Assembly: GCA_016870355.1 (NCBI GenBank)
Contig: VGBR01000003.1
Location: forward strand, 68,653 to 132,652
Reading direction: 5' to 3'
Origin: Actinomycetota bacterium
GTDB lineage: Bacteria > Actinomycetota > Acidimicrobiia > IMCC26256 > PALSA-555
Length of the DNA: 64,000 nt
Positions 1 to 64,000 of the stretch are shown in pieces. Numbering within the stretch: the stretch's first letter is position 1; the number at the start of each line of letters is the position of its first letter. The notes beneath the pieces are model-generated. The model was given only the letters and a program-made list of their open reading frames with translations, had not been told where the DNA came from and did no database searches. Both the position numbers and the translations under genes were made by a program.

Positions 1-148
1 GTCGCGCCGCTCGACCTACTTCAAGGAACGCGAGCTCGCTCGTGGCCAGCTGGTCGTGGCTCCGAATGGCCTGACGCAGCGATGGGGCTTCGGGCTCGTT
101 GATTGCCAGCTTGACCAGCGCCGATGACTCCACGTAGCCGACGCTCAC
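1..148 (-). CDS. VapC-like PIN-domain toxin, 3' part cut off by window edge
   Basis: The reverse strand from a GTG at 148 reads VSVGYVESSALVKLAINEPE and stays open to the window edge, so only about 49 N-terminal residues are visible. The YVESSALVKL block is the first strand of PIN-domain ribonuclease toxins, which normally read YxDSSALVKL; here the first metal-binding acid is Glu instead of Asp. The GTG overlaps the stop of the upstream antitoxin gene by four bases (GTGA), the usual coupling in antitoxin-toxin operons. The expected role is cleavage of RNA when not bound by the antitoxin. The other catalytic acids lie outside the window, so activity cannot be judged. Confidence 0.75.
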   Translation of the reverse strand, partial: MSVGYVESSALVKLAINEPEAPSLRQAIRSHDQLATSELAFLEVGRAAR

Positions 149-417
149 TCCTTGCCTTCCCGGTCCTCCATGAGCGCCTTCGTCCCGGCATATGAGGGCG
201 GGCCGGGAGGAACTGGGATGTCGTCGATCGTTCCGACCGCCGCGCGCGCTCGCCCTTCCGCGATGAGGCGAGCGATTGGGTTGCCGGCCGGTGCTGGTGG
301 CGCGAGGACGGCTACGAGGCGACCATGCTCGGTCACCTCCAGCGACTCGCCAGCCTTCACGCGGCGCAGGTAGACGCTCAGGTTCTGGCGCAGCTCACGA
401 ACCCCGACCCGATCCAT
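145..417 (-). CDS. Phd/YefM-type antitoxin
   Basis: About 90 residues beginning MDRVGVRELRQNLSVYLRRV, the typical Phd/YefM DNA-binding fold (VxELRxNLSxYLxxVxxGE), followed by EVTEHGRLVAVLAP and a Pro/Gly-rich C-terminal tail that would wrap the toxin. The ORF track starts 26 codons earlier, but those residues look non-coding and run through a tandem operator repeat, so I place the start at ATG 417. The ATG has no Shine-Dalgarno sequence; a TACATT -10 box lies 7 nt upstream, suggesting a leaderless transcript. Antitoxins of this family usually repress their own operon. Confidence 0.8.
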   Translation of the reverse strand: MDRVGVRELRQNLSVYLRRVKAGESLEVTEHGRLVAVLAPPAPAGNPIARLIAEGRARAAVGTIDDIPVPPGPPSYAGTKALMEDREGKE

Positions 418-437
418 GTAGCACAATGTAGCACAAT
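418..437 (-). promoter_or_regulatory. Tandem 10-bp operator overlapping the antitoxin promoter
   Basis: Two perfect, directly abutting copies of GTAGCACAAT (plus strand) end at the antitoxin start codon. The period is about one helical turn. On the minus strand the repeat contains TACATT, which fits a -10 box with 7 nt to the ATG. A repressor bound here would cover the promoter, as expected for antitoxin autoregulation. Confidence 0.55.
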
Positions 438-448
438 TGGGCCGATGT

Positions 449-943
449 TCATCCCGTCGTCGAGACGTTGGTGACCGTGATGCGCACCGCATCACGCGCG
501 GTGCCCGATGATGCAGTGATCAGCACGTCCTGTTCTGCACCGAACGGAGGATCGCTGACGCGCACCACGACCTTGACCTTCTCGAACGATCCCCCCGGCA
601 CCGAGAGCGGATATCCCTCGGACTCGAGCTCCGACGCGATGTCGACCCCCTCATAGAAGTACTTGACCGCGAACCCCGCGCCCGGTACCGATCCGCGCAC
701 GACAAACTCCGCGGGTTGGTCACCCTCGTTCTCGATGCGAAGGGTGAGGCTGACGCGCTGGTCGACGACGACGTTGCGCTGCTGGCCGACGCCGTCGTCG
801 TTGTAGAGATCGTCGCCGGTGAGCACGTCGCCGCCCCGACTGACGAACATGAGATCGGGTTGGGCCGCTACTTGTCCGGCCGCGGTGGCGGGGGCCATGA
901 CCAGCGTCAGCGCGACCGCGAGGAGGACTCCGCCTCGCGTCAC
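449..943 (-). CDS. Secreted protein with CARDB-like beta-sandwich domain
   Basis: 164 residues with a clear Sec signal peptide (MTRGGVLLAVALTLVMAPATAAG, cleavage near residue 22-25). The mature part contains RVSLTLRIENEGDQPAEFVV, the pattern of CARDB/DUF11-like extracellular beta-sandwich domains, and ends in VRITVTNVSTTG. No catalytic motif is visible; an adhesive or cell-surface role is possible but unproven. The GTG start at 943 has TACGCT 7 nt upstream on its own strand and no Shine-Dalgarno sequence. It faces the membrane protein gene at 967 across only 23 bp. Confidence 0.65.
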   Translation of the reverse strand: MTRGGVLLAVALTLVMAPATAAGQVAAQPDLMFVSRGGDVLTGDDLYNDDGVGQQRNVVVDQRVSLTLRIENEGDQPAEFVVRGSVPGAGFAVKYFYEGVDIASELESEGYPLSVPGGSFEKVKVVVRVSDPPFGAEQDVLITASSGTARDAVRITVTNVSTTG

Positions 944-966
944 GAAACCGAGCGTACTCTTCGCCC
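944..966. promoter_or_regulatory. 23-bp divergent intergenic region with overlapping -10 boxes
   Basis: The whole gap between two divergent start codons is 23 bp. Bases 951-960 read AGCGTACTCT: on the minus strand TACGCT lies 7 nt before the GTG at 943; on the plus strand TACTCT lies 6 nt before the GTG at 967. There is no room for a leader or Shine-Dalgarno sequence in either direction. Confidence 0.5.
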
Positions 967-2130
967 GTGCCGGACCGGCAGGGCGACGCGATCTCCGCGA
1001 CCGAGAGCTGGTTCGTTGCTCGGGGTCTTCCGCACTTCATCTTTCGGTACAGCGCGTCACGCGATGTCTGGACTCGCGCCGCGCCGCTGCTGACGCTCGT
1101 CGCGCTGATCGAGGTCGTGATCAACGCCCCGAGCGCCAGCTTCGAGGTGTGGGTGAGCGTGCTCGTGACCGTCGCGGCGTTCCTGGCGGTGATCGCGGTC
1201 TGGGCCATCGCGAACGCGGTTCGAGACCGACCCCTGTTCTCCCGTCCGGAGGACGTCGGTCCCGTTGAAGTCGCGCTCTTCGTGGTGCTGCCCGCGCTCG
1301 TGCCGATCGTCACCGATGGTCAGTGGCGCTCGGGGCTCGTGACCGGGTCGGCGAACCTCGCGCTGCTCGCGATCATCTACCTGTCAACGAGCTACGGCAT
1401 CGTCCCCATGACCCGCTGGGTGATCACCCACGGAGCTCGGCAGGTGCTCTCGGTGTCGGCGCTGCTGGTGCGCGCGCTGCCGCTGTCGCTGCTCGTGGTG
1501 ATCATCGTCTTCTACACCGCCGAGCCCTATCAGTTCGCGCACGAGCTGCCCTGGCCGTTGCTCGGCCTCGCGCTCTTGCTCTTCGGTTCCGTGGCCACTG
1601 CGTTCGCGATCGTGCGCGTGCCCCGCCAGGTTGGGGAGCTGTCACAGGGCGAGACGTGGTCGACGTTGCGCGGGCGGGCCAAGGCGACGCCGGCCGGCGC
1701 CTTGTCGGCATCGAAGCCAGCCTCCATTCCGCGGATCACGCACCGGGAGTGGACCAACATCGGGTTGGTGGTCCTCACCGGGGAGGCGATCCTGGTCCTC
1801 CTGGTCGGCGCCTCGATGTTCGGGTTCCTCGTGCTGCTGGGCACCCTGACCGTGCCGGTGGAGCTCGCCAGCGCATGGGCCGGTGCTCCCGTCGAAGAGC
1901 TGGTGTCGTTCCACCTCTTCGGTGCCGATCTCGCCGTCAGCAGCGAGCTGCTGAAGACCGCGGCGTTCCTCGCTGGGTTCACCGGCCTTCAGTTCACCGT
2001 GTCGCTGCTCAGTGACGCGACCTACCAGGAGGAGTTCCTGCACGATCTGCGAGAGGAGCTGCGCGTCGCGCTCGCCGTCAGGGCGGTCTACTTGACGGTC
2101 ATGATCCGCCGAGCACGCACGGCCACGTGA
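967..2130 (+). CDS. Polytopic membrane protein of unknown function
   Basis: 387 residues from a GTG at 967. Hydrophobic segments occur at about residues 40-60, 65-85, 97-115, 120-145, 160-185, 193-215, 263-300 and 335-350, with a polar cytoplasmic linker near 215-255 (QVGELSQGETWSTLRGRAK). There is no transporter signature, nucleotide-binding motif or channel pore motif that I recognise. The gene has TACTCT 6 nt upstream and is probably leaderless. It precedes purA by about 100 bp but has no evident link to purine synthesis. Confidence 0.6.
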   Translation: MPDRQGDAISATESWFVARGLPHFIFRYSASRDVWTRAAPLLTLVALIEVVINAPSASFEVWVSVLVTVAAFLAVIAVWAIANAVRDRPLFSRPEDVGPVEVALFVVLPALVPIVTDGQWRSGLVTGSANLALLAIIYLSTSYGIVPMTRWVITHGARQVLSVSALLVRALPLSLLVVIIVFYTAEPYQFAHELPWPLLGLALLLFGSVATAFAIVRVPRQVGELSQGETWSTLRGRAKATPAGALSASKPASIPRITHREWTNIGLVVLTGEAILVLLVGASMFGFLVLLGTLTVPVELASAWAGAPVEELVSFHLFGADLAVSSELLKTAAFLAGFTGLQFTVSLLSDATYQEEFLHDLREELRVALAVRAVYLTVMIRRARTAT

Positions 2131-4807
<2,677 letters not shown>

Positions 4808-4808
<1 letters not shown>

Positions 4809-4876
4809 CCCCCCAGGTTTTTCGGCACGTTCAACCCACCTATTTGTCGTTCAGCGTGCCGAAAAACCTGGGGGGT
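4808..4876. terminator. 22-bp perfect stem-loop between convergent purD and zinc-finger gene
   Basis: The arms at 4808-4829 and 4855-4876 are perfectly complementary over 22 bp around a 25-nt loop. The stem contains a run of five T (plus strand) or five A. It begins on the purD stop codon and ends one base before the stop codon of the minus-strand gene, so it can serve as a bidirectional terminator or 3'-end stabiliser for both. Confidence 0.75.
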
Positions 4877-5122
4877 TCAGAACAGGTTGGTGGGGCGCTT
4901 CTGGGTGCGGGTCATGTTGGTGACGTTCGAGCGGCGCGAACCCGGTGCTCGCACTCCCGCCGCCACGAGCGCGCACTCGATGCAGCGCAGCGGCTGATGC
5001 TTCTTGATCTTGGGAACCAGGCAGCTCTCGCAGAAGAGCTCGCCGCAGTCGTCACAGGTGTTGACCGCGCGGGCGGCGAAGTGGTTCGCGCAGGCGCCGA
5101 GGTACTCCTCGTTGCCGTTCAT
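4877..5122 (-). CDS. Small B-box-like zinc-finger protein
   Basis: 81 residues from ATG 5122 (MNGNEEYLGACANHFAARAV). The cysteine/histidine spacing CxNH...CDDCGELFC-x2-C...CIEC resembles B-box or RING-like treble-clef zinc sites, with eight potential ligands. No membrane segment follows, unlike many bacterial B-box proteins; the tail is basic (GSRRSNVTNMTRTQKRPTNLF). Function unknown; nucleic acid or protein binding is likely. It sits inside the purine cluster but on the opposite strand, and its stop abuts the shared stem-loop. Confidence 0.6.
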   Translation of the reverse strand: MNGNEEYLGACANHFAARAVNTCDDCGELFCESCLVPKIKKHQPLRCIECALVAAGVRAPGSRRSNVTNMTRTQKRPTNLF

Positions 5123-5247
5123 CGCCCCCCGATGCTCGGCCAACACTCGCTCTTCTCCCGTCCGATCGCGGCTGGTGTCGCTGCGCGCGACGGCTCGCTC
5201 CGGGCCAGCCGGTCGCCCCTACAGTGTCGGCAGGGAGGGATCAGCCC

Positions 5248-6558
5248 TTGATCGGCCGCTACGCCCTAGCCCCCATGGCGGACCTCTTCACTGACGAGGC
5301 CCGCTACGCCACGTGGCTCGAGGTCGAGATCCTCGCCGCCGAGGCCCAGGCCAAGCTCGGGGTCGTCCCTCCAGAGGCCGCCGCCGCCATCCGCGAGCGG
5401 GCCGGCTTCGACGTCGCCGCGATCGAAGAGCGCGAGCTGGTCACCGAGCACGACGTCGCCGCGTTCGTGGACATCGTCCAAGAGCGCGTCGGGGCACCGG
5501 AAGGCACTTGGGTCCACCACGGTCTCACCTCGAGCGACGTCGTTGACACCGCGTTGTCGGTCACGCTCGTCCGGGCATGCGATCTCTTGCTGGAAGCTAT
5601 CGACGCGCTCGAAGTGGCGATCGCAACGAAGGCGAGAGAGCACACGTCGACGGCGATGGTCGGGCGCACGCACGGCATCCACGCAGAACCCACCACCTTC
5701 GGCGCCAAGTTGGCGCTCTGGGCGCTTCAGGTGAGACGGGATCGCACGCGCATCGAGCGGGCGCGCGATGGCATCGCCGTCGGCAAGCTCTCGGGTGCGG
5801 TCGGCACGTTCTCGAACGTCGCGCCCGAAGTCGAGGCGTACGTGTGCGAGCACCTCGGCTTGCGTCCGGTGCCGGCGACGCAGGTGATCGCCCGCGATCG
5901 TCACGCCGAGGTCCTCTATTCGTGTGCGTCGCTGGGCGCCGCCGTCGAGACGTTCGCGCTCGAGATCCGTCACCTCCAGCGCACCGAGGTCGGTGAGGTC
6001 GAGGAGCCCTTCCGCGTTGGGAAGCAGAAGGGCTCCAGCGCGATGCCTCACAAGCGCAACCCAGTGAAGTGCGAGCAGTTGTGCGGACTCGCACGGGTGC
6101 TCCGCGCCCACGTGGTCGCGGGGCTCGAAGATGTGGCGCTGTGGCACGAGCGCGACATCTCCCACTCGTCGGTCGAGCGGATCGTGCTCCCCGACGCCTT
6201 TCAGCTTGCCTATTACGTCGCGGTCAAGTTCCGCGCGATCGTGGAGGGGATGGTTGTGCACCCCGAGCGCATGATCGAGAACCTGGACGCGTCGCACGGC
6301 CTGGTCTACAGCCAGCCGGTGCTCCTGGCGCTTGTCGAGGCCGGCATGACGCGCGACGACGCGTACCGCGTGGTGCAGCGCAACGCGACCCGAACGTGGG
6401 AAGAGCGCCGTCGGTTTGTCGACGTACTGCGCGAGGACGATGAGGTGACCAAGACGCTCGACGCCAACCGCCTCAGCGCATGCTTCGATCTCGACCACGC
6501 ACTCGCGAACGCGGGTCGCGCGGTCGATGCTCTCGACGAAGCGAGCGCCACACGGTGA
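5248..6558 (+). CDS. purB: Adenylosuccinate lyase
   Basis: About 436 residues. Cleaves SAICAR and adenylosuccinate, releasing fumarate, so it acts twice in purine synthesis. The fumarase/aspartase superfamily signature KGSSAMPHKRNP is intact, and HHGLTSSDVVDTALS and MVGRTHGIHAEPTTFG give the other active-site blocks. I choose TTG 5248 (LIGRYALAPMADLF) because GGGAGGGA lies 8 nt upstream; the alternative GTG 5224 has no such site. The stop overlaps the purC start by four bases. Confidence 0.95.
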   Translation: MIGRYALAPMADLFTDEARYATWLEVEILAAEAQAKLGVVPPEAAAAIRERAGFDVAAIEERELVTEHDVAAFVDIVQERVGAPEGTWVHHGLTSSDVVDTALSVTLVRACDLLLEAIDALEVAIATKAREHTSTAMVGRTHGIHAEPTTFGAKLALWALQVRRDRTRIERARDGIAVGKLSGAVGTFSNVAPEVEAYVCEHLGLRPVPATQVIARDRHAEVLYSCASLGAAVETFALEIRHLQRTEVGEVEEPFRVGKQKGSSAMPHKRNPVKCEQLCGLARVLRAHVVAGLEDVALWHERDISHSSVERIVLPDAFQLAYYVAVKFRAIVEGMVVHPERMIENLDASHGLVYSQPVLLALVEAGMTRDDAYRVVQRNATRTWEERRRFVDVLREDDEVTKTLDANRLSACFDLDHALANAGRAVDALDEASATR

Positions 6559-7439
6559 CACGCCTCGCGCTGCCGCATCACTACACAGGGAAGGTCCGTG
6601 ACCTCTACGAGGTCGATCACGATCGAATGCTCGTGGTCGCGTCCGACCGGATCTCGGTGTTCGACGTCGTGCTTCCCAATCTGGTGCCAGACAAGGGCCG
6701 AGCGCTCACGGGGTTGTCGACCTTCTGGTTCGAGCGCACGGGCGACCAGTGGCCGAACCACCTCGTGTCGTCCGACCCCACCGACTTCCCCGAGACGGCG
6801 GGGCCCGACATCGCTGGCCGGGCCATGCTCGTGCGGGCGTCGCGGACCGTCCGACTCGAGTGCATCGCGCGCGGCTACCTGTTCGGATCGGCGTGGAAGG
6901 AGTACGAGGCGAACGGCACGGTGCACGGCGTGAAGCTGCGCGCTGGTCTGCGGCAAGCCGAGCGCCTCGACGAGCCGATCTTCACCGCAACCACCAAAGC
7001 CGAAGCCGGCCACGACGAAGCGCTCACCGACGCGGAGGCCGCAGAGCTGGTCGGCGACGACCTGTTCGAGCGGGTGCGGTCGGCGACGCTCGCCGTCTAC
7101 GGCTTCGGTGCCGAGCACTCGGCCGACTGCGGGTTGATCCTCGCCGACACCAAGCTCGAGTTCGGCACGATCGACGACGAGCTGTTGATCATCGACGAGA
7201 TGATGACGCCGGACTCGTCGCGCTACTGGTCGTCCGAGGACTACGGAGTCGGCACGTCACCCGCGTCCTTCGACAAGCAGTACGTGCGTGACCACTACCT
7301 CAAGCTGGGCTGGGACCAGCAGCCACCCGCACCCGAGGTGCCGCAGTCGGTGATCGACGGCACGCGTGCCCGCTACGTCGAGGCCTACGAGATCCTCACC
7401 GGCGAGTCGTTTGCCGACTGGTACGGCGTGGAGGACTGA
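6555..7439 (+). CDS. purC: SAICAR synthetase
   Basis: 294 residues from GTG 6555, which overlaps the purB stop (GTGA). Joins CAIR and aspartate using ATP. Conserved blocks include YTGKVRDLYE (nucleotide-binding), VVASDRISVFDV, CIARGYLFGSAWKEY and LILADTKLEFG, the last with the metal-binding acidic residues. TPDSSRYW and the DKQYVRDHYLKLGW tail fit the longer, actinobacterial/eukaryotic-like SAICAR synthetase subgroup. Followed after one base by purS. Confidence 0.96.
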   Translation: MTRLALPHHYTGKVRDLYEVDHDRMLVVASDRISVFDVVLPNLVPDKGRALTGLSTFWFERTGDQWPNHLVSSDPTDFPETAGPDIAGRAMLVRASRTVRLECIARGYLFGSAWKEYEANGTVHGVKLRAGLRQAERLDEPIFTATTKAEAGHDEALTDAEAAELVGDDLFERVRSATLAVYGFGAEHSADCGLILADTKLEFGTIDDELLIIDEMMTPDSSRYWSSEDYGVGTSPASFDKQYVRDHYLKLGWDQQPPAPEVPQSVIDGTRARYVEAYEILTGESFADWYGVED

Positions 7440-7440
7440 C

Positions 7441-7701
7441 GTGCGATTCGAAGCGCGTGTGGACGTGACGCACTTGCCGGGGATCGCCGATCCACAGGGC
7501 GCGACGGTCGAGCGCGCGCTGCCGGCGCTCGGGTACACGAACGTCTCCGAGGTGCACATCGGCAAGACGATCCGTCTCGTAATCGACGCAGCCGATGAAG
7601 CCGCGGCACGCGCACAGGTCGGTGAGATGTGCGAGCGACTCCTCGCCAACCCGGTCATCGAGGCGTATTCCATCGAGATCACGGAGCTCGCGCCGACATG
7701 A
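7441..7701 (+). CDS. purS: FGAM synthetase subunit PurS
   Basis: 86 residues from GTG 7441 (VRFEARVDVTHLPGIADPQG). Contains the PurS pattern DPQGATVERALPALGY and a C-terminal NPVIEAYSIEI strand. PurS is the small structural subunit that bridges PurL and PurQ in the three-part FGAM synthetase. It begins one base after the purC stop. A copy of a hairpin repeat separates it from purQ. Confidence 0.94.
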   Translation: MRFEARVDVTHLPGIADPQGATVERALPALGYTNVSEVHIGKTIRLVIDAADEAAARAQVGEMCERLLANPVIEAYSIEITELAPT

Positions 7702-7704
7702 GCG

Positions 7705-7763
7705 ACCGGCCGCGCATCGGGTATCCCGATGCGCAGGGAGCGGGGCCCGAGCGGCCCGGCGCG
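7705..7763 (+). repeat. Hairpin repeat, copy 1 (upstream of purQ)
   Basis: The core at 7712-7734 is a perfect 10-bp stem with a 3-nt TAT loop (GCGCATCGGG/CCCGATGCGC). It is followed by GAGCGGGGCCCGAGCGGCCC, a tail identical to one 52 kb away at copy 4. The element fills the purS-purQ gap; just 3' of it the purQ Shine-Dalgarno region (AGGAGCGAGGAAG) begins. Confidence 0.75.
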
Positions 7764-7783
7764 AAGCGCCAGGAGCGAGGAAG

Positions 7784-8467
7784 GTGAGCGCGCGAGTCGC
7801 GATCGTCGTCTTTCCTGGGACGAACTGTGAGCTCGACGTCGCGCACTCGCTCGAACAGCTCGGGGGATCAACGGAGCTTGTGTTCCACACCGCAACGAGC
7901 CTCGGCGGTGCCGACGCGGTAGTCGTCCCTGGCGGCTTTGCGCACGGCGACTACCTGCGCACCGGAGCGTTGGCGCGCTTCTCACCGGTGATGACAGCGG
8001 TCGCTGAGCACGCGGCCGCGGGCGGCCCGGTCGTCGGCATCTGCAATGGCTTCCAGGTGCTCACTGAGGCCGACCTCCTTCCCGGCGCGCTCCAGAAGAA
8101 CGTTGGCTTGAAGTTCCTGTGCAAGACCGTCGAGTGCCGGGTCGAGACGAGCGCGTCGGTCCTCACCTCAGGTGTCGCGCCGGGGACCGTCCTGCGGCTC
8201 CCGATCAACCACTTCGAGGGCAACTACATCTGCGACCAAGTCACGCTCGATCAGCTTCGAGCCGAGGATCGGATCGTGCTGCGCTACGTCGACAACCCGA
8301 ACGGCGCGCTCGATGACATCGCTGGCATCGCCAACGAGCGCGGGAACGTCGTCGGGCTCATGCCGCACCCGGAGCGGGCAAGCGACGCGCTGCTCGGCTC
8401 CTCGGATGGCGTGGTGCTGTTGCAGTCGTTGCTCGACGCGGCGGTCGCCCGCTCCGAAGCCGCCTGA
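7784..8467 (+). CDS. purQ: FGAM synthetase glutamine amidotransferase subunit
   Basis: 227 residues from GTG 7784, preceded by AGGAGCGAGGAAG; the longer ORF runs back through the hairpin repeat and is not real. A class I glutamine amidotransferase: it supplies ammonia to PurL. The nucleophile elbow is VVGICNGFQVL (Cys near residue 87), and MPHPERA supplies the catalytic His/Glu. The N-terminus VAIVVFPGTNCELDVAH is typical of PurQ. Confidence 0.95.
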   Translation: MSARVAIVVFPGTNCELDVAHSLEQLGGSTELVFHTATSLGGADAVVVPGGFAHGDYLRTGALARFSPVMTAVAEHAAAGGPVVGICNGFQVLTEADLLPGALQKNVGLKFLCKTVECRVETSASVLTSGVAPGTVLRLPINHFEGNYICDQVTLDQLRAEDRIVLRYVDNPNGALDDIAGIANERGNVVGLMPHPERASDALLGSSDGVVLLQSLLDAAVARSEAA

Positions 8468-8482
8468 CCCGAGGACCGGAGC

Positions 8483-8953
8483 GTGTCGGAGGCGGTCCAC
8501 GGGCTTCTGTTGGAGCAGGCGCGGGTCATGTATCCCGGCACCGTTGCGCTCGGGCAGCTGCACTGGCCCGACTCCGCCTCAGGCGTCGATGCGCACGGTC
8601 GGGACGGAGTGAAGTTCTCGAAGCAAGAGAAGCAAGCCATGCAAGCCCGCGCCGGCGACTTCCCGACCACAGTCGCGCTCGTGGTCACTCCAGGCCAGGT
8701 GTTCGTGTGTCCTTACAAGGTGGCGCGCAACGGGGCCGCCAAGCTCGGCAGCGACTTGAAGGGCTGGAGCCGCGACCAGTTGCGCATCGCGATCTCGCAC
8801 CCGTACGGGTCGAAGGACTACGCGCGCCTCGAGCTGATGTCACAGGACCAACGCATCGAGCTCGACGCGGCCGACGCGAACGGCGTCAACCGTGAATTCC
8901 TCGCCACGATCTCCGGAGCTGTGGGCGAAACGGGGATCAGTCGGAGCGGGTGA
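8483..8953 (+). CDS. Conserved protein of unknown function in the pur cluster
   Basis: 156 residues from GTG 8483. No signal peptide or membrane segment. The central part (TTVALVVTPGQVFVCPYKVA ... LKGWSRDQLRIAISHPYGSKDY) looks like a beta-rich PH-like domain of the kind used for lipid or protein binding, but this is only a fold impression. No enzyme motif is seen. It follows purQ by 15 bp and is convergent with, and overlaps by 17 bp, the next minus-strand gene. Confidence 0.6.
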   Translation: MSEAVHGLLLEQARVMYPGTVALGQLHWPDSASGVDAHGRDGVKFSKQEKQAMQARAGDFPTTVALVVTPGQVFVCPYKVARNGAAKLGSDLKGWSRDQLRIAISHPYGSKDYARLELMSQDQRIELDAADANGVNREFLATISGAVGETGISRSG

Positions 8954-9344
8954 TGCCGGCCTTCACGAGGACTTCGGTGGGGACGCCGGCGTCGCGCCAG
9001 GTTGCGTAGGCGATGCCCTTGCGGTCGCCGTAGGACTTCGCCACCTTCACGAATCCTGCTTCCAGCGCCGACACGTCGACCGCAACGCCCGCCTTCATCC
9101 CGGCCAGCTCGGCCTGGAGGTCACGCCGCTCTTGCGTCAGCTGGAGTCGGTGGAGCGATGACGCCCCACCGATCTCGCCGTCGATCGCGACCAGACGCTT
9201 CTCGATCGACTCCGGCGTGCGACGGCGACCACGGCGAGGCCGGTGCTGCTCGAGCGCGTCGAGGTAGGCCTTCACCGCCTGGCCTTCCTTGCGGCCGGCG
9301 GTCATCGCCTGCTTGTGCTGGGGGGTCAGAGACTTCGGGGGCAT
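8937..9344 (-). CDS. Basic, helical protein of unknown function
   Basis: 135 residues starting MPPKSLTPQHKQAMTAGRKE. A central basic stretch HRPRRGRRRTPESIEKRL is followed by a predicted helical hairpin (LHRLQLTQERRDLQAELAGM), and the C-terminus reads GIAYATWRDAGVPTEVLVKAGI. The composition suggests nucleic-acid binding, but I recognise no named family. The start is preceded by AAGGA, and a TACGAT -10 box (minus strand, 9389-9384) lies inside an inverted repeat upstream. Divergent from purL. Confidence 0.65.
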   Translation of the reverse strand: MPPKSLTPQHKQAMTAGRKEGQAVKAYLDALEQHRPRRGRRRTPESIEKRLVAIDGEIGGASSLHRLQLTQERRDLQAELAGMKAGVAVDVSALEAGFVKVAKSYGDRKGIAYATWRDAGVPTEVLVKAGITRSD

Positions 9345-9375
9345 TCCGAACCACGTCCTTTTCGCAATTTCGATG

Positions 9376-9401
9376 TCGTGACTATCGTAATTCTGTCACG
9401 A
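9376..9401. promoter_or_regulatory. Inverted repeat between purL and the divergent gene
   Basis: TCGTGAC-N12-GTCACGA is a perfect 7-bp inverted repeat. Its spacer contains TACGAT on the minus strand, a good -10 box for the gene starting at 9344. On the plus side TAAAGT (9428-9433) sits 6 nt before the purL ATG. A dimeric regulator bound here could control both directions. Confidence 0.5.
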
Positions 9402-9439
9402 ACCATTTCGGCAAATCGAGGCGTGTCTAAAGTCCGAAC

Positions 9440-11740
9440 ATGAGCGCCGAGGCCATCCATCGTCAGCTTGGGCTGACTGACGACGAGCTCGGTGACATCG
9501 ACGGTCTGCTGGGCCGCTCTCCCAGCGAGCTAGAGCTCGCGATGTACGCGGTGATGTGGTCCGAGCACTGCTCGTACAAGTCGTCGAAGGTGCACCTCCG
9601 CCGCTTCCCGACCGAAGCGCCGTGGGTGCTCGTCGGTCCCGGCGAGGGCGCGGGCGTGATCGACGTCGGTGATGGTCTCGCCGTCGCGGTGCGCATCGAG
9701 AGTCACAACCATCCGTCAGCGGTCGAGCCATACCAAGGTGCGGCAACCGGAGTGGGCGGCATCATCCGCGACGTCTTCTCGATGGGCGCGCGGCCCATCG
9801 CGCTCATGGACCCGCTGCGCTTCGGACCACTCGACGACGCGCACACGCGCTACCTCTTCGAGGGCGTGGTCTCGGGCATCAGCGGCTACGGCAACTCCGT
9901 CGGTGTGCCAACCGTCGGTGGCGAAGTCGTGTTCGACGACTGCTACCGCGACAACCCGCTCGTGAACGTCTTCTGCCTCGGCCTGCTGCCAAAAGAGCGG
10001 CTCGTGCTCGCACTTGCGGAGGGCGAAGGCAACCTGGCCGTGCTGCTCGGATCATCGACTGGTCGCGACGGGATCGGCGGCGCGAGCGTGCTCGCGTCCG
10101 CAGGCTTCGAAGAAGGGTCCGAGGCCAAGCGCCCCTCGGTGCAGGTCGGCGACCCGTTCGAAGAGAAGCGACTGATCGAAGCGTGCCTCGCGCTGCTCGA
10201 CGCGAACCTGGCCGTTGGCGTGCAGGACCTCGGTGCGGCCGGCCTGTCGTGCGCCGCGTCGGAGACCGCGGCCAAGGGCGGCGCGGGGATGGATGTCGAC
10301 GTCGCGCGCGTCGTGAAGCGCGAGCCCGGGATGAACCCGGTCGAGGTGATGACCTCCGAGAGCCAGGAGCGCATGCTCGCCATCGTCGAGCCGCGCCACC
10401 TCGACGAGGTACTCGCCCTCTGCGAGAAGTGGGAGATCCGCGCCACGGTCGCCGGTCGCGTCACCGACACGGGTCGGTTTCGCGTGTACGAAGGCTTGTT
10501 CGACGCGATCGGTGTGGCTGGCAGCAACCCGACGCCACCGCCCGGCGACACGGCGCCGGAGGTGTCGTCGGATCGCGAGCCGATCGCCGACCTGCCGTGC
10601 GACAGCCTTGGTGACGGACCCGTGTACACGAGGCCGCTCGAGCCGCCGGCTTCGCAGGCCGGGCTGCAAGCCGCGGATCCGTGGGCAGAGCTTGAGTCGC
10701 GCTTCTCGGCCGGCGCGGATCTCTCCGATGAGCTGCTCGCGTTGCTCGCAACGCCGACGATCGCCGACAAGTCGTGGGTGTGGAGTCAGTACGACCACCA
10801 GCTGTTCCTCAACACGGTTGTCGGCCCAGGCGGAGATGCCGCGGTCCTGCGACTGAAGGGCACACCACGCGCGCTCGCACTGGCGACCGACGGCAAGGGC
10901 CGCTTCTGTCGCCTCGATCCGCGCACCGGCGGGCGGCTCGTCGTGCTCGAGGCGGCGCGCAACGTCGCGTGCGTTGGTGGCGATCCTCGAGCGCTCGTGA
11001 ACTGCCTCAACTTCGGCAACCCCGAGCATCCCGAGGTGATGTGGCAGTTCCAGGAAGTCGTCGAAGGCATGAGCGAAGCCTGCGAGGCGCTCGGCATCCC
11101 GGTGATCGGCGGCAACGTGAGCTTCTACAACGAGTCGCGCGGTGCCGACATCGACCCGACCCCGGTCGTCGGTGTCGTCGGACTCATCGACGATCTTCGT
11201 GATGCGCCGCCGACGCCGCGAACCGTCGAGCGCGAACACATGGTGTTGCTCGGCGAGACGCGCGCCGAGCTTGGTGGTTCCGAGTGGGCTTCGGTGTTGC
11301 ACGGACTCGACGGCGGCATACCGCCCGAAGCAGACCTCGACGCGGCGACCCGTCTGCATGCCTTCGTACGCGACCTCGTCACGGAGCGGTCTGTCGGCGG
11401 TGTGCACGACTGCTCCGACGGCGGTGTCGCGGTCGCGCTGGCCGAGATGGCGTTCGGTGGCGAGGTCGGCTTCCAGGTCACACCCGACGTCGCGCTCCCC
11501 GCGGCGGTGTGGAGCTTCTCGGAGTCGGCCAACCGCGTCCTCGTGTCGGTCGATGCCCGCCCGCTGCCTCAGGTCCTCAAACGCGCAGAGGACGCGGGTG
11601 TGCTGGCCGTCGACCTAGGCGTCGCCGACGGTGACCGGCTGATCGTCGAGGGTGCGATCGACGTGCCGCTGGCAGACGCCGAGCGCGCCTGGCGTGACGC
11701 GATCCCGACGGCATTGGGAGCCGTGGCCCCCGCCAGCTGA
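9440..11740 (+). CDS. purL: FGAM synthetase subunit II (small PurL)
   Basis: 766 residues, the size of the bacterial small PurL that works with PurS and PurQ. Converts FGAR to FGAM with ATP and ammonia. Early blocks include MYAVMWSEHCSYKSSK and RIESHNHPSAVEPYQGAATG (ATP and active-site His), then GVQDLGAAGLSCA, and in the second half NCLNFGNPEHPEVMWQF and HDCSDGGVAVALAEM. The ATG at 9440 has no Shine-Dalgarno sequence; TAAAGT lies 6 nt upstream, suggesting a leaderless mRNA and an independent promoter for purL-purF-purM. Confidence 0.97.
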   Translation: MSAEAIHRQLGLTDDELGDIDGLLGRSPSELELAMYAVMWSEHCSYKSSKVHLRRFPTEAPWVLVGPGEGAGVIDVGDGLAVAVRIESHNHPSAVEPYQGAATGVGGIIRDVFSMGARPIALMDPLRFGPLDDAHTRYLFEGVVSGISGYGNSVGVPTVGGEVVFDDCYRDNPLVNVFCLGLLPKERLVLALAEGEGNLAVLLGSSTGRDGIGGASVLASAGFEEGSEAKRPSVQVGDPFEEKRLIEACLALLDANLAVGVQDLGAAGLSCAASETAAKGGAGMDVDVARVVKREPGMNPVEVMTSESQERMLAIVEPRHLDEVLALCEKWEIRATVAGRVTDTGRFRVYEGLFDAIGVAGSNPTPPPGDTAPEVSSDREPIADLPCDSLGDGPVYTRPLEPPASQAGLQAADPWAELESRFSAGADLSDELLALLATPTIADKSWVWSQYDHQLFLNTVVGPGGDAAVLRLKGTPRALALATDGKGRFCRLDPRTGGRLVVLEAARNVACVGGDPRALVNCLNFGNPEHPEVMWQFQEVVEGMSEACEALGIPVIGGNVSFYNESRGADIDPTPVVGVVGLIDDLRDAPPTPRTVEREHMVLLGETRAELGGSEWASVLHGLDGGIPPEADLDAATRLHAFVRDLVTERSVGGVHDCSDGGVAVALAEMAFGGEVGFQVTPDVALPAAVWSFSESANRVLVSVDARPLPQVLKRAEDAGVLAVDLGVADGDRLIVEGAIDVPLADAERAWRDAIPTALGAVAPAS

Positions 11741-11794
11741 CCTGTCGCCCCAAGTGCGGGCGGCGTCGCAACCAGATGGGATACTTAGGAAGCG

Positions 11795-13291
11795 ATGGAC
11801 CGCCAACTCGGGCACGCGTGCGGCATCTTCGGCGTCTACGCACCGGGCGCACCGGTGGCTCACCTCACGTACCTCGGGTTGTATGCCCTCCAGCACCGCG
11901 GTCAGGAGTCAGCCGGGATCGCAGTGAGCGACGGCGAGATGATCACCGTCGTCAAAGACATGGGGCTCGTCACGCAGGTGTTCGACGAGCGTCGCCTGGC
12001 ACCGCTCGAGGGTCATCTCGCGATCGGTCACAACCGCTACTCCACGACCGGTTCGAGCACGTGGCGCAACGCGCAGCCCGTCTACCGCTCGGTGGGTGAC
12101 GCGGGCTTCGCACTCGGGCACAACGGCAACCTGACCAACGTCATCGATCTCGCCGAAGGACTCGGCATGCTCCCCGGCCTCGAAGGCGCGAGCGCCGAGG
12201 TTGACTCCACGACAGACTCCGCGCTCGTCGCCGAGCTCATTGCCAAGGAGTACACGGCGCATCCGCGATCTGACGGACGTGACCTGGAGGTCGCACTCGA
12301 GAAGGTGCTGCCGAGACTCGCCGGCGGTTTCTCGTTCGTGCTGATGGACGACGCGCGCCTGATCGGCGTGCGCGACCGTCACGGCTTCTGGCCGCTCGTG
12401 CTCGGTCGCGTCGAGGGCGGTTGGGTGCTCGCGAGCGAGACCGCCGCGCTCGACATCGTCGGGGCGCACTTCGTACGCGAGGTTGAGCCCGGCGAGATGG
12501 TCGTCATCGACGCGAGCGGCATGCGGGAGCACCGCTTCGCCGAGCCTGACCCGAAGCTGTGCTTGTTCGAGTTCGTCTATTTCGCGCGCCCCGATACCTA
12601 CCTCTACGGACGCAGTGTGCACGCCGCCCGTCAACGGATGGGCGAAGAGCTCGCGCGCCAGGCACCCGTCGAGGGCGACATGGTGATGCCCGTTCCCGAG
12701 TCGGGGATACCGGCCGCACAGGGATACGCGCGGGCGTCTGGCATCCCGTACGGCGACGGGCTCGTGAAGAACCGCTACGTCGGCCGCACGTTCATCCAGC
12801 CGAGTGCGCAGCTGCGGCGGGGTGGAGTGCGGATGAAGCTCAACCCGCTGCGCGAGAACATCCGCGGCAAGCGCCTCATCGTCGTGGACGACTCGATCGT
12901 GCGCGGGACCACGACCCGTCAAGTCGTCGCGATGCTGCGCGAGGCGGGCGCCGAAGAGGTGCACTTCCGGGTGTCGTCACCGCCCTACAAGTGGCCCTGC
13001 TTCTACGGCATGGACACCGGCCGCCGCTCGGAGCTGCTCGCGGCCGACATGGCTGTCGGCGAGATCAAGGACTTCCTCCAAGTCGACTCGCTCTCGTACC
13101 TCGAGCTCGATCGCGTGATCACGTCGACCGGCGCGCCGAGTGACTCGTTCTGCACTGCGTGCCTCTCTGGGCACTACACGGTGGGGGTGCCCGATCTCGC
13201 CGACGCCAAGCTCGTGCTCGAGAAGTCGACGATGCCCGCGCCTGATGATGAGGACGTGGTCCTCCCGGTCATCGACCCGCACCGCGCGTGA
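11795..13291 (+). CDS. purF: Amidophosphoribosyltransferase
   Basis: 498 residues. Carries out the first step of purine synthesis, PRPP + Gln to phosphoribosylamine. The catalytic Cys is residue 9 (MDRQLGHACGIFGVYAPG), implying removal of a short propeptide. The glutaminase half has GHNRYSTTGSS; the PRPP motif RLIVVDDSIVRGTTTRQVV is intact. Conserved cysteines (FCTACLSGHY near residue 455) fit the Fe-S cluster form. AGGA before the ATG gives a weak Shine-Dalgarno site, with GATACT just upstream. The stop overlaps purM (GTGA). Confidence 0.96.
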   Translation: MDRQLGHACGIFGVYAPGAPVAHLTYLGLYALQHRGQESAGIAVSDGEMITVVKDMGLVTQVFDERRLAPLEGHLAIGHNRYSTTGSSTWRNAQPVYRSVGDAGFALGHNGNLTNVIDLAEGLGMLPGLEGASAEVDSTTDSALVAELIAKEYTAHPRSDGRDLEVALEKVLPRLAGGFSFVLMDDARLIGVRDRHGFWPLVLGRVEGGWVLASETAALDIVGAHFVREVEPGEMVVIDASGMREHRFAEPDPKLCLFEFVYFARPDTYLYGRSVHAARQRMGEELARQAPVEGDMVMPVPESGIPAAQGYARASGIPYGDGLVKNRYVGRTFIQPSAQLRRGGVRMKLNPLRENIRGKRLIVVDDSIVRGTTTRQVVAMLREAGAEEVHFRVSSPPYKWPCFYGMDTGRRSELLAADMAVGEIKDFLQVDSLSYLELDRVITSTGAPSDSFCTACLSGHYTVGVPDLADAKLVLEKSTMPAPDDEDVVLPVIDPHRA

Positions 13292-14409
13292 GGCGCCGCG
13301 AGCGCAAGCGCGAAGGACCCGCGCGGGGCCGTCGCGGTGGTGGCCCGCCCCCGCCTCCACGACGCGCGGATGGGCAGGGCCTTACCTATCAGGAGTCCGG
13401 CGTTGACATCGCCGCGGGCGAGAAAGCCGTCGAGCTCATCAAGGAGCACGTGCGCTCCACGTTCCGCGCCGAAGTCGTCGGTGACATCGGTGGGTTCGGT
13501 GGCCTGTTCTCCCTCGGCAAGCTTCCGTACCGCGATCCCGTGCTCGTGTCGTCGACCGACGGCGTCGGAACGAAGTCGGTGATCGCGGCCGAAGTCGGCC
13601 GCTTCGACACGATCGGGTTGGACGTCGTCGCCATGTCAGTTGATGACATCGCCGCCCACGGCGCCGAGCCACTGTTCTTCCTCGACTACATCTCCGTCGG
13701 CAAGCTCGTGCCAGACCACATCGACCAGATCGTGAAAGGTGTCGCGCAGGGTTGTCGCGAAGCCGGTTGTGCGCTGCTTGGTGGAGAGATGTCCGAGCAC
13801 CCTGGCGTGATGGCTGCGGGCGAGTTCGATCTCGTCGGCTTTGCGGTTGGCATCGTGGAGCGCGCCAACCTGCTTCCCCATGGCGTGCGAGCCGGCGATC
13901 GCATCATCGGCTTCGCCAGCCCCGGCCTGCGCTGCAATGGGTACTCGCTCGCGCGCAGCGCGTTCGCGCGCGCCGGTCGCACTCTCGACAAGCCGGCGTG
14001 GCGCGGTGCACGTCATTCACTTGGTGCCGAGCTCTTGCGGCCGAGCGTCATCTATGCGCCCACGGTCGCGCAGCTGCGGCGACACAGCGAGGTGCACGCG
14101 CTCTGCCACGTGACCGGGGGCGGGATCCCCGGCAACCTCGAGCGTGTGCTCCCGCACAGCTGCGATGCGGTGATCCTCCGCGGGAAGTGGGAGGAGCCGC
14201 GAATCTTCGAGGTCATCCAGCAGGTGGGCGGCGTCTCCGATGAGGAGATGGAGCATGTGTTCAACCTCGGCGTCGGGATGCTCGCGGTCGTGGCGGGTGA
14301 GGACGCCTTCCGGGCGATCGACACCATCCGCACCGGTGGTCACGACGCGTGGCTCGTCGGCGAGGTGATCGACGGTCACGGCCGTGTCGTCATGGACCGC
14401 GGGACCTGA
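13288..14409 (+). CDS. purM: Phosphoribosylformylglycinamidine cyclo-ligase (AIR synthetase)
   Basis: 373 residues from GTG 13288. The family core starts at about residue 32 (LTYQESGVDIAAGEKAVELI); STDGVGTKSVIA, FFLDYISVGKL and GGEMSEHPGVM are the conserved ATP/substrate blocks. An unusual N-terminal extension of about 30 residues is rich in Arg, Gly and Pro (RGRRGGGPPPPPRR) and no internal start codon exists before the core, so the extension appears to be translated. It could be a disordered tail with no catalytic role. Confidence 0.94.
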   Translation: MRRRERKREGPARGRRGGGPPPPPRRADGQGLTYQESGVDIAAGEKAVELIKEHVRSTFRAEVVGDIGGFGGLFSLGKLPYRDPVLVSSTDGVGTKSVIAAEVGRFDTIGLDVVAMSVDDIAAHGAEPLFFLDYISVGKLVPDHIDQIVKGVAQGCREAGCALLGGEMSEHPGVMAAGEFDLVGFAVGIVERANLLPHGVRAGDRIIGFASPGLRCNGYSLARSAFARAGRTLDKPAWRGARHSLGAELLRPSVIYAPTVAQLRRHSEVHALCHVTGGGIPGNLERVLPHSCDAVILRGKWEEPRIFEVIQQVGGVSDEEMEHVFNLGVGMLAVVAGEDAFRAIDTIRTGGHDAWLVGEVIDGHGRVVMDRGT

Positions 14410-14420
14410 GGCGACTGACC

Positions 14421-14443
14421 GCGCCGCACGGATCCTGCGGCGC
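14421..14443 (+). repeat. Hairpin repeat, copy 2 (purM-bldC gap)
   Basis: GCGCCGCA and TGCGGCGC form an 8-bp stem around CGGATCC, whose GGATCC can extend the helix with one bulged C. It is followed by AGGGAGCCGGGCGCGG, resembling the tail of copy 1. A degenerate member of the family. Confidence 0.5.
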
Positions 14444-14512
14444 AGGGAGCCGGGCGCGGCAGCCTGAGCGGAAAGCTGGAACTCGACAGATTGCCCATAG
14501 CGGCAAACTCGG

Positions 14513-14529
14513 ACAATCGGTACGATTGT
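14513..14529 (+). promoter_or_regulatory. Perfect 7-bp inverted repeat over the bldC -10 box
   Basis: ACAATCG-GTA-CGATTGT is a perfect palindrome. It includes TACGAT (14521-14526), which lies exactly 6 nt before the GTG start of bldC. A second short inverted repeat, TTGCC-N6-GGCAA, lies at 14491-14506. Both look like operator sites, and autoregulation or control by another dimeric factor is plausible. Confidence 0.55.
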
Positions 14530-14532
14530 GCT

Positions 14533-14748
14533 GTGGAGAACGGCGCAGCGCAGGACCCGGAACGGCTGCTCACCCCGGCCGAGGTGGCCCGAATGTTCCG
14601 AGTGAACCCCAAGACCGTCACCCGTTGGGCTAGAGCCGGAAAGATCTCCGCCATCAAGACCCTCGGCGGCCACCGCAGGTTCAAAGCCAGCGAGATCGAA
14701 CAGCTCCTGGCCACCACCGGCGAGGACGCGGCCGCTCCGTCTGCGTAG
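14533..14748 (+). CDS. bldC: BldC-family MerR-like DNA-binding protein
   Basis: 71 residues from GTG 14533. The winged-helix core LLTPAEVARMFRVNPKTVTR, WARAGKISAIKTLGGHRRFK is very close to Streptomyces BldC, a small DNA-binding regulator of development that binds direct repeats cooperatively. The ORF track extends to TTG 14491, but the extra codons run through the promoter palindrome. Likely leaderless (TACGAT 6 nt upstream). Next to purM and ahead of a tRNA cluster on the opposite strand. Confidence 0.9.
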   Translation: MENGAAQDPERLLTPAEVARMFRVNPKTVTRWARAGKISAIKTLGGHRRFKASEIEQLLATTGEDAAAPSA

Positions 14749-14751
14749 CGC

Positions 14752-14827
14752 TGGTGGCCGGGGCCGGCGTCGATCCGGCGACCCCGCGCTTTTCAGGCGC
14801 GTGCTCTGCCAACTGAGCTACCCGGCC
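14752..14827 (-). tRNA. tRNA-Phe (GAA)
   Basis: The reverse complement folds as a standard tRNA: acceptor GGCCGGG/CCCGGCC, anticodon loop CTGAAAA with anticodon GAA, T-loop region GTCGCCGGATCGACGCC. The 3' CCA is encoded (TGG at 14752-14754). Confidence 0.93.
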
Positions 14828-14856
14828 GGGTTGGTGCCCGGTCGCCCGGGTCCCCG

Positions 14857-14931
14857 CGGTCCTGACGAGATTTGAACTCGCGACCTCCGCCTTGACAGGG
14901 CGGCGTGCACTCCAAACTGCACCACAGGACC
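14857..14931 (-). tRNA. tRNA-Asp (GTC)
   Basis: The reverse complement has acceptor GGTCCTG/CAGGACC, D-arm GTGCAGTTTGGAGTGCAC, anticodon stem CCGCC/GGCGG with loop CTGTCAA (anticodon GTC), and T-arm GCGAGTTCAAATCTCGT. CCA is not encoded. Confidence 0.92.
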
Positions 14932-14963
14932 TTGTTGCTCGACGGTTGGCAACCGCCGTCGCG

Positions 14964-15036
14964 TGCCCCCAGGGGAATTCGAATCCCCGTTACCGCCTTG
15001 AAAGGGCGGCGTCCTAGGCCGCTGGACGATGGGGGC
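14964..15036 (-). tRNA. tRNA-Glu (TTC)
   Basis: The reverse complement has acceptor GCCCCCA/TGGGGGC, anticodon stem CCGCC/GGCGG with loop CTTTCAA (anticodon TTC), and T-arm CGGGGATTCGAATCCCC-like. Discriminator A; CCA is not encoded. Third tRNA of a minus-strand Glu-Asp-Phe cluster. Confidence 0.92.
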
Positions 15037-15085
15037 CCGTTCCCTTTTGGGGCGACTCAGCGTAGCAGTCAGCCTTCGCGGCGCT

Positions 15086-15826
15086 TCAGGCCCTGCGCCG
15101 CCGCGCGTGCACCACGACCCGCCCATGGGAGTACTCGTGCCGAGCCCGTCCCTTGAACATCCGCGAACCGAGCGCGTGACTGAGGCGCTTGTGGCGCGGG
15201 GTGAGGTGGACGACGTGTGGGTCATCGAAGCCGGCGATTCGAAGCATGCCGAGGAGCGCAGGGACGTTCGGTCCCCACCAGTTCGTTGCGTCGCCGTAGA
15301 GCTCGGTAGTCGGATAGAAGGCCGCCGCCGGTCGGCGTTCCCGCAGCACGTCGACATGTGTCTCGAGCACCAGCTGATCACCCGTGACGCTCGCGACTCG
15401 TTCCAACGCGGTGATCGGGTCGCGCAAGTGGTACAGCACCCCGAGGAAGAGGACGAGGTCGAACGTGCCCCCGACCTTGTCTGGCGAGAGATCCGTCACG
15501 TCTACCTCGCGCGCCTCGACCTTGGATCCGAGCGTCCGGTGGGCGAGGTCGAAGCCCTTCTTGCCTGTACCGAGGTGCTTCCACGCGTACTCGTCGGCGG
15601 CGACGACTCGCGCCGCCCCTCGACGTTCGGCTTCGAACGAGTAGAAGCCGTCCCAAGCGCCGATGTCGAGCACGCTCAACCCGGTCAGCGATTCGGGAAG
15701 TCCGAGCAGCGGCCATCGCAGCGGCGTCTCGTCGCGACCGGGCGTGACGATGCCGTTCCCGAGGTCGATCGTGTGCCACCACACGACCTCGCTCACTTCG
15801 GCGCGGAGCCCATCCAGGTCAGACAT
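15086..15826 (-). CDS. CmoB-like (DUF1698) SAM-dependent methyltransferase
   Basis: 246 residues. The SAM-binding motif I reads LSVLDIGAWDGFYSFEAERR, followed by RVVAADEYAW and the late block FDLVLFLGVLYHLRDPITAL; this WDGFYSFEAERRGA...GVLYHLRDP pattern is that of the DUF1698 family that includes CmoB, which acts on tRNA wobble uridine. Actinobacterial members often have other, uncharacterised substrates, so the tRNA role is only suggested by family and by its place among tRNA genes. The C-terminus is very basic (VVVHARRRRA). Confidence 0.7.
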   Translation of the reverse strand: MSDLDGLRAEVSEVVWWHTIDLGNGIVTPGRDETPLRWPLLGLPESLTGLSVLDIGAWDGFYSFEAERRGAARVVAADEYAWKHLGTGKKGFDLAHRTLGSKVEAREVDVTDLSPDKVGGTFDLVLFLGVLYHLRDPITALERVASVTGDQLVLETHVDVLRERRPAAAFYPTTELYGDATNWWGPNVPALLGMLRIAGFDDPHVVHLTPRHKRLSHALGSRMFKGRARHEYSHGRVVVHARRRRA

Positions 15827-15867
15827 TCGACCCGCAGGGTAATGGCGCGCCTCGTACCCTTTCGGGT

Positions 15868-15940
15868 GGGCCGCTAGCTCAATTGGCAGAGCAACGGGCT
15901 TTTAACCCGGAGGTCGAGGGTTCGATCCCCTCGCGGCCCA
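15868..15940 (+). tRNA. tRNA-Lys (TTT)
   Basis: Acceptor GGGCCGC/GCGGCCC with discriminator A, D-arm GCTCAATTGGCAGAGC, anticodon loop CTTTTAA (anticodon TTT) and T-arm GAGGGTTCGATCCCCTC. CCA is not encoded. Its last 29 nt plus two flanking bases recur 55 bp downstream. Confidence 0.93.
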
Positions 15941-15966
15941 CACGGTTGCGGCTTTTCACTCGTGAC

Positions 15967-15997
15967 GGTCGAGGGTTCGATCCCCTCGCGGCCCACA
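15967..15997 (+). repeat. Duplicated 3' end of tRNA-Lys
   Basis: 31 bases are identical to 15912-15942, covering the variable region, T-arm, acceptor 3' strand and two flanking bases. The 5' part of a tRNA is absent, so this is a remnant and not a gene. Such fragments mark att sites of tRNA-targeting integrases, but no integrase lies nearby and only 24 bp separate the copies. Confidence 0.85.
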
Positions 15998-16012
15998 TCA
16001 TGCGTTCGCTCA

Positions 16013-16083
16013 CCGCGAGGCGGGATACCCGCCTCGCGGGCGTTCGCTCGCTGGCGATCGTCTCCGTTCACTCCGTTCGCTCC
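16013..16083 (-). repeat. Hairpin repeat, copy 3, with tandem GGAGYGAAC 9-mers
   Basis: 16013-16039 is a perfect 12-bp stem with a 3-nt loop (TAT on the minus strand), the same architecture as copy 1 but with different stem bases. On the minus strand three 9-mers lie ahead of it at 16083-16057: GGAGCGAAC, GGAGTGAAC, GGAGACGAT. The same 9-mer array occurs at 27320-27346. Confidence 0.65.
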
Positions 16084-16110
16084 GACGCCGCGGCTTGGTA
16101 GACCTCACTC

Positions 16111-16803
16111 GTGGTTGATCGCTTGTTCTCCGAACCTGCGCTGGCGGAGTGGTACGACACGTTCTGCGGTTGGGACCAACGCGACGACCTCGAGTTCTAC
16201 CCCCCAATGGTGATGATGGCCGACCGGGTACTCCACGTCGGCTGCGGGACGGGGCTTCTGCTCCGACGTGCTCGCGAGCACGGTCACACCGGCCGTCTGT
16301 GTGGCCTCGATCCAGCGGCGGCGATGCTGGACGTCGCTCGACAGCATCCCGACATCGAGTGGGTGCTCGGCGACCTCGGGTCCACGACGTGGCGCGACGA
16401 GTTCGACCTCGTCGTGATGACCGGACATGCCTTCCAGGTGCTCCTCACTGATGCAAAGGTGCGCGGTGCGCTCAACGCAATGCACGGAGCGCTCGCCGAT
16501 CGGGGTGCAGCGGCCTTCGAGACTCGCAATCCCGCCGCCCGAGAGTGGGAGCGGTGGACGCCCGACGATCCGATCGAAGTCGTGGACGGTCAAGGTCGGA
16601 TCATGCGGATGGAACAGCGCGTCGAGTCGGTGCAAGAGGACATCGTCCGCTTCACGCTCACGTACATCACCCCGCTCTGGGGTCGTGAAGAGGTGAGCGA
16701 GAGCGCCCTTCGCTTTCTTGACGCGCCGACACTCGACGGCTTCCTCGAGGATGCCGGCTTCATGATCGAGCAGCGATTCGGAGATTGGAATCGGGGCCAC
16801 TGA
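16111..16803 (+). CDS. Class I SAM-dependent methyltransferase
   Basis: 230 residues from GTG 16111. SAM-binding motif I is RVLHVGCGTGLLLRRAREHG, followed by GLDPAAAMLDVARQHPDIEW and FDLVVMTGHAFQVLL, the methyltransferase 11/25 pattern seen in small-molecule methyltransferases. Substrate unknown. TAGACC lies 6 nt before the start. The gene stands alone between the tRNA-Lys remnant and a convergent operon. Confidence 0.8.
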   Translation: MVDRLFSEPALAEWYDTFCGWDQRDDLEFYPPMVMMADRVLHVGCGTGLLLRRAREHGHTGRLCGLDPAAAMLDVARQHPDIEWVLGDLGSTTWRDEFDLVVMTGHAFQVLLTDAKVRGALNAMHGALADRGAAAFETRNPAAREWERWTPDDPIEVVDGQGRIMRMEQRVESVQEDIVRFTLTYITPLWGREEVSESALRFLDAPTLDGFLEDAGFMIEQRFGDWNRGH

Positions 16804-16854
16804 CCGACGACAGCCCGGAGATCATCACAATCGCCAGAAAGGTCTGACCGCGAA

Positions 16855-18069
16855 TCAGGGTGAACGTTCCTCGACTCCGTGCGGGGACCCGTACTCCGCC
16901 AGCAGATCGAGGAACGGCACCGCGTCGAAGGCCTCGGGCCCGAGCACGCCGGCCCCGGACCACTTCCCACTCGCGAGCAGCTCGAGCGCGACAACCGGGT
17001 TGATCGCCGTCTGCCACGCGACGGCTTGGCATCCGTACTCGGCCATCGAGTCGGCGTTGTCGACGACGTGGTAGAGGTACGTCGCGCGCGGCTTCCCGTC
17101 GACCCCGGTGCCGGTCACGTACGTGCCAGCGCAAGTCTTGCCGCTCATCTTGTCGCCAAGGTGCGCAGGGTCGGGGAGCGCGGCCGCCACCACGTCGCGC
17201 GGACTCACTTCAACGTTGCCGACCTTGACAGGATCGGTGCGGTCGAGGCCGACGAGGTGCAACACGCGCAACACCTCGATGAAGTCGTCGTCGAGTCCGT
17301 ACTTGAACGTCACCCGATTGCAGTCGATCCATCGCGGCACGAGCACGACTTCCTCATGCTCCACATTCACGCACTTGAGCGGACCGATTCCTTCCGGGAA
17401 GTCGAACACCTCCGGCTCGGAGAACGGCTCGGTCGTGAAGAAGCCGCCGTGAGCCTTGTCATAGACGAGAGGCGGGTTCAGGCACTCTTCGATGGTCGTC
17501 CAGATCGAGAATGTCGGCGCGAACGCGTAGCCCTCGACCTCGAGGTTGGCGCCGTCGCGCACCGCCACCTCGTCGATCGACGAGAAGAGATGGTCAGCGG
17601 CGTAGCGCGCGAACACATCCGACATCCCGGGCTCGACGCCCATCCCCACGAGCGCGAGCTGACCGGCTGCCTCCCACCCGGCATGGCGGTCGAGCTGATA
17701 CTCGCCGAGCGGAACGCCGACCTTGGCGTACGGCTCGGTCGCGTGTTGCACCGACGGCGTCATCGCCATGTCCAGATAGTTCGCGCCGGCTGCGAATGCG
17801 CCGTCGAAGATCGCTTGGTTCAGGCGCGGATCGCAGGCGTTCAGGACGGCATCGGCGCCAACGTCGCGCGCCTTGGCCGCAACGGCGTGAGCATCGCGAG
17901 CGTCGATCGGGTGCGGCGTGAATCGTTGGTCGCCATGCTTCGCGACTACCTCCGCGGCACGGGCTTCGGCGTAGTCAGCGACCGCCATCGCGTCGAAGAA
18001 CCCGCGCCGCTTGGCGATGGCAGCGATGCACTCACCGACCGCACCGGCCCCGACGAGAAGGATGCGCAT
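16855..18069 (-). CDS. Saccharopine dehydrogenase-family oxidoreductase
   Basis: 404 residues. The Rossmann start MRILLVGAGAVGECIAAIAK is followed by the saccharopine-dehydrogenase pattern ADAVLNACDPRLNQAIFDGA, ANYLDMAMTP and LVGMGVEPGMSDVFARYAAD. Relatives reduce or oxidise imines formed between an amino group and a keto acid or aldehyde (lysine metabolism, carboxynorspermidine synthesis). It is the last gene of the minus-strand operon with alanine dehydrogenase and a class III transaminase, 9 bp after ald, so amine or lysine catabolism is the best guess. The substrate cannot be read from sequence. Confidence 0.78.
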   Translation of the reverse strand: MRILLVGAGAVGECIAAIAKRRGFFDAMAVADYAEARAAEVVAKHGDQRFTPHPIDARDAHAVAAKARDVGADAVLNACDPRLNQAIFDGAFAAGANYLDMAMTPSVQHATEPYAKVGVPLGEYQLDRHAGWEAAGQLALVGMGVEPGMSDVFARYAADHLFSSIDEVAVRDGANLEVEGYAFAPTFSIWTTIEECLNPPLVYDKAHGGFFTTEPFSEPEVFDFPEGIGPLKCVNVEHEEVVLVPRWIDCNRVTFKYGLDDDFIEVLRVLHLVGLDRTDPVKVGNVEVSPRDVVAAALPDPAHLGDKMSGKTCAGTYVTGTGVDGKPRATYLYHVVDNADSMAEYGCQAVAWQTAINPVVALELLASGKWSGAGVLGPEAFDAVPFLDLLAEYGSPHGVEERSP

Positions 18070-18078
18070 CGAGATGCC

Positions 18079-19209
18079 TCAGGGGGCGAGCGCACCGGCA
18101 AGTGGCACGTGCGGACGACCGATCGCCTCGGCGACGGCTGAGTTGGTGACATTGCCATCAACCGTGTTCACGCCGAACGCTAGTTCCGCGTCGGCAGCGA
18201 CGGCGTCCTTCACGCCGTGGACGGCGAGCGCGACGGCGTAAGGAAGTGTCGCGTTCGTGAGTGCATAGGTGGAGGTGTGCGGAACGGCGGCGGGGATGTT
18301 GCCAACCGCGTAGTGCAGGACGTTGTGCAGCTCGTAGACCGGCTCGGCGTGCGTCGTCTCGTGGATGGTCTCGATGCACCCGCCTTGGTCGACCGCACAG
18401 TCGACGATCACGGCGCGGGGCTTCATCGTCTTGACCATCGGCTCGGTGACGACGATCGGTGCGCGACCGCCAGGTACAAGCACCGCGCCGATGACGAGAT
18501 CGGCGTCGGCGACCGCGCGTTCGACGGCGCCGCGGTTGCTCGCCAACGTCATGATTCGGCCCTTGTGGATCTGGTCGACCCATCGCAGTCGGTCCAGGTT
18601 CTTGTCGAGCAGGAGCACCTCGGCCTCCATGCCCTGTGCGATCCATGCCGCGTTCCAGCCGACGTTGCCCGCGCCGAGCACGACGACGCGCGCCGGTTGC
18701 ACCCCAGGTGCGCCGCCGAGCAGCACTCCGCGGCCGCCGTGATCGCGCTCGAGGAAGTGCGATCCCACCTGCGGCGCCATGCGCCCCGCGACCTCGCTCA
18801 TCGGAGCAAGCAGCGGAAGGGCGCCGGTGTCGAGCTGCACGGTCTCGTAGGCGACGCCGGTCACCTTCTTGTCGAGCAACGCGGTGGCGACCTCGGGGTA
18901 CGCGGCGAGATGCAAGTAGGTGAAGAGGGTGAGGCCAGGGCGCAAGAGGTCGAGCTCGCCGTGCTGCGGCTCCTTGACCTTGAGCACGAGGTCGGCGCGC
19001 TCCCAGATCTGCTCGGCACCGTCGACGATCTCCGCGCCAGAGCGTCGGTAGTCGTCGTCGGTGATCGACGAGCCGAGGCCAGCGCCTGCTTCGATGAGCA
19101 CCGGTGCCCCCGCCGCGCTGAGCTCGTACGCACCGTCGGGTGTGAGCGCGACGCGGTGCTCGCCCTCCTTCACCTCGCGCGGGACACCGACCGTCAACGG
19201 TGTGCTCAC
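18079..19209 (-). CDS. ald: Alanine dehydrogenase
   Basis: 376 residues from GTG 19209, whose GTGA overlaps the stop of the upstream aminotransferase; the ORF track's ATG 19227 adds six codons. Interconverts L-alanine and pyruvate + ammonia with NAD. VGVPREVKEGEHRVALTPDG is the N-terminal signature (catalytic Lys/Arg), LAPMSEVAGRMAPQVG holds the active-site region and VVVLGAGNVGWNAAWIAQGM the NAD-binding site. Its place just downstream of a pyruvate-type transaminase suggests that it regenerates pyruvate from alanine. Confidence 0.93.
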   Translation of the reverse strand: MSTPLTVGVPREVKEGEHRVALTPDGAYELSAAGAPVLIEAGAGLGSSITDDDYRRSGAEIVDGAEQIWERADLVLKVKEPQHGELDLLRPGLTLFTYLHLAAYPEVATALLDKKVTGVAYETVQLDTGALPLLAPMSEVAGRMAPQVGSHFLERDHGGRGVLLGGAPGVQPARVVVLGAGNVGWNAAWIAQGMEAEVLLLDKNLDRLRWVDQIHKGRIMTLASNRGAVERAVADADLVIGAVLVPGGRAPIVVTEPMVKTMKPRAVIVDCAVDQGGCIETIHETTHAEPVYELHNVLHYAVGNIPAAVPHTSTYALTNATLPYAVALAVHGVKDAVAADAELAFGVNTVDGNVTNSAVAEAIGRPHVPLAGALAP

Positions 19210-20582
19210 CGGCAGAACTTCAGCCATGCTCCGATGAGCACCGTTCGCAGCGTGCTTTCGATGAAGTCGAGCTCGACATCGGCTGCGATGAGTGGTGGCG
19301 AGAGCTGCACGACCGGGTCGCCGCGATCGTCGGTTCGGGCGATGAGGCCTGCGTCGAACAAACGCGGGGCGACGAACCCGCGCAGCATCTCTTCAGACTC
19401 TTCCTTGGTGAACCGGGTCTGGGCGTCGGCGTTTTGCACGAGCTCGAGTGCGTGGAAGTAACCGGTGCCGCGTACGTCGCCGACGATCGGAATTTCACGC
19501 AGTCCGTCGAGTCGCTCACGGAACCCGGCCTCGTGCGTCCGCACGTTGGCGAGCAGGTCCTCTTGCTCGAAGATGTCGAGGTTCGCCGACGCGACCGCGC
19601 AGCTCACGGGATGTCCGCCGAAGGTGATGCCGTGGAGGAACGACGCCCGTGGCGCGAGGAACGGCTCGGCGAGGCGATCGCTGCAGATCACGCCACCGAG
19701 TGGCGAGTAGCCGCTCGTCAGTCCCTTCGCCATCGTGATCATGTCGGGCTGGTAGTCGTAGGTCTGCGCACCGAACCAGTCACCAAGGCGGCCGAACGCG
19801 CAGATCACCTCGTCGGAGACGAGCAGCACGCCGTGCCGGTCGCAGATCTCGCGGACGCGCGCGAAGTAGCCCGCTGGTGGCACGAAGCACCCACCAGCGT
19901 TCTGCACCGGCTCGAGGTACACGGCGGCAACCGTGTCGGGACCTTCGCGCACGATCGCGTCTTCGATCGGTTGCGTCACCGCGTCCAGGAACGCGGACTC
20001 GTCATCGGCCAACGGGTGGCGATAGCGGTTGGTATTGAGTACGTGCGTGACACCCGGAGGCAGCGGTTCGAACGGCTCGCGCAACGCTGCCACTCCCGTA
20101 ATCGCCAGCGCGCCGAGCGTGGTGCCGTGGTACGCCGTCTCGCGCGAGATGACCTTGTACCGCCCTTCCTGACCGATCGCGCGGAAGTACTGGCGCGCCA
20201 GCTTCCACGCCGACTCGACGGCTTCCGATCCGCCACTGGTGAAGAACACCCGGTTGAGATCGCCGGGCGCGAGCTCCGCGAGACGAGCGGCCAGCTCGAT
20301 GGCGGGTGGGTGCGCGTACGTCCAGATCGGGAAGTACTCGAGCGTCTCGGCCTGGCGTGCCGCGGCCGCGGCGAGCTCCGGCCGTCCGTGCCCAACCTGC
20401 ACGGTGAACAACCCCGAAAGGCCGTCGAGGTAGCGCTTGCCATTCGCGTCGGTCACGTAGCAGCCATCGCCGCTCGCGATGATCGGCACGTCGTGTTCGG
20501 ATGCATACGCGCCGAGGCGCGAGAAGTGCATCCAGAGATGGCGTCGGGCGAGATCGCCCAGCTCGCCTGCGTCGCGGCTCAT
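19206..20582 (-). CDS. Class III aminotransferase (putrescine/omega-amino acid:pyruvate type)
   Basis: 458 residues from ATG 20582 (MSRDAGELGDLARRHLWMHF); the 42 extra codons in the track read back into the regulator gene. PLP-dependent fold type I: SGGSEAVESAWKLARQY, LLVSDEVICAFGRLG and the Schiff-base lysine in MITMAKGLTSGYSPLGG. The N-terminal LWMHFSRLG and overall layout match SpuC-like putrescine- or beta-alanine-pyruvate transaminases. Translationally coupled to the Lrp gene upstream (ATGA) and to ald downstream (GTGA). Confidence 0.85.
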   Translation of the reverse strand: MSRDAGELGDLARRHLWMHFSRLGAYASEHDVPIIASGDGCYVTDANGKRYLDGLSGLFTVQVGHGRPELAAAAARQAETLEYFPIWTYAHPPAIELAARLAELAPGDLNRVFFTSGGSEAVESAWKLARQYFRAIGQEGRYKVISRETAYHGTTLGALAITGVAALREPFEPLPPGVTHVLNTNRYRHPLADDESAFLDAVTQPIEDAIVREGPDTVAAVYLEPVQNAGGCFVPPAGYFARVREICDRHGVLLVSDEVICAFGRLGDWFGAQTYDYQPDMITMAKGLTSGYSPLGGVICSDRLAEPFLAPRASFLHGITFGGHPVSCAVASANLDIFEQEDLLANVRTHEAGFRERLDGLREIPIVGDVRGTGYFHALELVQNADAQTRFTKEESEEMLRGFVAPRLFDAGLIARTDDRGDPVVQLSPPLIAADVELDFIESTLRTVLIGAWLKFCR

Positions 20583-21055
20583 CGCGTCCCCCATGCGTAG
20601 GTCTGCTTGCACAGGCGCAGATACGTGAACGTCTCGGTGGTGCGCACGCCTGGGACCGAGCGGATCTTGTCGTCCAAGAGACTCAGCAGGTGGTCGTCGT
20701 CTTCGCACACCACTTCGAGCAGCAGGTCGAACGAACCCCCGACGATGACGACGTAGTCGACTTCGGGGATCGAGGCGACGGTGTCGGCGATGGAGCGTAC
20801 GTCGCCTTCGACGCGCACGCCAACCATCGCCATACGGCGGAACCCGAGCATCATCGGGTCGGTCACGGCGACGATCTGCGTAGCGCCTGACTCGATGAGC
20901 CGTTGCACGCGCTGGCGCACGGCCGCCTCGGACAGCCCAACTTCGGCCGCGAGGCGTGTGTACGGCAGGCGGCCGTCTTGCTGCAGCAGCCCGATCAACG
21001 ACTTGTCGATGTCATCGAGCACGATCGTCGACGCCGCGTCGGACGGACGGGACAT
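20579..21055 (-). CDS. Lrp/AsnC-family transcriptional regulator
   Basis: 158 residues from ATG 21055. The N-terminal winged helix reads LDDIDKSLIGLLQQDGRLPY, TRLAAEVGLSEAAVRQRVQR, and the C-terminal RAM/ligand domain contains VDYVVIVGGSFDLLLEVVCE. First gene of the operon with the aminotransferase and ald, hence probably their regulator, responding to an amino acid or amine. A motif GCAAGGGATTCC lies 33-44 bp upstream, and related copies control the polyamine transport locus. Confidence 0.9.
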   Translation of the reverse strand: MSRPSDAASTIVLDDIDKSLIGLLQQDGRLPYTRLAAEVGLSEAAVRQRVQRLIESGATQIVAVTDPMMLGFRRMAMVGVRVEGDVRSIADTVASIPEVDYVVIVGGSFDLLLEVVCEDDDHLLSLLDDKIRSVPGVRTTETFTYLRLCKQTYAWGTR

Positions 21056-21087
21056 GCAGCGAGCATGGCGCGCCTCCCCGACTCCCC

Positions 21088-21099
21088 GCAAGGGATTCC
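21088..21099. promoter_or_regulatory. Polyamine-locus motif GCAAGGGATTCC, site A
   Basis: GCAAGGGATTCC lies in the 124-bp gap between the Lrp operon and the FAD oxidase gene. It differs by one base from GCAAGGGAATCC at 39175, which is also found inverted at 39211. Candidate operator for the local Lrp protein. Confidence 0.5.
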
Positions 21100-21145
21100 G
21101 CACATCGGCTCCGTCGACAAGACGAATTCCGAGGCCACGGACCGC

Positions 21146-21173
21146 TTGCACTGCGGATCGCGAGTCCTACGAT
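21146..21173 (+). promoter_or_regulatory. Leaderless promoter of the FAD oxidase
   Basis: TTGCAC (21146-21151), a 16-bp spacer and TACGAT (21168-21173) form a good sigma-70-type promoter. Only 6 nt separate the -10 box from the ATG at 21180, so transcription would begin at or next to the start codon. Confidence 0.6.
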
Positions 21174-21179
21174 CCGCGG

Positions 21180-22484
21180 ATGCCTGTGCCGCCGGCACCG
21201 CTGACGCCCGGATACCGCGAAACGCCCTTGTGGCACGAGGCCGTCGCACGACCTCTGGTCCAGGATCCGGGACCGCCGCCGAGGGACGCCGATGTCGTCG
21301 TGATCGGAGGCGGGTACTGCGGCCTGACTGCTGCTGCCGAGCTCGCTCGGCGCGGGCGCCACGTCGTCGTCCTCGAAGCGGGCGAGCTCGGCGAAAGCGG
21401 GGCGAGCACGCGCAACGGAGGCATGGTCATCCCCGAGCTGAAGCACGGCGTGCGTGCGCTGACGCGCCGCTACGGCGCTCTCGGATGGGAGCTCGCGAGG
21501 TCGGTGTTCGACGCGTGCGCGCTCGTCGGGCGCATCATCGAGCGCGAGGCGATCGACTGCGACTTCGCACCGACCGGTGGTCTGCTGCTCGCGCACCACA
21601 CCGCGCAGGTGGAGTCGCTCCGCGACGCCGAGCGCGAGTGGGTCGATGATCTCTGCGCTGGCGCACGGTTCGTGCCGCGCCAGGAGCTGCGGGAGGAGAT
21701 CGGATCGAGCGAGTACGTCGCGGGGCTGGTGATGGACGACGTCGCCGCGATCCAACCCGCGAAGTACCACGCGGGTCTCGTGCGCCGCGCGGTCGCATCC
21801 GGGGCCGTGTTGTGCGATCGGACGCGCGCCGACGTGTTGGAGCCGAGGTCGCACGGTGGATGGCGGGTCGCGACGACACGCGGCGTGGTGCACGCAGGCG
21901 ATGTGCTCGTCGCGACGAACGCGTACAGCGACGGGCTCGTGCCGCAATTGGCGCGCCGTGTGCTCCCGATCGGGAGCTACATCATCGCCACGCCGCCACT
22001 CGATGAGTCACTCCGCCGCGAGCTCATCCCAAACCGACGGATGGTGTTCGATACGCGTCATTTGCTCGCGTACTGGCGGTACTCGCCAGACGGGCGCATG
22101 GTGTTCGGTGGTCGCACCAGCCTCGTTCCGATGACGGTGGCGCGCGCTCGTGACCTGCTCTACCAAGAGCTGATCCGCATCCACCCGCAGCTCGAAGGCT
22201 GGCCGATCGATTTCGCGTGGGGCGGCTCCGTCGCGATCACGCGTGACCGGCTGCCGCACTTCGGCCGCATCGACGGAGTGGCCTACGCAACGGGTTGCAA
22301 CGGCACCGGGATCGCGCTTGCAACGTGGTTCGGTGAGCGGGCGGCGTGTTGGCTGCTCGGTGAGGAGCCACCGCCGGCGTTCGCACAGCTGAAGTTCCCG
22401 ACGATCCCGGCGCACCGGCTCCGGAGTGCCTACCTCCCTGCGGCTGGTGCCGCGATGCGAGCGCTGGACCGCCTCGGCCGCTGA
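21180..22484 (+). CDS. FAD-dependent amine oxidase (PuuB/OrdL-like)
   Basis: 434 residues from ATG 21180; the 133 extra codons of the track ORF run through the promoter and the divergent gene. DAO-family fold: FAD motif ADVVVIGGGYCGLTAAAELA, then GESGASTRNGGMVIPELKHG, MVFGGRTSLVP and the C-terminal GCNGTGIALATWFGERAACW. This layout matches gamma-glutamylputrescine oxidase and related amine oxidases, which yield an aldehyde, ammonia and H2O2. Divergent from the Lrp operon and probably under the same control. Confidence 0.85.
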   Translation: MPVPPAPLTPGYRETPLWHEAVARPLVQDPGPPPRDADVVVIGGGYCGLTAAAELARRGRHVVVLEAGELGESGASTRNGGMVIPELKHGVRALTRRYGALGWELARSVFDACALVGRIIEREAIDCDFAPTGGLLLAHHTAQVESLRDAEREWVDDLCAGARFVPRQELREEIGSSEYVAGLVMDDVAAIQPAKYHAGLVRRAVASGAVLCDRTRADVLEPRSHGGWRVATTRGVVHAGDVLVATNAYSDGLVPQLARRVLPIGSYIIATPPLDESLRRELIPNRRMVFDTRHLLAYWRYSPDGRMVFGGRTSLVPMTVARARDLLYQELIRIHPQLEGWPIDFAWGGSVAITRDRLPHFGRIDGVAYATGCNGTGIALATWFGERAACWLLGEEPPPAFAQLKFPTIPAHRLRSAYLPAAGAAMRALDRLGR

Positions 22485-22493
22485 AGCCCTCCG

Positions 22494-23129
22494 TCAGGGG
22501 CGGTCTAGCCAGTCGGCGAGATCTGTCGGACTGGTCACCACGTCGAGCGCTGCGTTCGTGCGCAGCCAGTCGCGGTTGCGACGGTGAAGGTCGTCGGCGT
22601 CATCGAAGCGGTTGAGCGCAACCACAACCGGACGCGGCACGAGCGGCGCCGCGTTCACGATCGCCGCGTTGATGACGCCGAGCCCAGCATTCGCGACGAG
22701 GACCACGAGATCCGGCTTGATCGCGGCGATCAAGTCGACGGTGTCGCCGTCGGCGGCGAGTGGTGAGCGCGGTCCACCCGCCCCTTCGACCGCGCCGACG
22801 CGCACCCCGCCGGGCCAGGTCACTTCGGCGGCGAGCTCGGCGATGGTGAACGCGGGCAGACCAAGCGCCTCGGCGGCCATCGGCGGCGCGAGTGCACGCG
22901 CATAGCTGCGGTGCGGCAGACAGATGACGTCTGGTGCTTCAGCCGTCGCGGCGGCGAGCACGTCCACGTCACGGGGTTCGGTGTCGTCCGGATCGAACGA
23001 TTGCACTGGCTTGCGCGCGGCAACGCTGACGCCTCGGTCTCGCAACAAGCCGAGAGTGACCGCGGTGAACCAGGTCTTCCCGACCCCTGTGCCGGTGCCC
23101 GTCACGACGACGAGATACGCCGGCCTCAT
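22494..23129 (-). CDS. bioD: Dethiobiotin synthetase
   Basis: 211 residues. Closes the ureido ring of dethiobiotin from DAPA, CO2 and ATP. P-loop VVTGTGTGVGKTWFTAVTLG, then AARKPVQSFDPDD (substrate Lys) and VEGAGGPRSPLAADGDTVDL (magnesium-binding Glu, family motif). The ATG overlaps the bioF stop (ATGA). Last gene of bioA-bioF-bioD. Confidence 0.94.
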   Translation of the reverse strand: MRPAYLVVVTGTGTGVGKTWFTAVTLGLLRDRGVSVAARKPVQSFDPDDTEPRDVDVLAAATAEAPDVICLPHRSYARALAPPMAAEALGLPAFTIAELAAEVTWPGGVRVGAVEGAGGPRSPLAADGDTVDLIAAIKPDLVVLVANAGLGVINAAIVNAAPLVPRPVVVALNRFDDADDLHRRNRDWLRTNAALDVVTSPTDLADWLDRP

Positions 23130-24247
23130 CGGGTGATGCGGGCCAGCGCACTCCCCAACGCGTCGACTTGTTCGTCGGTGTGCGCGGCCGACAACGCGAC
23201 GCGCAAGCGCGAGGTGCCAGGCGCGACCGTCGGCGGCCGGATCGCTGGGACGAGCATGCCCTGCTCGAGCAATGCGTCGGCTGCGTCGAGAGTGGCGCGC
23301 TCGTCGCCGATGACCACCGGCAGGATCGGTGACGGGTGTCCGGGTCGAAGGCGCTCAACATGTCCGCGCAACCGCGCGCGGAGATCGTCACCTTCAAGAG
23401 AGCGAACGACCGTGAGCGCGGCTGATGCGGCCGCGGCATCGGCGGGAGTGGACGCGGTCGTGAAGATGTAGGAGCGCGCTCGGTTCACGATGAGGTCGCA
23501 CAGGTGGGCAGGCCCGGCCGCGAACCCCCCCAGCGCGCCAAGCGTCTTCGACAGGGTTCCTATGCGGATGGCTTCGACGTGCTCGAGCACAGGATCCGGT
23601 CCGAGGACGGCATGGGCCTCGTCGATCACCAACAGGGCATCATGCGCGGCGCAGATCTCGGCGAGGTCGTCGATGGGCGCGAGATCCCCGTCCATCGAGA
23701 ACACCGTGTCGGTCACCACGATCTTGCGGTCCGAACGCGAGGCGCTGAGCAGCGCGTCGACGTGCGCCGCGTCGGCATGGCGCGCGATGGCAACTTCGGC
23801 ACGCGCGAGCCGGCACCCGTCGATGATCGATGCGTGGTTGAGCTCGTCGGACACCACAAAGGCGCCGGCGCCCGCGAATGTGGTGATGACACCGAGGTTG
23901 GTGGCGAAGCCAGTGGGGAACAGCACCGCACGGTCGGTGTGCTTCCACTCAGCGAGTGCGTGCTCCAGCTCGGAGTGGATGGGCCGGGAGCCAACGATCA
24001 ACCGGGCTGAGCCGGAGCCCGCGCCCCACCGGTCGATCGCCGTGTGCGCGGCCGCGAGCACTGCGGGGTGCTGCGTGAGTCCGAGATAGTCGTTCGACGC
24101 GAACGAGACGACTGGCCGCCCGTCGGGGTCGAGCTTGCCCTCCGGACCGGCCGCGTCGAGATCGCGCGGTGCACGCCACTGACCGGCGGCGCGGATCCCC
24201 GCCGCTTCGCCGTCCGCCCACTCCTTCCAGCCCGCCTTTCCAACCAT
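23126..24247 (-). CDS. bioF: 8-amino-7-oxononanoate synthase
   Basis: 373 residues from ATG 24247 (TGATG overlap with bioA); an in-frame GTG at 24250 would give a GTGA overlap instead. Condenses pimeloyl thioester with alanine. PLP fold type I with VSFASNDYLGLTQHP, GSGSARLIVGSRPIHSELE, VIDEAHAVLG and the Schiff-base lysine in RIGTLSKTLGALGGFAAG. Length matches the family. Confidence 0.95.
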   Translation of the reverse strand: MVGKAGWKEWADGEAAGIRAAGQWRAPRDLDAAGPEGKLDPDGRPVVSFASNDYLGLTQHPAVLAAAHTAIDRWGAGSGSARLIVGSRPIHSELEHALAEWKHTDRAVLFPTGFATNLGVITTFAGAGAFVVSDELNHASIIDGCRLARAEVAIARHADAAHVDALLSASRSDRKIVVTDTVFSMDGDLAPIDDLAEICAAHDALLVIDEAHAVLGPDPVLEHVEAIRIGTLSKTLGALGGFAAGPAHLCDLIVNRARSYIFTTASTPADAAAASAALTVVRSLEGDDLRARLRGHVERLRPGHPSPILPVVIGDERATLDAADALLEQGMLVPAIRPPTVAPGTSRLRVALSAAHTDEQVDALGSALARITR

Positions 24248-25554
24248 CACATGCACACCTCGTCGAGTGAGGCGACCAGCGTGTCAACGATGCGCTCGAG
24301 CTCGGCGGTGGTGATGGTGAGCGGCGGCATGACGATCACGACGTCGCCGATCGGTCGAAGCAGCACGCTGCGGCGCACGGCCGCGGCACACACGCGTCGT
24401 CCCCACCGCAACCCGTCTTCGGGTGGCGCGAGCTCGATGCCGCACATGAGCCCCTGAAGTCGGATGTCGGCGACCTCAGGCCGAGAGATGACGCGGTCGT
24501 CGAGCAAGTCGCGTAGCTCTGCCGACCGGGCACACACGTTCGCGAGTACGTCGAGCGTGTCAATCAGCTCGAGATGGCGAAGCGCCACCGCGCAGGCGAG
24601 CGCGTTCCCTCCGTACGAGTGTCCGTGGTACAGCGTCTTCTCGGACAGATCGGGACCGAGGAACGCGTCGAACACTCGGCCGCTGGCCGCGGTGGCTGAC
24701 TGCGGCAAGTAGCCCGCGGTCAGGCCTTTGCCCAGTGCCATGAGGTCCGGGCGCAATCCGCATTGCTCGGACGCAAAGAGCGTGCCGGTGCGACCGAAGC
24801 CAGTCGCGACTTCGTCGCAGATCAACAGCACGTCGTTCGCGCGGCACGCGTCACCGAGCACGGCGAACGACTCCGGAGGCGCCATCTGCATGCCCGCGGC
24901 GGCCTGCACAAGTGGCTCGATGATGACGGCGGCGAGCTCGCTGGCGTGGCGCTCGATCATCTCGGCCGCGATGACGAAGCAGTCGGGATCACCAAACCCC
25001 GGCGCGCGCAACACCGGGAACAGCAGCGGGTCGAAAAGCTCGGTGCCGAACCCGCCGTCACCCACCGAGAGCGCGCCGATCGTGTCGCCGTGGTACGCAC
25101 CGCCGAACGCGAGGAACTTCGCGCGGTCTTCGATGCCTTGGTTGGCCCAGTACTGAAACGCGATCTTCAGTGCTTGCTCGACGGCCGATGCGCCATCGCC
25201 CGCGAACAGGAAGTGTGGATCGTCGACGGGCACCAGCGGCGCCAACGCTTCGCCGAGCTCGATGACGATGCGGTTGCCGTTGCCGAGCATCGTGGAATGC
25301 GCGCCATGCTCGATCTGCTCGCGTAGCGCGTCATCCAAGCCCGGGACGCGATGCCCGATCGTGTTCACCCACAGTGACGACACCGCGTCGAGATAGCGCT
25401 TCCCGTCGACATCGATGAGCTCGTGACCCTCGGCGCGGTCGACGGTGATCGGCGTGCTTTCGGCATAGGAGGACATCTGCGTGAAGCCGTGCCACACCAC
25501 CGCGGCATCGCGCTTCGCCCAGACCTTCGCGTCCTCGCCGCCGACTTCCGTCAC
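24247..25554 (-). CDS. bioA: Adenosylmethionine-8-amino-7-oxononanoate aminotransferase
   Basis: 435 residues from GTG 25554 (VTEVGGEDAKVWAKRDAAVV); the track ORF adds 37 codons from the intergenic region. Class III PLP enzyme: KRYLDAVSSLWVNTIGHR, FLFAGDGASAVEQALKIAFQ, YHGDTIGALSVG, LICDEVATGFGRTG and the Schiff-base Lys in ALGKGLTAGYLP. Converts KAPA to DAPA with SAM as amino donor. Head of bioAFD; bioB and the pimelate-forming genes are not in the window. Confidence 0.94.
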   Translation of the reverse strand: MTEVGGEDAKVWAKRDAAVVWHGFTQMSSYAESTPITVDRAEGHELIDVDGKRYLDAVSSLWVNTIGHRVPGLDDALREQIEHGAHSTMLGNGNRIVIELGEALAPLVPVDDPHFLFAGDGASAVEQALKIAFQYWANQGIEDRAKFLAFGGAYHGDTIGALSVGDGGFGTELFDPLLFPVLRAPGFGDPDCFVIAAEMIERHASELAAVIIEPLVQAAAGMQMAPPESFAVLGDACRANDVLLICDEVATGFGRTGTLFASEQCGLRPDLMALGKGLTAGYLPQSATAASGRVFDAFLGPDLSEKTLYHGHSYGGNALACAVALRHLELIDTLDVLANVCARSAELRDLLDDRVISRPEVADIRLQGLMCGIELAPPEDGLRWGRRVCAAAVRRSVLLRPIGDVVIVMPPLTITTAELERIVDTLVASLDEVCM

Positions 25555-25600
25555 CGTGCCATGATGCCGCGGAGGGCGGCGGCTTTGCCGACCGCCGGAG

Positions 25601-25635
25601 CAAGAGCCGAGGCTTGCGAGGCGGCCAATAGAGAT
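25601..25635 (+). repeat. Start-associated repeat (GCTTGCGAGG family), copy A
   Basis: GAGCCGAGGCTTGCGAGGCG lies directly before the ATG of the thiolase-like gene. It is a diverged copy of the leader found at 48485-48521 and 50546-50582 (minus strand), which share AGCTTGCGAGGGC and also end at start codons. Confidence 0.45.
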
Positions 25636-26854
25636 GGCCATGGCAACGAACACACTCCGTGACAAGACCGCCGTTGTCGGCGTTGGGTCGACCGAGTACT
25701 ACAAGCGCGGTCGTTCCGTTCCGCAGACGCCGTTCGAGCTCGCCGGCAAAGCGGTGATTGCCGCGGTTGAGGATGCGGGGCTCACGATCGACGACGTCGA
25801 CGGGCTCGCCCTGTATTCGATGGGTCTCGGTGGCGACACGTCCCTGTTCGCGCAAGTGCTCGGGATCCCCGAGGTGCGGTTCACCGCGACGCTGACCGGC
25901 GGTGGTGGCGGCGCGGCAGGTTCGGTGGGGCTTGCCGCCGCCGCGATCACTGCAGGAATGGCCGAGTGCGTCGTGAGCCTGATGACGCTCCAGCAGGCGG
26001 CGAGCCGCTTCGGTGCGTCGTACGCGCCGCGCGGCAAACCGGGCGCGCAGTACTCGGCGCCGCCATCACCCGAGGGCAACTTCATCCAGCCATCCGGCCT
26101 CATGGGCCCCGGCCAGCTCTTCGCGGTCCTGGTGCAACGCCACTTCTACCTCTACGGCACGAAGCGGGAGCACCTCGCCGAGGTCGCGTTCTCCACGCGC
26201 AACAACGCCATCAAGCGCGAGACGTCGATCATGAAGGAGCCGCTCACGCTTGACGACTACTTCAACGCGCGCATGATCGCCGAGCCTCTTTGCCTCTACG
26301 ACTTCTGCCTTGAATGCGACGGAGCAGTGGCGGTGGTGACAACAACCTCTGAGCGCGCCAAGGACCTTCGACACCCTCCTGCATACGTGCGCGCGTCGGC
26401 GCACGGTGGGCACGGTCGCTGGGGTCAGGCCATCACGTGGATGGGCATGCCCGACGACGAGTTCGCGTCGTCCGGTCACCGCCCAGTCGCGAAGCGAATG
26501 TGGGAGATGGCCGGACTTGGCCCGCAAGACTGCGATGTCGCACTGCTCTACGACCATTTCTCCCCGATGGTGCTCCTCCAGCTCGAGGACTACGGCTTCT
26601 GCGGGATCGGTGAGTCGGGACCATTTGTCGAGTCGGGCAACATTCGCTGGCCGAACGGCTCACTGCCAGTGAACACACACGGCGGCAACCTCTCCGAGGC
26701 GTACATCATCGGCATGACGCACGTGCGCGAAGCCGTTGAGCAGATTCGCGGCACTGCGGTGAACCAGGTCGAGGGGTGCGAGGTCGCGATGGCGACCGGC
26801 GGCCCCGCGTCGCTTCCCGTCAGCGGCTTGGTGCTCACGAAGGGCACGGACTGA
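25634..26854 (+). CDS. Thiolase-like (SCP2/Ltp2-type) protein
   Basis: 406 residues (a second ATG at 25640). Thiolase fold with VVGVGSTEYYKRGRSVPQTP and a C-terminal VNTHGGNLSEAYIIGMTHVR. The position of the nucleophilic Cys of true thiolases is replaced by a glycine run (TATLTGGGGGAAGSV), so it should not form a Cys-acyl intermediate. Ltp2-type relatives act as acyl-CoA retro-aldolases together with a DUF35 OB-fold partner, and such a partner is the very next gene (TGATG overlap). The substrate here is unknown. Confidence 0.82.
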   Translation: MAMATNTLRDKTAVVGVGSTEYYKRGRSVPQTPFELAGKAVIAAVEDAGLTIDDVDGLALYSMGLGGDTSLFAQVLGIPEVRFTATLTGGGGGAAGSVGLAAAAITAGMAECVVSLMTLQQAASRFGASYAPRGKPGAQYSAPPSPEGNFIQPSGLMGPGQLFAVLVQRHFYLYGTKREHLAEVAFSTRNNAIKRETSIMKEPLTLDDYFNARMIAEPLCLYDFCLECDGAVAVVTTTSERAKDLRHPPAYVRASAHGGHGRWGQAITWMGMPDDEFASSGHRPVAKRMWEMAGLGPQDCDVALLYDHFSPMVLLQLEDYGFCGIGESGPFVESGNIRWPNGSLPVNTHGGNLSEAYIIGMTHVREAVEQIRGTAVNQVEGCEVAMATGGPASLPVSGLVLTKGTD

Positions 26855-27300
26855 TGGCGACCGTCAACGTCGCGACGACGAAGCTGCCAGCCGACACCAT
26901 CATCGGCCTCACTCCCGACGTCTGGACGCAGCCGTTCTGGGACGCGGCCGCGCAACATCGGCTTGTGATCCCGAAGTGCACGGCCTGTGGCGCCTTCCGT
27001 CTGCCGCCGAGCGCGTTCTGCTGGAAGTGCCGTGCCCAAGATGTGGAGTGGGTCGAGCACGACGGGCGCGGGCAGGTCTACGCGTTCACCGTGATCTGGC
27101 ACCCACTGCTTCCCGATGTGGCCGACACGGTGCCGTACGCCCCGTGCGTCGTCGAGCTCCCGAACACGAACTCGTGCCGCCTCGTTGGTGCGATGGTCGA
27201 GGGTGTTTCCACCGACGACGTGCGCATCGGCATGGACGTCGAGCTCGTATGGCGCGACGTGAGTGAGGGTACGTCCGTGCCGACCTGGCGTCCCGTCTAG
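26854..27300 (+). CDS. OB-fold/zinc-ribbon protein (DUF35), partner of the thiolase-like protein
   Basis: 148 residues from ATG 26854. An N-terminal helix (TQPFWDAAAQHRLVIPKC) leads into a zinc ribbon CTACGAFRLPPSAFCWKC and an OB-fold (VYAFTVIWHPLL ... DVELVWRDV). DUF35 proteins form complexes with thiolase-fold enzymes and help bind the CoA substrate. The one-base overlap with the upstream gene supports joint expression. Confidence 0.88.
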   Translation: MATVNVATTKLPADTIIGLTPDVWTQPFWDAAAQHRLVIPKCTACGAFRLPPSAFCWKCRAQDVEWVEHDGRGQVYAFTVIWHPLLPDVADTVPYAPCVVELPNTNSCRLVGAMVEGVSTDDVRIGMDVELVWRDVSEGTSVPTWRPV

Positions 27301-27319
27301 GAGTCCACATGAAGGCCGC

Positions 27320-27346
27320 GGAGCGAACGGAGCGGATGGAGCGAAG
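27320..27346 (+). repeat. Tandem GGAGCGAAC 9-mers before the epimerase gene
   Basis: Three consecutive 9-mers: GGAGCGAAC, GGAGCGGAT, GGAGCGAAG, followed by further GGAGCGAAGC-like text up to the ATG at 27374. The same array flanks hairpin copy 3 on the minus strand (16083-16057). The insertion separates two genes of an otherwise tightly packed operon. Confidence 0.5.
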
Positions 27347-27373
27347 CGGAAGCAGCGGAGTGGGAGCGAAGCA

Positions 27374-28408
27374 ATGGTGAAGGGATTGAAGGGCGAGAAG
27401 ATCCTCGTCACCGGTCCCACCGGGCAGGTCGCGCTCCCGATCGCCCTCGCGCTCGCGCAGTCGAACGACGTGTGGGGGATCGCGCGGTTCTCCGATGCCG
27501 CGGCGCGAGAACGCCTCGACGTGGCGGGCGTGACTTGCCTGACCACCGATCTCGCGACGTCGGACTTCAAGGACCTTCCGTCCGACTTCGACTACATCCT
27601 CAACTTCGCAGTGGCCAAGGGCGGCAACGACGCGTGGGACCACGACTTCGCCGCGAACGCAGAGTCGATCGGGTTGTTGATGGCGCACTGTTGCGAGGCG
27701 AAGGCCGTCCTGCACTGCTCGTCGACGGCGGTGTACGAGCACCAGGGACCCGACCATCCGCTGAAGGAAGACGACCCGCTGGGTGACAACCACCGTGTGA
27801 TGATGCCGACGTACAGCCTCAACAAGATCGCCGCGGAAGTTGTGGTTCGCACCGCGGCGCGCCAGCACGGGCTGAAGACGACGATCGCGCGACTCAACGT
27901 ACCGTACGGCGACAACGGTGGTTGGCCCTGGTATCACCTGTTGTTCATGCAGTCGGGCACGGCGATCCCGGTGCATCCCGAGATGCCGAACCGGTTCAAC
28001 CCGATCCACGAAGACGACCTGATCCGCCAGGTGCCCGAGCTCCTCGAGGTCGCGAGCGTTCCCGCGACGATCGTGAACTGGGCAGGCGCACCGACGACGC
28101 TCGAGGGTTGGTGTACGTACCTGGGCGAGCTGACCGGGCTCGAGCCAAAGTTCGAGGTGACGAAGAGCACGATCGGCAGCGTCACGTGCGACCTCACCCG
28201 GATGCACGAGCTCATCGGCAAAGCGAAGGTCGACTGGCGCGACGGCATTCGTCGCATGGTTGAGGCCCGCGCGCCAGAGATGCTCCAGAAGAGTGTGCCG
28301 GAACCAGCAGTATCGCCAGAGCCTCCGCCGGCAACCGCCGATGACGACACGCAGCCGATCACGCGCGGTGGGAGCGCTGCACCGCCCACGGAAGCAGAGG
28401 CGACGTAG
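27374..28408 (+). CDS. NAD-dependent epimerase/dehydratase (extended SDR)
   Basis: 344 residues from ATG 27374; the longer ORF runs through the repeat. The Rossmann motif is ILVTGPTGQVALPIALALAQ, the active-site pair is YSLNKIAAE (YxxxK) with HCSSTAVYE upstream. The C-terminal 40 residues are a Pro/Glu/Thr-rich tail. It belongs to a five-gene operon with thiolase-like, amidohydrolase and enoyl-CoA hydratase genes; the substrate is likely a hydroxy- or oxo-acyl intermediate but is not identifiable. Confidence 0.83.
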   Translation: MVKGLKGEKILVTGPTGQVALPIALALAQSNDVWGIARFSDAAARERLDVAGVTCLTTDLATSDFKDLPSDFDYILNFAVAKGGNDAWDHDFAANAESIGLLMAHCCEAKAVLHCSSTAVYEHQGPDHPLKEDDPLGDNHRVMMPTYSLNKIAAEVVVRTAARQHGLKTTIARLNVPYGDNGGWPWYHLLFMQSGTAIPVHPEMPNRFNPIHEDDLIRQVPELLEVASVPATIVNWAGAPTTLEGWCTYLGELTGLEPKFEVTKSTIGSVTCDLTRMHELIGKAKVDWRDGIRRMVEARAPEMLQKSVPEPAVSPEPPPATADDDTQPITRGGSAAPPTEAEAT

Positions 28409-29479
28409 ATGCCGCGAGTGGTCGACGTTGATGGGCATGTCTTCGAACCCGACGTGCTGTGGGAAGAGCACCTCGATCCGAAGTTCATGGATCGCCGTCC
28501 TCGTATCGACCGCGACGATCGCGGCACCACTCGCTACAACTTCGACGGCAACCTGATCCCGCCAGGCACAGGCCGCGGCGCGTGGGTTCCCGAGGGGATC
28601 GTCGAAGCGTCGCTCAAGCGTGAAGGAGGCGTGGACCCGAAGGCGCGACTCGTCGACATGGACGAGGAAGGCATCGACGTCGCGATCCTCTACGCGACCG
28701 CCGCGCTCGGGTGCTACGCGATCGCGGACGTCGAGCTCTCGATCGCGTGCTGCCGCGCGTTCAACGACTGGTTGGCGGCCTACTGCGCGGTCGATCCCGA
28801 GCGACTCAAAGGCACGCCGGTGCTCCCGATGCGATCGATCCCTGATGCATGTGACGAGGCTCGGCGCGCGGTCACGGATCTTGGCTTCGTCTCGATCACA
28901 GTGCCATGTGCGGTGTTCGACAAGAACCCTGACGACCCGGTCAATGACCCGCTCTATGCGCTCGCTGAGGAGCTCGATGTGCCCGTCGGCTTCCATGCCG
29001 GCGGGCCGCGCTTCTGTTACGACAAGTTCGTCGACTCGTACGCCACGCTGCACGCCCTTGAGTTCGCGTTCGATGTGATGTTCGCGGCCTCCACGGTGGT
29101 GTGTGGCGGAGTCCTCGATCGGTTCCCCAAGCTGCGCGCGCTGTTCCTCGAAGCCGGCGCGGCATGGGGCCCGTACCTGTTCGAGCGCCTCGACGAGCAC
29201 TGGGAGAAGCGACCGCAAGAGATGCCGTTGATCGGCAAGGCACCCAGCGCGTACCTCGACGACGGCCGGGTCGTGATCTCATGCGAGGGCGAGAAGCACC
29301 TTCCGCACGCGCTGGCCGGGCTCGGCGTGCACTCGATCGCGTACGCATCCGACTATCCGCATTGGGACGCTGAGTTCCCCGACACTGTGCGTCACATCGC
29401 CGATCGCGACGACATCGACGATGACCAGAAGGCTGCCGTCCTCGGCGGGAACGCCGAGCGGCTGTACGGCTGGGCATGA
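28409..29479 (+). CDS. Amidohydrolase-2-family (decarboxylase-like) metalloenzyme
   Basis: 356 residues; the ATG directly follows the upstream stop codon. Starts RVVDVDGHVFEPDVLWEEHL, the metal-site strand of the amidohydrolase 2 group, and carries VGFHAGGPR (His ligand) and YASDYPHWDAEFPDTVRH (catalytic Asp). This pattern is shared with ACMSD-like decarboxylases and with many uncharacterised actinobacterial hydrolases. It overlaps the enoyl-CoA hydratase gene by four bases. Confidence 0.85.
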   Translation: MPRVVDVDGHVFEPDVLWEEHLDPKFMDRRPRIDRDDRGTTRYNFDGNLIPPGTGRGAWVPEGIVEASLKREGGVDPKARLVDMDEEGIDVAILYATAALGCYAIADVELSIACCRAFNDWLAAYCAVDPERLKGTPVLPMRSIPDACDEARRAVTDLGFVSITVPCAVFDKNPDDPVNDPLYALAEELDVPVGFHAGGPRFCYDKFVDSYATLHALEFAFDVMFAASTVVCGGVLDRFPKLRALFLEAGAAWGPYLFERLDEHWEKRPQEMPLIGKAPSAYLDDGRVVISCEGEKHLPHALAGLGVHSIAYASDYPHWDAEFPDTVRHIADRDDIDDDQKAAVLGGNAERLYGWA

Positions 29480-30297
29480 GCGACGAACCGGACGTTCTGC
29501 TCGTCGATGTCGACGAGCGGATTGCGACGATCACCCTGAACCGACCTGATCGACGCAACGCGATCAACGGCGCGCTCGGTCTCGGGCTGGCGCGTGCCAT
29601 CGGCGACCTCGAAGCGAGCGACGACGTCGACGTGATGATCCTCACCGGTGCCGATCCTGCGTTCTGCGCCGGTGCCGACCTGAAGGAGATCGGGTCGCCG
29701 TCGGCCTCGATGTTCAGCGCCACCAAGGAGGATGCGAGCGACCCGTACCGTCGTGACGAGTTCGGGATGTATCCGTTCCGTGGCCCATTCCCGCCCCACA
29801 CGAAGCTGCTCATCGGTGCGATCAACGGACCTGCGATCACCGGTGGATTCGAGCTCGCGCTCAACTGCGACATGTTGATCGCGTCCGAACGAGCGGCCTT
29901 CGCTGACACTCATTCGCGCGTCGGGATCATGCCGGGCTGGGGCCTGACGGTTCTCCTCGTTGAGTCGATCGGTGTGCGGCGCGCCCGCGAGCTGAGCATG
30001 ACGGGCAACTTCCTCGACGCGCCGACCGCGCTCACCTGGGGACTCGTGAACCACGTCGTGCCGCACGACGAGCTGCTCCCGTTCACGAAGGAGCTCGCGA
30101 GAGCAGTCGTCGGCAACGATCAAATGGGAACTCGCCGCATGCTCAGGACCTACGAGGAGATCGCCGCGAACCTCTACGACGGCGCGTGGGACGTGGAGAA
30201 GGTCGTCAATCGGGCGTGGCTTGCCGGCGGCATCGACACCGAAGAAGTGGCAAAGCGCCGAGAAGCCATCGTTGAGCGGGGCCGTACCCAGCTGTAA
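29476..30297 (+). CDS. Enoyl-CoA hydratase/isomerase family protein
   Basis: 273 residues. Crotonase fold: ITLNRPDRRNAINGALG, the first oxyanion-hole block DPAFCAGADLKEIGS and the second GAINGPAITGGFELALNCDM. The loop after that reads HSRVGIMPGWGLTVLL. Probably hydrates or isomerises an acyl-CoA made by the same operon. It is the last plus-strand gene of the block; its stop codon sits in a short palindrome. Confidence 0.9.
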   Translation: MSDEPDVLLVDVDERIATITLNRPDRRNAINGALGLGLARAIGDLEASDDVDVMILTGADPAFCAGADLKEIGSPSASMFSATKEDASDPYRRDEFGMYPFRGPFPPHTKLLIGAINGPAITGGFELALNCDMLIASERAAFADTHSRVGIMPGWGLTVLLVESIGVRRARELSMTGNFLDAPTALTWGLVNHVVPHDELLPFTKELARAVVGNDQMGTRRMLRTYEEIAANLYDGAWDVEKVVNRAWLAGGIDTEEVAKRREAIVERGRTQL

Positions 30298-30314
30298 CCA
30301 ACCAATGGTTAGTT
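30296..30314. other. 19-bp palindrome between convergent genes
   Basis: AACCAACCA-A-TGGTTAGTT is palindromic at 8 of 9 positions and spans the stop codons of the enoyl-CoA hydratase and threonine dehydratase genes. The sequence resembles TetR-type operators of acyl-CoA genes (ACCnACC), but lies at the 3' ends of both genes. It may be a weak terminator or a displaced operator. Confidence 0.35.
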
Positions 30315-31549
30315 CAGGTTTGGACGCCGGCGATGGACTCGCGCTGGACGGGCCATTCTTCGGCTTCGATCGCGGCGACGACCTCGTCGACGTGTTCCTG
30401 GTCACGCGTCTCGATCGTTACTTCCAGCCGCGCGCGCCGCAGATGCAGTGACGGAAGGTCGCGGCGGTGTTCGATCTCGACGATGTTGGCGCCGTGATCT
30501 CCGATGACCGTTGCGAGTCGTGCCAGCGCACCGGGCGTGTCGCTCAGGTCGACCGACAGATGGGTCAATCGCCCGGTGCGTGCAAGCGACCGCGTGATGA
30601 CCGTTGCGAGCACCCTTGGATCCAGGTTGCCGCCACTCAGCACGATGCCAACGCGCCGGCCGCGAAAGCGATCGCCGTGCTCCAGCAGCGCCGCGAGCGT
30701 GACCGCGCCGGCGCCTTCGGCCACCGTCTTCTCGATCTCGAGGTACAGGCTGATTGCCTCCTCGATGTGTGCCTCGCTCACGGTGATCACGTCGTCGGCG
30801 AGCGCGCCCACGATCTCGCGTGTGAGCTTCCCAGCCTCGCCGACTTGGATGCCGTCGGCAACCGTCTCGCAGATCGCGGGCTTCGACTCTCCAGCGAGCG
30901 CGGCGACCATCGACGGGCACGTCGTGGCTTGCACGCCGATGAGCTCGACGTCGGGCGCGAGTTCCCGCGTGGCCAGCGAGATGCCCGACAGCATGCCGCC
31001 ACCGCCCACTGGCGCGACGATTACCTCCAGGTCCGGATGATCGGCGAGCATCTCGAGCGCGATCGTGCCCTGACCCGCGATCACCATCGGCTCGTCGAAC
31101 GGATGCACGAACACAAGTCCGTCGCGCGCGGCCAGTTCACGCGCGTGCGTCGCAGCTTCGAGCACGTTCGCTCCGTGCTGCACGACGGTGGCGCCGAGCG
31201 TCTCGGTCCGCTCGACCTTCACGAACGCGGTGGTCTCGGGCATGACCACCGTCGCGGGGATGCCGAGGCGACTCGCGTGGTACGCGATCGCTTGGCCGTG
31301 GTTGCCGGCGGACGAAGCGATCACTCCGCGGCCTCGCTCGTCGTCGGTGAGCTGAAGGACGCGGTTGAGGGCGCCTCGCTCCTTGTACGACGCGGTGAAC
31401 TGCACGTTCTCGAACTTCACGAAGACCTGGGCCCCGGTGATCGCCGACAGGGTTCGGGACTCGGAGCACGGCGTTCGCACGATGCCGTCAGCGATGCGGG
31501 CCGCGGCGTCATGCACGTCGGCTGCGGTCACGGGGAGCTCGGCCTTCAC
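30314..31549 (-). CDS. ilvA: Threonine dehydratase with ACT domain
   Basis: 411 residues from GTG 31549; the 174 extra codons of the track ORF run into the divergent gene. PLP-binding Lys lies in FTASYKERGALNR; AGNHGQAIAYHASRLGIPAT and PVGGGGMLSGISLA (phosphate-binding glycines) are intact. The C-terminal 80 residues (LTHLSVDLSDTPGALARLAT) form an ACT domain, giving the shorter, single-ACT catabolic/biosynthetic form. Makes 2-oxobutanoate from threonine. Confidence 0.93.
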   Translation of the reverse strand: MKAELPVTAADVHDAAARIADGIVRTPCSESRTLSAITGAQVFVKFENVQFTASYKERGALNRVLQLTDDERGRGVIASSAGNHGQAIAYHASRLGIPATVVMPETTAFVKVERTETLGATVVQHGANVLEAATHARELAARDGLVFVHPFDEPMVIAGQGTIALEMLADHPDLEVIVAPVGGGGMLSGISLATRELAPDVELIGVQATTCPSMVAALAGESKPAICETVADGIQVGEAGKLTREIVGALADDVITVSEAHIEEAISLYLEIEKTVAEGAGAVTLAALLEHGDRFRGRRVGIVLSGGNLDPRVLATVITRSLARTGRLTHLSVDLSDTPGALARLATVIGDHGANIVEIEHRRDLPSLHLRRARLEVTIETRDQEHVDEVVAAIEAEEWPVQRESIAGVQT

Positions 31550-31597
31550 GCGGAGTAGTTTCCCCCGCGCATCACGGCGATGCACAATGGGGGTTTC

Positions 31598-33937
31598 ATG
31601 AGCACGTCCACCGCGGGACGCTTCGTCGGCCAGAAGGTCAAGCGCGTCGAGGACCCCCGCCTGCTGACGGGCCGCGGCCGCTACGTCGACGACGTCGCCG
31701 TTCCAGGGATGCTTCACGCCGCGTTCGTGCGCAGCGATGTGCCGCGCGCACGGATCGTTCGCATCGACGTCGACGAAGCAAGGACGCTCCCAGGAGTGCA
31801 CGCCGTTCTGACCGGCGCTGACCTCAACACCGCGCCCGGCTCGATGCAACCGACGATGTGGGCCGCGACGAGCAACCCACCGGGCCCGTGCGCGCCGGTG
31901 CAACCACTCGCTGGCGACGACGTGCGCTTCGTCGGCGACCCGGTCGCGATCGTCGTCGCCGAAAGCCGCTACGTCGCTGAAGACGCATGCGAGCTGGTGG
32001 ACGTCGAGTACGAGATCCTCGACCCGATCGTCGACTACGAGACTGCGGCCGACGCGACCGAGCTCGTGCACTCCGAGCTCGACTCGAACGTTGCGATGGA
32101 TGTGGGCGGTCCACCGTCACCCGACCTCGAGGCCGTGTTCGAGTCGGCCGCGCACGTGGTCACGGAGACGCTGCATCAGCACCGCCACACCAACGTGCCG
32201 ATGGAAACGCGCGGCGTCGTTGCCACCTACACGCCGTCGACCGGTTCGCTCGATGTCGAGATCTCCACCCAGAACCCGCACGAGGTTCGGCAGGTGTGCG
32301 CGCGCTTCCTCGGTGTGCCGGAGCAGTTGATCCGGGTTCGCGGCGCCGACGTGGGCGGCGGGTTCGGGCAGAAGTACTTCGTACAGCGCGACGAGCTCTC
32401 GGTGATCGCGGCCGCGCACCACCTCGGCCGTTCGGTGAAATGGATCGAGGACCGGAGAGAGAACCTCATCGCGTCGAACCATGCGCGGGCTGACGCCATC
32501 ACCGTGAGGATGGCGCTCGACGAAGAAGGCCACATCCTCGGCGCACATCTCGACCACCTCGAAGACTGTGGCGCGCTCCCGGTCGGCGGCACCGGCGGCA
32601 CCGGACCGTTCGCGGCGATGTTGTTCACCGGTCCGTACAAGGTGCCGCAGCTCGGCTTCCGGTCTCGACAGATCTGGACCAACACCTGCGGGCGTGGCGC
32701 ATACCGCGGGCCATGGATGCTGGAGTCGGTTGCGCGCGAGGAGATGATCGATCTTGCGGCCCGCCAGATCGGCATCGATCCGCTCGAGCTCCGCCGCCGC
32801 AACGTGCTGCACGCGTCCGACCTGCCGTACACGATGCCGGCAGGCATCCCGATCGAGAACGTGACGTTGCCCGAGACGCTCGAGCAGGCCGTCGAGATCA
32901 TCGACTACGACGCATCTCGCGCCGAACAACGTCGCGCGTTCGACGAGGAAGGCCGACTGCTCGGCATCGGCATCGGGCTGTACGCCGAGCCCACGAGCAT
33001 GAGCAACGGTGCGCTCGGCGTGGAAACGGCAACGGTACGCGTGCAACCGAGCGGCGCGGTCACGGTGATGATGGGCACCGGCTCCCACGGTCAGGGCATC
33101 GAGACGACGATGGCGCAAGTGGTCGCCGAGTACCTCGGCGTCACCATCGAGTCCGTCACGGTGGTCCAAGGCGACACCGCGACGTCCCCGTTCGGTGGTG
33201 GCACCGGCGGCAGCCGCACTGCGGTGATCGCCGGAGGTGCGGCGCGCGAAGCGTCACTCGAGGTGCGCGAGAAGGTGCTCCAGATCGGCGCGCATCTGCT
33301 CGAAGCCGCGCCCGAGGACCTGGAGATGGAAGACGGCAACATCGCGGTGCGCGGCACGCCGGCGAAGGCGATCACGCTGGCTGAGGTGGCGCGGGTCGCG
33401 CTCAACTCACCGGCCGAGCTCCCGCCCGATGTGGGTCCGAGCCTCGAAGCCACCGTCTCGTACCAGGCTCCACCCATCACGTGGTCCAACGCTTGTCACG
33501 CGTGCACCGTCGAAGTCGACGAGACGACGGGGTTGGTCGAGGTGCTGCGCTACGTGGTGAGCGAGGACTGTGGCGTGATGATCAACCCGATGATCGTCGA
33601 AGGTCAGGTTGCCGGGGGCGTGGTGCAGGGGATCGGCGGCGTGCTCTACGAGCACCTCGTCTACGACGATGATGGCAATCCGCTCACCACGACGTTCATG
33701 GACTACCTCGTGCCGACCGCCGCCGAGGTGCCCACGATCGAATACGGCCACATCGAGACGCGCTCACCCACGCCCGGCGGCCACAAGGGGATGGGTGAAG
33801 GTGGTGCGATCGGTTCACCACCGGCCGTGTTCAACGCGGTCGCCGATGCCCTTGCGCTGCGCGGCATCAAGGTCACCGATCAGCCACTCACCCCGAACCG
33901 TGTCGTCGACCTCCTCGAAGGCCGCGCCACCGGCTAG
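31598..33937 (+). CDS. Xanthine dehydrogenase/CO dehydrogenase-family molybdopterin subunit (CoxL-like)
   Basis: 779 residues from ATG 31598 (MSTSTAGRFVGQKVKR); the track start adds six codons. N-terminal a/b hammerhead domain (RVEDPRLLTGRGRYVDD), then molybdopterin domains with GADVGGGFGQKYFVQRDELS, the active-site loop CGRGAYRGPWMLES, GTGSHGQGIETTMAQV and GGHKGMGEGGAIGSPPAV. The loop has AYRGPW and not the AYxCSFR of form I CO dehydrogenase, so CO is not the expected substrate. The FAD and 2Fe-2S subunits that normally accompany it are absent from the window. Confidence 0.9.
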   Translation: MSTSTAGRFVGQKVKRVEDPRLLTGRGRYVDDVAVPGMLHAAFVRSDVPRARIVRIDVDEARTLPGVHAVLTGADLNTAPGSMQPTMWAATSNPPGPCAPVQPLAGDDVRFVGDPVAIVVAESRYVAEDACELVDVEYEILDPIVDYETAADATELVHSELDSNVAMDVGGPPSPDLEAVFESAAHVVTETLHQHRHTNVPMETRGVVATYTPSTGSLDVEISTQNPHEVRQVCARFLGVPEQLIRVRGADVGGGFGQKYFVQRDELSVIAAAHHLGRSVKWIEDRRENLIASNHARADAITVRMALDEEGHILGAHLDHLEDCGALPVGGTGGTGPFAAMLFTGPYKVPQLGFRSRQIWTNTCGRGAYRGPWMLESVAREEMIDLAARQIGIDPLELRRRNVLHASDLPYTMPAGIPIENVTLPETLEQAVEIIDYDASRAEQRRAFDEEGRLLGIGIGLYAEPTSMSNGALGVETATVRVQPSGAVTVMMGTGSHGQGIETTMAQVVAEYLGVTIESVTVVQGDTATSPFGGGTGGSRTAVIAGGAAREASLEVREKVLQIGAHLLEAAPEDLEMEDGNIAVRGTPAKAITLAEVARVALNSPAELPPDVGPSLEATVSYQAPPITWSNACHACTVEVDETTGLVEVLRYVVSEDCGVMINPMIVEGQVAGGVVQGIGGVLYEHLVYDDDGNPLTTTFMDYLVPTAAEVPTIEYGHIETRSPTPGGHKGMGEGGAIGSPPAVFNAVADALALRGIKVTDQPLTPNRVVDLLEGRATG

Positions 33938-34217
33938 CGACGCTTCGCTGGCGCTTTGCGCTTTGCGCTGGAAAGACGGGTGCCGCCCTTGGCAACCTCG
34001 ACGACCACGGCGCGGTGGTCACCGACGGGCAACCGCACGACCTCGATGCTGACCGCTTGGAGACCGTCGAGCGCGATGTAATCGATCGACCGATCGGGCT
34101 TGTCGACGGGATACGTCGGCCCGTGCTTCACCTCTTTGAAGCCACCTGCGGTGAGGATCGGTGTCGCGATGTTCGAGTAGAGGTTGAAGTCGCCGACGAG
34201 GATGCGTGGTCCGCCTT
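33934..34217 (-). pseudogene. 5'-truncated endonuclease/exonuclease/phosphatase-family remnant
   Basis: On the minus strand one frame reads GGPRILVGDFNLYSNIATPI, then DRSIDYIALDGL and VGDHRAVVVEV, the C-terminal half of the EEP family (GDFN, DYI and the catalytic SDH/GDH motif), ending in a basic tail. Nothing upstream encodes the N-terminal half; the frame runs straight into the 3' end of the next gene. ATG 34131 would give only 65 residues. Best read as what remains after a deletion; its former role is unknown. Confidence 0.65.
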
Positions 34218-35333
34218 TCAGGGTGCGCCGTCGAGGATGCCGGTGAGGCCGTACTTCGGAAATGGCCCGAGGAACATGTACTCATGGAGGCCATAGCCCG
34301 TCTTGCCCTGGTTGGTCTCGAACTTCGCGGCCGCGTCGACCATCGGCACCGCGAATCGGTCGGCGTCCTTCTCGGTGTCGAGATCGACGCCCTGCACCAC
34401 GAGCTCGCCTTGGTACATGCCGTGCTTCCAATCGGGCTCAGGCGCGTACCCGGTTGCGACGCCGATGTGCGCATTGATCATCGGCGTCACCTCGATCTCC
34501 AGCGGGCCATCAGGCGCGTGAGGGAACGAGAGCTTTGATCGTTTGATCCGGCGAGTGCCAGGGATGAACTCGTGCTCGTGCTCCGGTCGGCCAAGGTGCT
34601 CGACCGGCTTGCTGGGGTCGCTCCACACTCTGGACGCCTGCTCCATATCACGCGACCCGTCGGGCTTCTCCGCGCAGATGTAGACGATCGTGTGATCGTC
34701 GAACATCATCGGGTCGTAGTTCCACATGCTCATCGCCGGCCCCTCCACCCCTGACGCTGCGATGCCCGCGGGTTCAGGATCACCGACGGGGCGCACACCC
34801 CAGGAACGATCGCGGGGGCCTTGCCATCGCCCGCCATCCACGTCGATGGTGTCGTCGCCGATCGTGATCGTGCCCTCGTAGTGGCCGGTCTGGGCGAAGC
34901 GTTGCGTATTGAACGTCTCGCGTTCGTACTGACGGATGAAGTGACGTTGCTCGAGCACGGCCGGTGCGGAGGCGCTGAACGTGACGTCGAACGACAGTCC
35001 GTGCTCGTTCGCGTCGAGGACGTAGCGCACCTTGTTGAGGCCCTCGAGCACCTCGATGCGAAATGGTCCGACGCTGAGATCCATCCGATCCGCACCCAGC
35101 GTGCGTGAAGCACGGACCACACGGTGCATCGTGCCGGTGCGAGCCAGCGCGAACGCGTCCTGCACGGACAGGTTCGGGTACTGACCCATTCCGAAGACGA
35201 GCATCAGCTCGTCGCTCGAGCTGTGCAGCATGAAGTAGTAGCGGTCGTAGAAGTTGCGATCCGACGTCAGCGGGTGCCGGACGACCTCGGCACCCTGATG
35301 GATCGGGTAGTCGTCAGCTGGTGAAAGTGACAT
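34218..35333 (-). CDS. Lipocalin-like (AttH/CrtC-type or DUF7064/7065-like) protein
   Basis: 371 residues from ATG 35333; the track ORF extends into the divergent gene. Two beta-rich halves: NFYDRYYFMLHSSSDELMLV ... and, after a central RDRSWGVRPVGD motif, a second half with MSMWNYDPMMFDDHTIVYIC. The RDRSWGVR block is typical of AttH/CrtC-like double lipocalins in actinobacteria. No catalytic residues can be assigned. It may bind or modify a hydrophobic substrate. CAAACT 7 nt before the ATG suggests a leaderless start. Confidence 0.6.
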   Translation of the reverse strand: MSLSPADDYPIHQGAEVVRHPLTSDRNFYDRYYFMLHSSSDELMLVFGMGQYPNLSVQDAFALARTGTMHRVVRASRTLGADRMDLSVGPFRIEVLEGLNKVRYVLDANEHGLSFDVTFSASAPAVLEQRHFIRQYERETFNTQRFAQTGHYEGTITIGDDTIDVDGGRWQGPRDRSWGVRPVGDPEPAGIAASGVEGPAMSMWNYDPMMFDDHTIVYICAEKPDGSRDMEQASRVWSDPSKPVEHLGRPEHEHEFIPGTRRIKRSKLSFPHAPDGPLEIEVTPMINAHIGVATGYAPEPDWKHGMYQGELVVQGVDLDTEKDADRFAVPMVDAAAKFETNQGKTGYGLHEYMFLGPFPKYGLTGILDGAP

Positions 35334-35369
35334 GCCGCGCAGTTTGGCAGAGCCCGTAACGTCGGTGCC
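35334..35369. promoter_or_regulatory. 36-bp divergent leaderless promoter region
   Basis: On the plus strand TAACGT (35357-35362) lies 7 nt before the GTG at 35370. On the minus strand CAAACT lies 7 nt before the ATG at 35333. No Shine-Dalgarno site is present on either side. Confidence 0.4.
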
Positions 35370-36272
35370 GTGAGCGTGCCGCTGGTCCTCGACACCGACA
35401 TCGGCAGCGACTGTGACGACGCCCTGGCCCTTGCTCTCGCCATCCGCCACCCCGATGTCGACCTGCGGGCGGTGACGACGGTCTCGGGCGACACCACCGT
35501 TCGTGCGCACCTCGCCGCGCGCCTGCTGGCAATCGCGGGAGCTACCGACGTCGAGGTTGCCGCCGGCGTGCGGGTCGACGCCGACGCGCCGAACTGGTCG
35601 GGTCGGGAGGGGGAGGGAGTCGAGGCGGGCCATGAGGCTCCGCTGTCGGATCGAAGTGCGGTGGACCTGCTTGGTGCGATCGACTCGGGGGTGACGATCG
35701 CCACGGTCGGCATGCAGTCGAACATCGCTGCCGCGGTGACCCGAGACGCGTCGATCATCGAGCGCACGGGTCTGCTCGCGGTGATGGGCGGTTCGTTCGG
35801 GCCGATCGTCTCGCTCGACGGCACCGAGCACCCGCCGGATCGTGACTGGAACCTGGTGTGTGACCCGGAGGGCGCCCTCGACGCGCTGAACGCGGGGTTC
35901 GAGACGATCTATGTGCCGATCGACGTGACGTTCCGCTGCCCGCTTCGGCGCCGTCACGTCGACGCGCTACGTGGTGGTGACGATCTGTGTCGTGCGCTCG
36001 CCGTGCTCGTAGACATCTGGTTCGAGCGCACGCTTGCGTCTGCAGGAACGAGCGATGTGGTTGCGTTCCTCCACGATCCGCTCACGGTCGCATGCGTGGT
36101 CGACCGATCGTTCGTGACGATCGAGCGCCTCCCTGTGCGATGTCAGCTGATCGAGGGCGTCCCGCGGACGATCGTGGACGCCAAGGGTCGCGACGCCGAT
36201 GTGGTGCGCAGCGTCGACGCCGACGCGTTCGCCGACTGGTGGCTCTCGGTGGTGATGGGAACATTCTCGTGA
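35370..36272 (+). CDS. Inosine-uridine-type nucleoside hydrolase
   Basis: 300 residues from GTG 35370. The calcium-binding signature VLDTDIGSDCDDALALALAI is intact near the N-terminus, followed by AVTTVSGDTTVRAHLAARLL and VGMQSNIAAAV, and a late FLHDPLTVACVVDRSF with the conserved Asp. Hydrolyses ribonucleosides to base and ribose, or a related N-glycoside. Ends in a stem-loop shared with a convergent gene. Confidence 0.9.
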   Translation: MSVPLVLDTDIGSDCDDALALALAIRHPDVDLRAVTTVSGDTTVRAHLAARLLAIAGATDVEVAAGVRVDADAPNWSGREGEGVEAGHEAPLSDRSAVDLLGAIDSGVTIATVGMQSNIAAAVTRDASIIERTGLLAVMGGSFGPIVSLDGTEHPPDRDWNLVCDPEGALDALNAGFETIYVPIDVTFRCPLRRRHVDALRGGDDLCRALAVLVDIWFERTLASAGTSDVVAFLHDPLTVACVVDRSFVTIERLPVRCQLIEGVPRTIVDAKGRDADVVRSVDADAFADWWLSVVMGTFS

Positions 36273-36303
36273 CGCTCAGGTCGCCATAGCGACCCTGAGC
36301 GTC
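36271..36303. terminator. Stem-loop between convergent genes
   Basis: GACGCTCAGG-TCGC-CATA-GCGACCCTGAGCGTC forms a 14-bp stem with one bulged C and a 4-nt loop. It starts on the nucleoside hydrolase stop codon and lies 21 bp from the stop of the minus-strand aminotransferase. A likely bidirectional terminator without a U-tract. Confidence 0.6.
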
Positions 36304-36324
36304 CCCAGAATGCGGAAGGGCTGA

Positions 36325-37680
36325 CTACTTCGCGAGGGCGGCGCAGAAGTCGGCGAAGGCTTCGACGTACTTGTCGACGTCGGCTTCGGTGTGCTGCACC
36401 GAGATCGTCCACTGCTCCTCGTCACCGGGTGTCATGAAGACGCCGCGGTTCACGACCCAGGGGTACGACGCCGCGTACAGATCGGTGCGCGTCTCCAGGA
36501 AGTCGCGGTAGTTGGTGAGCGGTTCGGCGCGGTACGAGATACACCCCTTCGCGCCCAGGTCGACGGTGTGTGCGGGGATCCCGTGCTCGGCGATCGCCAT
36601 TGAACACCCGTCGGCCAACCGTGACCCGAGCTTCTCGAGGTGCTCGTACGCGTCGGGGGTCAGCACCTCGGTCAGGGCGGCGACGCCAGCAGCCGCCACG
36701 AGCGGATTGCCGTTGAACGTGCCCTGCTGCGCGGCACCGTGCTCGATCACGTCCATCACCTCGGCTTTGCCACCAAACGCCGCCGCGGGCGTGCCGCCAC
36801 CAATCGCCTTCGCGAAGCACGCGAGGTCGGGCTGCACGCCGTAGCGCTCAGTGGCGCCACCTTCGGCGATCGTGGCGCCGGACTTCACCTCGTCGAAGAT
36901 GAACACGACCCCGTGCTTGGTGCACTGCTCGCGCACTGCTTCCAGGTAGCCGGGCGCGGGCGGCACGACGCCGATGTTCATCATCACTGGCTCCATGATC
37001 AGACACGCGATCTCCGAGCCCCGCTCCGAGAACAGCCGCTCGACGGCTGCCGCGTCGTTGAACGGCACGACCGTCGTCCACTTCGCCATCTCGGCTGGGA
37101 TGCCCCGCGACATCGGTGTCGACGCCGGCTGCTCGCGCCCGCCCATCGCGTCCGCGTTCGGGACGACGGAGAACATCACGGTGTCGTGGTGCCCGTGGTA
37201 CGAGCCTTCGATCTTGGCGACGACCTCACGGCCAGTCGCGGCGCGCGCGATCCGGACCGCATCCATCGTGGCCTCGGTGCCGGAGTTGCAGAACCGGACC
37301 TTGTCGAGCCGGAACCGCCGACACAGCTCCTCGGCGAACTCGACTGCCTTCTCTGTTGTCACCGCGAAGTGCGTGCCACTGCGCACCGCGCGGTCGATCG
37401 CTTCGACGATCTTGGGGTGGGCGTGTCCGACCACGTTGCATCCGAACCCGCCGTGGAAGTCGAGGTAGTCGTTGCCGTCGACGTCCCACACCCGCGCCCC
37501 TTCGCCGCGCTCCAAGTAGATCGGGTAGGGATTACCCGCCTGGAACGACGACCCCACGCCGAGCGGCAGGTGCTTCACCGCGCGCTCGAACAGCGCCTTG
37601 GACTTCGTCGTGGCGTCGAGCAGCCGAGCCTGCTCAGAGAACGCGATTCGCTCCGCGTTGGTGGTGAACGGCTCGCTCAC
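36325..37680 (-). CDS. Class III aminotransferase (glutamate-1-semialdehyde aminomutase-like)
   Basis: 451 residues from GTG 37680 (GTGA overlap with the aldehyde dehydrogenase stop); the much longer track ORF reads antisense-like through that gene. HemL-type features: [56 protein letters not shown] and the Schiff-base Lys in [18 protein letters not shown]. True HemL is usually shorter and conserved elsewhere; the coupling to an aldehyde dehydrogenase and the polyamine transporter suggests an amine/omega-amino acid transaminase. Confidence 0.82.
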
Positions 37681-39098
37681 CACTTCACCATCACGTGCTT
37701 GAGCTCGGTGTAGTGCTCGATCGCATAGATCGACATGTCTTTCCCGTACCCTGACTGCTTGAAGCCGCCGTGCGGGAGTTCGGAGACGATTGGGATGTGG
37801 TCGTTGATCCACACGGTCCCGAACTGGAGCCGCGCGGCCATCTTCATGGCGCGTCCGACGTCCTTGGTCCACACGCTCGACGCGAGGCCATAGTCGACGC
37901 CGTTCGCCCACGCGAGCGCCTCGTCGTCGTCGGCGAACCGCTGCACAGTGATGACGGGTCCGAACACTTCGCGCTGGACGATCTCTGCGTCCTGCGTGGG
38001 GCCGACCACCACGGACGGCTCGTAGAAGAAGCCCGCACCGCCGCGAGCGGCACCGCCGATCGTGACCTCTGCGCCTCCCTCGCGGGCACGGTCGACCATC
38101 CCAGTCACCCGCGCGAGCTGGTCCTCCGACACGACCGGACCCATCGCGACGTCGGGGTCGTGTGGGTCGCCGGTCTTGATGTCCCTCACCGCGTCGGTGA
38201 TGCCGTTCACGAACGCGTCGTGGACCTTCGGTCCTGCGAGCACGCGACACGGCGCGGTGCAGTCCTGCCCCGAGTTGTAATACGCACCCTCAGCGAGGCT
38301 CGCGACCACGGCCTCGACATCGGCGTCGTCGAACACGATGACGGGCGCCTTACCGCCGAGCTCGAGGTGCACACGTTTCAGCGAGTCGGCAGCGGCCTTC
38401 GCGATGACCTTGCCGGTCGCCACATCACCCGTCAGCGACACCATCGCGACCTCGGGATGCGTGACGAGCGCGTTGCCGGCGGTCTCACCCTGACCGGTCA
38501 CGACGTTCAGCACGCCGGGCGGGAGGATGTCAGCGGTGATCTCCGCCAGTCGAAGTGCGCTCAGCGGCGTGAGCTCCGACGGCTTCAAGACCACGGTGTT
38601 CCCCGCGGCAAGCGCGGGCCCAACCTTCCAGGTCGCCATGTTCAACGGGTAGTTCCACGGCGCGATCGACGCGACGACGCCCAACGGGTCGCGCCGGAGG
38701 AAAGACGTGTGGTCCTCCATGTACTCACCGGCCGCGGCAGCGTCGAGACAGCGTGCGGCGCCAGCGAAGAAACGCCAGTTGTCGACGGTGAGATCCATCT
38801 CGAACTCGATGATCGAGACGGGCTTGCCGACGTTGTCGATCTCGAGGTTCTGGATGTTGTCCAGGTCTTTCTCGACCGCATCGGCGATCTTGAGCAACGC
38901 CTCGGCGCGCTGGCGCGGTGTGGTCGCGGACCACTCGGCGAACGCGCCCTTCGCCGCGTCGACCGCATCGACAACGTCCGCGGCATCGCTCGACGCGACC
39001 TCGTCGAGCACCTCACCTGTTGCCGGGTTCACGACCTTGTCGGTCGCACCACTCTTGGCGTCGAGCCACTTGCCCCCGATGAAGTTCTGCTTCGGCAT
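37677..39098 (-). CDS. Aldehyde dehydrogenase (gamma-aminobutyraldehyde type)
   Basis: 473 residues. NAD-dependent ALDH fold with [57 protein letters not shown] (catalytic Glu) and [17 protein letters not shown] (catalytic Cys). The pattern SGQDCTA with a [16 protein letters not shown] tail is that of aminobutyraldehyde/betaine-type dehydrogenases. A Shine-Dalgarno-like GAGGTGA precedes the ATG. Divergent from potADBC across a 185-bp region with the polyamine motif, so oxidation of the aldehyde from putrescine is the likely role. Confidence 0.88.
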
Positions 39099-39174
39099 CG
39101 ACCGTCACCTCTTCGTCCTGTGTGGGCTGGGCGGCTGGCCTGGCCCTGATGTTGGGCCTTGTCGACGCACTTCC

Positions 39175-39222
39175 GCAAGGGAATCCGTCGTCAGCGGCGC
39201 CCCTGTCGGTGGATTCCCTTGC
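39175..39222. promoter_or_regulatory. Polyamine-locus motif, two inverted sites (B1 and B2)
   Basis: GCAAGGGAATCC at 39175-39186 and its exact inverse GGATTCCCTTGC at 39211-39222 are 36 bp apart centre to centre. They lie between the aldehyde dehydrogenase and potA starts. The sequence matches site A (21088) at 11 of 12 bases. TAGTCT (39254) and AGGGGGAG before the potA GTG supply a downstream promoter and ribosome site. Confidence 0.6.
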
Positions 39223-39283
39223 CTGGCGCGGGCAAAGCCCGGGAAAGCGTGGGTAGTCTACGCCTCAGGTAGGGGGAGCAATC

Positions 39284-40447
39284 GTGGCCGACGATACCGT
39301 CATCGGGATCGAGAAGGTCTCCAAGCGCTTCGGCGGCTTCGTCGCGGTGCACGAGGCCGACTTCGCCATCGCGCGCGGTAAGTTCTTCTCGATGCTCGGT
39401 CCGTCGGGCTGTGGCAAGACCACGACCCTCCGGATGATCGCCGGCTTCGAGCAAACGACGAGCGGCCGCATCACCCTCGAGGGCAAGGACGTGTCGCGCG
39501 TGCCGCCCTACAAGCGCAACGTGAACACGGTGTTCCAGCACTACGCGCTGTTCCCGCACATGTCGGTGTTCGACAACGTCGCTTTCGGTCCACGCAGCCG
39601 GCGAACGGGACGAGAGGAAGTGTCGAAGCGCGTCCGAGAGCTGCTCGACGTCGTGCGCCTCTCGCAGTTCGCGGAACGCAAGCCCGGTCAGCTCTCGGGC
39701 GGGCAGCAGCAGCGTGTCGCGCTTGCCCGTGCACTGGTGAACTACCCGAGCGCGCTCCTCCTGGACGAGCCACTCGGCGCGCTCGACCTCAAGCTTCGCC
39801 AGGCGATGCAGCTCGAGCTCAAGCGCATCCAGCGCGAGGTCGGCATCACGTTCGTCTACGTGACGCACGACCAAGAAGAGGCACTGACGATGTCGGATCG
39901 CATCGCGGTCATGAACGAGGGACACGTCGAGCAGATCGCCTCACCCGAGGAGATCTACGACAAGCCGGCGTCGGTGTTCGTAGCCGGGTTCATCGGTGTC
40001 GCCAACCTCTTGCGGGTCACGGTCGACTCCGTGAATGGCGAGCAAGCGACCGTCAAGTTCCCCGACGACACGCGAGTGAGCGCCAGCTCCGCGGGTGCAT
40101 CGTTCGCGATCGGGAGCCCTGCGACGTTGATGCTGCGACCCGAGCGCATCCGACTGTCGATGACCGAGCCATCGACGAAGGGCGCACGGCTCGGTGCGTC
40201 GGTCGCGCAGCTCACCTTCCAGGGTCCCCTCGTGCGCACCGAGCTGCGCACGTCGGACGGAAGCGAGATCGTCGCGCACATCGGGCCGGACGACGACCTT
40301 CCGGCCTTGCGTCCGAACGACCAGGTATGGCTCACCTGGGACGAAGACGCGGCGCGACTGCTGCCGATTGCTGATGAGCGCCTTGGAGGCGAGGCGCGCG
40401 AGATCGAAGAAATAGGACAAGTCCATTTCGCGAGGAGCGACGCATGA
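39284..40447 (+). CDS. potA: Spermidine/putrescine ABC transporter, ATPase
   Basis: 387 residues from GTG 39284 with AGGGGGAG 6 nt upstream. Walker [18 protein letters not shown], signature [17 protein letters not shown], Walker [13 protein letters not shown] and the switch His in VTHDQEEAL. The C-terminal 120 residues form a TOBE domain ([14 protein letters not shown]). The PotA subfamily is supported by the neighbouring PotD and two permeases. Overlaps potD by four bases. Confidence 0.93.
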
Positions 40448-41610
40448 GCAAGCGATCCAGTTCAACGAGTACGCGCGGTCTCAGTCGCCGTGAGTTCATC
40501 ACCCGAGGCGCGGCCGCTGCGGGCGGTCTCGCCGCGGCGCCGTACCTGTTGGGTGGCTCGCCCGCTTGGGGTGCGGCCGGTGCAGGCGCCGACGTCGGCG
40601 GCAAGCTCGACGTCCTCAACTGGATCCTCTACATCGACAAGAAGTCGAAGAAGGACTTCTCGGCGCAGACGGGGATCAAGCTGAAGTACTCCGACGGCAT
40701 CGATGACAACAACACCTTCTTCGCGAAGTATCAGGAGCAGTTCGCGAACGGTGATCACATCGGGTTCGACATCGTCATGCCCACGACGTGGATGGCGGCG
40801 CGTCTCATCGAGCTCGGCTACGTGCAGCCGTTGCCATTCGACCTCATGGAGAACGCGGGCAACCTGAAGTCCGAGCTCCAGGACCCGGTGTGGGACCCAA
40901 CGGGTGAGTTCACACTGCCGTGGCAGACCGGCTACACGGGCATCGCGTACAACATCGAGGTCACCGGGCGCGAGATCACCAGCGTCGAGGATCTCTTCGA
41001 TCCCGAGTTCAAGGGCAAGGTCGGGTGGCTGCTCGAGATGCGCGACTCGCTCACACTCGCCATGCTCTCGACCGGCATGACCCGTGAGGAGATCGCCGCA
41101 GGCGTGACGTTCAACGACGCGAAGCCAGCGTTCGACCGGCTTGAGGACGCCGCGCAGAGCGGCCAGATCCGTCGGTTCACCGGCAACAGCTATCAGCAGC
41201 AGCTGCTGAGTGGTGACTTCGCACTGAACGTGGCGTGGTCAGGCGACGTTGGTCAGCTGAGCTTGAGCGAACCCAACCTGCGCTTCGTCGTCCCCGAGGA
41301 GGGTGCTAACGGCTTCTGGGCAGACGTGATGTGCATGGTGGCGACGTCGGACCGCAACGAACAGGTCGCCGCGTGGTGCGATTACTTCTACGACCCCGTC
41401 AACGCGGCGCGGGTGGCTGCCTACACCAACTACATCTCACCGTTGGCCGACATCACGGACGAGCTCGCGGCCGTCGACCCGGCCGCGTCGGAGAACCCGA
41501 TCCTGTTCCCGCCGCAGGACGTGCTCGACCGCCTCGTGCAGTTCCCGCTCCTCGATCCCGACGAGGAAGAGCGCTTCGACGAGCGCTACGCCGAGATCAC
41601 GGGTGCGTAA
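40444..41610 (+). CDS. potD: Polyamine ABC transporter, substrate-binding protein
   Basis: 388 residues. The N-terminus has a twin-arginine signal ([20 protein letters not shown]), so the protein is exported folded and would be tethered or released at the cell surface. The mature part begins [20 protein letters not shown] and has [15 protein letters not shown] and [14 protein letters not shown], the PotD/F pattern. It binds putrescine/spermidine or a related cation and delivers it to PotBC. Confidence 0.92.
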
Positions 41611-41629
41611 GCTGGCAGTCGTCTGACTC

Positions 41630-42691
41630 ATGGCCGGTGCGGTCGAGTCGGCTCCCAAGCGTGGCCGCTTCGCGCCCTACGGACTCCTCAGCCCGGGGAT
41701 CATCTGGCTGACGCTGTTCTTCCTCGTCCCCGTGGCGATCCTGCTGCGCGCTGCGCTCTCGGACCAGCCGGAACGGTTCGTGCCGTCGGACCTCGACTTC
41801 ACGTGGAAGTGGTCGAACTTCTCCGACGGGCTTGACCGATTCGGTCCACAGTTCCTGGACGCGCTGAGGAACGCGCTGATCGCTGCCGCCATCGTCGCAG
41901 CGATCACGGTCGCAGTGTTCGTGGCTCGCCGGGATCTCTGGCACCGGATTCGCGTGCGTCTCGTCGGTGCCCTCGTCGCGGCGTTCTTCGCGACCTACAT
42001 CATCACCAGCACGATCGACGGATGGGGCGACCACTTCCAGCGGTCGTTCCTCTACGCAGGGATCGCGACGCTGCTGTGCATCGCGATCGGGTATCCGCTC
42101 GCGTACGTGATCGCGTTTCGTGGCGGGACCTACAAGAACCTGCTGCTCGGGTTGGTTGTTGTTCCGTTCTTCACGACCTACCTGATCAGAACGATCGCGT
42201 GGCAGACGATTCTGTTCGACGAGGGCCCGGTCGTCGGCTTCCTGCAAGACGTCGGGCTGTTCGGCGATTCCGATCGACTGCTCGCGACGCCCGGTGCAGT
42301 GATCGGTGGGCTCACGTACAACTTCCTTCCGTTCATGATCCTGCCGATCTACGTGAGCCTGGAGAAGATCGACCGAAGCCTCGTGGATGCCGCGCGCGAT
42401 CTCTACTCAACGCCAGCGCGCGCCTTCCAGAAGGTGGTGCTGCCGTTGTCACTGCCGGGCGTGTTCGCCGGGACGTTGCTCACGTTCATCCCGGCGTCGG
42501 GTGACTTCATCAACGCCGAGCTACTCGGCTCACCCACGACGTCGATGATCGGCAACGTCGTGCAGAACCAGTTCCTGGTGCAGCTCGACTACCCGACGGC
42601 AGCCGCCCTCTCGTTCGTGCTGATGGCGATCATCACCATCGCCGTGCTCGTCTACGCGAAGGTGCTCGGCACGGAGGATCTCACCGGATGA
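41630..42691 (+). CDS. potB: Polyamine ABC transporter, permease PotB with extra membrane pair
   Basis: 353 residues, longer than the usual 280-310. The first helix (LLSPGIIWLTLFFLVPVAIL) and the domain from FLYAGIATLLCIAIGYPLAY to the end are standard PotB, including the EAA-loop-like VDAARDLYSTPARAFQKVVL. Between them about 55 residues (RNALIAAAIVAAITVAVFVA ... LVGALVAAFFATYIITSTI) appear to add two membrane segments. The insertion resembles a partial repeat of the following helix start. Overlaps potC by four bases. Confidence 0.9.
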   Translation: MAGAVESAPKRGRFAPYGLLSPGIIWLTLFFLVPVAILLRAALSDQPERFVPSDLDFTWKWSNFSDGLDRFGPQFLDALRNALIAAAIVAAITVAVFVARRDLWHRIRVRLVGALVAAFFATYIITSTIDGWGDHFQRSFLYAGIATLLCIAIGYPLAYVIAFRGGTYKNLLLGLVVVPFFTTYLIRTIAWQTILFDEGPVVGFLQDVGLFGDSDRLLATPGAVIGGLTYNFLPFMILPIYVSLEKIDRSLVDAARDLYSTPARAFQKVVLPLSLPGVFAGTLLTFIPASGDFINAELLGSPTTSMIGNVVQNQFLVQLDYPTAAALSFVLMAIITIAVLVYAKVLGTEDLTG

Positions 42692-43581
42692 CCGCCGTGC
42701 AGGACCAGCCCGCGACCGTGGATGCGCCGGCGAGCGTCGAGGTGCAACGCGCGTTTCCGCCGCCGTGGCTCCGGCGAGTCGGCTCGTGGTTCCTAAGCCT
42801 CTACGCAGGCCTGGGGCTCCTGTACCTGTTCGTCCCCATCGCGGTGATCGTTGCGTTCAGCTTCAATGCCGAGGACTCCACCTACAACATCGAATGGGAC
42901 GGCTTCACGTTCGACAACTGGGCTGACCCGTTTGCCGAACAGGGCCTCGTGGACGCTCTGGTGCTCAGCCTGAAGATCGCTGCGATCGCCACTGCAGCCG
43001 CAGTCGTCCTCGGTGGGCTGGTCGCGTTGGCGCTCACCCGCTATCGGTTCCAAGGGAGTGGTTTCGTGAACCTCTTCCTCGTGCTCCCACTCACCACGCC
43101 CGAGATCGTGCTCGGCGCGTCCTTGGCGAGTCTCTTCATCGCGCGCACCTATCCGTCACCCGTGCCGGACTCGCGTGGCTTCGACGCGGTCCTGATCGCT
43201 CACATCATGTTCTGCGTGAGCTTCGTGTCCTTGACGGTGAAGGCACGTCTCCGCGGGTTCGACTGGACGCTCGAAGACGCGGCGATGGACCTCGGCGCCG
43301 GGCCAGTTCGCACGTTCCTGAAAGTCACGTTCCCGCTGATGATCCCCGGGATTCTCGCCGCCGCGCTGCTGAGCTTCGCTCTTTCGCTCGATGACTTCAT
43401 CATCACGCTCTTCAATGCGGGGGACCAGACGACGTTCCCGATCTACATCTACGGCGCAGCGCAGCGCGCGATTCCCCCGCAGATCCAGGTGCTGTCCTCG
43501 ATGATCCTCTTCGCGAGTGTGGCGATCCTCGTGACCGGCACCCTCATCGGTCGTCGGCGCGAAGCGGCTGCTACTCGCTGA
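42688..43581 (+). CDS. potC: Polyamine ABC transporter, permease PotC
   Basis: 297 residues with six membrane segments, beginning LYAGLGLLYLFVPIAVIVAF. The conserved EAA loop reads LEDAAMDLGAGPVRTFLKVT. LPLTTPEIVLGASLASLF and LSFALSLDDFIITLFNAG are typical of PotC. Completes potADBC. Its 3' end overlaps the convergent HIT gene by 11 bp. Confidence 0.93.
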   Translation: MTAVQDQPATVDAPASVEVQRAFPPPWLRRVGSWFLSLYAGLGLLYLFVPIAVIVAFSFNAEDSTYNIEWDGFTFDNWADPFAEQGLVDALVLSLKIAAIATAAAVVLGGLVALALTRYRFQGSGFVNLFLVLPLTTPEIVLGASLASLFIARTYPSPVPDSRGFDAVLIAHIMFCVSFVSLTVKARLRGFDWTLEDAAMDLGAGPVRTFLKVTFPLMIPGILAAALLSFALSLDDFIITLFNAGDQTTFPIYIYGAAQRAIPPQIQVLSSMILFASVAILVTGTLIGRRREAAATR

Positions 43582-43993
43582 CCCCCGACGCGCCGGCGTC
43601 GCGCAGCGCGGCGCGGATCTTCTCGGCGGCTTCGGCGAGCTCCTCGGGTGTTGCGTTGCCTGCCCGATCGAGGTGCAGGTCGGACTCGCCCGAGTGGATG
43701 GGCATCACGTGAAGGTGCGTGTGCGGTACCTCGAGCCCCGCGATGAGCAATCCGACTCGTATCGGCGTGAATGCGCCTCTTACGGCTTGTCCGATCGTGT
43801 GCGCGACGGTCATGAGGTGCGCAGCAAGCGCGGGCGGAAGGTCGGTCCATTCGTCGACCTGCGCGCGCGGCACCACTAGCGTGTGACCCGGATTCACCGG
43901 ATTGATCGAGAGGAACGCGACACACTCGTCGTCACGCCACACGAACGTGCCGGGGATCTCGCCATCGATGATTCGTGTGAACACGGTCGGCAT
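43571..43993 (-). CDS. HIT-family hydrolase
   Basis: 140 residues. The histidine triad is in LEVPHTHLHVMPIH, with VFTRIIDGEIPGTFVWRDDE at the N-terminus and NPGHTLVVPRAQVDEW before the triad. HIT proteins cleave nucleotide conjugates such as Ap4A or AMP-lysine. TACGCT lies 8 nt before the ATG on the minus strand and no Shine-Dalgarno sequence is seen. Divergent from the glyoxalase gene across 36 bp. Confidence 0.92.
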   Translation of the reverse strand: MPTVFTRIIDGEIPGTFVWRDDECVAFLSINPVNPGHTLVVPRAQVDEWTDLPPALAAHLMTVAHTIGQAVRGAFTPIRVGLLIAGLEVPHTHLHVMPIHSGESDLHLDRAGNATPEELAEAAEKIRAALRDAGASGVSE

Positions 43994-44029
43994 GGCCGGT
44001 CAGCGTACGCGAGCGATAGGTTCGACCTC
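43994..44029. promoter_or_regulatory. 36-bp divergent leaderless promoter region
   Basis: On the minus strand TACGCT (44007-44002) lies 8 nt before the HIT ATG. On the plus strand TAGGTT (44017-44022) lies 7 nt before the glyoxalase ATG. Neither gene has room for a leader. Confidence 0.5.
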
Positions 44030-44470
44030 ATGCCGGGCCGAGTGCACCACAGCGCGATCAACGCTCGCGACTTCGACGCGTCCTTGCGCTTCTATCGCGA
44101 GGGTCTCGGACTCGAAGTGATGATGGACACCGAGTTCGACGGCGACTGGCAGGGGTTGTTCGGCGCCACGGCCACACGGTTGCGCTCAGTGTTCCTCGGT
44201 GACCCGGCGAACCCGGATTCAGGAATCGTCGAGCTCGTCGGACTCGAAGGCACACCTGACGGACCGCCACCGCCGGACGCGCCGACCACCGGCTTCTTCC
44301 TGCTGTCGTTCTTCGTCGGCGACACCGCGGAGGTGCTCGCACGCTTGCGCGATCTCGGACTGGGTGGCGAGCCGCGGCGCATCGAGCTGCCCGGCCCGAA
44401 CGACTCCACGGTCGTGATGGCCACCGTGCGCGATCCCGACGGTGTGCTCGTCGAGCTGATCGGCGCCTGA
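44030..44470 (+). CDS. Glyoxalase/VOC-superfamily protein
   Basis: 146 residues from ATG 44030; the track ORF reads back through the promoter region. VOC fold: VHHSAINARDFDASLRFYRE with metal ligand His, SGIVELVGLEGTPDG, and a second half GFFLLSFFVGDTAEVLARLR ending in DPDGVLVELIG (Glu ligand). Could be a lyase, dioxygenase or epimerase for a small acid; followed by a SDR gene after one base. Confidence 0.85.
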   Translation: MPGRVHHSAINARDFDASLRFYREGLGLEVMMDTEFDGDWQGLFGATATRLRSVFLGDPANPDSGIVELVGLEGTPDGPPPPDAPTTGFFLLSFFVGDTAEVLARLRDLGLGGEPRRIELPGPNDSTVVMATVRDPDGVLVELIGA

Positions 44471-44471
44471 G

Positions 44472-45257
44472 GTGCTGCACGAGGACATCACTTCGGCCGA
44501 CATCAAGGCGATGCACTCGGTCGAGGGTCGCGTGATCATCGTCACCGGTTCGGCGCAGGGGGTCGGGCGCGGGATGGCGCACCATCTCGGGAAGGCCGGC
44601 GCGACGGTGGTCGTGGCCGACTACCAGGCCGACAAGCTGCAACGCACGTGCGACGAGCTCACCAAGTTCGGCGCGCCAAACCTCGGCGTCGAGGTCGACA
44701 TCCGCGAGCAGAGCCGCATCAACGACATGGTCGCCAAAACGTTGGATGCCTTCGGCAAGGTCGACGCGATCATCAACAACGCCCAGACCTTCCGTCCCAA
44801 CGCGCCGATCGAGGAGATCTCTGAAGAAGACGTCGATGTCTTCTACCGCTCAGGTGTGCTCGGGACGTTGTGGGCGATGCAGGCGGTCTACCCACACATG
44901 AAGGCCGCAGGCTGGGGGCGCATTGTGAACTTCGGCTCGTCCATGGGTCGCGTCGGCGGCGCCACCTTCGGCGCGTACAACGCGTCGAAAGAGGCGATCC
45001 GAGCGCTCACGCGCACAGCGGCCAAGGAGTGGGCTGCCGACGGGATCATCGTGAACGCGATCGCTCCCGCCGCGGCACCACCACGCGCCGTGGGCACGCA
45101 GCACTACGAGGAGTTCATGCGGACGTGCCCGATGGGGCGCAACGGTGATCCCGAGACCGACATCGGCTCCGTCGCACATTTCCTCTGCACCGACGCCTGC
45201 CGCTACCTCACCGGCCATACGTTCATGGTCGACGGCGGAAACTTCCTCTGGTCGTGA
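44472..45257 (+). CDS. Short-chain dehydrogenase/reductase
   Basis: 261 residues from GTG 44472. NAD(P)-binding TGSAQGVGRGMAHHLG, NNAQ block (IINNAQTFRPNAPIEE), active-site Ser in VNFGSSMGRVGG and YNASKEAIRAL (YxxxK). The C-terminus FMVDGGNFLW is typical. Lies between a VOC protein and a hot-dog thioesterase, suggesting degradation of an acyl-CoA or ring compound, substrate unknown. Confidence 0.88.
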   Translation: MLHEDITSADIKAMHSVEGRVIIVTGSAQGVGRGMAHHLGKAGATVVVADYQADKLQRTCDELTKFGAPNLGVEVDIREQSRINDMVAKTLDAFGKVDAIINNAQTFRPNAPIEEISEEDVDVFYRSGVLGTLWAMQAVYPHMKAAGWGRIVNFGSSMGRVGGATFGAYNASKEAIRALTRTAAKEWAADGIIVNAIAPAAAPPRAVGTQHYEEFMRTCPMGRNGDPETDIGSVAHFLCTDACRYLTGHTFMVDGGNFLWS

Positions 45258-45838
45258 CCGAACCGGAGCGACGCGGCGAGGGCGCGGACTGGCAGAACCC
45301 GTGGCCGGTGCGCGGGATCGTGCAGGGGGAGCCGCAGCCTTCGGCCGGCGTTGACGCGCTGCGCGCTGAGGGGTTCGCCACCGTGTTCGATGTGATCCCT
45401 GAGCCCGACGACGCGGACGAGTACCAGGACCACCTGAACAACACCGCGGCGGTGCGGATGTTCAACGACCTGCGCATCGCGTACGTCGCGACGAAGTTCG
45501 CACCTGACTGGCCGCGGTTCGTGCGACGGCAGGAGATGACGTTGGTCGTCCGCGAGCTGCACGTCTCGTACGAGAGCGAAGGGTGGATGCACGAGCGGTA
45601 TGTCGGGGCTACCCGCGTCGAACAACGACGGGGCAAGTCGCTCATCCTCGATCAACGGCTCGTCGAAGCAACCACCGGTCGATCGCTGGCGCGCGCCTGG
45701 GCCTTGCAGCTGCTGATCGGCGCGGAGGGCAAGGTCATCGCGTTCCCCGACCTCTACTTCGACATGGTCGAGGCCGCACAAGGCGCGCCAGTGCCAATTG
45801 TCGACGCTGGCCGCGCGCCATGGGGACCGCCCGCTTGA
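45254..45838 (+). CDS. Hot-dog-fold thioesterase-like protein
   Basis: 194 residues starting in the ATGA-like overlap with the SDR (GTGA). The segment DHLNNTAAVRMFNDLRIAYV followed by VRELHVSYESEGWMHERYVG is the hot-dog pattern of acyl-CoA thioesterases (xxxDHLNNxxYxxF). The N-terminal 25 residues and C-terminal tail (VPIVDAGRAPWGPPA) are disordered. Probably hydrolyses a CoA thioester made by the neighbouring enzymes. Confidence 0.7.
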   Translation: MTEPERRGEGADWQNPWPVRGIVQGEPQPSAGVDALRAEGFATVFDVIPEPDDADEYQDHLNNTAAVRMFNDLRIAYVATKFAPDWPRFVRRQEMTLVVRELHVSYESEGWMHERYVGATRVEQRRGKSLILDQRLVEATTGRSLARAWALQLLIGAEGKVIAFPDLYFDMVEAAQGAPVPIVDAGRAPWGPPA

Positions 45839-46887
45839 GCGGCGGGCGCGAGACGCTCGCGAGCACGTTCCGTCGGCAGGGCCGGGGCGGAACCGTGCTC
45901 GGCTCTCCGCTCACCGCCCAGCTCTGCAATCGGATGGCTGAGGACGTCGAGGCTGGTGGCCCGACGTGGTCGTTGCTCGAGCCCTACGCACGCGCGCCGC
46001 TGAACGATGCCTATCCCATCCGCGTCCTCGGTGGTGCGCACCGGCTTGCACTGGTGGGGGATGCGCCTGACTACGCGCGTCATCTGCCGTCAACGGGTGG
46101 CGACGGCGACCTCGACGCGGCATGGCTCGCGTTGAGGGCATTGTTCGAATCAGCACCACCGGCACTGTGCGACGCGCTCTCCCGGCCGCCGCAGACCAAC
46201 GAGGTCGGTCGTTCCGCATCGCTGATCGGCGGGTTCCTCATGATCGCGAGCCAGATTCAGCGTCCGGTGCGTGCATTGGAGATCGGCGCCAGTGCTGGCC
46301 TCAATCTTCGGTTCGATCACTTCCGCTACCAGCAGAACGATCGCGGGTTCGGTCCATCGAACTCGGCGGTGCGCTTCGCCGGGCTCTGGTCCGAGGCCGA
46401 GCCACCATTTGGCGCGCCACTCACGGTCGCTGAGCGTCGAGGGTGTGACCTCGACCCGGTCGACATCGCGGCCGAAGAGGGACGACTCACGCTCTTGTCG
46501 TACGTCTGGGCCGACCAGCTCGAGCGCTTCGACCTCCTTTCTGCCGCACTCGAGATCGCCGCGCATGTGCCTGTGAAGGTCGACCGGGCGGATGCCGGCG
46601 ACTGGCTCGGGGATCACCTTGGGCAGTCCATGCCTGGTGTGACGACCGTCGTGTTCCACTCGGTCATGTGGCAGTACCTGAGCGCGGAGCAGCAATCACG
46701 GATCCGCGACTTGATCGTCCGCGCCGGCGACCGCGCATCCGACGACGCTCCGCTTGCGTGGCTACGACTCGAGCCGGAGGGCGACCTCGCCTACCCGCGG
46801 TTGCGGCTCTCGACGTGGCCGGGTGAGCAGGAGCGCCACCTCGCCAACTGCAGCTTTCACCTCGGCCCGATCGAATGGTTGGTCTGA
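45820..46887 (+). CDS. DUF2332-family protein
   Basis: About 355 residues. ATG 45820 overlaps the upstream gene by 19 bp; TTG 45835 would give a TTGA four-base overlap and may be the true start. Conserved DUF2332 blocks: TLASTFRRQGRGGTVLGSPL, ALEIGASAGLNLRFDHFRYQ (a Gly-rich, SAM-site-like loop), and TTVVFHSVMWQYLSAEQQSR. The family is widespread in actinobacteria and of unknown function; the GASAGLNL loop hints at a methyltransferase-like fold. Confidence 0.85.
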   Translation: MGTARLSGGRETLASTFRRQGRGGTVLGSPLTAQLCNRMAEDVEAGGPTWSLLEPYARAPLNDAYPIRVLGGAHRLALVGDAPDYARHLPSTGGDGDLDAAWLALRALFESAPPALCDALSRPPQTNEVGRSASLIGGFLMIASQIQRPVRALEIGASAGLNLRFDHFRYQQNDRGFGPSNSAVRFAGLWSEAEPPFGAPLTVAERRGCDLDPVDIAAEEGRLTLLSYVWADQLERFDLLSAALEIAAHVPVKVDRADAGDWLGDHLGQSMPGVTTVVFHSVMWQYLSAEQQSRIRDLIVRAGDRASDDAPLAWLRLEPEGDLAYPRLRLSTWPGEQERHLANCSFHLGPIEWLV

Positions 46888-46895
46888 AGGTCGAG

Positions 46896-47705
46896 CTAGG
46901 CGCCGAGCTTCTCCAACAGCTCGCCGAGGTTGTTGACGGAGCGCGTGCACGCAGACTCGTAGCCCTCTTCGTCGATCTTCGGACCGATGAGCTCGAGGTC
47001 GAAGCAGCCCGAGTACCCCGCGCCGAGCATCTGTCCGAGGATGCGCTCGAACGGGATGTCTCCGTCGCCGGGCACCAAGCGCGCCGGCGTCGACGTCGTG
47101 CCGATCGCGTAGTCGCTCACCTGCACGATGCGGAACGTGTCGACTCCATCTCGGATCGTGTCGGCGAGGCCGCGCTCGGCCCAGCAGGCGTTCGTCTCGA
47201 CGCACACCCCGATCCCGAGTCGTCGCGCCACGTCCACGCAGTCACGCAACGAATGAATGAAGCCAACGTCGCCGCGAAGCGAGTTCGTGTGCTCGAGGCC
47301 GAACGGGATCCCGCGGCTGTGCGCGTCCTCGATCACCGGAGTGAGCGCCGCCTCGAGTGCATCCGCGGCCTCCTCCCAAGGGAGCTGGCCGGCCGGGCCG
47401 GTCGTGAGGATCATGCACTCGGCACCCACCGCCTCGGCCGCGTCGACCGCGCCGCGCACACGGTCACGCTGGGTCGGCCACTGCCCGGGGTTGTCGAGGC
47501 GGAACGGCCCGATCCCAATCAGGTTCGACACCCGCAGTCCCGCGTCGCGCAAACGCCGTGCACCCGCCTCGATACCGGCGGCTTCGAGCTTGGCGAGCGA
47601 TGCACCGATGCAAGTGATCCCTGCGCGCTCGTAGAACGCGAGGTCCTCGTCGAGCGCCCACTTGAAGGACGAGATCGCCGACAGAGAGACGCGCGGGTGC
47701 ATCAT
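46896..47705 (-). CDS. Sugar phosphate isomerase/epimerase-like TIM barrel
   Basis: 269 residues from ATG 47705 (ATGA overlap with the upstream SDR). Xylose-isomerase-like barrel: VSLSAISSFKWALDEDLAFY, ECMILTTGPAGQLPWEEAAD, GIPFGLEHTNSLRG (Glu ligand) and GCFDLELIGPKIDEEGYESA (Glu ligand). These metal-ligand positions support an isomerase, epimerase or hydroxypyruvate-isomerase-like role; the substrate is unknown. Operon with the SDR at 47702. Confidence 0.82.
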   Translation of the reverse strand: MMHPRVSLSAISSFKWALDEDLAFYERAGITCIGASLAKLEAAGIEAGARRLRDAGLRVSNLIGIGPFRLDNPGQWPTQRDRVRGAVDAAEAVGAECMILTTGPAGQLPWEEAADALEAALTPVIEDAHSRGIPFGLEHTNSLRGDVGFIHSLRDCVDVARRLGIGVCVETNACWAERGLADTIRDGVDTFRIVQVSDYAIGTTSTPARLVPGDGDIPFERILGQMLGAGYSGCFDLELIGPKIDEEGYESACTRSVNNLGELLEKLGA

Positions 47706-48484
47706 CCGATGGTCAGCGCGCGGGCGATGCTGCTGCCGCCGTCAAGCTGGAGGTTGATGCCGGTCAGGAAACCGGACTCGTCACTCGCGAGATAGACGGC
47801 CGCGTGCGCCACGTCGCTTGCTTCACCCAAGCGGGTGACGTGCATCCCCTGGAATCGGGCGAGTCGCTCCGGCGTGATGTCGGCGTCGCGACGTTCGTTC
47901 AACACGTAGCCGGGGCTGATCGTGTTGCACCGGATGCCCTCGCCGCCATACTCGACCGCGATCGCTCGGGTGAGTGCATTCATCGCGCCCTTGCTCGCGG
48001 CGTAGGCGCTCAGCCCACCGCTCGGCCGCTCGGCCTGTCGGGACGAGACGTTGATGATCGAGCCGCCGCCGGCCGCGCGCATCAGCGGGATCGCCGCCCG
48101 ACACAGCCACATCGGTGCGGTCGCGTTCATGCGCAGCGCCGACTCCCAGTGCGCGGTGTCCATGTCGCCGACCTTCGAGTCGTGCGTCTCCACACCCCCG
48201 AGCGACCCACCGACGGCGTTGTTCACGAGGACCGTCAGGCCACCGGCCCACTCGGCCACAGCCTCGACCAGCTCGGCGCAGGCGCCTTCTTCGGAGATGT
48301 CGGCCGCGAAGAACCGGGACTTGCCGCCACCCTCTTCGATCTCGCTGACCACGGCGGCGCCCCGCTCGGCGTTCCGGCCGTGGACGGCGACGGCGGCGCC
48401 CTCGGCGCCGAAACCGACCGCGATGCCCTTGCCGATCCCCGACGTCGACCCGGTCACCAGCGCGCATGCCCCCGCCAACCGCAT
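47702..48484 (-). CDS. Short-chain dehydrogenase/reductase
   Basis: 260 residues from ATG 48484 with GGGGAGG 4-5 nt upstream; the track ORF adds 135 codons of noncoding leader. NAD-binding TGSTSGIGKGIAVGFG, VNNAVGG, catalytic Ser in SIINVSSRQAERPSG and YAASKGAMNAL. The C-terminus INLQLDGGSSI is standard. Preceded by a repeat leader also found upstream of znuC. Confidence 0.9.
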   Translation of the reverse strand: MRLAGACALVTGSTSGIGKGIAVGFGAEGAAVAVHGRNAERGAAVVSEIEEGGGKSRFFAADISEEGACAELVEAVAEWAGGLTVLVNNAVGGSLGGVETHDSKVGDMDTAHWESALRMNATAPMWLCRAAIPLMRAAGGGSIINVSSRQAERPSGGLSAYAASKGAMNALTRAIAVEYGGEGIRCNTISPGYVLNERRDADITPERLARFQGMHVTRLGEASDVAHAAVYLASDESGFLTGINLQLDGGSSIARALTIG

Positions 48485-48521
48485 TCCGCCTCCCCTGGTT
48501 GCCCTCGCAAGCTTCGGGCTC
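48485..48521 (-). repeat. Start-associated repeat (GCTTGCGAGG family), copy B
   Basis: On the minus strand the 37 bases before the SDR ATG include AAGCTTGCGAGGGCAACCAG and end in the Shine-Dalgarno sequence. About 32 of 36 positions match the leader of znuC (50546-50582). A diverged third copy precedes the thiolase-like gene. Confidence 0.7.
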
Positions 48522-48672
48522 ACGCAAAGGCAACGGTCGGCGAAGCCGCCGTTGCATTGCCGGAGGCTACTGATGACCGAAACAAGGCAACCAGGTGGGC
48601 GTTGTGCTGGGCAGCGAGCGACGCGTAGCCTGGGGCGGCTCCGGTGATTCGAGGTCACCGGGACGCGCCCCC

Positions 48673-49782
48673 ATGATGTTGCTGAAGTTGTCCACGCCAT
48701 CCCAAGGGGCCGCTGTGGGCCGGTCCGGACGCCGTTGCCGACGAACGGTCGTGGCGGTGACCGCCCTCGTCCTAGGCCTGGTCTGGGGTGGCGCGACCCC
48801 CGCCGGCGCCGACCCCGTCGAGGACGCCAAGGCGGCCGTCGCCGCGGCCCAGCAGGCCGCCGACGCTTCCGCGGTCGAGTACGAGGCCGCAATCGGGCGC
48901 TATGAGGAGGTCACGGCCCAGATCGTTGCGCTCCAGGCCGAGATCGCCGCCAACAAGGAGGAGGCCGCTCGCCTCCAGGAGATCGCCGAGCGCCGGGCAG
49001 TCGAGGCCTACACCGGGCACGGCACGCTCCAGGACGAGGAGGCGGTGCTCACCACCGCCGACCCGCTCGACGTGCTCCGCCGCGAGAAGCTGCTTGCGCG
49101 CACGAAGCGGCGTGAAGACAACGCGATCCGGCGGCTCGCCCGGATCAACCATGAGCTCGACGACCAGCGCGCCACGCTCGAGGAGCACCAGGCCGAGCAG
49201 GCCCGCGCCCTCGAGGTTGCCCAAGCGCGGCAGGCGGAGGTGCAGGCGCAGCTCACCGCGACCCAGACCGCCCTGGCCACGCTGGAGGAATACCTCCGCA
49301 AGGTCGAGGAGGCCCAGCGCGCCCGGGACATCGCCGCGTCCATCGCCCGGGAGGCCAGCAACCGGGCCGGTGGCAGAAGCGGCGCAGGCGTGGTGGGCGG
49401 GATCGTCTGCCCGATCCGCGGCGCGGTCTCGTTCATCGACTCGTGGGGGCACCCACGGCACCAAGGCTCGCACCAGGGTGTCGACCTGATGGCGGCACGC
49501 AACACGCCCAACGTGGCAGTTGTGTCGGGCTTGGTCACGTTCCGCGCCGGTAACACGTCAGGGAACGGCGCGTACCTCAGCGGGGACGACGGGAACCTCT
49601 ACTACTACTTCCATCTCGAAGCGTACGAAGGTGGTCCGCGCCGGGTCGCGCAAGGCGAAGTGATCGGATACGTGGGCAACACGGGCGACGCGCGCTACAC
49701 GGCGACGCACACCCACTTCGAGATCCATCCCGGCCACGGTGCGGCCGTGAACCCCTACCCCTCGGTGCGCGCCGTCTGCTGA
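48673..49782 (+). CDS. Secreted M23-family peptidase with N-terminal coiled coil
   Basis: 369 residues from ATG 48673 (MMLLKLSTP). A signal peptide (RTVVAVTALVLGLVWGGATP, cleaved near AGA/DP) precedes a long coiled coil of about 180 residues rich in Ala, Glu and Gln (IVALQAEIAANKEEAARLQE). The C-terminal LytM domain has HQGVDLMA and THTHFEIHPG, the HxxxD and HxH zinc ligands, so it may be catalytically active. The layout resembles EnvC/NlpD-like or RipA-type cell-division hydrolases acting on peptidoglycan. Confidence 0.88.
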   Translation: MMLLKLSTPSQGAAVGRSGRRCRRTVVAVTALVLGLVWGGATPAGADPVEDAKAAVAAAQQAADASAVEYEAAIGRYEEVTAQIVALQAEIAANKEEAARLQEIAERRAVEAYTGHGTLQDEEAVLTTADPLDVLRREKLLARTKRREDNAIRRLARINHELDDQRATLEEHQAEQARALEVAQARQAEVQAQLTATQTALATLEEYLRKVEEAQRARDIAASIAREASNRAGGRSGAGVVGGIVCPIRGAVSFIDSWGHPRHQGSHQGVDLMAARNTPNVAVVSGLVTFRAGNTSGNGAYLSGDDGNLYYYFHLEAYEGGPRRVAQGEVIGYVGNTGDARYTATHTHFEIHPGHGAAVNPYPSVRAVC

Positions 49783-49792
49783 CCGCACCGCC

Positions 49793-50545
49793 TCACGTCA
49801 GGCGCTCGAGCCAGAGCGGTAGGTCGTCGGCGTGCACACCCAAGCTCACGCCCCGCGCCGCGAGCTCGTCGGGCGTGCCGTCGAACACGATCGAGTGCTT
49901 GAGCACGAGCACATGATCGAGATCGGCGGCGACCGCGCCCAGCTCGTGGGTGACCAACAGCACCGCCGCGCCGTGGTCGCGCACCTCGTGCACGACCGAG
50001 TCTCGGAACGCAACCTGGGACTCCGCGTCGACGCCCGCGATCGGCTCGTCGAGCACGAGCAGCTCGGGCTCGCTCGCGAGCGCCTTCGCGATCAGCACCC
50101 GTTGCTGCTCGCCGCCTGACAGCGTCCCCACCGTGCGCGTGGCGAACGGTTCGAGCGCGACGGCCTCCAAGGCGTGGCGCACCGCATCGCGGTCGTCACC
50201 GCGCGGCCGTCGCCACCAACCCCGCCGAGCGACGCGCCCGGTCGCAACAACCTCTTCCACGGTCGCCGGGAGCGCTGGCGCGAGGGCGTGCCGCTGGGGG
50301 ACGTAGCCGATCCGCCACCGATCCTCGAGCGCCCGAGGGTCCCTGCCGAGGCACCGCACCTCGCCGGCGTCCGGCCGGAGCAACCCCACGAGGATCCGAA
50401 CCAGCGTCGACTTTCCCGAACCATTCGGCCCTACGAGCGCGCAGAACTCGCCCCGACCCACCCGCAGCGACACGTCGTCGAGCGCCGGCGACCCCCCGAA
50501 CGAGTGGGAGACGCTGCGCGCTTGCAGTGCGGCATCGCCGGGCAT
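49793..50545 (-). CDS. znuC: Zinc/manganese-type ABC transporter ATPase
   Basis: 250 residues from ATG 50545 with GAGGAGG upstream. Walker A ALVGPNGSGKSTLVRILVGL, signature LSGGEQQRVLIAKALASEPE, Walker B LLVLDEPIAGVD and a switch His in VTHELGAV. IGYVPQRHALAPALPATVEE is typical of ZnuC/MntB-type ATPases. The permease and binding protein are absent on both sides, so it is an orphan here. An AT-rich double palindrome lies 50-78 bp upstream. Confidence 0.85.
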   Translation of the reverse strand: MPGDAALQARSVSHSFGGSPALDDVSLRVGRGEFCALVGPNGSGKSTLVRILVGLLRPDAGEVRCLGRDPRALEDRWRIGYVPQRHALAPALPATVEEVVATGRVARRGWWRRPRGDDRDAVRHALEAVALEPFATRTVGTLSGGEQQRVLIAKALASEPELLVLDEPIAGVDAESQVAFRDSVVHEVRDHGAAVLLVTHELGAVAADLDHVLVLKHSIVFDGTPDELAARGVSLGVHADDLPLWLERLT

Positions 50546-50582
50546 CCCGCCTCCTCTGGTCGCCCTCGCAAGCTCCGGACTC
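50546..50582 (-). repeat. Start-associated repeat (GCTTGCGAGG family), copy C
   Basis: Minus-strand leader of znuC containing GAGCTTGCGAGGGCGACCAG and ending in AGGAGGCGGG before the ATG. Near-identical to copy B at 48485-48521. Confidence 0.7.
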
Positions 50583-50594
50583 TGCCACATTCTA

Positions 50595-50623
50595 AGAGCA
50601 GTTCTCAAAACTGCTCTGAGAAC
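50595..50623 (-). promoter_or_regulatory. Two overlapping palindromes upstream of znuC (candidate Zur/Fur site)
   Basis: AGAGCAGTT-N5-AACTGCTCT (50595-50617) and GTTCTCA-N9-TGAGAAC (50601-50623) are both perfect and share the central bases. The region is AT-richer than its surroundings. Read on the minus strand it contains TGAGAACTGCTCTTA, loosely like actinobacterial Zur boxes. It could alternatively be the terminator of the upstream ycnI-like gene. Confidence 0.45.
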
Positions 50624-50637
50624 CGCAAAGTGGCTGG

Positions 50638-51147
50638 TCAGTGCCCCTCTTCGGGCTCCTCAGCGTCGGCCTCGTCGTCGTGACTCGGCACGTCCTTGCC
50701 CACCGCCACGACGGCCGGCGGGTTCTCGGCGTCCTCGGACGTGTCGATCCACCGGATCAGCCCGTCGGTGCAGGCCTGCACGATCTTCCAGCTCAGCAGC
50801 TTGGTCTTGTGGGGTGCCGTGAATGAGATCGAGAACGTGTCCGGCGTCTCGGCATCGAGCGGTCCACCCTCGAACTCGACGGTGCGCCCGTCGACGTCGT
50901 CGCGCCAGCCTTCCTTCTCGACGGGTTCGACGTCCTTGACGCCCTTGGGCACCTTGAGCGTCACCTTGATGGTGGGGGAGTCGTCGCACCCGTGCTCCAC
51001 GAGGAAGCCGACGGTCGCGGATTCGCCCGGCTCGACTCGGTTCGGTTCGGCCTCGATGTGCGCGGCGGCGGGAACAGCTAGCAACGCCAGCAGCGCGAGA
51101 GCGATGACTGGCGTGAACCACCAGCGCGGGCGCGCGTCGAGGTCCAT
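50638..51147 (-). CDS. YcnI-like (DUF1775) copper-binding exported protein
   Basis: 169 residues from ATG 51147 with AAGGAGCTCTG upstream; the rest of the track ORF is antisense to the CDF gene. The signal peptide ends in VPAAA and the mature protein starts with His (HIEAEPNRVEPGESATVGFL), the N-terminal copper ligand of the YcnI family, with Trp and Glu in WKIVQACTDGLIRWID. There is no C-terminal membrane anchor; the tail is acidic (HDDEADAEEPEEGH). Likely a periplasm-side copper carrier. Confidence 0.85.
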   Translation of the reverse strand: MDLDARPRWWFTPVIALALLALLAVPAAAHIEAEPNRVEPGESATVGFLVEHGCDDSPTIKVTLKVPKGVKDVEPVEKEGWRDDVDGRTVEFEGGPLDAETPDTFSISFTAPHKTKLLSWKIVQACTDGLIRWIDTSEDAENPPAVVAVGKDVPSHDDEADAEEPEEGH

Positions 51148-51232
51148 CAGAGCTCCTTCTCGAGTCGGGGACCGACATCCTGGTCCTTTGGCCAGGCCAC
51201 TGGTGTCATTTGACCGGCGGTACCGTCGTGGC

Positions 51233-52144
51233 GTGGCCCACGAGCACGGTCGGCTCAGCGCGACGACCGACCACCACCGCCGGATGCTCTGGATCGCACT
51301 CGGCTTGAACGCGGGACTGCTCGTAGTCGAGGTCACGGCCGGCTTCGTGTTCTCGTCGTTGGCCTTGCTCGCCGACGGCGTACACCAAGCCACCGACGTC
51401 GTCGCGCTCGGCATCGCGCTCGTCGCCAGCTCGTTGGTGCCCAAGCCGGGATCCGCGCGCCACACCTACGGGCTCATGCGCTTCGAAGCGATCGGCGCCC
51501 AGGTCAACGCGCTGCTCCTTGTCGCGGCGTCGGTCTGGGTCATCGCCGAAGCCGTGTCGCGCCTCGACGATCCCGATTCGGTCGACGGCGTCGGCGTCCT
51601 CGTCGTCGCCCTGGTGGCGTTCGCGGTCAACGGCTTCAGCGCGATGCTGCTCGCGCGCGGTCGCAGCCACGACCTGAACGTGCGCGCGGCGTGGCTCCAC
51701 CTCTCGACCGACGCTGCTGGCTCGCTGGCCGCGGCCGTGGCCGGTGCAGCGGTGGTTGCGTTCGATGCGCGGCTGGCAGACCCGATCGCATCGCTCATCA
51801 TCGCGGTGCTGGTGCTGGTGGGCGCGTGGCAGCTGCTGCGCGACACCACGAACGTCCTCCTGGAAGGCGCACCCCGCGGGCTCGATCTCGACGCGCTCGA
51901 GGCAGCACTCATCGAGCAACCCCACGTGGAAGCGGTCCATCACCTGCACGTGTGGGAGCTGGGGTCGGAGGTGCCCGCCCTCTCGGTGCACGTCGTGCTC
52001 GACGGCGAGCCGACGTTGCACGACGCCCAAGCGCGAGGCCGCACGCTCAAGACGATGCTCGCCACGCGGTTCGGGATCGAGCACGCCACCGTCGAGCTCG
52101 AGTGCCACGACTGCGAGACGATCGGCGGTAGCGGCCATCCTTGA
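51233..52144 (+). CDS. Cation diffusion facilitator (zinc/cobalt efflux)
   Basis: 303 residues from GTG 51233, with TACCGT exactly 6 nt upstream and no Shine-Dalgarno sequence. Six membrane segments; metal site motifs LLADGVHQATDVVALGIALV and WLHLSTDAAGSLAAAVAG (HxxxD in helices II and V). The C-terminal cytoplasmic domain reads PHVEAVHHLHVWELGSEVPA. Exports Zn or a similar divalent metal by proton exchange, next to other metal genes. Confidence 0.9.
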   Translation: MAHEHGRLSATTDHHRRMLWIALGLNAGLLVVEVTAGFVFSSLALLADGVHQATDVVALGIALVASSLVPKPGSARHTYGLMRFEAIGAQVNALLLVAASVWVIAEAVSRLDDPDSVDGVGVLVVALVAFAVNGFSAMLLARGRSHDLNVRAAWLHLSTDAAGSLAAAVAGAAVVAFDARLADPIASLIIAVLVLVGAWQLLRDTTNVLLEGAPRGLDLDALEAALIEQPHVEAVHHLHVWELGSEVPALSVHVVLDGEPTLHDAQARGRTLKTMLATRFGIEHATVELECHDCETIGGSGHP

Positions 52145-52230
52145 CGGGCGACGATCGTCAGCTCCGAGCAGCGGCGATACTTGGCTCTTCCTTCGAGGCT
52201 CGGGGGCAACTCGACGACCGTGGATCACCG

Positions 52231-54009
52231 ATGACACATCGCCTGCGCCGCCTGCTCGTGCTGCTGGGCCTGACCGCGATCGCGGTCGGCGTGCTTGCGG
52301 CTCCCGCTGGCGCGCACGCGAACCTGCTCGAGTCCAGGCCTTCACAAGGGCAAGTGCTCCAGATCGCACCCGACGAGATCTCCCTCTCGTTCTCGGAGCC
52401 GGTCGATGCGTCGTTCGGCGCTGTCCGAGTCTACGACGCCGACAGCAACCGGCTCGAAGCGGGTGAGGTCGAGACCCGCAACAACCTCGTCATCCTGCCC
52501 TTGAGCGAAGTGCCGAACGGTTCCTACGTCGTCACGTACCGCGTCACCTCACGTGACGCGCACCCGGTCAACGGCGCGTTCACGTTCCAAGTCGGGAACG
52601 CTGGAAACGCGTTCAGCCCTCGCGCACAAGCGCTCGCCCAAGAGCTCCTGAGTGGCGAAGAAGGTGAGCAAGTGGTCGGCGCGATCTACGGGATCTCACG
52701 CGGGCTGTTGTTCGCCGGGCTCGCGCTCATGATCGGGTGTGTCACCTTTGGCGTGATCGTGTGGGCGCGCGCCCGCGCCGTCACGATCAACCGGCGTCTC
52801 GTCTGGATCGGATGGGGCACCACGATGGTCGCCACCATCGTCAGCGTGCTCGTGTACGGCCCGTACGCGGCCGGGGTGGGACTCGGTGACGTGTTCGAAT
52901 CGGAGCTCGTCGACGCGACGATCGACAGTCGCTACGGCCAGATGGGGATCGCGCGGATCGGGCTGCTGCTCCTCGGGCTGCCGATCCTGTGGATGTTGCT
53001 CGCGCGCGACGGCGACGAACCGCGGCCGGTGCCGCGCCCGTGGCTTGGGGCGGCCGCGGTGTTCGGCGTGCTCGTGGCGGCAACACCAGGACTCGCAGGG
53101 CACGCGACGTCCGGTGACCTCGTGGAGCTCGCGGTCGCTGCCGACACGATCCACGTGCTGGCGATGGCGCTGTGGCTCGGAGGTCTTGCAACGCTCGCCA
53201 CCGTCGTGCTCCGTCGCGGGTGGAAGGCGGCGCAGATCGAGCAGCCCATCTCGACGTGGTCGCGCTTCGCGCTCTGGTGCGTCGTCGCGATCATGGCGAC
53301 CGGGACGTTCCAAGCCATTCGCCAGGTCGGCAACCTCACCGCGCTCCGCAGCACCGAGTACGGGCGAATGCTTGTGATCAAGCTCGTGCTCTTCACGGCG
53401 TTGCTCGTCCTCGCCGTGTTCAGCCGTGAAGCGGTGCACATGCTCTGGCCGAAGCCGGTCGAGAAGTCCGGTCGACGAGTTCCGGTGGTTGCCGGTGGCG
53501 CCGACGATCACTCCCCGCCGGCGCTCACCAAAGCGCAGAGGGCCGCCCATGAAGCCACCGAGCTCCGGCGGCTCCGTCGTTCGGTGTGCGCCGAGGTGCT
53601 CGGCGGCATCCTCGTGCTCTCGATCACCGCCTTGCTGGTGAATGCGCCGCCCGCAAAGGGTGCAGCCGAGAATGCGCAAGGCAACGCCATCGGAGTCACC
53701 TTGAAGGCGCGCGGCGTGTGGGTCGACGTCGCCGTGGTGCCTGGCCAGCGCGGGCAGAATGCGGTCCATGTGAGTGCGCTCACGCCGAGCGGCAAGGTGA
53801 AGGACGTGACCGACCTCACGATCACCTTCGACCTTCCGAACGAGGACATCGTCGGCCTCGAAGTCCCGCTCGCGAAGATCAGCGCCGGCCACTTCACGGC
53901 CACCGGCTTTGCACTCCCGATCGAAGGCACCTGGCAGATCACAGCCAAAGTGGTCGTGTCCGAGTTCACGCAGCGCACCATCCGTAGCGAGATCGACATC
54001 GACGACTAG
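52231..54009 (+). CDS. CopC-CopD fusion with C-terminal YtkA-like domain
   Basis: 592 residues from ATG 52231. A signal peptide ending in PAGA is followed by HANLLESRPSQGQVLQIAPD, the CopC domain whose mature N-terminal His binds Cu(II). Residues 150-430 form the multi-helix CopD membrane domain (LFAGLALMIGCVTFGVIVWA ... IHVLAMALWLGGLATLATVV, with the conserved His/Trp). A further helix and a beta-sandwich YtkA-like domain (WVDVAVVPGQRGQNAVHVSA) complete it. Likely copper uptake or handling in the periplasmic space. Confidence 0.92.
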   Translation: MTHRLRRLLVLLGLTAIAVGVLAAPAGAHANLLESRPSQGQVLQIAPDEISLSFSEPVDASFGAVRVYDADSNRLEAGEVETRNNLVILPLSEVPNGSYVVTYRVTSRDAHPVNGAFTFQVGNAGNAFSPRAQALAQELLSGEEGEQVVGAIYGISRGLLFAGLALMIGCVTFGVIVWARARAVTINRRLVWIGWGTTMVATIVSVLVYGPYAAGVGLGDVFESELVDATIDSRYGQMGIARIGLLLLGLPILWMLLARDGDEPRPVPRPWLGAAAVFGVLVAATPGLAGHATSGDLVELAVAADTIHVLAMALWLGGLATLATVVLRRGWKAAQIEQPISTWSRFALWCVVAIMATGTFQAIRQVGNLTALRSTEYGRMLVIKLVLFTALLVLAVFSREAVHMLWPKPVEKSGRRVPVVAGGADDHSPPALTKAQRAAHEATELRRLRRSVCAEVLGGILVLSITALLVNAPPAKGAAENAQGNAIGVTLKARGVWVDVAVVPGQRGQNAVHVSALTPSGKVKDVTDLTITFDLPNEDIVGLEVPLAKISAGHFTATGFALPIEGTWQITAKVVVSEFTQRTIRSEIDIDD

Positions 54010-54012
54010 GTC

Positions 54013-54647
54013 ATGGTCGACACCCAGACGGCGAACACCTCGTTCACCGTCCTCACGTTCGTTGCGAACCTCGGTGTGCTCGCGCTCGCCGCGCTCGCGC
54101 TCCTCGCTCGATTCGGCGCTGCTGGGCGTCGAAGATCGACGGCAGCAAGCTGCCGATCCCTGACGAAGGCACCTTCGCGACCAGCGACGATCCCATCAAC
54201 GGCAAGACACCGCCGACGCTGACCGGGGAGGGGTTCGCCGGCCAGAGCGTCACCGTCGGGCCGACCACAGAGCCCCGCATCGTGATCTTCCTCGCGCACT
54301 CGTGCCCGCACTGTCAGGCCGAAGTGCCGGTGATCGTCGAGCTCGCCGAGGAAGGCAAGCTCGACGGCGTTGTGGTCCAGGCGATCACGACGAATACCAG
54401 TGAGGACGCCGCGAACTACCCGCCGTCGAAGTGGCTCAAGCGCGAGGACTGGCCGTTCAAGCCGGTGCTGCTCGACGACCCGAAGCTCCGCGCCCTGATC
54501 GCGTTCGGCGCGGGCAGCTTCCCGTACATGGTCTTCGTCGCTTCGGACGGGACCGTCGCCGGTCGCTGGTCCGGTGAGCTGGGGAAAGCAGATCTCGCCG
54601 AAGTCGCGCGCAGATTGGTGGCAGGCGAGCCGCTCTTCGAAGAGTGA
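54013..54647 (+). pseudogene. DsbB-like start joined out of frame to a TlpA/thioredoxin-like domain
   Basis: The ATG at 54013 opens MVDTQTANTSFTVLTFVANL and a membrane helix (NLGVLALAALALLARFG), resembling the first helix of a DsbB-like protein; it then loses sense and stops at 54222. A different frame picks up at about 54120 (CWASKIDGSKLPIPDEGTFA) and runs through the thioredoxin domain with catalytic IVIFLAHSCPHCQAEVP to EPLFEE at 54647. That frame has no start codon before GTG 54282, inside the domain. The simplest reading is a deletion that removed the rest of dsbB and the N-terminal anchor of tlpA; a single frameshift would yield a membrane-anchored thioredoxin. Confidence 0.65.
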
Positions 54648-54653
54648 GCGGGC

Positions 54654-55085
54654 CTACAAGCAGTTCTTGCAGAGACCGACGAGGTCGATGCGGTGGGTTT
54701 TCGTGCGAAACCCGGTCGCGTCCTCGACCGGGGTGACGGCATCGGCGAGCGACGCCTCAAGCCCTGACGCCGCGGGGACGTCCTCGACCATCCCACAGCT
54801 TGTGCAGATGAGGTGATGATGATGGCCGGTGAGCTCCTCAGCGAGCTCGAACCGTGACGCTTCGGCGGTGACGATGCGGTGCACCACGCCCGCTCGCTCC
54901 AGCACCACGAGGTTCCGGTAGACCGAGCTCTGCGCGAGCCCGTCGCCCAATTCGAGGATCTCGGGAAGTGCGAGAGGGCGCGACGCGCCCGCGAGCACCT
55001 CGACGATCGCCAAGCGCTTGGGAGTCAGCCGTTGCTGCACCCGTCGGAGTCGCGTCGCTACTTCGTCGCGCAGATCGGGTGGCAC
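54654..55085 (-). CDS. Fur-family metalloregulator (probably Zur)
   Basis: 143 residues from GTG 55085. The winged helix TPKRLAIVEVLAGASRPLAL, SSVYRNLVVLERAGVVHRI is typical of Fur proteins. Metal ligands include HHHHLICTSCG and GLCKNC (two CxxC sets for structural zinc). Ferric, zinc or peroxide sensing cannot be separated by eye; zinc is favoured by the CDF and znuC neighbours. TACACT lies 7 nt before the start, without a Shine-Dalgarno site. Confidence 0.9.
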   Translation of the reverse strand: MPPDLRDEVATRLRRVQQRLTPKRLAIVEVLAGASRPLALPEILELGDGLAQSSVYRNLVVLERAGVVHRIVTAEASRFELAEELTGHHHHLICTSCGMVEDVPAASGLEASLADAVTPVEDATGFRTKTHRIDLVGLCKNCL

Positions 55086-55111
55086 CGCGTCGAGTGTACC
55101 GTCGCACTCAC
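55086..55111. promoter_or_regulatory. 26-bp divergent leaderless promoter region (fur/sirB1)
   Basis: Bases 55093-55102 read AGTGTACCGT: TACACT on the minus strand lies 7 nt before the fur GTG, and TACCGT on the plus strand lies 9 nt before the ATG at 55112. The two -10 boxes overlap, so the two promoters cannot easily be used at once. Confidence 0.5.
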
Positions 55112-55879
55112 ATGGAACCGACTGAGCGATTCGTCGAGCTGGTGCAGCGCGACCAGCACGACGTGCCGCTCGACGAGGCTGTGTTGCTCATCGCCGCGCA
55201 CGACCATGAGGTCGACGTTGACGCGCAGCGCGCTCGGCTCGACGAGCTCGCGAATGGCGCACCGTCTTCCGCGGATGCGCTCGCTACGTACCTGTTCGTG
55301 GAGCGCGGGTTCATCGGCAACTCGGTCGACTACGCCGATCCCCAGAACTCGTTCCTCGACGTCGTGCTCGACCGTCGGCTTGGGCTGCCGATCACGCTCA
55401 GTGTGCTGATGATCGAAGTCGGTCGCCGCGTTGGGCTGGAGCTCTCGGGTGTAGGGATGCCTGGACACTTCCTTGTAGGGAGCGGAAGCGACACGTTCTT
55501 CGATCCGTTTCACGGCGGAGAGCGCTTGGATGTCGACGGATGCCGAGCGCGCTTCGCCGGGACACGCGGTGATGTGCCGTTCCGCCCCGAGTTCCTCCAG
55601 CCGGTAGGCACGCACGCGATCCTCGCTCGCATGCTCGCGAACCTCGTCCACTCATACGTTGCCCGAGATCCCGCGAGCGCGATCTGGACAGTGCGGCTGC
55701 GGCTCCGCGTTCCGGGCGTCTCGGCCAACGAGCGACGCGAGGCGGCCGCCCTGCTCGGCACGCTCGGTCGCTTCGAAGAAGCTGCGGCCGAGCTCGCGCA
55801 GATCGCCGAAGAGCTCGACGGAACTGCGGCCGACCGAGCCGAGCGCGCCGCGGCTGCGTATCGAGCGCGCGCGAACTGA
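55112..55879 (+). CDS. SirB1-family transglutaminase-like protein
   Basis: 255 residues from ATG 55112; the track ORF runs back into fur. DPQNSFLDVVLDRRLGLPIT, LSVLMIEVGRRVGLELSGVG, MPGHFLVG and FFDPFHGGERL are the SirB1 signature blocks. The C-terminal third is helical with TPR-like repeats (REAAALLGTLGRFEEAAAEL). The family is widespread but has no settled biochemical role. Followed after 4 bp by the LON-domain gene. Confidence 0.88.
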   Translation: MEPTERFVELVQRDQHDVPLDEAVLLIAAHDHEVDVDAQRARLDELANGAPSSADALATYLFVERGFIGNSVDYADPQNSFLDVVLDRRLGLPITLSVLMIEVGRRVGLELSGVGMPGHFLVGSGSDTFFDPFHGGERLDVDGCRARFAGTRGDVPFRPEFLQPVGTHAILARMLANLVHSYVARDPASAIWTVRLRLRVPGVSANERREAAALLGTLGRFEEAAAELAQIAEELDGTAADRAERAAAAYRARAN

Positions 55880-55883
55880 CGTC

Positions 55884-56501
55884 ATGGCCGATCCGACGCC
55901 GATGTTCCCGCTCGGAACGGTGTTGTTCCCACACGCGGTTCTCCCGTTGCACGTGTTCGAGCCGCGCTACCGAGAGATGGTCCAGCACTGCATTGCCGGC
56001 GACCGTGAGTTCGGCGTGGTGCTCATCGAACGCGGGCACGAGGTCGGCGGCGGCGACATCCGCTTCGATGTGGGCACCGCGACACGCATCGTGCAAGCCG
56101 GCGAGCTCGAAGACGGGCGGTGGGTGCTCATGAACGTCGGAGTCGAGCGACTGCGCGTCGTCGAATGGCTTCCCGATGACCCGTACCCGCAGGCGCGCGT
56201 CGAGCGGCTCCGGGACGATGCGGGAAGCGCCGTCGACGGCCAGGCGGCCGGCGTCGAGGGGCTGTTGCGCCGCGCGCTCGCGATGCGTGCCGAGCTCGGT
56301 GATCCCACGGCGCCGCTCGAGTTCACGCTCTCCGACGATCCGGTGCAGGCGTCGTTCGAGGCCGCGGCAACTGCACCGATCGGCCCGTTGGACGCGCAAC
56401 GCCTGCTCGAGATCGACACCGCGGCCGAGCGACTGACACTGCTCGAGGAATTGCTCACCGAAGAGTGTGCGGTGCTCGAGCTCCGTCTCTCCGGCCAGTA
56501 G
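55884..56501 (+). CDS. LON substrate-binding-domain protein
   Basis: 205 residues from ATG 55884; no AAA or protease domain follows. MFPLGTVLFPHAVLPLHVFE, PRYREMVQHCIAGDREFGVV and RLRVVEWLPDDPYPQARVE match the N-terminal LON domain, as in small stand-alone LON proteins of actinobacteria (YcaH/cereblon-like N-domain). It may bind peptides or act as an adaptor; function unproven. Confidence 0.88.
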   Translation: MADPTPMFPLGTVLFPHAVLPLHVFEPRYREMVQHCIAGDREFGVVLIERGHEVGGGDIRFDVGTATRIVQAGELEDGRWVLMNVGVERLRVVEWLPDDPYPQARVERLRDDAGSAVDGQAAGVEGLLRRALAMRAELGDPTAPLEFTLSDDPVQASFEAAATAPIGPLDAQRLLEIDTAAERLTLLEELLTEECAVLELRLSGQ

Positions 56502-56522
56502 CGATCGCTCTACGCTCCCCTT

Positions 56523-56651
56523 GTGACTCCTGAGCCCGATCCGAACACCCAGGACCGCGACCTCGGTGACCTCGAGGCCCTCGAACGAGAGCTCGCCGCG
56601 CTGGAGCACGAGCTCGAAGTCGTCGACGGCGCACCCGGGGACGACACCTAG
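56523..56651 (+). CDS. 42-residue acidic coiled-coil protein
   Basis: Too short for the ORF track. GTG 56523 opens 42 codons ending in TAG; the centre reads DLEALERELAALEHELEVVD, a clean heptad-like amphipathic helix, with an acidic tail (DGAPGDDT). TACGCT lies exactly 6 nt upstream, the same geometry as at several larger genes, and the frame fills the gap between the LON and moaD genes. Function unknown. Confidence 0.55.
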   Translation: MTPEPDPNTQDRDLGDLEALERELAALEHELEVVDGAPGDDT

Positions 56652-56655
56652 CCGG

Positions 56656-56904
56656 GTGCCCACGGTCACGCTGCGTCTGTTCGCCGCGGCCCGCGATGCC
56701 GCCGGTCGTTCATCGGAGGCGATCGACGCCGCAACCGTCGGTGACGTGCTCGCCTACGCGCGCACAACGTATGGAGCCCAGTTCGCCGAGGTGCTCGCGC
56801 ACGCCAGGGTGTGGGTGAACGGCGACGAGCCAGCTGACGGTGATGCGACGGTACTCGCGGCCGACGACGAGGTCGCGGTGTTGCCCCCTGTCAGCGGTGG
56901 CTGA
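56656..56904 (+). CDS. moaD: MoaD/ThiS-family sulfur carrier protein
   Basis: 82 residues from GTG 56656. Ubiquitin-like fold: VTLRLFAAARDAAGRSSEAI, VNGDEPADGDATVLAADDEV and the C-terminal VLPPVSGG, whose terminal Gly-Gly becomes the thiocarboxylate in molybdopterin (or thiazole) synthesis. Other moa genes are not in the window, but a molybdoenzyme is (31598). Ends directly against the stop of the convergent superoxide dismutase gene. Confidence 0.88.
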   Translation: MPTVTLRLFAAARDAAGRSSEAIDAATVGDVLAYARTTYGAQFAEVLAHARVWVNGDEPADGDATVLAADDEVAVLPPVSGG

Positions 56905-57363
56905 CTAGGCGCGAGCTGTCACCAACCAGGCGCTGCCGTAGACCTGCTCGACGATGAGTCGCTGGCCCACGGGCTCCCACGACAGCGCACCCCAATCGGA
57001 GCCCTGCACGTTCACCGCGGCTTCGGTGAGCTGGGTCTTGAACCCATCGAACGAACCGAGATGCTCGTCGACCGCGCTCGCGAGATCGCCCGCCGGCTTG
57101 CCGCCACCATTGGGACTCAGGTTCTTCCAGAAGATCGAGTGCAGGATGTGTCCGGAGAGGTGGAAGGCGAGGTTCTTCTCGAGCTGGTTGATCGACCCGA
57201 AGTCGCTCGTCTCGCGCGCGTCCGCAAGCTTCTCGAGCACTTGGTTCGCGCCATCGACGTAGGCCTTGTGGTGCTTGCCGTGATGGAGCTCGAGCACGCG
57301 GGCCGAAAGATGTGGCTCCAGCGCGCCGTAGTCGTAGCCGAGATCAGGGAGTGTGTACGTCAT
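56905..57363 (-). CDS. Superoxide dismutase (Fe/Mn), C-terminally truncated
   Basis: 152 residues from ATG 57363 with GAGGAGGATCTC upstream; the family usually has about 200. The N-terminal helix domain is intact ([50 protein letters not shown]), giving two His ligands. The sequence is normal to [13 protein letters not shown] and then ends abruptly in [10 protein letters not shown]. The last 45-50 residues, with the D-x-W-E-H-A metal ligands, are missing. The enzyme should not hold its metal normally. The stop abuts the moaD stop. Confidence 0.85.
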
Positions 57364-57459
57364 GAGATCCTCCTCGACCGTTGTTCTTCCCCATCGTGGC
57401 GTACGCGACACGCCAGCCACGCGCGGCCCAAGAAGGGACCACTGGTACCGTTGACCCCT

Positions 57460-57978
57460 ATGCCTGAGCAGCACCGACGCCGTCTCGACGTGATGCTCGA
57501 GCCCGAGTACCTCAGCGAGCTCGGCACCCTCGACGTCGACGCGGTCCGTGAGATGCACGAGGAGTGCCTCGCGGTCGAGACCGAGGTCTCGTATGTGCGC
57601 GTTCTGGCCCAGGCCCGCATCGACATCGTCGAAGCCGAGCTCGACCGGCGTGACCGGGGCGGATCAGTGGGCGACCTCGTTGCCGCGCTGCCGCAGATCC
57701 TCGCCGACGACACTCCGCGCCACGACCCGGCGTCGAGCCACCTGCCGCGTCACATCGGCCCGGCTCCCGGCATCCAATGGAAGCGCGGGCTCGAGAGCCT
57801 GATCACCGACGCCACGCTCGTGAGCCTGCCGACGCTCTCCGAAGACGACCTGCGTTCCACGCTCGATCAGCTCCGCCAGCTCGAAGAAGACGTGTCTCAG
57901 AAGCGCAAGGCCTTGCACCGGGTGATCGATGCGATCGAAGCCGATCTCACGGAGCGGCACAAGGTCGGGCACGCGTAG
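57460..57978 (+). CDS. RsiG-like anti-sigma factor with two c-di-GMP signature motifs
   Basis: 172 residues from ATG 57460; the track ORF reads back antisense to SOD. Residues 40-55 read [16 protein letters not shown], an exact E-x3-S-x2-R-x3-Q-x3-D motif; residues 142-157 read [16 protein letters not shown], the same motif with His for Gln. In Streptomyces, RsiG uses two such helices to bind c-di-GMP and hold the sporulation sigma factor Whi[12 protein letters not shown] before the first motif also matches that family. TACCGT lies 8 nt upstream. No sigma gene is in the window. Confidence 0.85.
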
Positions 57979-57988
57979 CGGCACGCCG

Positions 57989-58339
57989 GTGCCTGACGCG
58001 ATCGAGCAGCGCCTGCGCGACCTCGGGTCCTTCATCCGAGACCAGCGCCGCAACGCGCGCCTGTCGCTGCGAAGCCTGAGCGATCGCGCCGGGATCTCCA
58101 ACCCTTACCTGAGTCAGATCGAGCGCGGCTTGCGCAAGCCGAGCGCCGAGATCCTCCAATCCATCGCGCGCGCGTTGCGCATCTCCGCCGAGACGTTGTA
58201 CGTGCGCGCGGGCATCCTCGAGCCGCGGGGAGATCAGCAAGACGTGGAGCACGAGATCTTGCGCGACGAGACGCTCAACGACCGTCAGAAGCAAGCACTC
58301 ATCGAGGTGTATCGCTCGTTCCAGGCCGAGAACCGCTGA
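57989..58339 (+). CDS. XRE-family helix-turn-helix regulator
   Basis: 116 residues from GTG 57989, 10 bp after rsiG. The HTH reads RRNARLSLRSLSDRAGISNP, YLSQIERGLRKPSAEILQSI, followed by ARALRISAETLYVRAGILEP. The C-terminal third (ILRDETLNDRQKQALIEVYR) is helical. This architecture matches a widely conserved actinobacterial regulator group such as mycobacterial Rv0474-like proteins. Likely co-transcribed with rsiG. Confidence 0.88.
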   Translation: MPDAIEQRLRDLGSFIRDQRRNARLSLRSLSDRAGISNPYLSQIERGLRKPSAEILQSIARALRISAETLYVRAGILEPRGDQQDVEHEILRDETLNDRQKQALIEVYRSFQAENR

Positions 58340-58406
58340 CACCAACCGCACTCGGCCTGCACTCGGGGCGGGAGTGGGGAATGTTGACCGGTAGGATCAG
58401 GTTTCC

Positions 58407-59627
58407 ATGTCCGTGCAACGAGTAGCGATGCTCAGCCTCCACACGTCACCGCTCTCCCAACCGGGAGCCGGTGACAGCGGCGGCATGAACGTCTACGTGC
58501 ACTCGCTCGCGTCGGCGTTGGCCCGAGCGGGCGTGGGGTGCGACGTGCTCACGCGCGCCGACCACGCCGAACAGCCGCCAATCATGGACGTGGAGCCAGG
58601 CTTCCGGGTCGTGCACCTCGACGCCGGGCCTCGCCGACCGGTGCCCAAGGAGTCGCTGCCGATGCTGGTGGACGACCTCATCGCTTCCGGCCGGTGCTAC
58701 CTGGCGAGCGCGGGCGAGGTCGACGCGCTGCACGCGCACTACTGGATCTCTGGCGCGGTGGGACACCGACTCAAGCACGAGCTCGACCTCCCGCTCGTCA
58801 CCACCTTCCACACGCTGGCCCGCACGAAGGTCAGCGCCGGCATCGACGACGACTCGACCGAGCGTTCCCACATCGAGGGTGAGGTCGTGGCGTGTAGTGA
58901 CCGCATCGTGGCGTCGACCGTCGATGAGGTGGACGAGCTCGCCGCGTACAACGCCGTTCCCGATCGCATCGAGGTGATCCCCCCAGGCGTCGACCATGCG
59001 CTCTTCTCTCCAGGTGACGCGCGTGCCGCACGGCGCCGACTCGGTCTGCCCGCGGGCCCGCTCGTCCTGTTCGTCGGCCGGATCCAGCCGCTCAAGGGGG
59101 CCGATGTCGCGCTGCGAACGCTCGCCGCGCTTCCTGACGACCGCACAACGCTCGTCATCGTCGGCGGCCCGAGCGGTGCCGACGGCGAGCGCGAGCTCGC
59201 GAGCCTTCGTGCGCTTGCCGATGAGCTCGGCATCACGGATCGCGTGCGGTGGGTCGAACCCCAGCCCCACGCCGCGCTCGTCGACTGGTACCGCGCCGCC
59301 GACGTGTGCATCGTCCCGTCGCGCACCGAGTCGTTCGGCCTCGTCGCGCTCGAAGCGGCCGCGTGCGGCACTCCGGTCGTCGCGTCGGAAGTCGGCGGCC
59401 TTCGCTCGTTGGTGGCTGACGGCGAGGCCGGGTTCCTCGTTGCCGGTCGCGCGGCTGCCGACTACGCCGCGCCGGTGCAGCTGTTGCTCGCCGACGAGCG
59501 CCGCGCCCAGCGAATGGGCTCCGCGGCAGTGGCGCGGTCGCGCCAATACGCGTGGAGCATGACCGCGGCGCGCTTGCGACGTCTGTATGCCGACGTCGCC
59601 GCCCGCGAGCTCGTGCAGTGCGCTTGA
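58407..59627 (+). CDS. mshA: D-inositol-3-phosphate glycosyltransferase
   Basis: 406 residues. GT-B (GT4) glycosyltransferase for the first step of mycothiol synthesis, joining GlcNAc to inositol phosphate. HTSPLSQPGAGDSGGMNVYV is the N-terminal signature; LFVGRIQPLKGADVALRTLA (catalytic Arg/Lys) and ESFGLVALEAAACGTPVVAS (donor-binding Glu) are intact. TAGGAT lies 9 nt before the ATG. Presence of mshA supports an actinobacterial source. Confidence 0.93.
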   Translation: MSVQRVAMLSLHTSPLSQPGAGDSGGMNVYVHSLASALARAGVGCDVLTRADHAEQPPIMDVEPGFRVVHLDAGPRRPVPKESLPMLVDDLIASGRCYLASAGEVDALHAHYWISGAVGHRLKHELDLPLVTTFHTLARTKVSAGIDDDSTERSHIEGEVVACSDRIVASTVDEVDELAAYNAVPDRIEVIPPGVDHALFSPGDARAARRRLGLPAGPLVLFVGRIQPLKGADVALRTLAALPDDRTTLVIVGGPSGADGERELASLRALADELGITDRVRWVEPQPHAALVDWYRAADVCIVPSRTESFGLVALEAAACGTPVVASEVGGLRSLVADGEAGFLVAGRAAADYAAPVQLLLADERRAQRMGSAAVARSRQYAWSMTAARLRRLYADVAARELVQCA

Positions 59628-60157
59628 CGGACACCGAAGCGAGCGGCCGCGACGCAGGTACCCTGCGGCGCAGCGAGCGGGGCCCGAGCGGCCCGGCCCA
59701 CGGGGCCGAGAGCGGGGAGTTGGACCTCGACGCTCGCGAACGGGCTGCGCACGCGCTGGTCGCCGCGCACCTCGAGGGGCCGGTCGCGGCTCAGCCCTAC
59801 ATCCAGACCGTCGAGTACGACCCGGAGCTTCGCCGCTGGTACGTGCGCTTCGGCTGCGATGGTCGTGACGCCACGACCATCTACTTCGATCTCCACCAGC
59901 GCACGCTGCGCTACGAGGTCTACTTCTTGCCCGATCCACCCTCGAACCACCTCGAGCTCTACCGCTTCCTCCTGCAGCGCAACCATTCGATGTACGGCAC
60001 GCGCTTCTCGATCGGGCCCGACGGCGACCTCTACCTCACGGGTCGCGTGGCCCTCGAGCACCTCACTGAGTACGAGCTCGACCGCATCATCGGGGTGCTC
60101 TACGAGCTGGTCGAGACCTGGTTCCAACCCATCGTTCGTCTCGCCTTCGGTCGATAG
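59624..60157 (+). CDS. YbjN-domain protein
   Basis: Up to 177 residues. TTG 59624 overlaps the mshA stop (TTGA), but its first 32 codons run through hairpin repeat copy 4; an in-frame TTG at 59720 just after the repeat may be the real start. The domain begins ERAAHALVAAHLEGPVAAQP and includes YDPELRRWYVRFGCDGRDAT, PDPPSNHLELYRFLLQRNHS and LTEYELDRIIGVLYELVET, typical of YbjN/type III secretion chaperone-like folds in actinobacteria. Function unknown. Confidence 0.78.
   Translation: MTDTEASGRDAGTLRRSERGPSGPAHGAESGELDLDARERAAHALVAAHLEGPVAAQPYIQTVEYDPELRRWYVRFGCDGRDATTIYFDLHQRTLRYEVYFLPDPPSNHLELYRFLLQRNHSMYGTRFSIGPDGDLYLTGRVALEHLTEYELDRIIGVLYELVETWFQPIVRLAFGR
59641..59696 (+). repeat. Hairpin repeat, copy 4 (mshA-ybjN junction)
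   Basis: GAGCGGCCGCGACGCAGGTA begins the copy; CGCAGG-TAC-CCTGCG (59653-59667) forms a 6-bp stem with a 3-nt loop. The tail GAGCGGGGCCCGAGCGGCCC is identical to copy 1, 52 kb away. The left part is nearly identical to copy 5, 740 bp downstream. Confidence 0.75.
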
Positions 60158-60453
60158 TCCCGCTGCAGTCACCGACGCGGTCTCCGCGTGTCCGGCGGGG
60201 TGCCAGCGCCGACGGGTGCCGGCGCGGAGGCCGCTGCGCCTCCGGCGTCACGGGGCCCGAGGTGCATGACGGTTCGCTTCGTTCGGGGAAGTGCGGAGCT
60301 CTCCCGAAGTTCCTCGGGCTCCTGACACCTACGTAAGCGCGGCACCGCAGCTTCCGGAGGAAGCGGAGGTGCTCGCAGGCGCTGGCGAGCGGCCGCGCCG
60401 CAGGTACCCTGCGGCGCAACGAGCGCGCCCAGGGTGATGGCTACCCTGAACGG
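60158..60453. other. Non-coding gap before proC, GC-rich with small hairpins
   Basis: 296 bp with no convincing ORF in either direction. It holds several short inverted repeats (GACGCGG-TCT-CCGCG near 60175; GGAGCTCTCCCGAAG region; CTTCCGGAGGAAGCGGAGG near 60350) and, at its right end, hairpin repeat copy 5. TACCCT at 60442-60447 is the likely -10 box of proC. Confidence 0.6.
60383..60425 (+). repeat. Hairpin repeat, copy 5 (upstream of proC)
   Basis: GCGCCGCAGG-TAC-CCTGCGGCGC (60395-60417) is a perfect 10-bp stem with a 3-nt loop, preceded by GCGAGCGGCC and followed by GAGCG. The stem bases differ from copy 1 on both arms in a compensating way. Confidence 0.75.
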
Positions 60454-61260
60454 GTGAACCGCGGACTCGCGCTGCTCGGTGGTGGACGCATGGGCGAGGC
60501 GCTCATCGGGGGTCTGCTCGACGCGGGCTACGAAGCCGAGTCCATCGCCGTCGCCGAGGTGGATCCTGACCGCCGGCGGGAACTCGAAGAGCGTTGCAAA
60601 GGCGTGCGGGTGGTGCCGAGCGCGGCGTGGGCCGTCGCCGACACCGAGATCGTGGTCGTCGCAGTCAAGCCGCAAGATGTCGCCGCGGTGCTCGAGCAGG
60701 CCGCAAGCAGCCTCGCCGAGGACGCCCTGGTCATCTCGATCGCCGCCGGCGTGAAGATCGCGGCCATTGAGGCCGCGGTGCCCGGTCGGCCCGTCGTGCG
60801 CGCGATGCCGAACACACCCGCGCTCGTTCGCAAGGCCGCGACGGCGATCGCCGGCGGGAAGCACGCCACCCCAGGCCATCTCGAGACCGCTGAGCGCGTG
60901 CTCGGCGCCGTCGGAGCCGTGGTGCAGGTGCCGGAAGCGCATCTCGACGCCGTCACCGGCTTGTCGGGCTCAGGTCCGGCGTACCTGTTCCTCGTAGCCG
61001 AGTCGCTGATCGAGGCGGGCGTCCTCGCCGGCTTGCCGCGCCAGACCGCGGATGCACTCGTGCGCCAGATGTTGCTCGGTTCCGCGCAGCTCCTCGCGAG
61101 TGGCGACGAGAGTCCCGAGGCGCTGCGCGCCGCAGTCACGTCACCAGGTGGAACCACCGCGGCAGGGCTGCACTCACTCGAGCAGCGCGGCGTGCGCGCG
61201 GCGTTCCTCGACGCCGTGCGCGCGGCCACTGAGCGGTCGCGACAGCTGGGCGACCAATGA
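60454..61260 (+). CDS. proC: Pyrroline-5-carboxylate reductase
   Basis: 268 residues from GTG 60454, with TACCCT exactly 6 nt upstream. Last step of proline synthesis. Rossmann motif LALLGGGRMGEALIGGLL, VRAMPNTPALV and the family signature VTGLSGSGPAYLFLVAESLI, then VTSPGGTTAAGLHSLEQRGV. Overlaps the next gene by four bases. Confidence 0.95.
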   Translation: MNRGLALLGGGRMGEALIGGLLDAGYEAESIAVAEVDPDRRRELEERCKGVRVVPSAAWAVADTEIVVVAVKPQDVAAVLEQAASSLAEDALVISIAAGVKIAAIEAAVPGRPVVRAMPNTPALVRKAATAIAGGKHATPGHLETAERVLGAVGAVVQVPEAHLDAVTGLSGSGPAYLFLVAESLIEAGVLAGLPRQTADALVRQMLLGSAQLLASGDESPEALRAAVTSPGGTTAAGLHSLEQRGVRAAFLDAVRAATERSRQLGDQ

Positions 61261-62135
61261 GTCGGCGGCCTTGCCGGAATCGTCCGCCGCGGCTCGATGA
61301 GCCCGAGCCGCGCCGAACGCGCGACGAAGCCGCGCCGGAGGAGCCCCGGGTCTCGCCGCCCCCGACCCCGAACCGCCGCTTGCTGCTCGGACGGGTCGCC
61401 GGACCTCATGCCGAGCTCGGGCGCGCCGAGGTCGAGCATGTGGTCGCCCGGCTCGCCGCGGGTGCCCCCGAGAGCCTCCTCGGCCTGGACCTTGGGCGCG
61501 TCACCCGCGATGAGGCGTACGCGGCGCTCGACGCCATCTGGGGATGGGACGGACGGGGCCCCAGGGCGTCGATCGATCCGGCCCGGACGCTCGAGGCGAT
61601 GACTGCCGCCGCCGGGATCCTCACGGAGGCCGTCGGGGCCGGCGCCCGGATCGCCTTCGCCACCGGGCGGCCCGCCTCGCTGCTCCCCATGTACCGGGGC
61701 CTCGCCGCGCATGCCGCCGCGGCCGGCGCCGAGCTCCTCACCTGCGACCGCCAGGTGGTCGAGGGTGCTGGCGAGCAGTCGTTGTGGTCACACGACGGCG
61801 TGACGGTCGTGAGCGACGGCCTCTCGGTGCTCGCCGACGACGGCGTGCTCGCCGGGGACGAGTGGCTGTTCGCCGTCGGCCGACCCAAGCTGGCGGTGGC
61901 GGACCACGGCTTCGCGGCCGCGGCCGTCGGCGACGGCTACCAGACCATCGCCTTCGCGGACCTCGATGCCCTCGCCATCGGGGTGGCGGCTCGTCGAGGA
62001 CTCCCGGTGTGCGTGGTGCCGATGCACGATGGACGACCCCCGAGCGCCTACGACGTCGTCACCGAATCACTGCTCGCACCAGTGCCGTCGAGCACTCACG
62101 AGCCACACTCGACAACACAAGCCCCGGGCGCCTAA
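61257..62135 (+). CDS. Phosphatase-like protein of unknown function
   Basis: 292 residues. The first 38 are Arg/Pro/Glu-rich and probably disordered. The rest is an alpha/beta domain with RIAFATGRPASLLPMYRGLA, AELLTCDRQVVEGAGEQSLW and KLAVADHGFAAAAVGDGYQT, which resembles a sugar-phosphatase or isomerase-like sensor but has no decisive catalytic motif that I can name. It lies between proC and a small HTH gene, an arrangement I associate with actinobacteria. Confidence 0.65.
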   Translation: MSRRPCRNRPPRLDEPEPRRTRDEAAPEEPRVSPPPTPNRRLLLGRVAGPHAELGRAEVEHVVARLAAGAPESLLGLDLGRVTRDEAYAALDAIWGWDGRGPRASIDPARTLEAMTAAAGILTEAVGAGARIAFATGRPASLLPMYRGLAAHAAAAGAELLTCDRQVVEGAGEQSLWSHDGVTVVSDGLSVLADDGVLAGDEWLFAVGRPKLAVADHGFAAAAVGDGYQTIAFADLDALAIGVAARRGLPVCVVPMHDGRPPSAYDVVTESLLAPVPSSTHEPHSTTQAPGA

Positions 62136-62170
62136 CCTGTCCCGCCGAGAGCGGGGGAGAGGGGTGCCGC

Positions 62171-62365
62171 GTGGCGCAGTCCTTTGCAACAGCGCGCTTC
62201 CTGACGGTTCAGGAGGTGGCCGACATGCTGCGAGTGTCGTCGATGACGGTCTATCGCCTGATCAAGGCGGGAGACCTGCCGGCGGTGCGCGTCGGGCGCT
62301 CGTTCCGAGTGCTTCCGGCCGACGTCGACGCCTACCTCGCCTCGCGGTACACGCAGGCGGGGTAG
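62171..62365 (+). CDS. Excisionase-like helix-turn-helix protein (BldC-like fold)
   Basis: 64 residues from GTG 62171; the 273-residue track ORF is a shadow of the upstream gene. RFLTVQEVADMLRVSSMTVY, RLIKAGDLPAVRVGRSFRVL is a MerR/excisionase winged helix, related in fold to BldC at 14533. GAGAGGGG upstream gives a ribosome site. No recombinase is adjacent, so it is more likely a housekeeping actinobacterial regulator than a phage factor. Confidence 0.88.
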   Translation: MAQSFATARFLTVQEVADMLRVSSMTVYRLIKAGDLPAVRVGRSFRVLPADVDAYLASRYTQAG

Positions 62366-62399
62366 GCCGCGGGCGGGTTCCAACCGCCCTCCCTTGCAC

Positions 62400-63251
62400 A
62401 TGACGAATCGGCCAGTCGTTGCTTTTCTCTCTGACTACGGCCTGGCTGATGAGTTCGTCGGGGTCTGCAAGGCGGTGATGCTCGGGCTCGCGCCGGAGCT
62501 CGAGATCGTCGACATCACCCACGATCTGCCTCCCCACGACGTCCGGGCTGGGGGCCTCGCCCTGGTGCGAGCCGTCCAATACCTCCCCGACGGGGCAGTC
62601 GTGCTTGCTGTGGTCGATCCCGGTGTCGCCACCGATCGCCGGCTCGTCGCCGTCGCGGTCGGTTCGGGCACGTTGGTCGGCCCCGACAACGGGCTCCTCG
62701 CCCCCGCCGTGGCGATGATGGGCGGGGCCGAGGCGGTCGTCGCCATCACCAACGAGGAGCACCAGCTCCCTGCGCCCGGCCCGACGTTCGCCGGCCGGGA
62801 CATCCTCGCCCCCGCGGCGGCTGCCCTCGCCACGGGCACCCTGATCACCGACCTCGGACCGGCCGTCGATCCCGCCGGGCTCGTCCCCGGGCTCGTCGGA
62901 TTGCCCCAGATCGGAGACGGTGGCGCAATTGACGCCGAGGTGTGGTGGGTCGACCGCTTCGGCAACTGCCAGCTCAACCTCGGGCCCGAGGAGCTGAGCG
63001 CCCTCGGCGGCTCCCCGGCGGGCACCGTCGAGGTGCGCATGGGGTCAAGGGTGAAGTCGGCACGCTGGGTGCATGCCTACGCCGACGCCAAGCCCTCCGA
63101 GCTGGTGCTGCTCGTGGACTCGTACGGGATGCTCGCCCTCGCGCTCGACCGGAGCTCGGCGGCCGCCGAGTTCGGGCTGCGGGCGGGCGACCCTGTCACG
63201 CTCGTCCCGCCGGGTGCCACTGTCGCCGATGCGGGCGCGCCCGCCCCCTGA
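62400..63251 (+). CDS. SAM hydroxide adenosyltransferase (DUF62/SAM hydrolase)
   Basis: 283 residues from ATG 62400. VVAFLSDYGLADEFVGVCKA, DITHDLPPHDVRAGGLAL, VVDPGVATDRRLVAV and LVGPDNGLLAPA match the fluorinase-like DUF62 family, which hydrolyses S-adenosylmethionine to adenosine and methionine. The C-terminal barrel includes WVDRFGNCQLNLGPEEL. The fluorinase-specific insertion is not seen. Probably a metabolic SAM hydrolase. Confidence 0.92.
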   Translation: MTNRPVVAFLSDYGLADEFVGVCKAVMLGLAPELEIVDITHDLPPHDVRAGGLALVRAVQYLPDGAVVLAVVDPGVATDRRLVAVAVGSGTLVGPDNGLLAPAVAMMGGAEAVVAITNEEHQLPAPGPTFAGRDILAPAAAALATGTLITDLGPAVDPAGLVPGLVGLPQIGDGGAIDAEVWWVDRFGNCQLNLGPEELSALGGSPAGTVEVRMGSRVKSARWVHAYADAKPSELVLLVDSYGMLALALDRSSAAAEFGLRAGDPVTLVPPGATVADAGAPAP

Positions 63252-63268
63252 CGGGAGAATCACCCCCT

Positions 63269-63373
63269 GTGCGCCCCGGGACCTCGATCGCCATTGCCGC
63301 ACTCATGGCACTGATCCTGCTGGCGGCCCTGCTCCAGTTCGTCCTGAAGGTCGGGGTCTTCAGCAACGGCTGA
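63269..63373 (+). CDS. 34-residue single-helix membrane protein
   Basis: A GTG at 63269 opens 34 codons: VRPGTSIAIAALMALILLAA and LLQFVLKVGVFSNG. Residues 6-28 form one membrane helix. It is hidden inside a longer shadow ORF of the track. The gene starts 17 bp after the SAM hydrolase stop. Function unknown; the small size makes the call uncertain. Confidence 0.45.
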   Translation: MRPGTSIAIAALMALILLAALLQFVLKVGVFSNG

Positions 63374-63765
63374 GCCGGCCCTCCACCCAGATCAGGTGCA
63401 GGCAAATTCTCATTCTCCGTGGTGGAAGCGCTCAAGATCCCACGAAGGGTGGCCGAAACGGGAAGGACTCCGGTTCGCGGGCGTGGGTTGCGTGGATGCC
63501 GTCGGGCTTCCCGGCGGCTTTCACCGGTCTCCCAGCCCGCCCCAAGGCCCACGCCCGCGGCCGGTGCCTCTCTCCTCGAGCTCGACGAGGTTTTTCGAAC
63601 TTCTTTCGAAGAGAGCTCTGACCAGCCCGGATACCGGTCGATTTTCGGCCAGCGGCTTGACAGAGCGAACACACGTTCGGTATGGTGATCTCGAGCAGCA
63701 AGACCCAGGGCCAATCCACTTCCCCGCAAGTCCCGTGACCATCCCGTGCGACGGGGGGAGGTGCG
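63374..63765. other. Non-coding region before the DUF222 gene
   Basis: 392 bp without a convincing ORF. It has a locally AT-rich part (63585-63620) with two TTCGAA palindromes and ends in a strong promoter. I see no tRNA, riboswitch or terminator in it. Confidence 0.55.
63657..63686 (+). promoter_or_regulatory. LexA-box promoter upstream of DUF222/HNH gene
   Basis: TTGACA (63657-63662), an 18-bp spacer and TATGGT (63681-63686) form a near-consensus promoter, the best in the window. The spacer contains CGAACACACGTTCG (63666-63679), a perfect actinobacterial SOS box (CGAAC-N4-GTTCG). LexA bound there would block the polymerase, so the gene should be DNA-damage induced. Confidence 0.8.
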
Positions 63766-64000
63766 ATGTTCGAAGAGCTCGACGGTGCGATCGCCACCAT
63801 CGAGTCGTTCGTGCGCGACGTCGAGACCGGCACGTACGACGCCCGTGGCGCGGTCCGAGGTGTGGAGCGGTTCGCTCGGATCTCGCACCTGGGTGAGGCC
63901 GGGGCCGCACTGTTCGGCAGGCGGGCCGACGAGACCGGCGCCTACCGCGAGAGTGGTGCCCGGAACGCGGCGGAGTGGGTGGCCCGCAAGACGGGCACCA
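63766..64000 (+). CDS. DUF222-domain HNH endonuclease-like protein (13E12 family), cut off
   Basis: The N-terminal 78 residues are visible (MFEELDGAIATIESFVRDVE ... AAEWVARKTGT), preceded by GGGGGGAGGTGCG. The alternating ARISHLGEAGAALFGRRADE and GARNAAEWVARKTGT blocks are the DUF222 start of the actinobacterial 13E12/HNH repeat family, which usually ends in an HNH nuclease domain beyond this window edge. The SOS box upstream fits known LexA control of several such genes in mycobacteria. Confidence 0.82.
   Translation, partial: MFEELDGAIATIESFVRDVETGTYDARGAVRGVERFARISHLGEAGAALFGRRADETGAYRESGARNAAEWVARKTGT

Follow-up and report, generated by a model that had tools for sequence, protein, structure and literature searches.

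Predicted leaderless bidirectional promoters in minimal gaps between divergent genes of an acidimicrobial genome

The two shortest gaps between divergent genes in the window (the whole 64,000-nucleotide stretch analyzed here, C3:68653-132652, of a 2.82 Mb genome in 31 contigs with a G+C content of 68%) are, judging by their sequence, very probably leaderless bidirectional promoters. The two 36-bp gaps are, with the same high probability, back-to-back leaderless promoters having no bases in common. An earlier note on this DNA had given the four gap lengths as 23, 26, 36, and 36 bp, and these proved exact on recheck (Table 1). It had also placed a TANNNT-like box 6–9 nt from every start codon; an exact TANNNT was found on seven of the eight sides, the exception being the minus-strand side of the 35333 gene with its CAAACT. 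The boxes of the two shortest pairs overlap as claimed, the central TA (955–956 in 943/967 and 55097–55098 in 55085/55112) being common to both strands in the pattern ANNNTANNNT.

Table 1. Divergent gaps of the window, their candidate -10 boxes, and selected flanking genes (positions in the window).
Feature	Position	Strand	Description
943/967 gap	944–966	both	23 bp, GAAACCGAGCGTACTCTTCGCCC; predicted shared leaderless bidirectional promoter, offset -4 (TA common)
55085/55112 gap	55086–55111	both	26 bp, CGCGTCGAGTGTACCGTCGCACTCAC; predicted shared leaderless bidirectional promoter, offset -4
43993/44030 gap (HIT/glyoxalase)	43994–44029	both	36 bp, GGCCGGTCAGCGTACGCGAGCGATAGGTTCGACCTC; two separate candidate leaderless -10 boxes
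35333/35370 gap (35333 gene/nucleoside hydrolase)	35334–35369	both	36 bp, GCCGCGCAGTTTGGCAGAGCCCGTAACGTCGGTGCC; boxes without overlap
Candidate -10 box of 967 gene	955–960	+	TACTCT, 6 nt before GTG
Candidate -10 box of 943 gene	951–956	-	TACGCT, 7 nt before GTG
Candidate -10 box of SirB1/transglutaminase-like gene	55097–55102	+	TACCGT, 9 nt before ATG
Candidate -10 box of Fur-family gene	55093–55098	-	TACACT, 7 nt before GTG
Box of 44030 gene	44017–44022	+	TAGGTT, spacer 7 nt
Box of 43993 gene	44002–44007	-	TACGCT, spacer 8 nt
Box of 35370 gene	35357–35362	+	TAACGT, 7 nt from GTG
Box-like site of 35333 gene	35341–35346	-	CAAACT, spacer 7 nt; first T of TANNNT missing
943 gene	449–943	-	164 aa; matches neither Pfam nor NCBIfam
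967 gene	967–2130	+	387 aa; membrane-like on visual inspection; matches neither Pfam nor NCBIfam
Fur-family regulator	54654–55085	-	PF01475
SirB1-like protein	55112–55879	+	Transglut_core2, PF13369

The 43993/44030 genes encode members of the HIT and glyoxalase families; in the 35333/35370 pair, the former product has no Pfam match and the latter is an inosine-uridine nucleoside hydrolase. Calling the genes “housekeeping-looking” was loose wording: the 943 and 967 genes are anonymous, and the latter was found solely in its own genus among 12 family genomes, while homologues of the 943 gene (40–45% identity) adjoin the 967 homologue within the genus. Elsewhere, the window carries a tRNA cluster (14752–15941) with the Phe, Asp, and Glu genes on the minus strand (14752–15036) and the Lys gene on the plus strand (15868–15941).

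Genes were called with a six-frame comparison gene finder, leaving upstream signals unused, and start codons were assigned from its calls together with homologue alignment. Three family members were sampled, 2.0 Mb in total (1.22 Mb of this genome as stretches of C1–C6, 0.37 Mb of the genome G002, and 0.40 Mb of G009); the initial sample of this genome comprised 0.82 Mb. Within the named genome collection, the close relatives of this genome are Acidimicrobiia MAGs.

The TANNNT box and the start codons

In the 0.82 Mb sample, TANNNT located 6–9 nt before candidate starts was approximately ten-fold enriched for both ATG and GTG, and it was found before none of the 290 TTG codons. This spacing before ATG/GTG was recorded in 172 of 827 genes, in comparison with 7–33 for windows of the same width placed at other distances, and the same peak was repeated in G002 and G009, i.e., in three genomes in all. 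A Shine–Dalgarno-like (SD-like) sequence accompanied 0.4% of 261 leaderless promoters vs. 23% of the other genes. Outside the T, A, and T, these 261 promoters displayed no position with appreciable information and no other strong motif; a search for a common -35 element among them found none. TANNNT 6–9 nt before ATG or GTG, never TTG, is the signature of the leaderless promoters predicted here. On this basis, the pairs in the window look leaderless on both sides, as had been proposed: the 6–9 nt spacers, with an exact box on seven of eight sides, would place +1 on the ATG/GTG, and no SD sequence is visible in the four gaps.

The same motif is nearly purged from genes. On the sense strand, it was encountered 97 times vs. 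1079 after synonymous shuffling (ca. 11-fold depletion) and on the antisense strand 89 times vs. 925 (10-fold depletion); the neighboring spacings TA-N2-T and TA-N4-T showed a ratio of ca. 0.85. Avoidance of TA in general was ruled out as the main cause, since at codon positions 1–2 the N3 spacing alone was depleted (48 vs. 446), with N6, N9, and N12 at expectation. Where TA spans two codons, it is generally avoided, and this contributes to the overall depletion figure for TANNNT. The depletion ratio amounted to 0.14 in G002 and 0.18 in G009. The effect resembles the known selection that removes accidental -10 motifs from within genes (PMC1939733; PMC10653884) in that all frames are depleted; it differs in being about 11-fold, whereas a 50-kb sample of Escherichia coli gave a far weaker depletion (a ratio of 0.79). 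Similar TANNNT avoidance is known in Mycobacterium tuberculosis (PMC10653884), for which another source gives about 16,400 TANNNT (PMC3898074); by our own arithmetic this is ca. 1.9 per strand-kb, if both strands of 4.4 Mb were counted, vs. 0.4 here. Since the motif is nearly absent from genes and peaks before start codons, a box directly before a start is very unlikely to be accidental.

Spurious RTG codons are plentiful in GC-rich genomes; moreover, coding score alone put the starts at 55085 and 55112 slightly downstream. Should the real starts be situated further in, the gaps would be ordinary leadered promoters. Such misannotation is, however, scarcely credible, given that the homologue alignments begin at residue 1 for 943, 55085, 55112, 43993, 44030, 35333, and 35370, with the RTG kept at the matching position, and that the 6–9 nt peak is limited to ATG/GTG. 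For 967, the alignment begins at residue 5–6, and the RTG occupies the same position in 4/4 genus genomes. The 35333 gene possesses an SD-like leader (GGAGG/GGAGGG) in two genus relatives (L040 and L041); its leaderless-looking start in this genome possibly reflects the loss of a 5' leader.

Interlocked boxes: enrichment and conservation

The three genome samples together yielded 336 divergent pairs; in 48 of these, each of the two genes is preceded by a leaderless box. The offset between the boxes is -4 (TA in common) in eight of them and +1 (TANNNTA) in three, with any other offset represented by at most two pairs; one further short pair has an offset of -8. The interlocked class is small (11–12 loci in 2.0 Mb). 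Its geometry is enriched over shuffled gaps, as the earlier note had anticipated: with the start codons fixed and the gap letters shuffled (127 start-codon combinations, gaps of 15–30 bp), 13 cases were observed vs. a mean of 0.16 and a maximum of 3 in 2000 shuffles. Provided that +1 lies 12 bases after the first T, an offset of -4 corresponds to transcription starts 23 bp apart and an offset of +1 to starts 18 bp apart. A bacterial bidirectional promoter should have a -10 element readable on both strands at offset -4 or +1, which is the case for 943/967 and 55085/55112 (offset -4), though not for 43993/44030 (offset -15) or 35333/35370. It should also have divergent starts 7–25 bp apart and drive transcription both ways when isolated; the predicted starts are 24 and 27 bp apart when counted from the exact start codons and ca. 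23 bp apart with the standard -10 spacing.

The boxes, their spacing, their enrichment, and their conservation are read directly from the DNA. The 12-bp core of the Fur/SirB1 gap, GAGTGTACCGTC (55092–55103), is invariant in eight genomes of the genera g1, g3, g4, and g5, where the gap measures 24–26 bp (55 bp in one of them) and the flanks drift. In a ninth genome (L101), the core is altered on both sides to CACAGTAGCGT and still retains ANNNTANNNT, i.e., two TANNNT boxes with a common TA in a gap of 24 bp. Two separate boxes were found in the genus g2 and in more distant relatives. On a concatenated tree with weak deep nodes (support 49), the split state is seen in g2 as well as the outgroups, and either the fused or the split arrangement may have come first. 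One MAG record titled Bifidobacterium breve (CAMDCC010000006.1, L098) encodes a Fur 84% identical to that of this genome, and its species label looks wrong.

The 943/967 pair retains the 23-bp gap and both boxes in 4/4 genus genomes (L001, L024, L025, and L026; in the latter two, the gap was measured to an in-frame ATG), following the pattern GAGC(G/A)TA(C/G)(T/C)CT. For 43993/44030, relatives within the genus retain the two boxes, but the distance between the genes varies (gap of 37–143 bp). Conservation shared by all four pairs was ruled out by the state of 43993/44030 and 35333/35370 in relatives.

Interlocked pairs were recorded outside the window as well. A pair of genes for an SDR and an F420-type LLM oxidoreductase displays TAC(G/C)GTA (offset +1, TANNNTA) with a gap of 19–21 bp in seven of the family's genomes as well as in L296, which belongs to another family (loci L268–L275 and L296); TANNNTA is also present at this pair in further families, where the annotated gaps are longer. 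At a HAD/PhoD pair, three genomes of the genus and also L263 from the genus g3 retain ACGCTACCGT, and a CoA transferase/lipase-like pair is a further example of the ANNNTANNNT geometry in which neither partner is a regulator. In a pair comprising a DtxR-type regulator and an ABC transporter (L238–L240; C1:176160-176182 in this genome, G000), the common TA is kept in three genus genomes, and the interlocked predicted promoter sits inside a long palindrome covering this TA (AAGGTCAGGTTACCCTGACCTT in L240). The palindrome is likely an operator for both genes at once, an arrangement hinting that the two are repressed together instead of toggled. Its resemblance to DtxR/IdeR sites is presumed and serves as a lead only.

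These observations bear on two other explanations of the conserved gaps. The core could be mainly a regulator operator, e.g., a Fur-family site in the 55085/55112 gap, with TANNNT being secondary. Such a role would agree with the Fur-family partner, with the 12-bp invariance in four genera, and with the clear palindrome over the common TA in the DtxR-type/ABC pair. We consider it improbable, since GAGTGTACCGTC lacks a palindrome of the Fur-box type, the letters in L101 differ while its two TANNNT boxes stay, and the same geometry recurs at the regulator-free pairs (943/967, HAD/PhoD, and CoA transferase/lipase-like). Besides, an operator would probably supplement a promoter rather than replace it, and the core of the Fur pair could partly act as one.

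Alternatively, interlocking may be a passive by-product: the symmetry of TA gives half of the second box for free, so ANNNTANNNT requires only one extra T, and no selection on the pair is involved. Such symmetry is held responsible for the bidirectional promoters of E. coli (PMC10268837), and ANNNTANNNT was present at 5 of 108 leaderless promoters devoid of a divergent neighbor. This possibility, compatible with the shared-promoter mechanism and competing only with the claim of selected pairing, deserves to be kept in mind although we lean against it. It explains the origin of the arrangement, but not the keeping of the gap, boxes, and start codons across several genera. Among five relatives that were checked by eye and have no LLM partner, four have no second box either (f8 loci), which points to maintenance.

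Expected operation of the shared promoters

In general, sigma opens the -10 element, and transcription begins ca. 7 nt downstream of it. With the initiating base ca. 7 nt past the box, the transcript would start at the start codon, and the entire intergenic region would be promoter. From the arrangement of the boxes we infer transcription starts at these sites, leaderless translation, and the interplay of polymerases outlined below. With its central TA representing positions -12/-11 on both strands, the pseudo-symmetrical ANNNTANNNT would serve in either orientation as the -10 box for polymerase carrying the housekeeping sigma. Each transcript would begin at the A or G of the respective start codon or no more than a base or two away; at 55112, the 9-nt spacer is long if initiation is to fall exactly on the first base of the codon, and this mRNA may have a leader of 1–3 nt. 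Ribosomes would load onto the leaderless 5' end of both mRNAs.

It had been claimed that transcription in one direction should exclude the other, making a simple toggle. The exclusion is plausible at the level of a single event: the boxes have TA base pairs in common, so simultaneous occupancy is sterically impossible and one TA cannot be opened by two polymerases at once. Hence, only one orientation would be occupied at a time per promoter. However, the five E. coli bidirectional promoters tested all showed negligible competition at basal activity; it became noticeable only under strong activation in one direction, which can repress the other (PMC12825309). In M. tuberculosis, the divergent pair Rv1129c/Rv1130, both mRNAs of which are leaderless, is induced together on starvation (PMC3898074). 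A selected toggle, with transcription of one gene silencing the other and two stable states, is thereby left unsupported and appears very improbable. Bistability requires feedback, so exclusion alone does not produce it; no cross-feedback is known between the products of 943 and 967, and the interlocked partners in this genome are functionally diverse.

Given the negligible basal competition and the co-induction in M. tuberculosis, the partners are expected to be expressed either almost independently or under joint regulation. As long as initiation proceeds at ordinary rates, transcription of one gene should hardly affect the other, and interference would become visible only under strong activation in one direction. 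Any regulator binding over the common TA would control both genes together. The shared leaderless promoter lends itself to exact predictions: start sites should fall on both start codons, and both messages should be lost on mutating the common TA.

Relation to known bidirectional and leaderless promoters

The reading proposed here brings together bidirectional promoters and leaderless mRNA, each an established concept. Bacterial bidirectional promoters were reportedly described by Warman et al. in 2021. The resulting element may be the smallest possible divergent control region, with two promoters and two translation start signals in ca. 22 bp. It is about an even chance that leaderless-rich Actinobacteria possess a distinct, selected promoter class in which one symmetrical -10 element constitutes the complete gap; its two registers would fix the distance (19–25 or 22–28 bp), keep the genes paired over evolutionary time, and allow a single regulator to govern the two. 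The near absence of TANNNT from genes makes promoters recognizable from the DNA itself, and the geometry and evolution of shared promoters can be compared even in uncultured lineages. The ingredients are already known singly; a search of the open-licence literature, itself weak evidence of absence, returned no report of bidirectional and leaderless promoters combined in conserved, protein-coding, minimal gaps.

The predicted promoters share with leaderless promoters of M. tuberculosis the TANNNT ca. 7 nt before ATG/GTG and the lack of both a conserved -35 element and a Shine–Dalgarno sequence (PMC3898074). That study calls closely juxtaposed divergent promoters common; it describes leaderless promoters mainly gene by gene, with no account of the interlocked two-way form in the passages considered. 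With bacterial bidirectional promoters (PMC12825309; PMC10268837), they have in common one pseudo-symmetrical -10 element, starts 18 or 23 bp apart (18, 10, and 23 bp being the common spacings in E. coli; PMC12825309), and exclusive polymerase binding, the last two being predictions in our case. Those accounts do not treat leaderless mRNA, and the second RNA is often a non-coding antisense transcript. Here, in contrast, both products are protein genes, the start codons coincide with the predicted +1, and the putative promoter fills the gap.

Follow-up and report, generated by a model that had tools for sequence, protein, structure and literature searches.

The window (the whole stretch of DNA analysed, 64,000 nucleotides in length) carries five copies of a covarying hairpin that recurs more than a hundred times in the genome, and these copies probably belong to a non-autonomous mobile repeat family that colonises stop/start junctions. 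We observed a high copy number, covariation of the stems, empty sites in relatives, a position flush with gene junctions and a sense bias, and the reading as a non-autonomous mobile repeat accounts at once for the copy number, the empty sites, the patchiness and the position.

Copies in the window, the genome and the order

Searched in full and without filters, the window gave exactly five covariance matches, four on the plus and one on the minus strand, with E values from 1e-12 to 3e-15, and these are the copies that the initial annotation had placed at 7705, 14421, 16013, 59641 and 60383; the next-best window match had E=0.011. Five of the ten copies from which the search model (R1, 44 positions and 14 pairs) was built came from the window, so that the window matches are circular and the genome-wide result is not. 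In this genome (G000, 2.82 Mb in 31 contigs) the model found 111 matches at E<1e-3 (128 at E<=1), and in a sister species of the same genus (G001) it found 132 copies. The initial annotation had proposed a dispersed repeat family and had named a scarcity of further copies as the outcome that would speak against it; the genome-wide count bears the proposal out. A strict pattern likewise gave seven genome-wide matches versus none for the reversed control. The features in the window are as follows.

7699..7701, plus strand: TGA, left copy of the duplicated target, which is the purS stop codon within ATGA (a single ATGA in G001, G012, G016 and G020)
7702..7745, plus strand: core hairpin of copy 1, directly 3' of the purS stop, with a 10-bp stem, a TAT loop and an outer stem with tandem G.A (E=1.2e-14)
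7746..7783, plus strand: 3' side hairpin of copy 1 (CGGCGC-GAA-GCGCC) and right end AGGAGCGAGGAAG before the purQ GTG, the module being as in copy 4
7785..7787, plus strand: TGA, right copy of the duplicated target, overlapping the purQ GTG start (GTGA)
14411..14454, plus strand: core of copy 2, with a degenerate loop, 1 nt past the purM stop and 5' of a bldC-like gene (E=1.1e-12)
16004..16047, minus strand: core of copy 3, adjoining tRNA-Lys and a duplicated tRNA 3' end (E=2.6e-13)
16048..16100, minus strand: 5' side module of copy 3, type B (GCGGCG...GATCGCCAGCGA) by comparison with type B copies
59639..59682, plus strand: core hairpin of copy 4, with a TAC loop, 11 nt past the stop codon of an mshA-like gene (E=2.8e-15)
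59683..59719, plus strand: 3' side hairpin and right end of copy 4, directly 5' of a TTG start at 59720
60337..60384, plus strand: 5' side stem module of copy 5, type B (GCGGCACC...GGTGCTCGC), folding z -3.85
60385..60428, plus strand: core hairpin of copy 5, with a TAC loop, upstream of proC (GTG at 60454) and common to G001 (E=8.8e-15)

The window copies thus neighbour purS and purQ, purM and the bldC-like gene, the tRNA-Lys region, the mshA-like gene and an unknown gene, and an unknown gene and proC. The plan with a three-base TAT or TAC loop that had been ascribed to all five holds for four of them (TAT at 7705 and 16013, TAC at 59641 and 60383), the copy at 14421 having a degenerate GAT. 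Copies 1 and 4 do have in common the identical tail of more than 20 bp that had been reported, namely the 23 nt GAGCGGGGCCCGAGCGGCCCGGC; this tail is a second hairpin present in about 30 genome copies. The minus-strand orientation of copy 3 was absent from the initial annotation. Adjoining this copy is a 31-bp perfect direct repeat of the tRNA-Lys 3' end (window 15912-15942 and 15967-15997, 55 bp apart), whose second unit is missing in G001 and which has the appearance of a scar left by a tRNA-targeted integration.

Carriers of the family were found in 14 of the 35 sampled genera of the relatives set, in a patchy distribution confined to one order of Acidimicrobiia; the family was absent from the other orders sampled, and 396 other genomes sampled across the phylum gave no R1 match at 1e-6. 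The carriers that bear names are metagenome assemblies assigned to Acidimicrobiia or Actinomycetota, Baikal-deep-G33 and MGR_bin273 among them; three genomes (G014, G029 and G052) contain head-to-tail duplicates and near-identical copies. Viral contigs searched with two exact patterns yielded no element. As no match to any curated cis-regulatory or small RNA family in Rfam and no paper describing this hairpin repeat were found, the family is apparently undescribed, as had been supposed. A record labelled 'Bifidobacterium breve isolate MaH-09apr19-113' (CAMDCC01 contigs; L195, L196, L201, L205 and L209) matches the Acidimicrobiia genome G002, which is of the same genus as G000, in contig and position and is probably a mislabelled assembly.

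Covariation of the core hairpin

The core spans 44 nt (GCGA-N-C-GNCC-GCGnnGCnGG-TAY-CCnGCnnCGC-A-G-N'-GAGC) and consists of an inner stem of 10 bp followed by an asymmetric internal loop and an outer stem with N-N' and C-G pairs, a tandem G.A/A.G and two G-C/C-G pairs; some copies, a minority (GCTACC...GGTAGC), have T-A and A-T in place of the tandem G.A. Among 96 distinct copies, standard pairs filled 96.3% of the stem cells versus 79.0% after shuffling, 219 cells had changed on both sides versus 65.8, and the covariation score was 0.454 versus 0.151, with none of 500 shuffles reaching the observed values. Double changes occurred in 12 of the 14 pairs, and sliding the partner by 1-3 columns as a control lowered the covariation score to 0.03-0.08. 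The claim that the stems change in a compensatory manner and that pairing is under selection is therefore confirmed in a larger alignment, the very place where a lack of covariation was to count against it.

In the sense-strand stems of two genomes, G.U/U.G outnumbered A.C/C.A by 74:15, an excess that ascertainment partly favours since the search models penalise A.C somewhat more than G.U. Because the two counts should be equal if there were no strand preference, the molecule under selection is probably the single-stranded sense strand. RNA folding energies ranged from z -0.2 to z -3.9 across copies and are uninformative for some of them because of the 80% G+C. A kink-turn, which the tandem G.A had brought to mind, was rejected on the grounds that the bulge is not adjacent to the tandem G.A and that the G.A is replaceable by T-A/A-T; an intrinsic terminator was rejected in view of the lack of a T-run and the position before start codons.

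Exchangeable side modules

The core occurs in three kinds of unit. In type A (about a third of copies, including window copies 1 and 4), it is followed by a 3' hairpin CGGC[C/G]C-GNA-G[G/C]GCC(G) and by the right end GAGCGGGAAG just 5' of the start codon; many of these tail stems were read by eye, the automatic stem finder having mis-parsed many. In type B (another third, including window copy 5 and, by its 5' flank, copy 3), a 5' stem precedes the core, its arms co-vary (GATCCC/GGGATC, GCAACC/GGTTGC, GCGATC/GATCGC and GCACC/GGTGC), and the unit ends in ...GAGCGAGCGAGTAGAG before ATG. The remaining copies (type C) consist of the core alone. Type A units measure about 83-86 nt in all and type B units about 110 nt, and other families of the order have additional side modules as well as units of about 60 nt arranged head to tail. 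At a TGATG junction of G000 (C3:176881-177007, L122), two of the three units of a 31-nt tandem repeat contain a 52-nt core hairpin and the third lacks it, apparently a case of the bare core having been inserted or lost.

Position at gene junctions

The copies had been said to sit in gaps next to start codons, and this is borne out genome-wide, where position was read from the stretches around the matches. The next gene lies downstream in the sense orientation for 84 of the 98 copies with flanks (85 if a copy for which no upstream gene was within reach is included), and in codirectional gaps sense outnumbers antisense by 64:10 (p=9e-11); divergent gaps hold 20 copies and convergent gaps three. 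Gene calls came from a simple codon-usage caller, and single start codons may be wrong. Type A cores mostly begin 0-21 nt past the upstream stop (0-2 nt in 9 of 22), with the start codon mostly 35-43 nt past the core; type B cores mostly lie 51-67 nt past the stop, with the start codon 2-11 nt past the core. NTGA was found at the start in 24 of the 61 cases examined. A continuous reading frame runs through the element in many copies and is lacking in others, frames being open by composition.

Some copies are read through in frame at the N- or C-termini of proteins, for instance in C-terminal tails of G001 such as ASVRGAGTLRRSEPGPERPG-like ones, and core hairpins lie in frame within a nuoL-like gene (a name read from the sequence itself) in G000 (C3:166849, L100) and in G001 (L186:5300-5470) in opposite orientations, apparently as independent insertions into one variable protein region. 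Such copies would be expected of a translated element that spreads as a reading frame harmless or useful inside proteins, like the Rickettsia palindromic elements (RPE). Most copies are intergenic, however, all frames tend to be open at about 80% G+C, and the opposite orientation of the two nuoL-like insertions means that no peptide is conserved, so that we regard this explanation as very improbable.

Empty and filled sites in related genomes

We compared syntenic junctions between G000 and G001 (35 starting from G000 copies and 20 from G001 copies), two species whose proteins are about 80% identical and whose 4-fold sites are 53% identical versus 38% by chance. Roughly a third to a half of the junctions are occupied in both species, and the rest in one species only, in both directions. 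Window copy 5 at proC is present in G001 and missing from G002 and G003. Window copy 1 is absent from all 15 other genomes examined, and we therefore take it to be a gain. At this purS/purQ junction the genes overlap as ATGA, the ancestral arrangement, in G001, G012, G016 and G020, and most other genomes examined have short gaps; here the junction reads ATGA-[GCGACC...GAGGAAG]-GTGAGC, with 86 nt added and TGA on both sides. The TGA duplication is clean at this one locus; other junctions have also lost or gained a few bases, which blurs the exact ends and the duplication at most of them. The empty sites bear out the initial label 'REP/MITE-like', if it is taken broadly to mean a small mobile repeat that is non-autonomous. 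The same junction in G002 (L233) holds a different repeat without the core hairpin, a second G+C-rich type (AGCGAACG...AGTAGCGGAA/GTGGGAGC...) that also occurs at a gene junction at L114 (G000 C4, around 137,700).

At seven shared junctions compared column by column, the core is 64-93% identical between G000 and G001. Six compensatory double changes and five single changes preserve pairing, and a further seven changes leave a pair open in one species. Since core identity exceeds synonymous-site identity, shared copies seem either to have acquired a function after insertion, with selection acting on them in place, or to have been re-homogenised between copies.

Such in-place conservation above the synonymous level, with its compensatory changes, is also what one would expect of a cis-regulatory RNA leader family, that is, a regulon in which a hairpin 5' of more than 80 starts is bound by a protein or ligand to control translation and whose distribution reflects regulation and not insertion. 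The strong covariation, the excess of G.U on the sense strand and the 84 of 98 copies with a sense gene at a tight distance fit this account as well. On the other hand, occupancy is unstable between the sister species in both directions, the targets in the window are unrelated housekeeping genes (purQ, proC and the bldC-like gene), some copies are found within reading frames, in both orientations, or antisense after stop codons, and presence is patchy within one order. A purely regulatory leader is thus less likely than a mobile repeat, and we consider it unlikely. The 'structured RNA leader' of the initial annotation accordingly describes where most copies sit and not how they arrived, and some individual old copies may be functional leaders.

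Search for a mobilising enzyme

The Y1 transposase domain (Y1_Tnp, PF01797) was absent from G000-G003 and from every one of the 19 genomes that carry the element in a set of 61 relatives; within this set it was found only in five genomes, all of which are without the element. The suggested check for a RAYT gene thus came out negative. A REP family moved by a RAYT (Y1 tyrosine transposase) would account for the imperfect hairpin, which is short and has a 3-nt loop, and for the many intergenic copies with their patchy occurrence. Yet beyond the missing enzyme, none of 98 copies shows a GTAG or CGTC tag at the base of its hairpin, where the flanks are GCGA/GAGC, and REPs lie mostly downstream of genes (PMC3733652) whereas the copies here lie upstream of starts; we give this explanation almost no credence.

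Dependence on a reverse transcriptase was rejected, as RVT_1 is missing from G000, G002, G003, G014 and other carriers, and IS110 transposase does not track carriers, with only a partial match in G000. Among the few families compared with element presence (Y1, RVT_1 and IS110), no mobilising enzyme was found. A classical MITE, which would derive from a DDE-type insertion sequence by internal deletion and be moved by the transposase of that sequence, would likewise be small and non-autonomous and might leave a 3-bp duplication such as the TGA at one site. However, inspection of the ends (GCGANCG... and ...GCGGGAAG) revealed no terminal inverted repeats, the palindrome being internal and central, and the side modules are exchangeable, which fixed terminal repeats would not allow. 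We accordingly hold a classical MITE to be improbable.

Comparison with known repeats and a proposed mode of spread

By description, the element behaves like the mycobacterial interspersed repetitive units (MIRUs; PMC12548453, PMC2734929), and we do not claim membership among them. A recent review describes MIRUs as apparently mobile and inserting at start codons, with the reading frame coupled at a spacing of -4 (PMC12548453). Both are actinobacterial, of 40-100 bp at tens of dispersed loci in MIRUs and of about 83-110 nt in 111 copies here; both insert at start codons or stop-start overlaps, and both occur head to tail at some loci. The stop/start overlap is also re-created, the purS/purQ frame opening at ATGA, crossing the element and closing at the TGA in GTGA, with -4 spacing. 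By contrast with MIRUs, the element centres on a hairpin that contains tandem G.A and covaries strongly, its side hairpins are exchangeable, its host belongs to the Acidimicrobiia, and the frame is coupled through it at some sites only. REPs (PMC3733652, PMC2817692) are similar in being short palindromes with small loops in more than 100 patchily distributed copies, and the CGTC families among them likewise lack a dedicated transposase; REPs differ in their GTAG/CGTC tags and RAYT, in a shorter unit and in lying downstream of genes rather than in sense upstream of starts. RPEs (PMC10969869) are palindromic, measure about 100-150 bp and are in part in frame in housekeeping proteins, whereas intragenic copies are a minority here and lie in both orientations without a conserved peptide, in an unrelated host. 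MITEs and ERIC, RUP and Correia/NEMIS elements (PMC2229807) are likewise small, non-autonomous and intergenic and can fold as RNA; the present element is set apart by its modular hairpins, in which compensatory changes abound, and by ends that showed no terminal inverted repeats.

In the mode of spread that we propose for the mobile repeat, a putative mobilising enzyme would recognise the folded sense single strand (RNA or single-stranded DNA). The element inserts at gene junctions, typically where stop and start overlap or abut (ATGA, TGATG). The upstream stop stays at the left end and a start for the next gene lies at the right end, so that both genes remain translatable, and the right end may replace the original initiation region. 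The sense bias might then arise because only the sense orientation keeps the downstream gene expressed, and some old copies, common to more than one species, appear to be retained as leaders. It is possible, and we advance it tentatively, that the family represents a new mobile class in which a folded sense single-strand substrate (RNA or ssDNA) with exchangeable hairpin modules is moved by a putative enzyme and supplies a new initiation region at stop/start junctions, which would make the invasion of essential operons nearly neutral.

The family provides a second, independent actinobacterial case of repeats invading operons at start codons, and its many filled and empty sites make the way in which MIRU-like repeats move testable by comparative genomics. 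The very strong covariation indicates that a folded single strand matters, and with more than 100 gene junctions per genome carrying structure, many in housekeeping operons, the element probably affects translation in its hosts, most of which are uncultured.

A second covarying element near proC

A further element of about 70 nt lies near proC at 60254-60323 on the plus strand of the window (GGGCCCGAGGTGCA...CGTTCGGGGAAGTGCG...GTTCCTCGGGCTC) and recurs in 10 of 12 relatives, which belong to different genera and families. It has an invariant apical loop of 12-16 nt and covarying stems (94.5% paired versus 85.6% after shuffling; covariation 0.339 versus 0.139; reached in none of 500 shuffles). 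A comparison with Rfam gave no convincing match, and the element is possibly an undescribed small structured RNA; in G006 and G008 it points the other way with respect to proC.
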